NCBI GenBank assembly: GCA_016182545.1
Contig: JACPGG010000007.1
Coordinates: forward strand, 26,170 to 61,822
Direction: 5' to 3'
From: Ignavibacteriales bacterium
GTDB taxonomy: Bacteria; Bacteroidota; Ignavibacteria; UBA10030; UBA8401
Length of the DNA: 35,653 nucleotides
The notes below the pieces were generated by a model that worked only from the letters and a program-made list of their open reading frames with translations, made no database searches and was not told the origin of the DNA. Both the position numbers and the translations under genes were made by a program. This document shows, piece by piece, positions 1 to 35,653 of the stretch (the stretch's first letter is position 1; the number at the start of each line of letters is the position of its first letter).

Positions 1-1237
1 TATTGACAAACAGATTTGCTTTGGCTGCTGTCGTGCCGGTCAAATTTGTACTGTTGACGAACCAATCAAAACCGAATTTAACTCCACCATACAACATATC
101 TTCTTTTGACAACACGTACTCCAATCCCAAATTGGTTGACAGCAAATAAGAAGTATTTTTTTGTTCCGTACTATAATACTTGTAACCATACATACCCAAC
201 AACTCTTTTTCCTCGCTGCTGTTAAAATTCATTCCTCCCCCCACCTCCATAAAAGGACGAAGCCCAATCCGTGGACGGAACACGTAATGAAATGACACTT
301 TCACTTGGTACGTGCGAATGCGTAAATCATCCGACCGATAATAGATATCTTCTTCGTAATACATAACAGGTTTGATCAGTCGTTGTATTGAATAAAGAAA
401 AGTTGAGAAATCAAAAGAGAGACTAGTCTGTTCACCCAGACGTGCTATAAAGCCAAGATTTGGTAAATAAATTTCAGATGGCTGCTGACCGGAATCAAGA
501 ATATAGGGTGATATAATATTATTCGACGTGTTGATCACATCCATCCTGCGGATCGGCGGTGATTTCCGGCCGGCAACCCTGCACACATTGTACCCCATAT
601 AAACGATTACCGCCGGATCAAACGTTTCACTATGTCCCAGTTCGTATTGTTGGATTTCTTCTTCTTTCTTTAATGACAGATTTGTTTCCTGATAAAATCG
701 TCTTAGGTCATATTGCTTGTTAAGAGTTGAATATGCCATCGATTCGGTATTTTCTTTTTCATCCAACCGGATGTAAAAGAGTACCGAATCATTATTTCCC
801 CCTCGTAGCAGTTCCTTTGTGCGATTGAAGTTATACATCAATCGCGTCCGTTCCCTTTCAACAAAATCCTTCCGTAATGCAAAAGCGATAAAATACACTT
901 TCAAAGCCTGACGAAGTTCGTCCTTATCAACCAGCAGCGATGCCGATTCATAAATCTCTACAATTGGTCCAGGTACGTCGGTTGAATCATATCTCACTCG
1001 TTGCATTTTGAATGAACTGCACATTTCTTCACATGACAGGACATTCATGGAATCGACAACTGCTATTTTATCGTATAACTCTTTTTTCTCATCGCTTTCC
1101 AACGATTCGAAAAAGTGTTCGGCATTCCTGAAATCATTCTGCATCAACAAATTAACTACCTCTTGGGGAAGAGATGTTTTCTCCTGTGGTCGGGCAAAAC
1201 ACAGAGGCAAGAGAAAGAGAAAAAATATTGTTTTCAT
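1..1237 (-). CDS. Outer-membrane-type protein with signal peptide, C-terminus cut off by window edge
   Basis: This frame is absent from the ORF track because it runs off the window. I translated it by hand from an ATG at 1237 and found 412 codons without a stop. The N-terminus (MKTIFFLFLLPLCFARPQE) looks like a signal peptide. Residues about 20-190 are charged and probably helical, perhaps TPR-like. From about residue 200 onward there are alternating polar/aromatic stretches (YYRSDDLRIRTYQVKVSFHY, then GLRPFMEVGGGMNF) typical of an outer-membrane beta-barrel. The ATG overlaps the proC stop codon as ATGA, so translation is probably coupled to proC. The family was not recognised. The barrel assignment is inferred from composition and periodicity, not from a named domain. 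Confidence 0.7.
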   Translation of the reverse strand, partial: MKTIFFLFLLPLCFARPQEKTSLPQEVVNLLMQNDFRNAEHFFESLESDEKKELYDKIAVVDSMNVLSCEEMCSSFKMQRVRYDSTDVPGPIVEIYESASLLVDKDELRQALKVYFIAFALRKDFVERERTRLMYNFNRTKELLRGGNNDSVLFYIRLDEKENTESMAYSTLNKQYDLRRFYQETNLSLKKEEEIQQYELGHSETFDPAVIVYMGYNVCRVAGRKSPPIRRMDVINTSNNIISPYILDSGQQPSEIYLPNLGFIARLGEQTSLSFDFSTFLYSIQRLIKPVMYYEEDIYYRSDDLRIRTYQVKVSFHYVFRPRIGLRPFMEVGGGMNFNSSEEKELLGMYGYKYYSTEQKNTSYLLSTNLGLEYVLSKEDMLYGGVKFGFDWFVNSTNLTGTTAAKANLFVN

Positions 1238-2055
1238 TTGTTGATCAACTCCGACAGTTCTCTCGAGCGTATCGTTGCCGTTGCCACTGCATCGATCAGC
1301 ATCGAGCGAAGTCCGTGCGATTCGAGTTCGTGGATCGCGTTGATCGTCGTGCCGCCGGGCGTTGTTACCTGGTCGCGCAAAATTGCGGGGTGAACATTCG
1401 ACTCTTTTACCAATTTTGCTGAGCCAAGCACGGTTTGAATTGCGAGTTTTGTCGAAATATCGCGCGGCAATCCCATCTTCACGCCGCCGTCGATCAGCGC
1501 TTCGATCACCATGTAGATATATGCGGGACCGCTGCCGCTGAGCCCGGTCACTGCATCCAGATGCTGCTCGCCGACAACCACGACATCACCAACAGCTTCA
1601 AAAATCTTGATCGCAATATCGTGCTGCTTCTCATGCACGTATTTGCCGAACGAGATAGCCGTCGAACCGAGACCGACCGTCGATGCGATGTTGGGCATAC
1701 TTCGTACAATGGGAATATTCTTTCCGACGATCTTCTCCATCGACTCCGTCGTTACACCTGCAGCAATTGAAATGATGAATTGATCTTTGTGAAGAACATC
1801 ATGCATCTCTTCCAGCACCTTGCGTATTACCGCCGCTTTCACACAGAGCACCACGATATCGACACGCTTCGCAGCATCTTTGTTGTTCGTCGTAATGTGC
1901 ACGCCGAATTCGGTTTTCAACTTCTCCAGCTTTTCCATTCTCGTACCGCTGGCGTAGATCTTTTTTGCTGATGTGAGTTGCGCATTCAATATCCCGCGGA
2001 TGAGCGATGTGCCCATGTTTCCTGCGCCGATGATTGCGATAGTTTTATTCAGCAT
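1234..2055 (-). CDS. proC: Pyrroline-5-carboxylate reductase
   Basis: This enzyme catalyses the last step of proline synthesis, the NAD(P)H-dependent reduction of 1-pyrroline-5-carboxylate to proline in the cytoplasm. The 273-aa length is typical for ProC. The N-terminal Rossmann motif is IIGAGNMGTSLIRG. The C-terminal dimerisation domain carries the family signature, seen as LSGSGPAYIYMVIEALIDGG and then LRDQVTTPGGTT. The ATG at 2055 lies 24 nt downstream of the leuD stop, with only a weak GGGGA-like ribosome site. The gene closes the recognisable amino-acid operon and overlaps the next gene by ATGA. proA and proB are not in the window. Confidence 0.96.
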   Translation of the reverse strand: MLNKTIAIIGAGNMGTSLIRGILNAQLTSAKKIYASGTRMEKLEKLKTEFGVHITTNNKDAAKRVDIVVLCVKAAVIRKVLEEMHDVLHKDQFIISIAAGVTTESMEKIVGKNIPIVRSMPNIASTVGLGSTAISFGKYVHEKQHDIAIKIFEAVGDVVVVGEQHLDAVTGLSGSGPAYIYMVIEALIDGGVKMGLPRDISTKLAIQTVLGSAKLVKESNVHPAILRDQVTTPGGTTINAIHELESHGLRSMLIDAVATATIRSRELSELINK

Positions 2056-2079
2056 AGTAAGTCCCCAATCAATGAATGT

Positions 2080-2676
2080 TCATCCTGAGTAAGTGAGTCT
2101 CGATGAAATCGAGACGAACGCATCGAAGGAAAATTCTTGTTCTGACCACCCTTCGACGCCGCCCCGGAGGATATGTTCAACATCTCCCAGTGAACTGAGT
2201 TTGTACTCCTTCTTCTGTGTAAGGTTTTCCAATACACCTGCTGTCGTATCAAGTTCCACTTCATCCCCTGTCCGAATTTCTTTTACAAGGTGCTGCGGCG
2301 TTTCAAACGGAGCAATGAATGCGCCATCAATGGAGTTGCGATAGAAAATGCGCGCGTAACTTTCCGCGATCACCGCTTCGATCCCCGCAACCTGCAATGC
2401 GAACGGTGCATGCTCGCGCGATGAACCGCATCCGAAATTCTTTCCTGCAATCACGATCGTGTAATCGCTTTGCCAGTTTCCTTCTTTAATAAAGGGAATA
2501 TTCCCCTGCGGCAGTCCTGATTGCTCGATCGGCACGCCGGAGAATGCGTACCGCCCGTAATTCTTCTTCTCGTCCAGGTCGTCGAGTTTATAGACAAGAT
2601 GCGCGGCAGGAATGATCTGGTCTGTATCGATATCGTTGCCGAGAACGAATGCCTTGCCTTTGATGATTGATTTCAT
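2080..2676 (-). CDS. leuD: 3-isopropylmalate dehydratase small subunit
   Basis: LeuD is the swivelling-domain subunit of isopropylmalate isomerase and pairs with LeuC to convert 2-isopropylmalate to 3-isopropylmalate. In a citramalate pathway it can also process citramalate. Family motifs seen are GNDIDTDQIIPAAHL near residue 13 and FGCGSSREHAPFALQ near residue 83. The ORF is 198 aa. Its last roughly 20 residues, after GGVEGWSEQE, look unlike a LeuD tail. They are encoded by a dispersed hairpin repeat (2081-2130) that also supplies the TGA stop. A good ribosome site (AGAGGAAAGC) precedes the ATG. The gene is separated from leuC by a 217-nt structured spacer, which is unusual for two subunits of one enzyme. 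Confidence 0.95.
   Translation of the reverse strand: MKSIIKGKAFVLGNDIDTDQIIPAAHLVYKLDDLDEKKNYGRYAFSGVPIEQSGLPQGNIPFIKEGNWQSDYTIVIAGKNFGCGSSREHAPFALQVAGIEAVIAESYARIFYRNSIDGAFIAPFETPQHLVKEIRTGDEVELDTTAGVLENLTQKKEYKLSSLGDVEHILRGGVEGWSEQEFSFDAFVSISSRLTYSG
2081..2130. repeat. Dispersed CATCCTGAG hairpin repeat, copy 1 (inside leuD 3' end)
   Basis: The outer sequence CATCCTGAGTAAGTGAGT and the distal CATCGAAGGA resemble the copy at 4261-4306 (CATCCTGAGCAAGCGAGT … CGTCGAAGGA). The interior differs. Here it is a perfect hairpin, GTCTCGAT-GAA-ATCGAGAC. The leuD reading frame runs through the copy and stops in its first bases. Confidence 0.7.
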
Positions 2677-2722
2677 GCTTTCCTCTGAAAAATTTAGACA
2701 TTAAACATCGCGAGAGCAAACA

Positions 2723-2790
2723 TAAAAAAAACCTCCAACACGCTTCACCAGTATCGGAGGTCTCTGATGAAATCGGACGGTGTTATCTTG
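2723..2790 (-). promoter_or_regulatory. Candidate terminator/attenuator-like RNA structure between leuC and leuD
   Basis: Read on the minus strand, ACCTCC (2761-2756) can pair with GGAGGT (2736-2731), followed directly by a run of seven U residues, so it resembles an intrinsic terminator. An upstream arm CATCAG can pair with CTGGTG, leaving ACCTCC in the loop. AACAC (2784-2780) can also pair with GTGTT. The leuD start is about 45 nt downstream. The structure is visible in the sequence. A regulatory role is inferred. Confidence 0.4.
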
Positions 2791-2855
2791 TTGTCGGTGA
2801 TGTCATGGAAATATACTTGAAAAATTCTTTGTGAACCGGAACAACTGCAATAAAA

Positions 2856-2886
2856 GATTTTCCAAATCTTTAAGATTTGGAAAATC
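2856..2886 (-). terminator. Perfect 15-bp palindrome directly after leuC
   Basis: The arms GATTTTCCAAATCTT and AAGATTTGGAAAATC are separated by one base and start 7 nt past the leuC stop. On the minus strand the second arm is followed by TTTATTG, so it could act as a weak terminator or as a 3'-end-stabilising hairpin. It may equally be a mobile palindromic repeat. Confidence 0.45.
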
Positions 2887-2893
2887 TCATCCT

Positions 2894-4192
2894 TTAATTG
2901 AAAAACTCTCTCGGATTCGTAATGACCCCTTTCACCGCCGATGCCGCAACAGTGTACGGCGATGCAAGGTAGACCTGTGATTTTTTCGATCCCATACGAC
3001 CGGGAAAATTCCTGTTTGTCGATGAGATACAGACCTCAATGCCGTTCAATCGTCCGAACGTGTCGGAAGGACCGCCTAAACATGCTGCACAGGATGAATC
3101 GCCGATACGGCACCCGGCTTCTTCAAAGATCTGCATGACCGTTTTATCTTTTACTTTTATTGTCTTGATCTGCTTTGCAACGTCGGTCGTCGCAGGAACG
3201 ATATACGTGTCGATCTTCACTTTTTCGCCGTACATAATTTCTGCAGCAGCGATGAAATCTGAAATTTTTCCTCCGGTGCAACTGCCGATGTACGCGCGAT
3301 CGAGTTTCGTTCCCGCGACCTCGCTTACGACCGCTTTGTTATCGGGTGAATGCGGCTTTGCGATCGTCGGCTCGATCTCATCCACATTGAAATGATGCAC
3401 CGAATGATATTTTGCGTCCGCATCATTATAAAAGGATTCAAACTGCTTGTTCGTACGGGCGCGGACATACTCAAACGTCGTTTTATCCGGAGCGCAGACG
3501 CCGTTCTTTCCCCCCGCTTCGATCACCATGTTGCAGAGCGTCATGCGATCCTCCATCGTCATCGCATCGACCGTTGAACCGCCGAAATCCATCGCCCGGT
3601 ATGTTGCGCCGTCCACACCGATCTTTCCGATAACGGCAAGGATAAGGTCTTTCGCCATCAAATATCTCGGCATCTCACCGTCAAAAACAAATTTCATCGT
3701 CTCGGGAATCTTTACCCATAATTTTCCGGTACCAAGCACGAATGCTGCATCCGTATTACCGATGCCGGTTGCAAATTCCCCGAATGCGCCCGCAGTGCAT
3801 GTATGAGAATCCGTTCCGAACAAAACTTCACCGGGACGGGTAAATCCTTCTTCCGGCATTGCAACGTGGCAGACCCCTTTGTAACGATCGGTGCCGACAT
3901 CATAGTAGTAGGGAAGGTCCTGTTCCTTTGCAAAGTCACGCAGTATTTGAATGTTGCGGTTCGCATGGACATCTTTTGTGAAAATGTAATGATCGGGAAT
4001 GACGACAAGTTTTTCTTTGTCCCACACCTTTGCATCTTTACCGAATTCGCGTTTGAAGATACCAAACGTTCCCGGTCCGCACACGTCATGCGTCATCAAC
4101 ACATCGACATCGACCCAGACGTTGTCTCCCGGCTTCACCGATGTTTTTCCCGAGTGCTTGGCAAGAATTTTTTCCGTTAATGTCATACCCAT
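2894..4192 (-). CDS. leuC: 3-isopropylmalate dehydratase large subunit
   Basis: LeuC is the aconitase-family catalytic subunit and carries a [4Fe-4S] cluster. It isomerises 2-isopropylmalate in leucine synthesis and would also act on citramalate made by CimA. The cluster-binding cysteines are seen in GSCTGG near residue 305 and in CAACLGG near 365-368. FGTDSHTCTAGAFGEFATG is the conserved substrate-site segment. At 432 aa it matches the shorter HACN/archaeal-type LeuC rather than the roughly 470-aa enterobacterial type. The track start (MGMTL) is plausible, and an internal ATG two codons later is equally possible. The gene lies downstream of leuA, with a long inverted repeat in the spacer. 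Confidence 0.95.
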   Translation of the reverse strand: MGMTLTEKILAKHSGKTSVKPGDNVWVDVDVLMTHDVCGPGTFGIFKREFGKDAKVWDKEKLVVIPDHYIFTKDVHANRNIQILRDFAKEQDLPYYYDVGTDRYKGVCHVAMPEEGFTRPGEVLFGTDSHTCTAGAFGEFATGIGNTDAAFVLGTGKLWVKIPETMKFVFDGEMPRYLMAKDLILAVIGKIGVDGATYRAMDFGGSTVDAMTMEDRMTLCNMVIEAGGKNGVCAPDKTTFEYVRARTNKQFESFYNDADAKYHSVHHFNVDEIEPTIAKPHSPDNKAVVSEVAGTKLDRAYIGSCTGGKISDFIAAAEIMYGEKVKIDTYIVPATTDVAKQIKTIKVKDKTVMQIFEEAGCRIGDSSCAACLGGPSDTFGRLNGIEVCISSTNRNFPGRMGSKKSQVYLASPYTVAASAVKGVITNPREFFN

Positions 4193-4254
4193 ACGATAAG
4201 AACCTTATTAATTATTTTATTTGATTAAAAAATGCTTCGACACGGCGCAGAAGC

Positions 4255-4349
4255 AATAGTCATCCTGAGCAAGCGAGTTCGTTTTTTGAACGAGCGCGTC
4301 GAAGGATAGAAACATTATTTCAATCTGCGCCTTGCTCAGCATGACTATT
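4255..4349. repeat. Long imperfect inverted repeat with nested CATCCTGAG copy 2 (leuA-leuC spacer)
   Basis: The arm AATAGTCATCCTGAGCAAG (4255-4273) matches the reverse complement of 4331-4349 in 18 of 19 positions. Between the arms lies a short GTTC…GAAC hairpin and the distal CGTCGAAGGA that is also found in the copy at 2081-2130. The element could fold into a large hairpin in DNA or in the leu transcript. It fills most of the 177-nt spacer. Confidence 0.7.
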
Positions 4350-4369
4350 TTTTATCTTCTTTCCATTCC

Positions 4370-5926
4370 TTACACCGCCTGCGCTTCTTGACGCACGGAT
4401 GAATCTCTTTCTTTTCTGAATCGTGCACTGACCGCATGGTTGATCGCATTCAAATACGCCTTCACACTTCCGGTGATCACATCTGTACTTGCCGAGCGGC
4501 CGTTGAAGACATAGCCATCGATTGCGATCTTCACAAACACTTCGCCGATCGCGTCGCGTCCCCATGCGACTGACTTGATCGAGTAATCGAGCAATTCAAC
4601 GCCGATGCCGGTAATGCGTTCAATAGCGCGGTACGCCGCATCGACGGGACCGTCGCCTGTTGCGGAATCCTGGAAGAATTCATTCCCTTTTTTCAATCCA
4701 ACGGTGGCGGTCGGAACAAGATTGAGTCCGCTCGTAACCTGGAATGTTTCAAGTTTGTATGTCTCTTCAAGATTTGAAAGCTCATCCTGAAGAATTGCAA
4801 CAAGATCATCGTCGAATATCTGTTTCTTTTCATCTGCAACTTTGGTGAAGACCAAGTACGCCCGTTCCAATTCCTCATTGGATAAATTGTACCCAAGTTC
4901 GGCGTACCGCTGTTTCAACGCATGGCGTCCGCTGTGTTTACCGAGCACGAGCGTACTGTGCTTGATCCCGACACTTTGCGGTGTCATGATCTCGTACGTG
5001 ATGGAATTTTTCAACATACCATCTTGATGGATCCCCGCTTCATGTGCAAATGCATTGTCACCGACGATTGCCTTGTTGCGTTGGATGTGCATTCCCGTGA
5101 GTGACACAAGGAGTTTGCTCGATTTGTAAATTTCTTCCGTATTGATATTTGTATGGACATTCAACGCTTCCGTTCGCGTACGAATCGACATTGCAATTTC
5201 TTCGAGCGATGCGTTGCCTGCACGTTCGCCGATACCGTTCACAGTGCATTCGATCTGACGTGCACCGTTCATCACTGCGGCGAGAGAATTTGCAACTGCC
5301 ATACCGAGATCGTCATGACAATGCGCGCTAAGAATCACTTTATTGATATTTGGAACGCGTTCTACAAGCGATCGCATGATCTTTCCGTAATCATTCGGTA
5401 TTGCATAACCGACCGTGTCAGGAATGTTCACAACAGTTGCACCCTCGGCGATGACTGCCTCAACGATTTGACAGAGATAATCAATGTCGCTGCGTGAGGC
5501 ATCTTCGCAGGAGAATTCGACATCATCGCAATACGATTTTGCAAGACGGACTGCTTTGACTGCCGCATCCAGCACTTCTTCGCGTGATTTCTTCAGTTTA
5601 TATTTCAAATGAATATCGGACGTTGCAATGAATGTGTGAATGCGCGGTTTTGCAGCATGTTTCAACGATTCCCACGCACGATCGATGTCCCCTTTGTTCG
5701 CCCGACTCAATCCTGCAATTGTAACCGTACGGATCTGCTTTGCTATTTCTTTCACAGATTCGAAATCACCTTCACTCGCAATCGGAAATCCCGCTTCGAT
5801 CACATCCACTTGGAGTCGTTCCAACTGGCGAGCCATGCGGATCTTTTCGGTAAAATTCATGCTGCATCCGGGCGATTGCTCGCCGTCGCGCAGTGTGGTG
5901 TCAAAAATATATACTCGGTCGGTCAT
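4370..5926 (-). CDS. leuA: 2-isopropylmalate synthase
   Basis: LeuA condenses acetyl-CoA with 2-oxoisovalerate, the committed step of leucine synthesis. The 518-aa length fits the bacterial LeuA type. The catalytic TIM barrel begins with [17 protein letters not shown] and includes the metal-binding HCHDDLGMA near residue 200 and the signature [13 protein letters not shown]. The C-terminal roughly 150 residues, with [12 protein letters not shown], form the LeuA allosteric (leucine-binding) domain, so feedback inhibition by leucine is expected. The start ATG at 5926 is supported by homology to the N-terminal motif. The gene follows aroF with a spacer of about 96 nt that carries a dispersed repeat. 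Confidence 0.96.
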
Positions 5927-5949
5927 AGTGTGCTCTCAAAATAATATAA

Positions 5950-6017
5950 AGTCATCAGCGGTCCGTAATCAGTTGTCGGTTTTTTTCTGAGCACTGGATA
6001 CTGATTACTGACTACTG
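5950..6017. repeat. Dispersed CTGGATACT…GACTACTG repeat, copy 1
   Basis: CTGGATACTGATTACTGACT at 5994-6013 closely resembles CTGGATACTTGATACTGACT and the adjoining GATTGCTGACTACT at 33783-33819. Both are preceded by a TCAGCGGT segment. The element lies in the aroF-leuA spacer and contains no ORF. Confidence 0.6.
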
Positions 6018-6022
6018 CATGT

Positions 6023-7036
6023 TCACAGATGTTTGTTCTCCAGCGGTGCATATCGTTTTAGATCGTTCATCAATGCGCCGAACTGATCCGGCGTCAGCGA
6101 TTGAGCGCCATCCGAAAAAGCTTTTTCGGGATTCGGGTGAACTTCAATGATCAATCCGTCCGCACCAACGGGGATCGCCGCTTTCGCCATCGGCGGGATC
6201 AAACTGCGAACTCCCGTACCGTGGCTCGGATCGACGATAACAGGAAGATGCGACAACTCTTTTAGTGCGGGCACCGCTGTCAGATCAAATGTATTGCGCG
6301 TGTAATCTTCAAAAGTGCGGATACCCCGTTCGCACAAGACGACATTATAATTTCCTTGCGACATAATGTACTCCGCCGACATCAGCAATTCTTTATACGT
6401 ACTCGACATGCCGCGTTTTAATAGCACAGGTTTTTTTGCACGTCCAACTTCTTTCAACAAAGCAAAGTTCTGCATGTTGCGCGCGCCGATCTGAAACATG
6501 TCTGCATATTTTTCGATCAATGCAACATCGCCGGGCTGGATCACTTCCGTCACGAACGGCAATCCGGTTTTCTCGCGCGCTTCTGCCATATATTTCAATC
6601 CCTCTTCTTCCAATCCCTGAAACGAGTACGGCGATGTTCTCGGTTTGAATGCCCCTCCGCGGAGAATGTGTGCACCGGCTTTTTTTACCTGCTCGGCACT
6701 CAGGAGAATTTGTTCTTTCGTTTCAACAGAGCAGGGTCCCGCCATCACGACAAATTGTGAATTTCCGATTTCAATGTTCCCGACTTTTACAACGCTGCGT
6801 GGTTTCGTCTCTTTGCTGGCGAGTTTAAACGGCTTGAGAATCGGAACGACACTTTCCACATAATCGAGCGATTCAAGTTGATGCAGTTGTGTTTTATCCC
6901 GTTCATCTCCAACGCAGGCGATCACAGTCCGTTCCTCGCCGACGATCGGGTGCGGTTTGAAACCGTACTCTTTTACGCGATCAATAACGTGGTCGTATTC
7001 TTCTTTTTTTGTTCCCGGTTTTAAAACGATGATCAT
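6023..7036 (-). CDS. aroF: 3-deoxy-7-phosphoheptulonate (DAHP) synthase, type I-beta with N-terminal regulatory domain
   Basis: This enzyme condenses phosphoenolpyruvate and erythrose-4-phosphate, the entry step of the shikimate pathway. Residues about 1-70 ([18 protein letters not shown]…) match the ferredoxin-like regulatory domain of the Thermotoga-type enzyme, which in that family mediates inhibition by tyrosine or phenylalanine. The catalytic barrel follows, with [35 protein letters not shown] and IVDPSHGTG. The 337-aa length is normal. The gene sits 6 nt after cimA, inside an otherwise branched-chain amino-acid operon. No other shikimate gene is in the window. Sequence alone does not predict which effector it responds to. 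Confidence 0.94.
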
Positions 7037-7042
7037 AATTTT

Positions 7043-8605
7043 TTATTTCGCTTTCAATAAATGATACGTGATGCTGTCGACCAGCGCCTTCCAGCTTGCA
7101 TCAACAACGTCGGATGAGACACCGACTGTATTCCACGATGATGTCCCGTTCTTCGTTTCGATCAGCACGCGGACCTTAGCAGCGGTAGCGTTTTGAGAAT
7201 CGAGGACGCGTACTTTGTAATCTGTTAATTGAATATCCTTCAACTGCGGATAGAACCGTTCAAGCGCCTTACGCAGTGCTTTATCCATAGCATTGACGGG
7301 ACCGTTCCCTTCGGCAGCGGTAATTTCCGTCTCATCGCCGACGCGGATCTTGATCAGCGCTTCGCTCCGCGCCTCTTTATCGTCGGCATCTTTGTGAATA
7401 CTGATCTTGAAGCGTTCCAATTCAAACAACTTCTTGATCTCTCCCGTATGTTTCTTCACAAGCAGCTCAAATGAACCTTCCGCATCTTCAAAATAGTAGC
7501 CGTAATGTTCCATTTCCTTGATCTCTTCCACTATTTTTTGAGCGGCGGGAGATTTGTCGTCTATCTTCAGTCCGAGTTCTTCTGCTTTGTACAGCACGTT
7601 GCTTTTACCGGAGAGATCGGAGACAAGCACGCGGCGTGCGTTGCCGACAACTTCTGGTTCAATGTGTTCGTACGTTTTCGGCGTCTTCATCACCGCGCTG
7701 ACGTGAACTCCCCCTTTATGCGCAAACGCGCTTTCGCCGACGTAGGCAAGATTCTTTCTATGCTTCAAGTTTGCAAGTTCGCTGACGTAGCGGGAGAGAT
7801 CGGTCAATTTTTTCAATTCTTTCCCGACAACATCGAATCCCATTTTTAATTGCAGATTGGGAATGATGGAACAGAGATTCGCATTGCCGCACCGTTCGCC
7901 GAATCCATTGATCGTCCCCTGCACATGCACGGCACCTTGCTGCACGGCAGCAAGCGTGTTGGAAACGCCGAGTTCACTATCGTTATGTGTATGAATGCCG
8001 ATCGGGACATTGATATGCTTTTTCACTTCATCGACAAACGAGGAGACTTCCCACGGCATTGTTCCGCCGTTCGTATCGCACAACACGATCACATCGGCGC
8101 CGGATTGTTCCGCTGCTTGCAACGTTTTGATCGCGTACGCTTTATCGGTTTTGAATCCGTCGAAGAAATGTTCTGCGTCGTACACAACTTCTTTTCCGTT
8201 CTTTTTCAAATGTGCAACGGAATCGGAAATGAGTTCGAGATTTTCCACTTCGGTGATCTGTAATGCCTCTTTCACATGAAGCAGCCATGTCTTACCGAAA
8301 ATTGTGACGACGGGAGTTTGCGCCTCGAGCAATGCTTTGATGTTTGCATCATCTTCGACTTTGTTCTTTGCCCGTCGGGTGCTGCCGAACGCGGCAATCT
8401 TTGCGTGATTCAATTTCACAGAACGGATCTTCTCGAAGAATTCCATATCCTTTGGGTTGGAACCGGGCCAGCCCCCTTCGATGTAATCGATTCCGAATGC
8501 ATCGAGCCGTTTGGCAATCTTCACTTTGTCTTCGGCAGAGAAGGAAACTTCCTCTCCCTGAGTGCCGTCGCGAAGCGTGGTGTCGTATGTGAGTATTTTT
8601 TTCAT
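7043..8605 (-). CDS. cimA: (R)-citramalate synthase
   Basis: CimA condenses acetyl-CoA with pyruvate to citramalate, which LeuCD and LeuB convert to 2-oxobutyrate for isoleucine, bypassing threonine deaminase. The 520-aa protein starts with [17 protein letters not shown] and carries [17 protein letters not shown] and [16 protein letters not shown]-terminal LeuA-type allosteric domain contains [27 protein letters not shown] and the overall layout match the GSU1798-type citramalate synthase group rather than true LeuA. A second, clear LeuA in the same operon supports the division of labour. Substrate choice is inferred from the family. Confidence 0.92.
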
Positions 8606-8614
8606 AATCTGATC

Positions 8615-8667
8615 GTAGGAACGGTCGCAAGACCGTTCTATTGGTGCGGACTTGTGTCCACACCTAC
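8615..8667. repeat. Cruciform/three-way-junction palindromic element (ilvC-cimA spacer)
   Basis: GTAGG and CCTAC form an outer stem enclosing two hairpins. One is GAACGGTC-GCAA-GACCGTTC, a perfect 8-bp stem with a GNRA loop. The other is GGTGCGGAC-TTGT-GTCCACACC, with one mismatch. The element fills almost all of the 66-nt spacer between ilvC and cimA. It has the form of a REP/MITE-like extragenic palindrome. Confidence 0.7.
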
Positions 8668-8671
8668 AACA

Positions 8672-9727
8672 TTATTTCTTCCAATTTTCAGGACGCAGAC
8701 CTCGTACCGCCGCACCTGCTTTCCACATCTCGGAATTTTTCCATTCATCCAATTCTTTCTGCAGTTTGTCGCGATAGTCGGACGAACTTGTCGAATCGAG
8801 TACGCGTTTGGTTTCCACACCGTACTGCACATCGCGGTACAGTAATTCAAAAAGGGGTTTGTTCGCTGCTTCAAACTTCTTCGCCCAGTCGAGCGCGCCG
8901 CGTTGTGCAGTAACTGAACAAGCTGCAAACATCCAGTCCATCCCATATTTCCCGACGAGCGGATACAAACTCTGTGTTGCTTCTTCAACAGTCTCATTGA
9001 ACGCTTCGCTCGGTGAGTGTCCCATTGCACGAAGAACATCGTACTGCGCTTTCATCAATCCCGCGATCGCACCCATCAAAACACCCCGTTCGCCGGTGAG
9101 ATCGCTCAACACTTCTTTTTCAAATGTCGTCGGGAAGAGATATCCCGAACCGATTGCAATACCACACGCAATTGCCCGCTCGCGCGCTTTTCCCGTCGCA
9201 TCCTGAAACACGGCGAAACTTGCGTTGATGCCGCTTCCTTCAAGATAATTCGAACGGACAGTACGTCCGCTTCCTTTCGGGGCGACAAGTACAACATCAA
9301 CATCGGCAGAAGGAATAACACCGGTTTGATCTTTGAACACAATGGAGAATCCATGAGAGAAATAGAGCGCCTGTCCTTTTTTCAAATTCTTTTTGACCAC
9401 ATCCCACTGCTGCTTCTGTCCGGAATCCGAGAGGAGATATTGAATGATCGTTCCTTTTTGGATCGCTTCTTCGATGTTCGAGAAAAGATTCTTCCCTTCC
9501 ACCCAACCATCACGCACGGCATCGTCCCATCCTTTGCCTCCCTTGCGCTGACCGACGATCACATTGATGCCGTTATCGCGCATGTTCAATGATTGCCCGT
9601 ATCCCTGCGGACCGTAACCGGTAATTGCAACGACCTCATTCTTTAAAAATTCTTTTGCTTTTGAAAGCGGGTACTCTTCACGGGTAACGACTTCTTCAAC
9701 CGTTCCGCCGAAATCTATTTTTGCCAT
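8672..9727 (-). CDS. ilvC: Ketol-acid reductoisomerase
   Basis: IlvC is the NADPH- and Mg-dependent isomeroreductase that converts acetolactate and acetohydroxybutyrate to dihydroxy-acids in valine and isoleucine synthesis. The N-terminal Rossmann motif is GYGPQGYGQSLNMRDNG, followed by the cofactor loop GQRKGGKGW. The all-alpha C-terminal knotted domain includes GERGVLMGAIAGL and SEAFNETVEEATQSLYPL. The 351-aa length fits class I enzymes. ATG 9727 has a good upstream GGAGAG ribosome site. The gene is downstream of the DUF2141 gene. Dihydroxyacid dehydratase (ilvD), the next enzyme, is not in the window. Confidence 0.96.
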   Translation of the reverse strand: MAKIDFGGTVEEVVTREEYPLSKAKEFLKNEVVAITGYGPQGYGQSLNMRDNGINVIVGQRKGGKGWDDAVRDGWVEGKNLFSNIEEAIQKGTIIQYLLSDSGQKQQWDVVKKNLKKGQALYFSHGFSIVFKDQTGVIPSADVDVVLVAPKGSGRTVRSNYLEGSGINASFAVFQDATGKARERAIACGIAIGSGYLFPTTFEKEVLSDLTGERGVLMGAIAGLMKAQYDVLRAMGHSPSEAFNETVEEATQSLYPLVGKYGMDWMFAACSVTAQRGALDWAKKFEAANKPLFELLYRDVQYGVETKRVLDSTSSSDYRDKLQKELDEWKNSEMWKAGAAVRGLRPENWKK

Positions 9728-9751
9728 GTCTTGTATCTCTCCTGATTTGAT

Positions 9752-10192
9752 TTAAGGTTTCATTTCTATTTTTATCGTGTCGCGTTTATCGGATACTGTA
9801 AACTTTGCGTCGTCGAATTTCGGCGGTCCGAATGATGCCGTTGCATTGTTCGATACGCCGTACGGTTCTGCCGGCAATCCGATCCAGTTTCTGTCCATCA
9901 CGCCGTTCGAGTTCTCGTCGTGCACCGCCGCTATTGCATATTTTCCCGGGGGCAATCCGTTGAAACTGATGATGATCGATGTGGCAGCCACTTTTGCTTT
10001 TCCCCACCGGAACGCTCTTTCAGGATGCGTCGGAAATCCATCCGGAGAATTAAACAGACTCAACAGCACTTCGCCATTTTGAGTTTTGATGCCGTTGATC
10101 TGCACGATGATGCTGCTTTCAACCGGTTTTGTAACGGATTGACTCACGGCAGCATGGGCGAATATAAACAACAAAAGAAGTAAGATTTTCAT
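9752..10192 (-). CDS. DUF2141-family secreted protein
   Basis: The track ORF begins at 10231, but I choose the internal ATG at 10192. A strong GGAGGG ribosome site lies just upstream, and the protein then starts with a clean signal peptide, MKILLLLLFIFAHAAVSQ. The mature part (about 128 aa) has the DUF2141 pattern: GEVLLSLFNSPDGFP, then NGLPPGKYAIAAVHDENSNG and GLPAEPYGVSNNA. It is probably an extracytoplasmic beta-sandwich protein of unknown function. Its position between gltB and ilvC is odd for a biosynthetic operon and may simply reflect insertion. No enzymatic motif is visible. Confidence 0.85.
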   Translation of the reverse strand: MKILLLLLFIFAHAAVSQSVTKPVESSIIVQINGIKTQNGEVLLSLFNSPDGFPTHPERAFRWGKAKVAATSIIISFNGLPPGKYAIAAVHDENSNGVMDRNWIGLPAEPYGVSNNATASFGPPKFDDAKFTVSDKRDTIKIEMKP

Positions 10193-10233
10193 AGTTGACC
10201 CTCCTGCAAGAAGTTGCATGGACAGCCGCATTG

Positions 10234-13200
10234 TTAGTTTTTTGTCTCCTTTTCGTTTTCCTCTTCCTTCGCCACATCAAGCGCATCGTTGGTCTCTTTT
10301 TTCTTCTGCAACATCGCCGTCGGGATCACCTTCCAGAAGTTGAAACGATGATCTTTCCATCCTTTCAGCAACTCATTTGCCCGTGCGCTGTCGGTCAATT
10401 CAAGATGCTGGTAGATGAGCGACTGCAGATATTTCTCGTCATTATCGTCATACAAGCGGTGCAGTGTGACCAATTGTTTATTCACCCGCTCTTTGAAGTT
10501 CCCATCAGCGTCAAAAGCGTAAGCAACGCCACCGGTCATCCCCGCACCGAAATTTTTCCCTACTGTACCGAGGATGACGACAGTTCCATTCGTCATATAT
10601 TCGCAGCCGTGATCGCCAACTCCCTCCACAACAGCAAGCGCACCGCTGTTGCGCACGCAGAACCGTTCACCGGCGCGCCCGTTGATGAATGCTTTTCCTC
10701 CCGTTGCTCCATACATTACGGTGTTGCCGACGATGATATTTTGAGCGGCATTCTCCTTTTTCAAAGCCGGAGCAATAACAATTTCACCGCCGCACATTCC
10801 TTTTCCCACGTAATCGTTCGATTCGCCGATCAATGTCAGGCGGATGCCGTTCACAAGAAATGCGCCGAAACTTTGTCCTGCACTTCCTTTCAATGTGAGA
10901 TCGATCGTTCCGTCAGGTAACCCCGCGTCGCCGTATTGATACGCGATCTGTCCAGACAACTTTGTACCGACAGAACGGTTGGTGTTTCTGATCGTGTACG
11001 TTTTCTTGATCGGTGTCTTGTCGCGAATTGCATCCTTCACATCGATCAAAATGATATCGTCCAGTGGCTTTGCAGATCGCTCGCTCCGCTGATAAATTCG
11101 CCGCTGCTGCTCGCTGCGAGTATCCGGCGGGAAAATGATCGCCGAAAGATCGACCGTGTTCGCTTTGGGATGATTAGGGATGTCCCGCTGTTCCAATAAA
11201 TTTGTCTGTCCGATAATTTCGTTGAGCGACGAATAACCAAGTGCTGCAAGCTGCTCACGCACATCTTCCGCGACAGCGCGAAGATATGTTACGAGTTGAT
11301 CGGGATTCCCTTCAAACTTTTTGCGCAAGATTTCATCCTGTGTAGCAATGCCAACGGGGCATGTATTCAAATGACATTGGCGGACATACTTGCAACCAAT
11401 CGCAATCAAAGCCGCAGTACCAAAATTAAATTCCTCTGCGCCGAGCATCGCGCCAATCAATATGTCGCGTCCGGTTTTGAACCCCCCGTCGGTGCGAAGC
11501 GTAATGCGGTTTCTCAATCCGTTCAACGTGAGCACTTGCTGCGCTTCGGCAACGCCGAGTTCCCAGCAACTTCCCGCACTCTTGATCGAGCTCCACGGAG
11601 AAGCGCCCGTTCCACCTTCATGTCCAGAAATCAAAATTACATCTGCACCCGCTTTTGCGACACCGGCAGCAATTGTTCCGACGCCCGCTTCGCTCACCAA
11701 CTTTACGCAAATTTTTGCGCGGGGATTTGCCTGCTTCAGATCGTAGATCAATTGCGCGAGATCTTCGATTGAATAAATGTCGTGATGCGGTGGGGGCGAA
11801 ATCAACTGAATGCCGGGCATCGACTTCCGCAACCGCGCGATCAACGGAGATACTTTATGAGCAGGGAGTTGTCCTCCTTCACCCGGTTTTGCACCCTGTG
11901 CCATTTTAATTTCAAGTTCTTTTGCACTTGCAAGGTATTCCGCTGTCACGCCGAATCGCGCCGATGCCACTTGCTTGATGGCGCTGTTTGCAGAATCGCC
12001 GTTCGGACGAATTTTGAATCGCACCGGATCTTCTCCCCCTTCGCCGCTGTTGCTTTTCCCGCCGATGCGGTTCATCGCTATCGCAATCGTTTCGTGTGTC
12101 TCAGGTGACAGAGCCCCAAGCGACATTGCTGCGGTCGTGAATCGTTTCATTATTTCTTCAGCTGGTTCCACATCTTCCAACGGAATCGGTTTGCGATTCG
12201 ATTTGAATTGCATCAAATCTTTCAGCGTGACCGGATCGTGCTCGTTCAACGCTTTGGCGAGATGGCCATAATTTTCTTTGGACGAATTCTTTCTGAATTG
12301 CTGCATTGCGCGAAGTGAGTCGGGAGACCATGCATGAGTTTCGCCGTTCTTTTTAAACTTATAATCGCCTTTGTCCGGCAACACTTTATTCTCAACGGCA
12401 AATGCATTTCGATGCCGCTCGATCGCCTCTTCGACAATTTCTTTTAAGCCAAGTCCGCCGATGCGGGACGGCGTTCCGGAAAAATATTTGTCGACTATTT
12501 CTTTATTCAATCCCAACGCCTCAAAGATCTGTGCACCGCGGTAACTTCCGGCAAGAGCAATTCCCATCTTCGCCATCGTTTTGAGAATTCCCGCTTCGAT
12601 CGCGGTCTTGAAATTCTTGAATGCCGCTTCAACTGCCTCCTCACTCTCTCCTTTTGATTCGACCATCTTGCGGATCGTCTGTAACGCAAGGTACGGATTG
12701 ATCGCGTTGACGCCATATCCGATGAGCGTTGCAAAGTGATGCAGTTCTCGCGCTTCGGCAGTTTCGGTCACGACGCTCAACTTCAATCGCTTTCGCGTAC
12801 GGATCAAATGGTTGTGAACAGCACCGACGGCAAGTAGCATCGGGAGCGGCGCGTTCCTGTTATCCGTATCTTTATCAGAAAGAATGACGAGATATTTTCC
12901 TTCATCTGCCGCGCGTTCCGCTTCGGCGCAAATCTGGTTCAAGCGTTCCTCAGCACCAGCAATTCCTTTTTCAACCGGAAAGAGGACGGAAAGTGTGACC
13001 GATTGAAATTTTGTATCGTCGATCATCTTCAACGCTTCCAATTCATTATCGAACAGGAACGGCGAGTTGATCTGCACGAGTTTTGCGTGTTCAGGAGTTT
13101 CGCCGAACCAGTTGCGGCGGTGTCCCAGTTTTCCCGTCAGCGACATCACCGATTTCTCACGGATTGGATCGATCGGAGGATTCGTCACCTGCGCAAATTG

Positions 13201-14757
13201 CTGCCGGAAATATGACGAAAGCAATTTCGGCTGCCGTGACAACACCGCGATCGATGCATCATCCCCCATCGAACCGACCGGTTCCTTCGCCTCTTCGATC
13301 ATCGGCATGAAGATCAATTGTAATTCTTCCGCACTATATCCGTTGCACAGTTGAAGTCGAAGCAAACGCTCCGTGTCGTACATCGGTTTTGATTTCTCGG
13401 GATTGGAAACGTGGTCGTTCAAACGGTACAAATTTTCTTTCACCCATTCTGTGTACGGTTTCTGCAGCGAGAGACTTTTTTTGATCTCGTAATCGCGCAA
13501 AAGGACTTTCTTTTCCGTGTCGACGGCGATCATTTGACCGGGACCGAGTTTGCCTTTGCGCACGACCTTTGCATCGTCAACATCTACTGCGCCGACCTCG
13601 GATGAAAGAATGACGAAACCGTCTTCCGTCACTTTGTAGCGAGCGGGACGGAGCCCATTCCTGTCGAGCGATGCCGCCACGGTTTTTCCATCTGTAAACA
13701 CCAAAGCGGCTGGACCATCCCACGGCTCGCTGAAACATTCATGGTATTCAAAAAATCCTCTTACAAACGGTTCAACGCGGTATGACGACGACCACGCCTC
13801 GGGAACAAGCATCAGCATTGAATGAAGAATATCTCTCCCGGACATCGTCAACACTTCCAACGCATTATCGAGATTCGCCGAATCACTGCCGCCGTCACGG
13901 ATGATCGGCTTGACAAGATCGACATCGCTTCCCCAGATTTCCGATGTCAGTTCCGCTTCTCGCGCTTTCGTCCAATTGCGGTTTCCCTGAATCGTATTGA
14001 TCTCGCCGTTATGCGCCAGCATTCTGAACGGATGCGCCAATTCCCACTTCGGGAATGTATTCGTGCTGAAGCGCTGATGGAACACAGCGATCGCCGTTTC
14101 ATAGTCGGGGTGTTGCAGATCGATATAAAATTTTTCGAGCACTGCCGGCGTTACCAGTCCTTTATAAATGATCGTTTGTGAAGAAAATGACGCAACATAG
14201 AGAGAAAGATTTTCTTTCAACGCCTCACGCTCAATCTCTCTGCGAACAATATAGAGCACGCGTTCATACTCATCGACGGAAATCGAAGCGGGTTTACCGA
14301 CGAGAAGATGATAGATTGCCGGTTGCGTTGCCGCCGCTTTGTCTCCGAGGAAGTACGAATCGGTCGGAACTGTTCTCCATGTCAACAGATGGAGATTCCG
14401 TTTGAGAATAATTTTCTCAACGATCGATTTACATTTCACCACCGCATCAACTTCACGCGGCAGAAAAAGTACCCCGACTCCCAGTTCATCATCGGAAGAA
14501 ATCATCGATGACAGCCCGGATACTTCTTTTTTGAACATCGCGTGTGGAATCTGAGTCAAAATTCCTGCTCCGTCCCCTGTTTGTTCGTCTGCATCAACGG
14601 CACCGCGGTGCGTAACGTTACAGACTCCTTTGATGGCAAGCTTCAACACGCGGTTGCTTTTGATGCCGTCGACATTCGCAATAAATCCCATCCCGCATGC
14701 ATCATGTTCAAATCGCGGATCGTACAACGGGAATTGTTTTCGGATTTGTTCGTCCAT
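10234..14757 (-). CDS. gltB: Glutamate synthase large subunit
   Basis: GltB makes glutamate from glutamine and 2-oxoglutarate. The 1507-aa protein has the normal four-part layout. First is an N-terminal class II glutaminase whose Cys nucleophile lies in HDACGMGF near residue 21, so a roughly 20-residue propeptide is expected to be removed. A central domain follows, then the FMN-binding synthase domain (about 830-1200) with the 3Fe-4S cysteines in GCKYVRQCHLNTCPVG. Last is the C-terminal GXGXG beta-helix (GDAGLPDGTIDLTLKG). The start overlaps the ilvN stop as TAATG, indicating translational coupling. The NADPH-oxidising small subunit GltD is absent on either side. The protein would supply the amino donor used by branched-chain transaminases. 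Confidence 0.96.
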   Translation of the reverse strand: MDEQIRKQFPLYDPRFEHDACGMGFIANVDGIKSNRVLKLAIKGVCNVTHRGAVDADEQTGDGAGILTQIPHAMFKKEVSGLSSMISSDDELGVGVLFLPREVDAVVKCKSIVEKIILKRNLHLLTWRTVPTDSYFLGDKAAATQPAIYHLLVGKPASISVDEYERVLYIVRREIEREALKENLSLYVASFSSQTIIYKGLVTPAVLEKFYIDLQHPDYETAIAVFHQRFSTNTFPKWELAHPFRMLAHNGEINTIQGNRNWTKAREAELTSEIWGSDVDLVKPIIRDGGSDSANLDNALEVLTMSGRDILHSMLMLVPEAWSSSYRVEPFVRGFFEYHECFSEPWDGPAALVFTDGKTVAASLDRNGLRPARYKVTEDGFVILSSEVGAVDVDDAKVVRKGKLGPGQMIAVDTEKKVLLRDYEIKKSLSLQKPYTEWVKENLYRLNDHVSNPEKSKPMYDTERLLRLQLCNGYSAEELQLIFMPMIEEAKEPVGSMGDDASIAVLSRQPKLLSSYFRQQFAQVTNPPIDPIREKSVMSLTGKLGHRRNWFGETPEHAKLVQINSPFLFDNELEALKMIDDTKFQSVTLSVLFPVEKGIAGAEERLNQICAEAERAADEGKYLVILSDKDTDNRNAPLPMLLAVGAVHNHLIRTRKRLKLSVVTETAEARELHHFATLIGYGVNAINPYLALQTIRKMVESKGESEEAVEAAFKNFKTAIEAGILKTMAKMGIALAGSYRGAQIFEALGLNKEIVDKYFSGTPSRIGGLGLKEIVEEAIERHRNAFAVENKVLPDKGDYKFKKNGETHAWSPDSLRAMQQFRKNSSKENYGHLAKALNEHDPVTLKDLMQFKSNRKPIPLEDVEPAEEIMKRFTTAAMSLGALSPETHETIAIAMNRIGGKSNSGEGGEDPVRFKIRPNGDSANSAIKQVASARFGVTAEYLASAKELEIKMAQGAKPGEGGQLPAHKVSPLIARLRKSMPGIQLISPPPHHDIYSIEDLAQLIYDLKQANPRAKICVKLVSEAGVGTIAAGVAKAGADVILISGHEGGTGASPWSSIKSAGSCWELGVAEAQQVLTLNGLRNRITLRTDGGFKTGRDILIGAMLGAEEFNFGTAALIAIGCKYVRQCHLNTCPVGIATQDEILRKKFEGNPDQLVTYLRAVAEDVREQLAALGYSSLNEIIGQTNLLEQRDIPNHPKANTVDLSAIIFPPDTRSEQQRRIYQRSERSAKPLDDIILIDVKDAIRDKTPIKKTYTIRNTNRSVGTKLSGQIAYQYGDAGLPDGTIDLTLKGSAGQSFGAFLVNGIRLTLIGESNDYVGKGMCGGEIVIAPALKKENAAQNIIVGNTVMYGATGGKAFINGRAGERFCVRNSGALAVVEGVGDHGCEYMTNGTVVILGTVGKNFGAGMTGGVAYAFDADGNFKERVNKQLVTLHRLYDDNDEKYLQSLIYQHLELTDSARANELLKGWKDHRFNFWKVIPTAMLQKKKETNDALDVAKEEENEKETKN

Positions 14758-15284
14758 TAAACGTCTCCTACAAATTCACGCTTCAATGCAACGCGTCCGG
14801 TGCGCGCGAGTTCTTTGATATGGAACGGTTTCAGCATCTTGATGATCGCATCCACTTTCTGTCCGCTTCCGGTTGCTTCGACTGTTACCGTTTTGTGGCT
14901 GATATCGATGATCTTCGCCTGAAAAATTTCGACGATCTGCATGATCTCGGAACGATTTTCAGGATTCGTACCGATTTTTATCAATGCGAGTTCCCGTTCC
15001 ATAAAACTGTCGTACGTAAGGTCGATCACTTTCAACGTGTCGATCAGCTTGTTCAGCTGCTTAATGATCTGTTCAATGATCGCATCATCGCCGCGGGTTA
15101 CGATCGTCATTCGCGATACACTTTCGTCTTCTGTCGGACCGACAGTGATCGATTCGAGATTGTATCCTTTTGCAGAGAACATTCCGGCAACACGATTCAA
15201 GGCACCGAATTTATTTTCCAGCAATACCGAGATCGTGTGTTTGTGTGCTTGTTGCTCTTGTAATTGTTCTGCAGTGGTACCCAT
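14757..15284 (-). CDS. ilvN: Acetolactate synthase small (regulatory) subunit
   Basis: This is the regulatory partner of acetohydroxyacid synthase. It raises catalytic activity and mediates valine feedback in known systems. The protein is 175 aa. The N-terminal ACT domain is clear (HTISVLLENKFGALNRVAGM, then GYNLESITVG), followed by the AHAS small-subunit C-terminal domain (HIKELARTGRVALKR). Its ATG lies 1 nt after the stop of the ilvB C-terminal part, and its AAGGA ribosome site is inside the ilvB end. It also overlaps gltB, so ilvB, ilvN and gltB are clearly one translational unit. Confidence 0.95.
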   Translation of the reverse strand: MGTTAEQLQEQQAHKHTISVLLENKFGALNRVAGMFSAKGYNLESITVGPTEDESVSRMTIVTRGDDAIIEQIIKQLNKLIDTLKVIDLTYDSFMERELALIKIGTNPENRSEIMQIVEIFQAKIIDISHKTVTVEATGSGQKVDAIIKMLKPFHIKELARTGRVALKREFVGDV

Positions 15285-15285
15285 A

Positions 15286-15888
15286 TTATCCTTTTGAAGT
15301 GATCACTAATTCAAGATCGGACTCTTGTTCATCTTCAATGGAAGATTGACCATTATCCGGCACATCCATCAATTCATTATACGTTTGTCCGGCGGGAATC
15401 ATTGGGTACACGTTGTCTTCTTTTACCACTTTGAATTCCGCTAACACCGGACCTTCGATCGAGAAAAGTTTTTTCACAACATCTTCTACCTCGTCTGTAA
15501 GCGACGCTCTGAATCCGGGAATACCATACGCCTCAGCGAGTTTCACATAGTCGGGACCGAACATTTCTACGTGCGAATATCGTTTCCGCCAGAACAATTC
15601 CTGCCACTGGCGCACCATACCGAGATATCCATTGTTCAGAATAATGACTTTGACCGGAACATTGTTCTCGCGAATTGTCGCGAGTTCCTGAATGTTCATC
15701 TGAATTCCGCCATCTCCACTAATCGAGACAATGGGAAAATCTTTCCGCGCGAATGCAGCACCCATTGCTGCAGGCAGTGAAAATCCCATCGTTCCGAGTC
15801 CGCCGGATGTCAAATGTGTTCTTGGGTGAATGTATTTGAAGAACTGCGCCATCCACATTTGATGTTGGCCGACATCGCTGATCATCAC
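15286..15888 (-). CDS. ilvB: Acetolactate synthase large subunit, C-terminal (TPP-binding) part after frameshift
   Basis: This 200-aa frame holds the pyrophosphate-binding domain of [33 protein letters not shown], and the TPP motif SGDGGIQMN … ILNN. It begins at GTG 15888, which overlaps the TGA of the upstream part as GTGA. An AAGGGA ribosome-site-like stretch lies a few bases upstream. Reading without the 29-bp duplication joins …LTKGN to AVMISDVG and gives one enzyme of about 586 aa. It could be the dead half of a broken gene, the result of a sequencing or assembly error, or a separately translated subunit. A separately made PP domain is known in some other TPP enzymes, but not, to my knowledge, in AHAS. 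Confidence 0.85.
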
Positions 15889-17075
15889 CGCATTCCCTTT
15901 TTTCTACTCGGAGATTTTCTATTCCCTTTTGTCAACTCGGAGATTTTCTGAATGACGTACTGCATGCGGATATATTTTCCATTTTTGTACCGGAGAGGAT
16001 GCTCCTCTTTCCATGTCTTTATTGTTTGTATCCAATCTTTCGTGTCAAGTGCGGTCACTGATGGTAAAAGTTGCTGCAATACTTTTTTAACGTCGCCGAC
16101 GATCGGGACATCGACTTTTACATTCTTGCTGATGTTGGATGGATCGACATCGATGTGGATTTTTTTGGCTTCCGGGGCGAAAGCATCGGTCTTTCCGGTA
16201 ACGCGGTCGTCAAATCTTGCTCCCACTGCGATCAGCAAGTCGCTGTAATGGACCGCTGTATTCGAATACCACGTACCGTGCATTCCCAGCATCCCCAGCG
16301 ACAATTCGTCCGATTCGGGAAACGCACCCAATCCATGCAATGTGGTTGTCACCGGTATTCGAGTTTTATGTGCAAATTTTATTAACTCTTCGGCAGCGTT
16401 AGATAATATTGTTCCGCCACCGACATACAATACCGGTCGTTTGGATTTTGCAATAAGATCAACTGCCTTGCTCAATTGTTTCTGATGTCCTTCATAGTGC
16501 GGTTGATACGAACGCATCTTCACAGACTTTGGATATGAGAAATAAGTTTTCGATGCCATCACATCTTTGGGAAGGTCAACAAGAACCGGTCCTGGTCTTC
16601 CTGTTGTTGCAACATAAAACGCTTCTTTAATAGTTGCTGCAAGTTCATTCACATCACGAACCAGGTAATTATGTTTGGTGATTGGGCGGGTGATACCGAC
16701 AATATCTGCTTCTTGAAATGCATCATTGCCGATTAACTTCAGCGCAACTTGTCCGGTGAAGACAACTATCGGAATTGAATCCATATAAGCATCTGCAATA
16801 CCGGTTACAGTATTCGTTGCCCCGGGTCCTGACGTGACAAGGGCGACGCCGGGACGACCGCTTGCTTTTGCGTATCCTTCAGCCGCGTGAACGGCACCCT
16901 GTTCGTGTCGGGTAAGAATATGCTTGATATCCGAAATATCATGTAGTGCATCGTAAATTCCGATAACTGCACCGCCGGGATATCCGAACACTACTTCGAC
17001 TTTTTCCTCGATCAAAGAGCGAACAAAGATTTCGGCACCGGTCATTAATCGTTGAGGAGAAGTATGTTGAGTCAT
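15885..17075 (-). CDS. ilvB: Acetolactate synthase large subunit, N-terminal part before frameshift
   Basis: This part holds the pyrimidine-binding and central domains of acetohydroxyacid synthase, which condenses pyruvate with pyruvate or 2-oxobutyrate. [17 protein letters not shown] and the catalytic Glu segment [13 protein letters not shown] are near the N-terminus, and [14 protein letters not shown] follows. The central domain includes YVGGGTI and GMHGTWYSN. Native sequence ends at about residue 385 (ISELTKGN). The last 11 residues, [11 protein letters not shown], come from the duplicated 29-bp unit read out of frame and then stop. The rest of the enzyme is in the +1/-1 shifted frame directly downstream. 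The break lies between the central and TPP domains. Confidence 0.9.
15892..15949. repeat. 29-bp imperfect tandem duplication inside ilvB
   Basis: Two adjacent 29-nt units (15892-15920 and 15921-15949) both begin ATTCCCTTTT and end ACTCGGAGATTTTCT. They differ at two positions (TTCT versus GTCA in the middle). Because 29 is not a multiple of three, the second unit shifts the reading frame. Deleting one unit restores the continuous AHAS frame. Confidence 0.95.
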
Positions 17076-17110
17076 AAAGCACCTGAGAAATTATAAAATA
17101 AGATACACAG

Positions 17111-17203
17111 CCTCGTCTTCAGAGGTTACGTCCTGATTTTACATTCTCACGTGTTTCGTGTGGTGGTTCTTTGTGATGTGTTTTATTTTGGGAGTAACCT
17201 CTG
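17111..17203 (-). promoter_or_regulatory. Inverted repeats upstream of ilvB, possible leader structure
   Basis: CAGAGGTTAC (17120-17129) and GTAACCTCTG (17194-17203) are perfect complements flanking about 65 nt. On the minus strand the promoter-distal arm can instead fold locally as CCTC-TGAAGAC-GAGG (17125-17111), which excludes the long pairing. No U-run follows the small hairpin, so a classical attenuator is not proven. The rest of the 17.08-17.21 kb spacer shows nothing else. Confidence 0.3.
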
Positions 17204-17210
17204 CGTGTTC

Positions 17211-17360
17211 TTAGCCAATAATAAGTAGCCGTAGAATCGCAAATGTAATTCCCAAAAGAATAATGATGCCGCCAAGCGGAAGGAGAGTAACAGGTACAGG
17301 AAGCACGCGAGCATATGAACGCTTCGCATTGTTTCTTGTATGTTGTTTGTTCGCGGACAT
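17211..17360 (-). CDS. Possible 49-aa single-span membrane protein
   Basis: This frame is too short for the track. Hand translation from ATG 17360 gives 49 residues ending in TAA. The N-terminal half is basic (MSANKQHTRNNAKRSYARV). The second half is a continuous hydrophobic helix (LLPLGGIIILLGITFAILRL), as expected for a small inner-membrane protein. It lies upstream of ilvB on the same strand, in the gap before the divergent mnmE. No strong ribosome site is seen. It could be a genuine small protein or a chance ORF. The hydrophobic run and position make it worth listing, but no function is claimed. Confidence 0.4.
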   Translation of the reverse strand: MSANKQHTRNNAKRSYARVLPVPVTLLPLGGIIILLGITFAILRLLIIG

Positions 17361-17445
17361 TCTTTTGTGTGTTATGTGGAAAGTGCAACTTAGTTACACA
17401 TAAATAAGATAAGATTTTCCGTACTGAAGTCAAGCAATATTTTCG

Positions 17446-17453
17446 TACCTTAT
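17446..17453 (+). promoter_or_regulatory. Possible -7 element for mnmE (TACCTTAT)
   Basis: This resembles the Bacteroidota -7 box TAnnTTTG. It lies 22 nt before the mnmE start, which has no Shine-Dalgarno sequence. No convincing TTTG -33 box is seen at the right distance, so confidence is low. Confidence 0.3.
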
Positions 17454-17475
17454 AAAAAATTTCAGTATACCTTCG

Positions 17476-18864
17476 ATGAATAATACAACAGAAACCATTG
17501 CGGCACTGGCAACACCGATTGGAATCGGTGGAATAGCCGTTATACGAATAACGGGTGATCAATCGATACAAATTGCTGATTTTCTTTTCAGAGGCAGTAT
17601 AAAACTAAGAGAAGCTCGTTCACATACGGTACATTTCGGAAAAATTACTGAACAGGATACTAACACCGAGATCGACTCTGTTCTTGTAACTGTTTTCCGC
17701 GGTCCGCATTCTTATACAGGTGGAGACACAGTTGAAATCAGCGCGCACGGGGGATACTACGTTTCTCAAAAAATATTGGATGCTGTATACAAAGCAGGTG
17801 CTTCACCTGCGCGTCCGGGTGAGTTTACTCTTCGTGCTTTCCTCAATGGAAAATTGGATCTCTCTCAAGCTGAGGCAGTATCAGATATTATCCATTCAAG
17901 GACTGAAAAGTCACATCATGCATCTATCGAGCAACTCAGTGGGAAACTATCATCGTATATAAATGAACTGCGAACAAAGTTATTGGACCTTTGTTCATTA
18001 CTCGAACTTGAACTAGACTTTTCTCAAGAGGGGATTGAACTGACTCAAAAGAACGAATCCTTAAAAAGAATAAAGGATATCGAATCAAAAATCCAATCGA
18101 TGATTGACAGTTACTCCACTGGGAAATTAACAAAGGAAGGTGTAAAAGTTGCTTTAGCTGGTCGACCAAATGCCGGAAAGTCAAGTTTGCTGAATATACT
18201 CCTTGAAGAAGATCGCGCTATTGTCAGCGAAATTCCCGGAACTACAAGAGATGTCATTGAAGAAAGCATAAGTATCGGAGGTGTTGAATTCATTTTTATC
18301 GATACGGCAGGACTGAGAGAGTCAACCGACATTATTGAAAAAGAGGGAATTCGTCGGACTGTTCAGAAATTACAAAAAGCCGATATTGCTCTATTCGTCA
18401 TTGACAGCTCCCAACCATTAACATCGGCTGATGTCACTATGTATCAAGAGATTATCGGGTCTTTAAGAAGTGATGTTCATGCTTTATTTGCAATCAACAA
18501 AGTTGATATTCGTAACGAGTTATTTGATAGTGATACTCTACCGAAAGGTGAGAAAATCAAAATATCCTGTCTGAAGCATAGTGGAATTGACAAACTAAAG
18601 AACATTCTGTTGAAAACCTCTATTCCAGATTATGACTCCTTATCAAGTTCTGTAATAATTACAAGCGCCAGACATAAAGATGCATTAGCCAAAGCAATTG
18701 AGTCGCTACAAAATGCAAAAATTTCTCTAATAAATGGGATGAGCGGCGAATTCATTGCGGTTGACTTAAGAGATGCTCTGAACTATCTTGGTGAAATCAT
18801 TGGGTTAACCACTCCCGACGATATATTAAACAATATTTTTTCCCAATTTTGCATTGGTAAGTAA
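17476..18864 (+). CDS. mnmE: tRNA uridine-5-carboxymethylaminomethyl modification GTPase
   Basis: MnmE works with MnmG to modify U34 of certain tRNAs. The 462-aa protein has the N-terminal folate-binding domain (TIAALATPIGIGGIAVIRIT). A helical domain is interrupted by a G domain with GRPNAGKSSLLN (G1), GTTRDV (G2), DTAGL (G3) and NKVD (G4). The diagnostic C-terminal CIGK ends the protein. The start has no visible Shine-Dalgarno sequence, common in Bacteroidota relatives. It begins a plus-strand run after the divergent biosynthetic block. It is followed after 20 nt by mnmG, with a parS site in between. Confidence 0.97.
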   Translation: MNNTTETIAALATPIGIGGIAVIRITGDQSIQIADFLFRGSIKLREARSHTVHFGKITEQDTNTEIDSVLVTVFRGPHSYTGGDTVEISAHGGYYVSQKILDAVYKAGASPARPGEFTLRAFLNGKLDLSQAEAVSDIIHSRTEKSHHASIEQLSGKLSSYINELRTKLLDLCSLLELELDFSQEGIELTQKNESLKRIKDIESKIQSMIDSYSTGKLTKEGVKVALAGRPNAGKSSLLNILLEEDRAIVSEIPGTTRDVIEESISIGGVEFIFIDTAGLRESTDIIEKEGIRRTVQKLQKADIALFVIDSSQPLTSADVTMYQEIIGSLRSDVHALFAINKVDIRNELFDSDTLPKGEKIKISCLKHSGIDKLKNILLKTSIPDYDSLSSSVIITSARHKDALAKAIESLQNAKISLINGMSGEFIAVDLRDALNYLGEIIGLTTPDDILNNIFSQFCIGK

Positions 18865-18866
18865 TC

Positions 18867-18882
18867 TGTTTCACGTGAAACA
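18867..18882. promoter_or_regulatory. parS: parS centromere site (ParB-binding), mnmE-mnmG spacer
   Basis: TGTTTCACGTGAAACA is a perfect 16-bp palindrome and matches the bacterial parS consensus (TGTTNCACGTGNAACA). It occupies almost the whole 20-nt gap between the mnmE stop and the mnmG start. In known systems ParB loads here and spreads, guiding origin segregation and SMC loading. Confidence 0.9.
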
Positions 18883-18884
18883 TT

Positions 18885-20777
18885 ATGCTCATAAAAGTTC
18901 CTAAATCGAAATATGATGTAATCGTTGTTGGAGGCGGGCATGCCGGTATTGAGGCTTCTTTGGCTGCTTCGCGGATGGGATGTTCTACTCTTTTAATTTC
19001 ATTAAAATCGAATGCAATTGGTAGAATGTCTTGCAATCCGGCAATTGGTGGGACCGCAAAGGGACACCTTGTTCGTGAAATAGATGCACTTGGCGGCGAG
19101 ATGGGTAAGATTGCAGATTCAACGGGAATTCAGTTTAAGATGCTTAACACTTCAAAAGGACCTGCCGTATGGTCTCCACGTTGTCAGAGCGACCGGGAAT
19201 GGTACTCAAAGGATGCCCAATCAAGAATCTTGAATCAAAAGAATCTTGATCTGCTTGAGGACTCTGTTGCCACACTTAAAGTTGAAAGCAAAATTATCAA
19301 AGGGATCCAAACGTTTCTCGGACATGAAATTCTATGTGACTCATTGGTTCTCTGCGCTGGCACTTTCCTGAATGGATTGATGCACACCGGTGAGCGACAT
19401 AGAAGTGGCGGAAGATTTGGCGAAGCACCTGCAAAAGGGGTAACTGAATCACTTGTTGAATTAGGTTTTATTTCTGGTAGACTTAAAACCGGAACTCCAC
19501 CACGGATTGATTTAAACTCCATTGACCTTTCCAAGACAGAAATTCAAAACAGCGATGATCCACCAATTCCATTTTCATACCAAACAGAAAAAATTATAAA
19601 CAGATTGATTCCGATGTATCTTACATACACGAATCAATCAACGCATAAAATATTGGAAAAAGGATTTGACCGCTCGCCGATGTTCACCGGTCGTATTAAG
19701 GGAATTGGTCCTCGATATTGTCCATCAATCGAAGATAAAATTTTTCGCTTTGCAGAAAGAGAACGCCATCAAATTTTTCTTGAACCGGAAGGATACGACA
19801 CAAATGTTGTCTATGTTAACGGTTACTCAACAAGTCTGCCCGAAGAAATTCAATACGAAGGACTGCGAACAATAGCCGGATTAGAAAATGTAAAAATGAT
19901 TCGTCCGGGATATGCTGTCGAATACGATTATTTTCCTCCGCACCAATTGAAACATACACTCGAAACCAAAAAAATTGAAGGGTTGTTTTTTGCGGGTCAA
20001 ATAAATGGAACGTCGGGATACGAAGAAGCGGCGGGGCAAGGATTGGTTGCAGGCATTAATGCTGCGCTCAAAGTACAAAAGCGACCGCCATTGATACTTC
20101 AGCGAAGTGAAGCGTACATCGGCGTCATGATAGATGATCTTATCAACAAATCCACAGATGAGCCGTATCGAATGTTTACATCTCGCGCCGAATATCGATT
20201 GCTGCTTCGTCAAGACAATGCTGATCGGAGGCTAATGAGAATGGGGAATGAGATCGGACTTATAGCAAATGAATTGATCGAGTTACTAGATGAACGAGAG
20301 GAGATGATTCAACGAGCAATAGACTATTTTTCTAAGGTGACGATTACTCCAAACAAGATAAATCAAATACTGGAAGAAAAATCTGAAACCGTAATCACTG
20401 AAAATGATCTTTTGGGAAAAATTTTACGCCGGTCAAATATATCGGTGGGAGACATTATTAATGTTGTGGAAGACGTTGTTGTTCGATCGTCTTTACACTC
20501 CCCGGTTATAAGTCAACAAGTTGAAATAGATGTAAAGTATGAAGGTTACATTCAACGGCAAAACGAACAAATCAATCGCTTTGCGAAGTTCGAAGAATAT
20601 CTAATACCCGAAAATTTTGATTACAAAAAAATTCCTTCGTTAAGTGCAGAAGGAAAGGAGAAGTTACAAAAGATCCGTCCACACTCCATTGGACAAGCAT
20701 CAAGAATTGCCGGCGTTACAAATGCCGATGTTTCCGTTCTCAGCATTTTTTTAAAACAGCATTTTGAATCACACTAA
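18885..20777 (+). CDS. mnmG: tRNA uridine-5-carboxymethylaminomethyl modification enzyme, FAD-dependent
   Basis: MnmG (GidA) partners with MnmE in U34 modification using FAD and methylene-tetrahydrofolate. The 630-aa length is normal. The FAD Rossmann motif [20 protein letters not shown] is at the N-terminus, followed by the family signature [20 protein letters not shown]. Conserved cysteine-containing and insertion segments follow, and the C-terminal helical domain ends with [17 protein letters not shown]. The ATG follows the parS site after 2 nt, leaving no separate ribosome site. Gene order mnmE-mnmG-rsmG is the classical origin-proximal arrangement. Confidence 0.97.
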
Positions 20778-20779
20778 TC

Positions 20780-20795
20780 TGTTCCACGTGAAACA
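20780..20795. promoter_or_regulatory. parS: Second parS site, abutting the rsmG start codon
   Basis: TGTTCCACGTGAAACA is the parS consensus with one asymmetric position (C versus T at base 5). It begins 3 nt after the mnmG stop and its last base directly precedes the rsmG ATG. It therefore replaces the normal ribosome-binding region of rsmG. Confidence 0.88.
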
Positions 20796-21512
20796 ATGAC
20801 CGAAGAAGAACTTTGGCTGTACACTCTCTGCAAAAAGAATGGCATTATTATAACGGATACACAAATTTCTGCGTTATCATTGTTCAAAACGCTGTTGTTG
20901 GAGTGGAATCAAAAAATAAATTTAGTTTCAAGAAAAAATGAAGAAAATATATGGCGGGGACATATTACTCTCTCAATTACAATGTTGTTTAAAATCAAAT
21001 TTCTATCGGGCGCAAAAATTCTAGACCTCGGCACGGGCGGCGGTTTTCCGGGCATTCCACTATCAATACTGTTGCCAGAATGCACATTTTTACTTTTAGA
21101 CTCTACTCAAAAGAAAATTGCGGCTGTTCAGTCAATGATTAACTCCTTATCGTTGACCAATACAAAAACAATCTGGGGAAGAGCCGAGGAGTTACACAAT
21201 AAAGATGGACTTAAAAATTCCTTTGATGTAGTTGTAGCCAGATCTGTCAGCAATCTCATCAATCTGTTTGATTGGGGGTTTCAATTTCTCAAATCAACTT
21301 CACAGAATAATACAGCAGCCTATTTACTGAATGAAAAAATCGTCATCTCCAAACCATCGTTAATTACGTTTAAGGGAAACGAAATCCATGAAGAGGAAAA
21401 TTTTGCACGTCAAAGATATCCGAAAGTGGCTTTGTATAACATTCCATTAAATTTCGCAGGGAGCGAAGAGTTCCAAAACCTCGACAAACAACTTGTCATT
21501 GCTCATCAATAA
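20796..21512 (+). CDS. rsmG: 16S rRNA (guanine527-N7) methyltransferase
   Basis: RsmG (GidB) methylates G527 of 16S rRNA using S-adenosylmethionine. In other bacteria its loss gives low-level streptomycin resistance. The 238-aa protein has the SAM-binding motif ILDLGTGGGFPGIPLSILLP near residue 75 and VVVARSVSNL around 150. The N-terminal helical part contains LLLEWNQKINLVS. The start abuts a parS site, so no Shine-Dalgarno sequence is possible in the usual place and translation may be coupled to mnmG. parA and parB, which often follow rsmG, are not here. murQ follows instead after 5 nt. Confidence 0.94.
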   Translation: MTEEELWLYTLCKKNGIIITDTQISALSLFKTLLLEWNQKINLVSRKNEENIWRGHITLSITMLFKIKFLSGAKILDLGTGGGFPGIPLSILLPECTFLLLDSTQKKIAAVQSMINSLSLTNTKTIWGRAEELHNKDGLKNSFDVVVARSVSNLINLFDWGFQFLKSTSQNNTAAYLLNEKIVISKPSLITFKGNEIHEEENFARQRYPKVALYNIPLNFAGSEEFQNLDKQLVIAHQ

Positions 21513-21517
21513 ACATT

Positions 21518-22474
21518 ATGGAAAAAAAACAACTATTCGATCAACTCAAAAAACTCTCAACGGAACAGCGCAATCCCAATTCAATGGATATCGATGCTCG
21601 TTCTATCCCGGAAATACTCTCGATAATCAATGACGAAGACAAAAAGGTTGCATTGGCTGTCGAAACACAAATCCCATATATAACACAAGCCGTGGAACTT
21701 GTTGTGCGTGGATTTGTCAAGGGGGGAAGACTGATCTATGTTGGTGCCGGAACCAGCGGTCGTGTTGGCGTTGTCGACGCATCGGAATGTCCCCCTACGT
21801 TTGGAGTGCCATTTGAAATGGTACAGGGAATGATTGCGGGGGGCGAAGGAGCAATGTTCCGCGCAGTTGAGGGTGCTGAAGATAAACCGGAGGGGGGCAC
21901 TCACGATATAGACAAAAAAGAAGTGGGTAAAAATGATATTGTCTGTGGTATAGCCGCCAGTATGCGAACGCCGTATGTCATTGGAGCAATTCAGCGTGCC
22001 AAGGAATTAGGTGCAAAAGCGATATACGTTACCACAAATCCTCGGACCAATCTTGAGTTGCCGGAATTCAAACATTTGGCTGAATCACTGGACGTTGCAA
22101 TCTGTGCAGAAGTAGGTCCGGAGGTAATAATGGGATCGACACGCATGAAGAGCGGCACAGCTCAAAAATTGATTTTGAACATGATCACAACAACCGCAAT
22201 GATCCGACTCGGGAAAATCTATGAAAATATGATGATCGATCTTCAGATGACAAATAAGAAACTGGTCGAGCGGGCTAAGCGCGTAGTCATGACTATTACT
22301 AACGTCAGCTATGAAGAAGCAGAAAAATACCTTGTTGAGGCAAAAGGGCATGTTAAAACAGCCATTGTAATGATAAAAGCAAACGCAAACTATGAAGAGG
22401 CGACATTACGGCTAAAAGACGCCAATGGCTTCGTTCGGGCAGCAATCGAAGGAAATAAGTATTCTCTTATTTAG
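21518..22474 (+). CDS. murQ: N-acetylmuramic acid 6-phosphate etherase
   Basis: MurQ cleaves the lactyl ether of MurNAc-6-phosphate to give GlcNAc-6-phosphate and D-lactate in peptidoglycan recycling. The 318-aa protein has the SIS-domain pattern GAGTSGRVGVVDASECPPTF, then GIAASMRTPYVIGA and GSTRMKSGTAQKLILNM. The C-terminal UBA-like segment (VSYEEAEKYL, ANYEEATLRL) is present. The ATG is 5 nt after rsmG, so it is probably co-transcribed. A kinase such as AnmK and a MurNAc transporter would be needed and are not recognisable next to it. The convergent sugar transporter nearby is a possible but unproven partner. Confidence 0.95.
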   Translation: MEKKQLFDQLKKLSTEQRNPNSMDIDARSIPEILSIINDEDKKVALAVETQIPYITQAVELVVRGFVKGGRLIYVGAGTSGRVGVVDASECPPTFGVPFEMVQGMIAGGEGAMFRAVEGAEDKPEGGTHDIDKKEVGKNDIVCGIAASMRTPYVIGAIQRAKELGAKAIYVTTNPRTNLELPEFKHLAESLDVAICAEVGPEVIMGSTRMKSGTAQKLILNMITTTAMIRLGKIYENMMIDLQMTNKKLVERAKRVVMTITNVSYEEAEKYLVEAKGHVKTAIVMIKANANYEEATLRLKDANGFVRAAIEGNKYSLI

Positions 22475-22477
22475 TAC

Positions 22478-22506
22478 TTGACATCTTCTTTAAAATTTAA
22501 TAAACT
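22478..22506 (+). promoter_or_regulatory. Promoter-like sequence upstream of the spoVG-family gene
   Basis: TTGACA, 17 nt, then TAAACT begins 4 nt after the murQ stop, a good match to a general sigma-70 layout. It lies about 90 nt before the next start. It suggests the SpoVG gene can be transcribed independently of murQ. Confidence 0.4.
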
Positions 22507-22596
22507 CACAACACGCTTGGTTGATGGCTATTCGGCAGGCAATTATCAGCGGTATTTAACTCATCAAATACATCTATAATAAAAGAGGGAGGAGTT

Positions 22597-22854
22597 ATGA
22601 AAGTAGTCAACATGAAGCAATCTACAGGATCCGGAAGCTTAAAGGCTTTCTTTGACCTCGAGACTGCCGAAGGAATCACCATCAAAGGATTCAAGATCGC
22701 CGATGGAAAGAACGGGATGTTTGTCGGTGTGCCATCCGAACAAGACAGGAACGACAAAACAAAATATTGGGACAAAGTGTTGATGTCGAAAGAATTAAAA
22801 GAAGAATTGACCGGTATGGCAATGCAGGAATACTCGAAACTTCCCGGTGCATAG
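22597..22854 (+). CDS. spoVG: SpoVG-family putative RNA/DNA-binding regulator
   Basis: The 85-aa protein matches the SpoVG fold. It has a central IKGFKIADGKNGMFVGVPSE, where the family has a xDGxxGLFVAMPS-like strand-turn, and then a C-terminal helix ELTGMAMQEYSKL. In Firmicutes and spirochaetes SpoVG binds nucleic acid and acts as a global regulator. The role outside those phyla is not established. A strong GGGAGGAG ribosome site precedes ATG 22597, suggesting high expression. It has its own candidate promoter and a strong terminator, so it is probably a monocistronic unit. Family membership rests on short motifs. Confidence 0.82.
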   Translation: MKVVNMKQSTGSGSLKAFFDLETAEGITIKGFKIADGKNGMFVGVPSEQDRNDKTKYWDKVLMSKELKEELTGMAMQEYSKLPGA

Positions 22855-22881
22855 TACCGAAATAATTTTTCCGACCCCACC

Positions 22882-22918
22882 AAACAAAAAACGTCCTTCA
22901 TCAGGACGTTTTTTGTTT
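22882..22918. terminator. Bidirectional intrinsic terminator
   Basis: There is a 16-bp perfect stem with arms AAACAAAAAACGTCCT and AGGACGTTTTTTGTTT around the loop TCATC. It has a T-run on each strand and lies between the convergent spoVG gene and the sugar transporter gene. It is the clearest terminator in the window. Confidence 0.95.
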
Positions 22919-22934
22919 CAGTTCTTCAATTTTG

Positions 22935-24353
22935 TTAATGTGCAGTCGATGCTGAGGTTTCGTAATCTATCCCCTGTGCTTTCAGGACCTTCTTTGCTTT
23001 AATTGCAAAGTACGCAAGGTAACCAAATAAGAATACAGTAATGAAATATGACATATGTATATCATTCATTACGTCAGCAAGCCACCCTTGGAATGGGGGA
23101 ATAAGGGCACCACCGAGAATCATCATGATCAAAAACGTAGAGCCATGGCTTGTGTACTTGCCGAGTCCGGCGACTGAAAGAGAAAAAATACAGGGCCACA
23201 TCACTGAACAGAATAATCCGCCGCTGACAAATGCAAAGATCGCAATTTTTCCTGTTGTCAACATTCCAACCATCATCGCCGCCATTCCAAGCATGGAGAA
23301 TGTCAACAATGTTTTTGCCGGTTTCTCCTGCCCGATAAAAAATCCGACAACCTGAATTGCAATGACAAATGCGTAGACATACAGATCACTGACGTCGGTT
23401 CCACCCAACTTGTTTGCACCAAGCACAACGGCAAACGCAATGTATGGGACGACAACGGTCAAAATATTTTTCCATAGTTTTGGTAAGTTGAACACAGTAA
23501 TGGCTCCGGTCCATCGACCGATCATCAAACTTCCCCAAAAGAGAGAAATGAAATGTGAGATCTCAGATTCATCGTATCCGCCAAACTCCGGCAACTTCAA
23601 CAGCGCGCCTAAATTGCTTTGGATGGTCACTTCAACGCCGACGTAGACAAAAATGCCGATCATGCCGAAAACAAGCTGCGGGTATTTTAACGCACCGCGT
23701 CCCGCTTCAATATGTTCATCTTGCGTGATCTTGGGTAGGTTTGAAAAGATGAAAAATACTGCCACTGCAATAAACAGTCCCGCAAGAAAGACATACATTT
23801 GATTCACCGAACTAATCTCAACCTGCACGTTACGCGTCAATCCTCCAAAAAGAAAATAACTCACAATGAGCGGTCCAATCGTTGTCCCGAATGAATTGAT
23901 ACCCCCTGCTAAATTGAGCCGGTGCGCTCCCGTTTCAGGATTTCCGAGAGCAATGGCAAACGGCTGTGCGCATGTCTGCTGAAGTGAAAATCCGATCGCA
24001 ATCAGGAACAAGGCGCTGAGAATGAGCCAGTAGTTGCCGATATTGACTGCGCCGATCATTGCAATTGCGCCCGCCGCCGATATGAAGAGACCATATGCAA
24101 TTCCCATCTTGTAGCCGATCTTGTTGAGAAAGTCGATCTTCATCAACCGTTCCGTCAGATACAAGAAAAGCGATCCGACAAAGTACGCAAGATAGAACGC
24201 CAGATCGATCAATTGCGATTGAAATTGGGTGAGACTAAAATGTTCTTTGCAGAACGGAATGAAGACACCGTTCGACGCCGCCAGAAATCCCCAAAAGAAG
24301 AAGACCGTCACCAGCGTTGCGAACTGCGATTTGGTTGATGCTGAAGTGCTCAT
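22935..24353 (-). CDS. FucP-type sugar:proton symporter (major facilitator superfamily)
   Basis: The 472-aa, strongly hydrophobic protein has about 12 predicted membrane spans. The N-terminus (FFFWGFLAASNGVFIPF), QTCAQPFAIALG and LNLAGGINSFGTTIGPL are typical of the fucose/glucose/galactose permease branch of the MFS. The substrate cannot be read from sequence. Fucose, glucose, galactose or an amino sugar such as GlcNAc are all seen in the family. The gene stands alone, convergent with the SpoVG gene and divergent from uppP. Proximity to murQ makes an amino-sugar role conceivable. The start at ATG 24353 is preceded by a roughly 180-nt AT-rich divergent spacer. Confidence 0.88.
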   Translation of the reverse strand: MSTSASTKSQFATLVTVFFFWGFLAASNGVFIPFCKEHFSLTQFQSQLIDLAFYLAYFVGSLFLYLTERLMKIDFLNKIGYKMGIAYGLFISAAGAIAMIGAVNIGNYWLILSALFLIAIGFSLQQTCAQPFAIALGNPETGAHRLNLAGGINSFGTTIGPLIVSYFLFGGLTRNVQVEISSVNQMYVFLAGLFIAVAVFFIFSNLPKITQDEHIEAGRGALKYPQLVFGMIGIFVYVGVEVTIQSNLGALLKLPEFGGYDESEISHFISLFWGSLMIGRWTGAITVFNLPKLWKNILTVVVPYIAFAVVLGANKLGGTDVSDLYVYAFVIAIQVVGFFIGQEKPAKTLLTFSMLGMAAMMVGMLTTGKIAIFAFVSGGLFCSVMWPCIFSLSVAGLGKYTSHGSTFLIMMILGGALIPPFQGWLADVMNDIHMSYFITVFLFGYLAYFAIKAKKVLKAQGIDYETSASTAH

Positions 24354-24461
24354 GGGTGTTTATGGTAAATTGTGATAAAAAAGTAAAATTAATTATCCGA
24401 TAAGAATGTTCGGTTACGTTACAATATTAATTAGACGAATTCAACAACTATCTGAACCAGA

Positions 24462-24492
24462 TTTGAAAGGAAGATATTTTTTAGTACCTTGA
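24462..24492 (+). promoter_or_regulatory. Bacteroidota-type promoter for uppP
   Basis: TTTG (24462-24465), 19 nt, then TACCTTGA (24485-24492) closely matches TTTG-N19-21-TAnnTTTG. It predicts a transcript starting around 24498-24500, immediately before the hairpin described next. Confidence 0.5.
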
Positions 24493-24499
24493 ATCGTCG

Positions 24500-24526
24500 A
24501 AAAGAGGAGATGCTCTCCTCTTTTTT
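24500..24526 (+). promoter_or_regulatory. Terminator-like hairpin in the uppP 5' leader
   Basis: AAAAGAGGAGA-TGC-TCTCCTCTTTT is a perfect 11-bp stem followed by further T residues. It ends about 14 nt before the uppP ATG. No plus-strand gene ends upstream within 1.6 kb, so it is not an ordinary gene-end terminator. It may attenuate uppP or mask a GAGGAG ribosome-site-like segment. Confidence 0.55.
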
Positions 24527-24539
24527 ATTGTAAACACTT

Positions 24540-25391
24540 ATGGATCTCTTTCAAGCAATCATCCTCGGCATCATACAGGGACTGACGGAATTTCTTCCCA
24601 TCAGCAGCACGGCGCATCTGCGCATCGTCCCTGCGCTTGCTGGATGGAGCGATCCCGGAGCAGCGTTTACTGCTGTGATTCAATTCGGGACGTTAGTCGC
24701 TGTGCTCATCTATTTTTTTAAGGATATTGTCGGCATTTCATCGTCCGTCGTGAAGGGTATTCTTTCCGGAAAACTGCTCTATGATCGGGAAGCACAACTC
24801 GGCTGGATGATCGCTGCCGGAACGATCCCGATCGTCATATTAGGATTGCTTCTAAAAAATGAAATCGAAACTTCTTTCCGTTCGTTGTATGTCATCAGTA
24901 CGTCACTTATTGTGCTCGCACTGCTGTTAATGGCTGCCGAACAACTCACAAAAAAAAGAATTGCAAGCGGCATTCAATTGAAGTCATTGGATTCTGTCGG
25001 CTGGAAAGAGGCGATACTCATCGGTCTTGCGCAAGCGGTGGCACTTGTTCCCGGTTCATCTCGTTCGGGAACAACGATCACGGGGGGATTGTTCGTCGGA
25101 TTGAGCCGTGAAACCGCTGCACGGTTTTCGTTTCTGTTATCGCTTCCATCGGTATTTGCTGCGGGTATTTTGGAATTAGTAAAAGAAAGAGAATTACTCT
25201 TTTCATCAGATGTCGGTGTGTTGAACCTGATCGTTGCAACGATCGTTTCCGGAATTGTCGGTTATGCATCGATCGCTTTTCTGCTGAACTATCTAAAAAA
25301 CCATTCAACGTATCTTTTCATTATTTACAGAATTGTTGTCGGATGCGGATTGCTTTATCTTTTGAACGCGGGAATTTTAGAACCTTATTAA
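24540..25391 (+). CDS. uppP: Undecaprenyl-diphosphatase
   Basis: UppP (BacA) is an integral-membrane phosphatase that regenerates undecaprenyl phosphate, the lipid carrier for peptidoglycan and O-antigen units. The 283-aa protein shows the two family motifs, IIQGLTEFLPISSTAHL near residue 12 and LVPGSSRSGTTITGG near residue 165, among 7-8 predicted membrane spans. Length and start are normal. It is followed after 6 nt by a DedA-family gene. DedA-family proteins have been implicated in undecaprenyl-phosphate recycling, so the pairing makes functional sense. The 5' leader carries a terminator-like hairpin. Confidence 0.96.
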   Translation: MDLFQAIILGIIQGLTEFLPISSTAHLRIVPALAGWSDPGAAFTAVIQFGTLVAVLIYFFKDIVGISSSVVKGILSGKLLYDREAQLGWMIAAGTIPIVILGLLLKNEIETSFRSLYVISTSLIVLALLLMAAEQLTKKRIASGIQLKSLDSVGWKEAILIGLAQAVALVPGSSRSGTTITGGLFVGLSRETAARFSFLLSLPSVFAAGILELVKERELLFSSDVGVLNLIVATIVSGIVGYASIAFLLNYLKNHSTYLFIIYRIVVGCGLLYLLNAGILEPY

Positions 25392-25397
25392 GATCCT

Positions 25398-26033
25398 ATG
25401 GAATTCATTAAAGACTTTTTTGACAAACTTCGGGACATTCAGGCGCTTGTTGCTTGGGCAGGATACGTCGGTTTATTCCTCATTGTCTTTTCCGAAACAG
25501 GATTGCTGATCGGATTTTTTTTGCCGGGTGACTCGCTGCTGTTCACCGCAGGTCTGTTCGCCGCAAAAGGGATGTTCAACATTTATGAATTATGCCTCCT
25601 CTTATGTATTGCTGCGGTAGTCGGCGATGCAGTCGGATATTACATCGGTAAAACCGGCGGGCATGCATTGTACTCGCGCGAAGATTCCCGTTTCTTCAAG
25701 AGAAGGCACCTCCTTGCAACAAAAGAGTTCTATGAAAAGTACGGCGGTATCACGATCGTCATGGCACGCTGGATGCCCTTTGCCCGCACGTTTGCACCCG
25801 TTGTTGCAGGCATCGCGGAAATGTCGTATCCGAAATTCGCTACGTATAATATTGTCGGCGGCGTTTCGTGGGTGTTGAGCATGACGCTGGGCGGATATTA
25901 TCTCGGAACGATCTTTCCTGAAATCATTCAACATCTTGAACTCGTCATTATCGTCATCGTTTTTCTTTCCATCCTTCCCGGCATCATCAAATATTTGCAG
26001 GTGAAGTATGGAAAGAGCAAAGAGACAGCATAA
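25398..26033 (+). CDS. DedA-family membrane protein (VTT domain)
   Basis: The 211-aa protein has the DedA/VTT pattern. It has hydrophobic N-terminal spans with FSETGLLIGFFLPGDSLLF, then GDAVGYYIGKTGG, and an amphipathic segment with RWMPFARTFAPVVAGIAEM, the conserved RxxPxxR-like re-entrant region. Family members act in envelope homeostasis, and some flip undecaprenyl phosphate or phosphatidylethanolamine. Adjacency to uppP (6 nt) suggests a shared role in lipid-carrier recycling. The specific substrate is unknown. Confidence 0.9.
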   Translation: MEFIKDFFDKLRDIQALVAWAGYVGLFLIVFSETGLLIGFFLPGDSLLFTAGLFAAKGMFNIYELCLLLCIAAVVGDAVGYYIGKTGGHALYSREDSRFFKRRHLLATKEFYEKYGGITIVMARWMPFARTFAPVVAGIAEMSYPKFATYNIVGGVSWVLSMTLGGYYLGTIFPEIIQHLELVIIVIVFLSILPGIIKYLQVKYGKSKETA

Positions 26034-26070
26034 CAAGAATTTCACTTCATCCTTCCGAAGAAATTATTCT

Positions 26071-26078
26071 TATCTTTG
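26071..26078 (+). promoter_or_regulatory. Perfect -7 box (TATCTTTG) before the DUF4032 gene
   Basis: TATCTTTG matches TAnnTTTG exactly and lies 10 nt before ATG 26089, so the transcript would have a very short leader or none. No clear TTTG -33 box is seen. Confidence 0.4.
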
Positions 26079-26088
26079 AGTGTTCATT

Positions 26089-27247
26089 ATGAAACACTCG
26101 CCCAACATCCGTTTCCATGTCGATCCGATCTTCAGTGATGATCTGAAAAGACTCCCGTGGCATCTCCCTATCTCCGATTGGGAAGAAAACGGCGTGCGGA
26201 CGCTCGACATTAAACGGGGAATTTCGCGCCACACCGTCATCTTCGTTCAGCAGGGAAGATTTTCATTCGGCATCAAAGAGATTAGTGAAGAGATCTCAAA
26301 AAGTCCGAGAAGAAGCACCGATTGCCGTCAACACGCCGATAGGGATACACTATGAGCAGAATCATATTTCACACACCGTTACGCTGCTCGTCGAAAAGGT
26401 CCTTCCCGATTCGCTGCTCTATTCCCGCAACTTCCGAAAAGAAAATCGTCAAAAAATCTGGGATGCAATCGTACGCCTGTTTGTGCAACTGCACGGCAAC
26501 GGGGTGTACTGGGGAGATGCATCGCTTGCCAATACACTCATAAAATTTGAAAAGAGAGACGTCCCGTTTGTCGGCAAGCGGACTTTTCTGATGGCGTATC
26601 TTTCCGACGCAGAAACGGTCGAGATACGTCAGAAACTTTCGAAATCGATGCGCGAATCGGAATTGAACTTTTTCTTTGAGTCGATGGAGTGGATCAATGA
26701 GGACCTCAAAGCAAGCGGGGTGCTGCGCGAAGAAGTTGCAACGGAAGAAGACAAAGAATACATTCTTAAGGCATACACAGCGCTGTACAATGTCGAACGG
26801 AAGAAGAAAAAATTCGAACAGAAAACGTCGTTCAACATTGATAAATTTTTGGGAAGTATCTCCGATCCGTCGTATGTCGATCTCTTTTTGAAACACATTG
26901 AAGAACACAAATGGTACATCGGCGAACGGACGAAAAAAGAAATTTCACTCGCCGAGGCAACACGGGATTGGTACGAAACGATCTTCGTGCCGATCTGCGA
27001 AGTCTTTCGTCGAGAGAAAATAGTCGATGTTTTGCCGGGAAAGACTGCGGCTGAATTGTACATCGAAATAATGACGAACAAATATTATCTGAGCGAAAAA
27101 GCGGGGCGTGACGTCGGGATGATCGAGGCAACACAGAATTACGCAATGCGATTTGGTGTGGACGAGCGTCACGGATCGCTGATGAAAACGATCACGGAAA
27201 ATATGCTGAAAATTCTGGGTGTGAAAGAAAAAATGCTCCTGTCATAA
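26089..27247 (+). pseudogene. DUF4032 kinase-like protein, frameshifted near the N-terminus
   Basis: Two overlapping frames make one protein. Frame one (from ATG 26089) reads MKHSPNIRFHVDPIFSDDLK … FSFGIKEISEEISK and then runs out of frame to a stop at 26355. The other frame carries the rest, …VREEAPIAVNTPIGIH through LLYSRNF, LHGNGVYWGDASLANTLI and a C-terminal helical domain. The WGDASLAN segment resembles the catalytic loop of lipopolysaccharide-kinase-like folds, and the family appears to be DUF4032. Removing one A from the AAAAA run near 26300 reconnects the frames. By comparison with what I recall of the family, a xEYxxLxxL helix is also missing, so there may be a deletion as well. The function is unknown. 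Confidence 0.7.
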
Positions 27248-27303
27248 AGTTTCTTCTGACGATTTTTCGGAGTATCTTCAGATGAACAAATAAAGGAAAA
27301 ATC

Positions 27304-27564
27304 ATGACCGTACCCCCGTCAAAAGTAAAAGAATTCGATCCGACCTCTCTTGAAAAAATCGCATATACAAGTGTCTCGTCAATTCCCACCCGCGAAACAA
27401 ACGACCGGTACCGTCTCGGGTACAGCATCTGGCAATGGTTGAGCGACAGAAAAGGAACGATCGAACAAGCGGTGAAAAATTCCGGATCACGGATATTGAT
27501 TTCAGAATCGGACGCCGTTAAAACCATCAAACAGGAATTGCAAAAAGCAGGAATAGAAATGTAA
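27304..27564 (+). CDS. Small conserved-looking protein of unknown function
   Basis: This is an 86-aa soluble, charged protein with no signal peptide or membrane span. The first part includes YTSVSSIPTRETNDRYRLGY. The C-terminus is helical (AVKTIKQELQKAGIEM). ATG 27304 has an AAAGGA ribosome site 8 nt upstream, and a TATCTTCA -7-like box lies at 27273. It is followed after 6 nt by marC. I do not recognise the family. Codon use and the ribosome site support a real gene. Confidence 0.65.
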   Translation: MTVPPSKVKEFDPTSLEKIAYTSVSSIPTRETNDRYRLGYSIWQWLSDRKGTIEQAVKNSGSRILISESDAVKTIKQELQKAGIEM

Positions 27565-27570
27565 GGTGCG

Positions 27571-28167
27571 ATGAAAGAGATCTGGAACATATTCAACGAC
27601 CTGATCATGGCATTCATTCCCCTCTTTGTTGCGATCGACGTGCCGGGACTTGTACCGCTGTTTCTTTCGCTGACTGCGGGAATGACGTTGAAATCGAAAC
27701 GGCAGTTGATCGTTGAAGCAACGCTGACGGCGGGCGCCGTAGCGTTGGTTTTCCTCGTTCTCGGAAAAGTGATCTTCAGATTTCTCGGCATTACCGACAA
27801 TGATTTTCGCATAGGCGGCGGAATCGTCCTTCTGGTCCTCGGCGTCACCGATCTTCTTTTTTCCAGCGATGAACATAAAAAACCAAATACATCGGTCGGT
27901 GTTGTGCCGATCGGTATCCCGCTCATTATGGGTCCTGCCGCGTTGACTTCCATTATCATTATCGTCGATGCGTACGGATATTGGATATCAATGATCTCGC
28001 TAATTCTCAATCTGTTCATCGTGTGGTTCACATTCCGTCATTCGGATTATATCATCAAATTTATGGGTGAAGGGGGATCGAAAGCATTTGCAAAAGTAGC
28101 GGCACTGTTCCTCGTTGCCATCGCGGTAATGATGATACGGGTCGGTGTTCAAAATATTCTGAAATAG
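27571..28167 (+). CDS. MarC-family (UPF0056) inner-membrane protein
   Basis: The 198-aa protein has about six hydrophobic spans. Family motifs are FVAIDVPGLVPLFLSLT at the N-terminus and PIGIPLIMGPAALTSIIIIV in the second half. MarC proteins were once linked to multiple antibiotic resistance, but that role was not supported and the function is unknown. The gene follows the small unknown gene by 6 nt and precedes glutaminase by 9 nt, so the group is probably one transcript. Confidence 0.9.
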   Translation: MKEIWNIFNDLIMAFIPLFVAIDVPGLVPLFLSLTAGMTLKSKRQLIVEATLTAGAVALVFLVLGKVIFRFLGITDNDFRIGGGIVLLVLGVTDLLFSSDEHKKPNTSVGVVPIGIPLIMGPAALTSIIIIVDAYGYWISMISLILNLFIVWFTFRHSDYIIKFMGEGGSKAFAKVAALFLVAIAVMMIRVGVQNILK

Positions 28168-28176
28168 AACTGCAGT

Positions 28177-29097
28177 ATGTCGTCCCGTTATAATAGTATC
28201 CTCACCGAAATCTACAACGAAGCACTGCCGCTGAAACAGACAGGCACAGTAGCCAACTATATTCCCGAATTGGCAAAGATCGATCCGGATAAATTCGGAA
28301 TCCATTTGCGTACGCTGGACGGTGATGATTTTTTCATCGGTGATAGCGACGAGAAATTTTCTATTCAAAGTATCTCAAAAGTATTCGCTCTTGCACTCGC
28401 CGTTTCATTGATCGGGGAGAAGGTATTCAAACGGGTCGGCGTCGAACCGTCGGGGAGTTCGTTCAACTCATTGGTGCAATTGGAATACGAAAAAGGAATT
28501 CCGAGAAATCCGTTGATCAACGCCGGTGCAATGGTTGTGTGCGATATCCTGATCGACAAATTGAAACATCCGAAAAAGGAGATCCTGAATTTCGTCCGCA
28601 AACTGTCGGGCAATCAGTCCGTATCATTCAACGAACATGTCGCCGCGTCGGAAAAAGAATTCGGCTTCCGGAACGCCGCACTTGCAAATCTGGTCAAGTC
28701 GTTCGGGAATATTCATCATACCGTCGACGAAGTGCTGGATATCTATTTTCATATCTGTTCGCTGGAAATGTCGTGCCGTGATCTGGCGACGGCATTTCTG
28801 CTCTTCGCCAATCACGGAAAACTTCCCAACACCCATGAAGAAATTCTGACGAAGAGCCAGACAAAGCGATTGAGCGCGGTCATGCAGACGTGCGGATTTT
28901 ACGACGAAGCGGGAGAATTTTCTTTTACAGTCGGGTTGCCGGGAAAAAGCGGCGTTGGCGGCGGCATCGTGGCGCTTCATCCGCACAAGTACGCAGTCGC
29001 AACATGGAGTCCGCGGCTGAATGCAAAAGGAAACTCCGTGATGGGAATGAAAGCGCTTGAATTACTGACGACAAAATTGGGTTCATCTATTTTTTAA
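28177..29097 (+). CDS. glsA: Glutaminase
   Basis: This enzyme hydrolyses glutamine to glutamate and ammonia and belongs to the serine-dependent beta-lactamase-fold glutaminases. The SxxK catalytic pair lies in FSIQSISKVFALAL near residue 64. Conserved NAGAMV follows, then GLPGKSGVGGGIVALHP near the C-terminus. The 306-aa length is typical. The gene lies between marC and an esterase in a tight plus-strand run. Its reaction opposes the glutamine-consuming GltB of the same window in ammonia terms, although the two are far apart and probably not co-regulated. Confidence 0.95.
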   Translation: MSSRYNSILTEIYNEALPLKQTGTVANYIPELAKIDPDKFGIHLRTLDGDDFFIGDSDEKFSIQSISKVFALALAVSLIGEKVFKRVGVEPSGSSFNSLVQLEYEKGIPRNPLINAGAMVVCDILIDKLKHPKKEILNFVRKLSGNQSVSFNEHVAASEKEFGFRNAALANLVKSFGNIHHTVDEVLDIYFHICSLEMSCRDLATAFLLFANHGKLPNTHEEILTKSQTKRLSAVMQTCGFYDEAGEFSFTVGLPGKSGVGGGIVALHPHKYAVATWSPRLNAKGNSVMGMKALELLTTKLGSSIF

Positions 29098-29103
29098 AAT
29101 ATT

Positions 29104-29715
29104 ATGCTTCAACATTTGCACGCTCCCGCACAACAACCATCTGAAAACAATCCCACGGTCATTATGCTTCACGGACGTGGTGCGGATGAGCACGATCTAT
29201 TCGGAATAAAAAAATATTTCGATCCGCGGTTGACCGTGTACAGCCTCCGGGCACCGTACGAGTTCGATTGGGGCGGCTATACGTGGTTCCAACTGTTCGA
29301 CGACGGCACGGTGGACGAAGAGAGTTTCTTAAAAAGTAAGAACGAAATTCTTTCTTTCATGTCAACGATCCAAACGAAACAGCTTTTTCTTCTCGGATTC
29401 AGCATGGGAGCGATTATGTCATACGCCATTGCGTTGACGCAGCCGAAACTTTGCAAAGGGATTCTTGCCCTCAGTGGATTTGCGCCGCTGCAACTCGAGA
29501 AAGAGTACAGGTTGAATGATCTCGATACACTTTCCATCTTCATCTCCCACGGCACCAACGATCCGGTCATACCAATTACCTCCGCACGAAAGACAAAAGA
29601 ACTTCTCGACAAATCCAACGCACTGATAACGTATAAAGAATATCCGTTTGGTCACCAGATCGGTGAACAATGTTTGATAGATATGATTGCCTGGTTCAAA
29701 AGTGCGTTGCGGTAA
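29104..29715 (+). CDS. Phospholipase/carboxylesterase-family alpha/beta hydrolase
   Basis: The 203-aa protein has the compact alpha/beta-hydrolase fold of the YpfH/carboxylesterase group. It shows the oxyanion segment MLHGRGADEHDL near residue 21, nucleophile elbow GFSMGA near residue 98, acidic residue in HGTNDPVIP and histidine in FGHQIG. There is no signal peptide, so it is cytoplasmic. The substrate is unknown; family members act on short acyl esters. It starts 6 nt after glsA and is probably the last gene of that transcript. Confidence 0.88.
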   Translation: MLQHLHAPAQQPSENNPTVIMLHGRGADEHDLFGIKKYFDPRLTVYSLRAPYEFDWGGYTWFQLFDDGTVDEESFLKSKNEILSFMSTIQTKQLFLLGFSMGAIMSYAIALTQPKLCKGILALSGFAPLQLEKEYRLNDLDTLSIFISHGTNDPVIPITSARKTKELLDKSNALITYKEYPFGHQIGEQCLIDMIAWFKSALR

Positions 29716-29784
29716 TATGATTTTTATCCCCCTGTGATACATTTGTGATAGTTTCAGAGTACGTTGTCAAAACAATCGGCACTT

Positions 29785-30270
29785 ATGAAACTATTACTCT
29801 CCCTTTTTTTCTTCGTTACTTTATTATCGGGTCAAGACTATCGGACTCTTGCCGTTGAAACAATTGGCGGCGAAGAAATTTCGATTGAAGAGTTGACCGC
29901 TCGCGGTCCCGTCTTAATCAATTTCTGGGCGCTGTGGTGCGAGCCGTGCAAGATTGAAATGAAGCAATTGCAGTCGTTGTTTGAAAAATACAGAGAGCGG
30001 CACTTTTCCATTGTTGCGGTAAATCAGGATAATCAAAAGAGTGTTGCAAAAGTAGCGTCGTATGTTTCATCGCAGCAATTCACATTTTATGTTGCTCTCG
30101 ATCCGGGAGGTGAAATCGCACAGCAGTTCAACCTGCAGAATATTCCGTTGAGTATCCTGCTCGACAGGAACGGGAAGGTTGCGTACAAAGCGCTCGGATA
30201 CAAACCGGGCGATGAAAAAAAATTGGAGGAAGCAATCTTAGAAACACTTACGGTGGAGAATGTTCAATAA
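29785..30270 (+). CDS. TlpA/ResA-like extracytoplasmic thioredoxin
   Basis: The track uses a TTG at 29764. I prefer ATG 29785, which starts directly with a signal sequence (MKLLLSLFFFVTLLSGQ). The 161-aa protein is a thioredoxin-fold reductase with the active site WCEPC in NFWALWCEPCKIEM and the cis-proline segment NIPLSILLDRNG. Such proteins work outside the cytoplasm on cysteines of cytochromes or other secreted proteins. It overlaps the next gene, a DUF6029 barrel, by 11 nt, so the two are translationally coupled. The substrate is unknown, and the neighbours' cysteine pairs are candidates. Confidence 0.9.
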   Translation: MKLLLSLFFFVTLLSGQDYRTLAVETIGGEEISIEELTARGPVLINFWALWCEPCKIEMKQLQSLFEKYRERHFSIVAVNQDNQKSVAKVASYVSSQQFTFYVALDPGGEIAQQFNLQNIPLSILLDRNGKVAYKALGYKPGDEKKLEEAILETLTVENVQ

Positions 30271-31873
30271 AAGCGGCGGTGCATTACCGATTGTACTCTG
30301 TTTGGTTGCATCACTGGCAAATGCACAATCTGTTACACCGTCTGTTTCAAATATTCTTCGATACGGAAACGGAGAGAGGGGCACGGCAGGATTTTCTCAG
30401 CCGTTCACATACTTTGAAAACCTGACCGATGTACGATTGAATGTTCAGCCGTCGGTCACTGTGGGATTCCGGCTGCTTGTTGATGATCCGCCGGAAATTG
30501 GTGAGAGATTTCAGGGATTCAAGCGTCGATTCATAGAATATCGAGACGAAAATTTTATGCTGCGCGCCGGTAATTTCAACGAACTGTTTGGACGCGGCCT
30601 TGCACTTAATCTTTTTGAAAATCGCGGACTCGCGTACGATTCATGGATGGACGGAGTGAAAGCGCAGTATCAATCATCTTCCGTTTCAGCGACAATAATC
30701 GGAGGAACGCTTGATTTCAGAGATTCGGTGATCATTACGCGCCATGAACGATATTCAATCCGCGGTGCGAACGTGGAACTGAAACCTGTGAAAGGAATTG
30801 TTGTGGGAACAAGTTTCATAGAAACCAAGGGGACTCTTCCGCAATTTGTCGGAAGCAAGGAGATCGCAGCGGAAATTCCGGAAGTATATTCCGCCGTTCG
30901 ATTTGGTCCGTTCCATGGATTCATCGGGTATGCGCATAAGTGGACGAATGTCGTAACCGATACGGTGTCGCAAAAGGGATACGGGATCTACGGATCGCTG
31001 TCATATAATGGAAAGGGATTTGGCATCACCGCGGAGTACAAAGATTACCGGTTCGATATTCGCGATCCGTTCGATCGCGGAGCAAGCGAACGAGCCACAC
31101 GCATGCTGCCGCTGCAGAATCCTCCGATCGTACAGAAGGAACACAATTACACGCTGTTGACCCGCGCCATTCATCAGATCGATTTCAGTGACGAGGTGGG
31201 GCTGCAGGTCGAGGGATTTTATTCGCCATCGTCATCGACAACGCTCAATGTAAATGCAAGTGTCGCGAGCAGGCATCACTACTATGACTACAATACTGCT
31301 TCGTTCTCATTTGCTGAACGGAAACGGGACAACAGTTTGCTTCCATCGCTCGAACGGCAGCTCTCGCCGTACTGGGAATTTTTTGCTGAAGGAGAACATT
31401 ACTACGAAGAACGATCGGCGATCAGGATAGGATTTGCCCGCCGAGCGAATGTTCTCTACAATGATTTTACCGGCGCGCAATTCAGCCATACGCAGCAGGC
31501 GACGATCATTCCGCTGCAGATTCAACATGGTTTGACGGAGGCATATTCTGTCATCGTCCATTCGGAACATGAATTTGCGTACGACAGTTACAACTCGAGC
31601 AACGAACATTTTTATACACAGATGCTGACCATCATCGTTACGCGCTCGCCGGATTTTTCATTCTCCGCGCGGTATGAGCACACGACAGATACGGCGGATC
31701 CGTCGGGAAGACGCGATTGGTTCGTTGGTGAAATAGGATATACCTTCGGACAGTCTCACACGACAACCGTATCATACGGTAGAGAACGGGGAGGACAGGT
31801 CTGTTCCAACGGTGTTTGCCAGTACCAATTGCCGTTTGAGGGAGTGAGGTTTACATTGAGAAGCATCATTTAA
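30260..31873 (+). CDS. DUF6029-type outer-membrane beta-barrel protein
   Basis: The 537-aa protein has a signal peptide (MFNKSGGALPIVLCLVASLA, then NAQ). The rest is rich in alternating aromatic beta strands, for example YGIYGSLSYNGKGFGITAEY and WFVGEIGYTFGQSHTTTVSY, as in outer-membrane barrels. LRAGNFNELFGRGLALNLFE resembles the DUF6029 family known from Bacteroidota. The only clear cysteine pair in the mature part is CSNGVC near the C-terminus, a CX4C that could form a disulphide. Start ATG 30260 has a GGTGGAGA ribosome site and overlaps the thioredoxin gene. The function is unknown. Confidence 0.8.
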   Translation: MFNKSGGALPIVLCLVASLANAQSVTPSVSNILRYGNGERGTAGFSQPFTYFENLTDVRLNVQPSVTVGFRLLVDDPPEIGERFQGFKRRFIEYRDENFMLRAGNFNELFGRGLALNLFENRGLAYDSWMDGVKAQYQSSSVSATIIGGTLDFRDSVIITRHERYSIRGANVELKPVKGIVVGTSFIETKGTLPQFVGSKEIAAEIPEVYSAVRFGPFHGFIGYAHKWTNVVTDTVSQKGYGIYGSLSYNGKGFGITAEYKDYRFDIRDPFDRGASERATRMLPLQNPPIVQKEHNYTLLTRAIHQIDFSDEVGLQVEGFYSPSSSTTLNVNASVASRHHYYDYNTASFSFAERKRDNSLLPSLERQLSPYWEFFAEGEHYYEERSAIRIGFARRANVLYNDFTGAQFSHTQQATIIPLQIQHGLTEAYSVIVHSEHEFAYDSYNSSNEHFYTQMLTIIVTRSPDFSFSARYEHTTDTADPSGRRDWFVGEIGYTFGQSHTTTVSYGRERGGQVCSNGVCQYQLPFEGVRFTLRSII

Positions 31874-31942
31874 TTTATAGAGAGCGGCTATTCGACAAGT
31901 CATTATTTGACACATCTATCGGATGGCTTGAGAGGAGAAACT

Positions 31943-32944
31943 ATGAAGATCATTCTTGTAATTTGTAGCTTATTGTGTGTTGCTTCAACATACACACTTG
32001 CATCCCAGCGGAACGTGCTCGTTGAAATGTTCACCAATTCACATTGCACTGTATGCCCCGGAGCGCACACAGCGTTGAATTCGTTCGCCTCCACAAGTCC
32101 GAATGCCGGCAGAGTGCGGTATATTTTTTATCATACGCTGTTTCCGTACTCGGACGATCAGCTCGCACAAGCAAACACGACGGAGCCAGCGTCGCGCAAT
32201 TCCTATTACAACGGACCGACATCGACGCCGAATACATTTTTCGACGGCATCAATCAAGGAAGGACATACTCGTCGTTCGCCGCAAGTCTTGACGCACGCA
32301 TGTCAACTGAAAGTCCCGTTGAAATAATGTTGAGCGGAAGTAAAAATGGAATAACACTCTCCGTTTCAGCCTCATTGAAGAAGACCGGAATGATCAACGA
32401 AACAGACCTGGTCGCGCATATCATTGCCGTAGAACATGTCTCGTACGTCGGCTATGTGATGAGAAAAATGCTGACGGGAACATCGGGACAATCGTTTCAG
32501 TTCGATCAGTCGAACAATGCCGTTGTCACCTCGTCGGCAACACTCGGTAACGTTTCGGATATCTCAAAGACCGGTATTGTCGTTTTTATTCAAAGCACAT
32601 CAACGAAAACAGTGTATCAATCGGAGTATATTGCATATTCAACTTTAACGGGAGCAAAGGACGGGAAACAGAATACTCCACGGTCGTTTGAACTGAATCA
32701 AAACTTTCCAAATCCGTTCAATCCGGAAACGACGATACAATATTCCGTACCGACATCATCGCATGTTGTTGTATCTGTCTATGACGTTCTGGGAAACCGT
32801 GTGGCGACGTTGGTTGATAAACAGCAGCCGGCTCAGACGTACACAATACAATTTGACGGATCGCGGTTTTCCAGCGGCGTATATCTCTATAAATTGACCG
32901 TGAACGGTATGTCGCTGACGCGACGAATGATGCTGATAAAATAA
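31943..32944 (+). CDS. Omp28-like protein with CxxC motif and type IX secretion sorting domain
   Basis: I choose ATG 31943 over the track start 31907 because GAGGAGA precedes it and the protein then begins with a signal peptide (MKIILVICSLLCVASTYTLA). The mature part starts with a thioredoxin-like segment, VLVEMFTNSHCTVCPGAH. The remainder fits the Omp28-related family. The last roughly 80 residues are a type A T9SS sorting domain: NFPNPFNPETTIQYSVP, then VYDVLGNRVATLV and SSGVYLYKLT. The protein should cross the outer membrane by T9SS and have the domain removed or anchored. The 333-aa length is intact. It follows the DUF6029 gene by 69 nt. Confidence 0.9.
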   Translation: MKIILVICSLLCVASTYTLASQRNVLVEMFTNSHCTVCPGAHTALNSFASTSPNAGRVRYIFYHTLFPYSDDQLAQANTTEPASRNSYYNGPTSTPNTFFDGINQGRTYSSFAASLDARMSTESPVEIMLSGSKNGITLSVSASLKKTGMINETDLVAHIIAVEHVSYVGYVMRKMLTGTSGQSFQFDQSNNAVVTSSATLGNVSDISKTGIVVFIQSTSTKTVYQSEYIAYSTLTGAKDGKQNTPRSFELNQNFPNPFNPETTIQYSVPTSSHVVVSVYDVLGNRVATLVDKQQPAQTYTIQFDGSRFSSGVYLYKLTVNGMSLTRRMMLIK

Positions 32945-33000
32945 CGAATTGAATTTAATTGCGATGTTGGGTACCATTATAAAAATGGTGCACAGCACAT

Positions 33001-33726
33001 ATGTCAAAATATATGAAACACGTACTCGTCATTGAAGACGATAAAGATATCACCGGACTTCTCGATATTCATTTAAAGGACTTGAACTGTAAAGTCACGA
33101 TCGTGCACGACGGCGAAAAAGGATTCAACAACATCGTGAAGAACAAATACGATCTTGTTGTACTCGATGTGATGCTCCCCAAGATGGACGGGCTTGAAGT
33201 GTGCAGAAAAGTACGTGCTGAGAAGAACAACACACCGATCCTGATGCTCACCGCAAAATCAGAAGAGTTGGATAAAGTGCTCGGACTGGAGGTCGGCGCC
33301 GATGATTATCTCACCAAACCGTTCAGCGTGCGAGAGTTCATCGCGCGGGTGAAGGCGATGTTCCGCAGAATGGAAGCGATGCAAAGCGAAACAAAAACCG
33401 GCGATGCATCAGCACTCCTCTCATTTGGTGAACTGGAAATCGATCGTGACCGACGGAAGGTACTCTTAAGCGGCAAGCGCCTCGATCTGACAGCGAAAGA
33501 GTTCGATCTGCTCGTACTTTTTGCAAGCCATCCCGGTAAAACGTACACGCGCGAACAATTGCTGGAATTGGTATGGGGATATCAGTTCAACGGATACGAT
33601 CATACGGTCAACTCGCATATCAATCGTCTGCGGTCAAAGATCGAGAAGGATATGTCGAAACCGAAATATATTTTGACGGCGTGGGGAGTGGGGTATAGAT
33701 TCGCGGAACTGGAAGAGATCTCTTAG
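33001..33726 (+). CDS. OmpR/PhoB-family response regulator
   Basis: The 241-aa protein has a receiver domain: acidic pocket VIEDDKD, phosphoacceptor Asp in LVVLDVMLPKMDG near residue 54, Thr in MLTAK, and Lys in DYLTKPF. A C-terminal winged-helix DNA-binding domain follows (LTAKEFDLLVLFASHPGKTY, then GYDHTVNSHINRLRSKIE). Start codons at 33001 and 33013 are both possible; neither has a clear ribosome site. The cognate kinase follows after about 105 nt that contain a dispersed repeat. Target genes are unknown. Confidence 0.95.
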   Translation: MSKYMKHVLVIEDDKDITGLLDIHLKDLNCKVTIVHDGEKGFNNIVKNKYDLVVLDVMLPKMDGLEVCRKVRAEKNNTPILMLTAKSEELDKVLGLEVGADDYLTKPFSVREFIARVKAMFRRMEAMQSETKTGDASALLSFGELEIDRDRRKVLLSGKRLDLTAKEFDLLVLFASHPGKTYTREQLLELVWGYQFNGYDHTVNSHINRLRSKIEKDMSKPKYILTAWGVGYRFAELEEIS

Positions 33727-33749
33727 ACATAAGTATGTCAGTATTTAGA

Positions 33750-33819
33750 TGTCTGTTGTCAGCGGTTATTAAATACTCGATGCTGGATACTTGATACTGA
33801 CTACTGATTGCTGACTACT
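33750..33819. repeat. Dispersed CTGGATACT…GACTACT repeat, copy 2
   Basis: CTGGATACTTGATACTGACT and the following ACTGATTGCTGACTACT match the repeat at 5994-6017. A TCAGCGGT segment is upstream in both copies. It ends 12 nt before the histidine kinase start, leaving no clear ribosome site for that gene. Confidence 0.6.
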
Positions 33820-33831
33820 CTAAAAAAGCCA

Positions 33832-35310
33832 ATGACCAAACTTTTTCAAAGTCTCTACTGGAAAATATCCGCGACGTTTGTTGCGCTGCTGTTCATCCTC
33901 GGCGCGATTTATATCTACGTCGTCGCATTCTCCGCGGAGATGTACTTTCAGGAAGCCAACCAGCGGCTGAATGCGCGCGTTGCGCAGCGGATGCTGAACT
34001 ATTATAAACCGCTTGTCAATCATCAGCTCGATTCGGTACGCCTGGAGGAAATTTACACGATCCAGAAGATCTTTAATCCCAGTATCGAAGTGTATGTGCT
34101 CGATACGCTCGGCAACATCGTCTCGCACTGCCCCACCAATCAGCATATTCAGTGCGAATCGGTTTCCGTCGAACCGATCAGGAAATTTGTCGGCTTGAAA
34201 ACTCCGGAATTTCTCGAAGGTGAAGACCCGAAGAAACTCGGCATTAAGAAGACTTTTTCCGCTGCAAAAATAACCGACGGAGAGAAACTGATCGGGTATC
34301 TGTATGTCATTCTCGGCAGCGAAGAGTTCGACAGCAATTTCAACCTGTTGATCGGCAGTTACATTCTCCGCATCGGCGCACGGACAACGACGATCACATT
34401 GATCGGTGCTGCGGTCATTGGATTGATTGCTCTTCTCTACATTACAAAAAATCTGAGGACCATCATCCGAACAGTGCACGAATTTAAGAAGGGGAATTAC
34501 AACGCCCGCATTCAGCTTTCGTCCACGGGAGAGTTGAACGAACTGGCGACTTCCTTCAACGAAATGGCGGACACGATCGTCAAGAATCTGGAGGAGATCA
34601 AAACGATGGATTCGCTGCGGCGAGAACTTGTCGCCAATGTGTCGCACGATCTCCGTACACCGCTTTCAACGATTCACGGCTATATCGAAACGCTCATGAT
34701 CAAAACGGAATCATTGACGAAAGACGAGAGAGAGCAGTACTTGAAAACCGTTCTTACAAGCACGGAGCGGCTGAGGAAACTCGTTGAAGAATTGTTCGAA
34801 CTATCCAAACTCGAAGCGAAACAGACCAAGCCGAATCCGGAGCCGTTCTCCATTTCCGAACTTGTGCAGGACATCGGACAGAAGTATCTCATCATAGCCG
34901 AGAAAAAAGGAATTACGTTTCAGTGTGTTTTTCCAAAAGACCTGCCGATGATCGTAGCGGATATTGCGTTGATCGACCGCGTCATTCAAAATCTTGTCGA
35001 CAACGCAATCAAGTTCACGCCATCCGGCGGCATTGTGCGGATTGAGCTCCACCGGCTTTCCGACGGAGTTGACGTAAAAATTTCGGATACAGGTTCAGGA
35101 ATTCTGCCTGAAGATATCCCCAATATATTCGACCGCTACAATAAGGGGAGTCAGAAAAATATTTTCCAAAACGACGGCGCCGGGCTCGGTCTCGCAATTG
35201 TAAAAAAGATCCTTGAAGTCCACAGTCTTACCATCGACGTTGACAGCAAGGTGAACGAGGGAACCGCCTTTTCATTCACATTGCCTGTGCACGTAAGTCA
35301 TCCTCACTAA
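33832..35310 (+). CDS. HAMP-domain sensor histidine kinase
   Basis: The track starts at a TTG (33808) inside a repeat. I prefer ATG 33832, giving 492 aa. Domain order: membrane span near residues 12-32, an extracytoplasmic sensor segment of about 160 residues, a second span (TLIGAAVIGLIALLYI), and HAMP. The dimerisation/phosphotransfer helix contains NVSHDLRTPLSTIHGY, and the ATPase domain has NLVDNAIKFTP (N box), DTGSGI (G1) and GAGLGLAIVKKI (G2). It pairs with the response regulator upstream. The signal sensed is unknown. Confidence 0.94.
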   Translation: MTKLFQSLYWKISATFVALLFILGAIYIYVVAFSAEMYFQEANQRLNARVAQRMLNYYKPLVNHQLDSVRLEEIYTIQKIFNPSIEVYVLDTLGNIVSHCPTNQHIQCESVSVEPIRKFVGLKTPEFLEGEDPKKLGIKKTFSAAKITDGEKLIGYLYVILGSEEFDSNFNLLIGSYILRIGARTTTITLIGAAVIGLIALLYITKNLRTIIRTVHEFKKGNYNARIQLSSTGELNELATSFNEMADTIVKNLEEIKTMDSLRRELVANVSHDLRTPLSTIHGYIETLMIKTESLTKDEREQYLKTVLTSTERLRKLVEELFELSKLEAKQTKPNPEPFSISELVQDIGQKYLIIAEKKGITFQCVFPKDLPMIVADIALIDRVIQNLVDNAIKFTPSGGIVRIELHRLSDGVDVKISDTGSGILPEDIPNIFDRYNKGSQKNIFQNDGAGLGLAIVKKILEVHSLTIDVDSKVNEGTAFSFTLPVHVSHPH

Positions 35311-35359
35311 ATCATCCTTGTAAACCATCGTTTGAATTTCTATTTTGAATCACCCGAAT

Positions 35360-35653
35360 ATGGAACGTTCAAACAGCGAAATCACCCGATGGGTACGGCT
35401 CTACACAAAAGACCTGCTTGCATGGGCGCGACGGAAGGTTGTTGATGTTCAAATTGCAGAAGACTTAGTGCAGGATACTTTTGTTGCTGCAGTAGAACAG
35501 TTCGCTGCATTCCGAAAAGAAAGCCAGCCGAAAACATGGCTCATTTCGATCTTAAACAATAAAATATCTGAATACTACCGGTCCAAATCAAAATTGCCTG
35601 TTTATCCCTCCGGCGTTGATTCGACGTTGGAACATTTCTTTGCACCGGACGGT
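35360..35653 (+). CDS. ECF-type RNA polymerase sigma factor, truncated by window edge
   Basis: This frame is absent from the track because it runs off the end. From ATG 35360 there are 98 open codons. The protein shows the sigma-70 region 2 pattern typical of small ECF factors: RRKVVDVQIAEDLVQDTFVA, AVEQFAAFRKES, then TWLISILNNKISEYYRSK. Region 4 lies beyond the window. It begins 49 nt after the histidine kinase. An anti-sigma factor gene would be expected further downstream, but that cannot be seen here. Confidence 0.88.
   Translation, partial: MERSNSEITRWVRLYTKDLLAWARRKVVDVQIAEDLVQDTFVAAVEQFAAFRKESQPKTWLISILNNKISEYYRSKSKLPVYPSGVDSTLEHFFAPDG

Follow-up and report, generated by a model that had tools for sequence, protein, structure and literature searches.

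Three adjacent genes for exported proteins with cysteine pairs

The window, by which we mean the whole analyzed stretch of 35,653 nucleotides from an Ignavibacteriales bacterium, contains three adjacent genes on the forward strand, to which all coordinates below refer. They encode a TlpA/ResA-like periplasmic thioredoxin (29785..30270, 161 aa), a DUF6029 protein predicted to form an outer-membrane beta-barrel (30260..31873, 537 aa), and an Omp28/HBP35-like protein of the thioredoxin fold with a type IX sorting tail (31943..32944, 333 aa). According to Pfam, the trio is preceded on its 5' side by genes for MarC, a glutaminase and a carboxylesterase and followed on its 3' side by a two-component system. 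In the genome of the organism, whose assembly is 88% complete, DUF6029 is present as a single copy, as is the Omp28 domain, whose search gave more than 130 further matches that fall mostly on the T9SS tail; two DsbD_TM/CcdA genes lie away from the trio, and no VKOR was found.

The product of the first gene has a cleavable-looking signal sequence without a lipobox and matches the Pfam families Redoxin (74 bits) and AhpC-TSA, while its match to the NCBIfam ResA model, at 90.8 bits, lies below the 170-bit cut-off. The WCEPC active site, read from the DNA at 29935..29949, and P121 indicate an exported thioredoxin of the TlpA/ResA type, which combines WCxxC with a cis-proline. W51, C52, C55 and P121, the last at the cis-Pro position, are invariant in 58 of the 58 TlpAs found in complete trios, and the lipobox is absent from all of them. 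As an earlier note on this DNA had stated, the gene with the WCEPC motif and the barrel gene overlap by 11 nt (30260..30270), which the ORF coordinates and the DNA confirm. The same note had placed a CSNGVC pair near the C-terminal end of the DUF6029 protein, and it is indeed found there (C515 and C520, 31802..31819, read from the DNA), in a protein that matches DUF6029 (PF19494) with 122.8 bits against a Pfam cut-off of 27.

The third product had been described as an Omp28-like protein with HCTVC and a type IX sorting domain, a description that stands for the motif, the sorting domain and the fold but not for the Omp28 sequence score. The HCTVC motif (C35, C38) is read from the DNA at 32042..32056, and the sorting domain (Por_Secre_tail, Pfam E=4.6e-10) occupies 32705..32932; its 41.7 bits against the T9SS type A model TIGR04183 (cut-off 23) mark the protein as type IX cargo by sequence. 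The curated Omp28 model of NCBIfam (NF033782) gives 40.5 bits against a cut-off of 150, and PF11551 is not among the Pfam matches of this protein at E<=0.01. The AlphaFold model (pLDDT 86.6) matches HBP35 (5y1a, E=9e-16) and the Omp28 domain of P. gingivalis (2r2c, TMt 0.74, rmsd 2.6) in Foldseek. In this model, HCTVC precedes helix 38-51 and the invariant P96 precedes a strand, a layout like that of thioredoxins, so the protein is predicted to have the thioredoxin-like fold with CxxC and cis-Pro of Omp28 proteins. In a 27-row Omp28 alignment, C35, C38, H64, P96, E164 and R174 are invariant.

The export signal of the Omp28 proteins differs by family, with a T9SS tail in some and a lipoprotein-type signal in others, and in several families the third gene usually encodes the lipoprotein form. 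The NCBIfam lipoprot_Omp28 proteins and P. gingivalis Omp28 (2r2c) share the thioredoxin-like domain with the window protein, which differs from lipoprot_Omp28 in falling below the cut-off of that model and in having a T9SS tail in place of a lipobox. The constant feature across lineages is a thioredoxin-type protein with a predicted destination at the surface. A read-through search of all loci revealed no TGA codon at the active-site cysteines and hence no selenocysteine; in one odd Omp28 gene (L066), a Sec codon was ruled out, as the frame is disrupted after an intact LCVAC. Protein 00502 of P. clara, which is related to Omp28, was considered as additional support and dropped, since it is described as having WD40 and Ig domains (PMC9477747).

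The cysteine pair of the barrel and its predicted position

In the class, 149 of 245 genomes have a DUF6029 domain, and in the phylum 80 of 297 do. Among 108 full-length barrels of the class, the conserved cysteine columns number exactly two, and neither shows any variation; the pair takes the form C-x-x-G-[IV]-C almost without exception, and in 78 of these 108 barrels it constitutes the only cysteines past residue 30. With partial sequences included, the CX4C is kept in 110 of 111 barrels of the class, the sole exception being a truncated protein that cannot be judged. It is also present in 20/20 barrels from further families and in 44/44 more, 3 of which are duplicates. The conservation check that the earlier note had proposed thus yields an invariant pair in 171 of the 171 barrels with an intact C-terminus, against a mean column identity of 33% in a 30-row barrel alignment.

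The AlphaFold model of the barrel (pLDDT 90.4, pTM 0.83) has about 24 strands, and its PDB matches in Foldseek are outer-membrane barrels, with FimD at the top and BtuB and the copper transporter OprC also included, from which the protein is predicted to be an outer-membrane beta-barrel itself. The C-terminal strands are modeled at residues 500-509, 512-516, 519-523 and 526-536, so that the cysteine pair would lie in a loop and beta-hairpin (residues 510-525, 31787..31834) between the last two strands. Nearly all the short turns of the model are at the end that holds the termini, and the hairpin with the CX4C is at the opposite end. Known outer-membrane barrels have both termini in the periplasm; if this is taken to apply here, strand assignments and parity place the CX4C, as a prediction, at the extracellular end of the barrel. 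In the model, the turn N517-G518 lies between C515 and C520, which would face each other as a cross-strand disulfide, a kind of bond that is often redox-labile. FimD is a 24-strand barrel through which folded domains pass, and because it is the top PDB match, the entry of a small TlpA into the DUF6029 barrel is sterically conceivable.

Conservation of the gene neighborhood

The survey of DUF6029 neighborhoods that had been suggested to check the proposal covered 111 loci of the class, and a downstream Omp28 was counted only if it carried a CxxC. A TlpA gene lies directly upstream of the barrel gene in 81 of 107 evaluable loci, compared with 4 TlpA-like genes among 750 other flanking genes, and a CxxC Omp28 lies directly downstream in 83 of 109; both neighbors are present in 59 loci. 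At least one TlpA-barrel pair occurs in 17 of the 18 families of the class. TlpA and Omp28 therefore recur beside DUF6029, and the outcome that the earlier note had named as refuting its proposal, an unconserved neighborhood or unconserved cysteines, was not obtained. The unvarying CX4C of the relatives and the recurrent gene order show that the trio and its cysteines do not represent a chance arrangement.

The exceptions to the gene order are lineage-wide. Family f20 (13 loci) has Omp28 and never an adjacent TlpA, and the adjacent Omp28 is missing in five families (f6, f18, f21, f22 and f23), three of which (f6, f21 and f22) keep TlpA and have downstream genes that resemble ribonuclease G instead. 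In the Flavobacteriaceae-like family f41, two Redoxin proteins, one a lipoprotein and the other equipped with a T9SS tail, stand in place of Omp28, and in Flavobacteriaceae-like loci the set is followed by a gene for a TonB receptor. In a sample of 149 genomes, 88 of the 88 with DUF6029 encode an Omp28 somewhere and none has DUF6029 without it, while 11 have Omp28 alone (mostly weak matches) and 50 have neither (Fisher p=3e-29, a value that ignores kinship). The trio travels together across the Bacteroidota phylum; plasmid-borne copies of the set were looked for and none was found.

Gene fusions, electron suppliers and a mobile copy

One group of observations comprises the TlpA-barrel fusion, the electron suppliers and REPLACEMENTS. 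A natural fusion of TlpA and the barrel in a single ORF, of 667 and 678 aa, is present at L115/L148 and L145, which represent two species of one genus. In the L115 protein, encoded at L115:4530-6530, TlpA corresponds to residues 21-152 and DUF6029 starts at residue 158, and no signal sequence is present between the two parts.

CcdA and DsbD are inner-membrane electron suppliers that act reductively. A DsbD gene lies directly downstream of the barrel gene in three genomes of family f36; its Pfam domains are confirmed in two of them (L113 and L180), and the third (L181) begins with the same protein. At four loci (L056, L061, L066 and L067), TlpA is immediately preceded by a CcdA-like gene, with a Pfam DsbD_TM match over the cut-off at L056 and one below Pfam's reporting limit at L061, and a gene for a small thioredoxin (NC[IV]PC) lies before the CcdA-like gene at L061, L066 and L067. 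The surroundings of L061 and L067 are arsenic islands, with ArsR-type regulators, an ArsP_1 permease, a methyltransferase, an ArsC-like low-molecular-weight phosphatase and an ACR3-like transporter of the SBF family.

In separate trees of TlpA, the barrel and Omp28, the four CcdA loci group in a single clade whose branching order, (L061,(L056,(L066,L067))), is identical each time, which shows that the three-gene set moves as a unit. The genome of L061 belongs to another family than its clade mates and has also kept a native copy of the set. One copy, consisting of CcdA and all three genes, has thus been moved horizontally and is found twice inside arsenic islands. Operons for arsenic resistance with CcdA and a thioredoxin are already known (PMC2963123), and the same pair stands beside the ars genes at L061 and L067; a TlpA-DUF6029-Omp28 set is not described for such operons in the accessible part of that source. 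As CcdA and thioredoxin occur in ars operons without the set, the link of CcdA to the set could partly reflect this context.

A possible thiol relay to the cell surface and its alternatives

The TlpA, the barrel and Omp28 very probably function together in thiol-disulfide chemistry. On balance, we lean toward a more specific reading, in which the three genes form a dedicated outer-membrane thiol-disulfide module, a reductive relay leading through the barrel to the surface. An inner-membrane CcdA or DsbD would reduce the periplasmic TlpA, which would dock at or enter the periplasmic mouth of the 24-stranded barrel and, at the outer end of the barrel, reduce the disulfide of the invariant CX4C in the hairpin. 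The CX4C pair would in turn reduce the CxxC of a protein with the thioredoxin fold that is retained at the surface, by type IX secretion here and as a lipoprotein elsewhere, and this protein may then reduce extracellular or surface disulfides. Because the outer end of the barrel is some nanometers from the periplasm and no conserved cysteine lies between, either TlpA would have to enter the lumen or the hairpin would have to fold inward. Electrons probably flow outward and reductively, a direction favored by the CcdA and DsbD genes that adjoin the set and by the ResA type of the TlpA. That the barrel itself conducts thiol electrons, with a TlpA in the lumen reducing a cross-strand disulfide at the rim and so keeping surface thioredoxins reduced, is a tentative proposal, to which we give slightly less than even credence.

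The relay reading uses every observation. The cysteine relay from the periplasm through the barrel to the surface that the earlier note had proposed agrees with the neighborhood, the cysteines, the fusion, the CcdA and DsbD genes and the exchange of one thioredoxin for another in the third slot; the passage of electrons through the barrel, the entry of TlpA into the lumen, every exchange step and the final substrate are what we infer from them. Against it count the fact that a disulfide may be conserved for structural reasons alone, the absence of an adjacent TlpA in f20 and that of an adjacent Omp28 in five families.

The main rival, raised in the earlier note as a chaperone set that matures Omp28, is a disulfide maturation set, in which TlpA would act in the periplasm to form or isomerize disulfides in both the barrel and Omp28, ahead of their insertion or export, and these two would then do something else together, as a receptor or a lidded porin. 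We regard it as unlikely, and less likely than the relay given the CcdA and DsbD neighbors, which are reductive suppliers, whereas VKOR was not found in the organism's own genome. In its favor, a pair of cysteines is present in all three components, the genes for TlpA and the barrel share 11 nt here and have become one in two species, and an exported thioredoxin can oxidize in a foreign periplasm, since HBP35 complements an E. coli dsbA mutant (PMC2907840). However, Omp28 has a thioredoxin-type active site, with CxxC and the cis-Pro position, which makes it enzyme-like and not a client alone, and a permanent fusion of a maturation factor with a single client would be unusual.

It is improbable that the set serves substrate uptake, with the barrel importing a thiol or metal compound, an Omp28 lid binding or reducing it, and TlpA completing the reduction inside. 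A surface lipoprotein with a barrel resembles the SusCD and BtuBG layouts, the import barrels BtuB and OprC are among the Foldseek matches, one copy is located in arsenic islands, and the Flavobacteriaceae-like loci have a TonB receptor after the set. Nevertheless, no recurrent inner-membrane transporter was encountered beside the set, the recurrent direct neighbors being thiol-redox proteins, and the third protein changes family while its thioredoxin-type fold stays.

We consider it very improbable that the barrel cysteines bond to GldK/PorK and that the barrel thereby moves along gliding/T9SS tracks. SprF and PorG, outer-membrane proteins of Bacteroidota whose cysteines are located close to the C-terminus, do bond covalently to periplasmic GldK/PorK through them (PMC12635249), but the SprF pair is in a periplasmic C-tail, whereas the DUF6029 pair precedes a full final strand (526-536) in the model and is thus predicted at the opposite face of the membrane; the thioredoxin neighbors would also be left unexplained. 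An equally marginal candidate is a polysaccharide export barrel whose cysteines merely staple the last loop, a function suggested for DUF6029 from the HHpred similarity of Wzi-like barrels (PMC9603273), although no gene for polysaccharide export is present among the annotated recurrent neighbor clusters and the thioredoxin partners would have no explanation. A heme conduit was ruled out by the absence of CXXCH, as the motifs read CEPCK, CSNGVCQ and CTVCP.

Relation to known systems and implications

The proposed relay resembles the DsbD/CcdA-TlpA/CcmG systems of the inner membrane and periplasm in its outward chain of CxxC proteins and in a TlpA of the type fed by CcdA or DsbD, whose genes adjoin the set in some lineages. 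The described chains stop in the periplasm, whereas here a cysteine-bearing barrel and a surface thioredoxin would be added; a DsbD_TM domain was not encountered in the relay protein itself, which has a barrel instead, and is found in neighbors at some loci. Conduits of the MtrCAB type consist of a periplasmic redox protein, a large barrel and a surface redox protein wired by heme; the three-part layout of the proposed relay is the same, but the chemistry here would be that of thiols, with CXXCH in none of the three motifs.

Surface-exposed thioredoxin lipoproteins driven by CcdA have been described as Etrx1/Etrx2-CcdA-MsrAB2 in Streptococcus pneumoniae, a Gram-positive organism with no outer membrane to cross and no barrel partner in this system (PMC3914529). 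The best fold match of the third protein, HBP35 of P. gingivalis, is a surface thioredoxin of the T9SS type, as the window protein would be: the recombinant protein has thioredoxin activity in vitro that is lost on C48S/C51S, and a modified form is found on the cell surface; in the accessible text of the source, it is described without a reductant and without a barrel or TlpA partner (PMC2907840). Our literature search, with most subscription papers outside its scope, found DUF6029 named in a single paper, the one that proposes polysaccharide export (PMC9603273), and no trans-outer-membrane thiol relay; for Omp28 with TlpA it returned only unrelated work on Helicobacter and Brucella, and for Omp28 with a selenoprotein nothing. 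Within the literature searched, the earlier remark that no system of this composition had been described is correct. The chemistry is of a known kind, that of the DsbD/CcdA-TlpA chains and of pneumococcal Etrx, and the barrel and surface stages are new.

We know of no protein-based path by which the reducing power of thiols crosses the outer membrane of bacteria. If the proposed relay is true, it would be the first such route, spread over the Bacteroidota phylum. The surface thioredoxins of Bacteroidota need electrons beyond the outer membrane, for which the accessible parts of the literature examined name no source; the gene set would offer them a concrete one and would assign a role to DUF6029, a widespread family so far without one. 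As trivalent arsenic attacks dithiols such as these, the relay might also explain the second copy in arsenic islands.

Fused genes and variation around the set

The TlpA-like thioredoxin and the DUF6029 outer-membrane barrel are joined in a single fusion protein in some relatives (L115, positions 4530-6533, and L145, positions 1492-3528); these fusions, of 667 and 678 aa, come from two species of one genus. Family f20 (L003-L030) has no upstream TlpA, and in many of its genomes that position is occupied by a protein of 208-216 aa, which reads like a TPR protein.

The position directly downstream of the barrel gene, usually that of the Omp28-like gene, also varies. In several families, a ribonuclease G-like gene with CPTC replaces Omp28 there (L077, L086, L088, L102, L106, and others). 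The L175 protein in this position has a choice-of-anchor J domain joined to Omp28. Beyond the opposite end of the set, divergent genes also encode lipoproteins with WCGWC, WCGYC, or WCIYC (L173, L174, L175, and L177), and the one in L173 is Omp28 by Pfam.

In the Flavobacteriaceae-like genomes (L127-L130), the set is followed by a TonB-dependent receptor, with a Pfam match in L128 and a DCAVC motif in L128-L130, and some of these loci have a PD40 propeller gene 5' of the set. In the window, the stretch past the set (33001-35653) encodes a histidine kinase and a response regulator of the OmpR type, and after these comes the start of a putative ECF sigma factor gene, cut by the window end.

A second copy linked to a CcdA-like gene

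At four loci (L056, L061, L066, and L067) the set is present as a second copy, and a CcdA-like gene lies upstream of it, accompanied in three of them by a small thioredoxin, NC[IV]PC, likewise upstream. In L066, the Omp28 reading frame is broken a little past LCVAC (3479-3800), probably by an assembly error. The TlpA motif of the second copy is WCPSC in place of WCxPC, and in L061 and L067 the copy lies within arsenic-resistance islands; the WCPSC-bearing copy is possibly an arsenic-tolerant duplicate.
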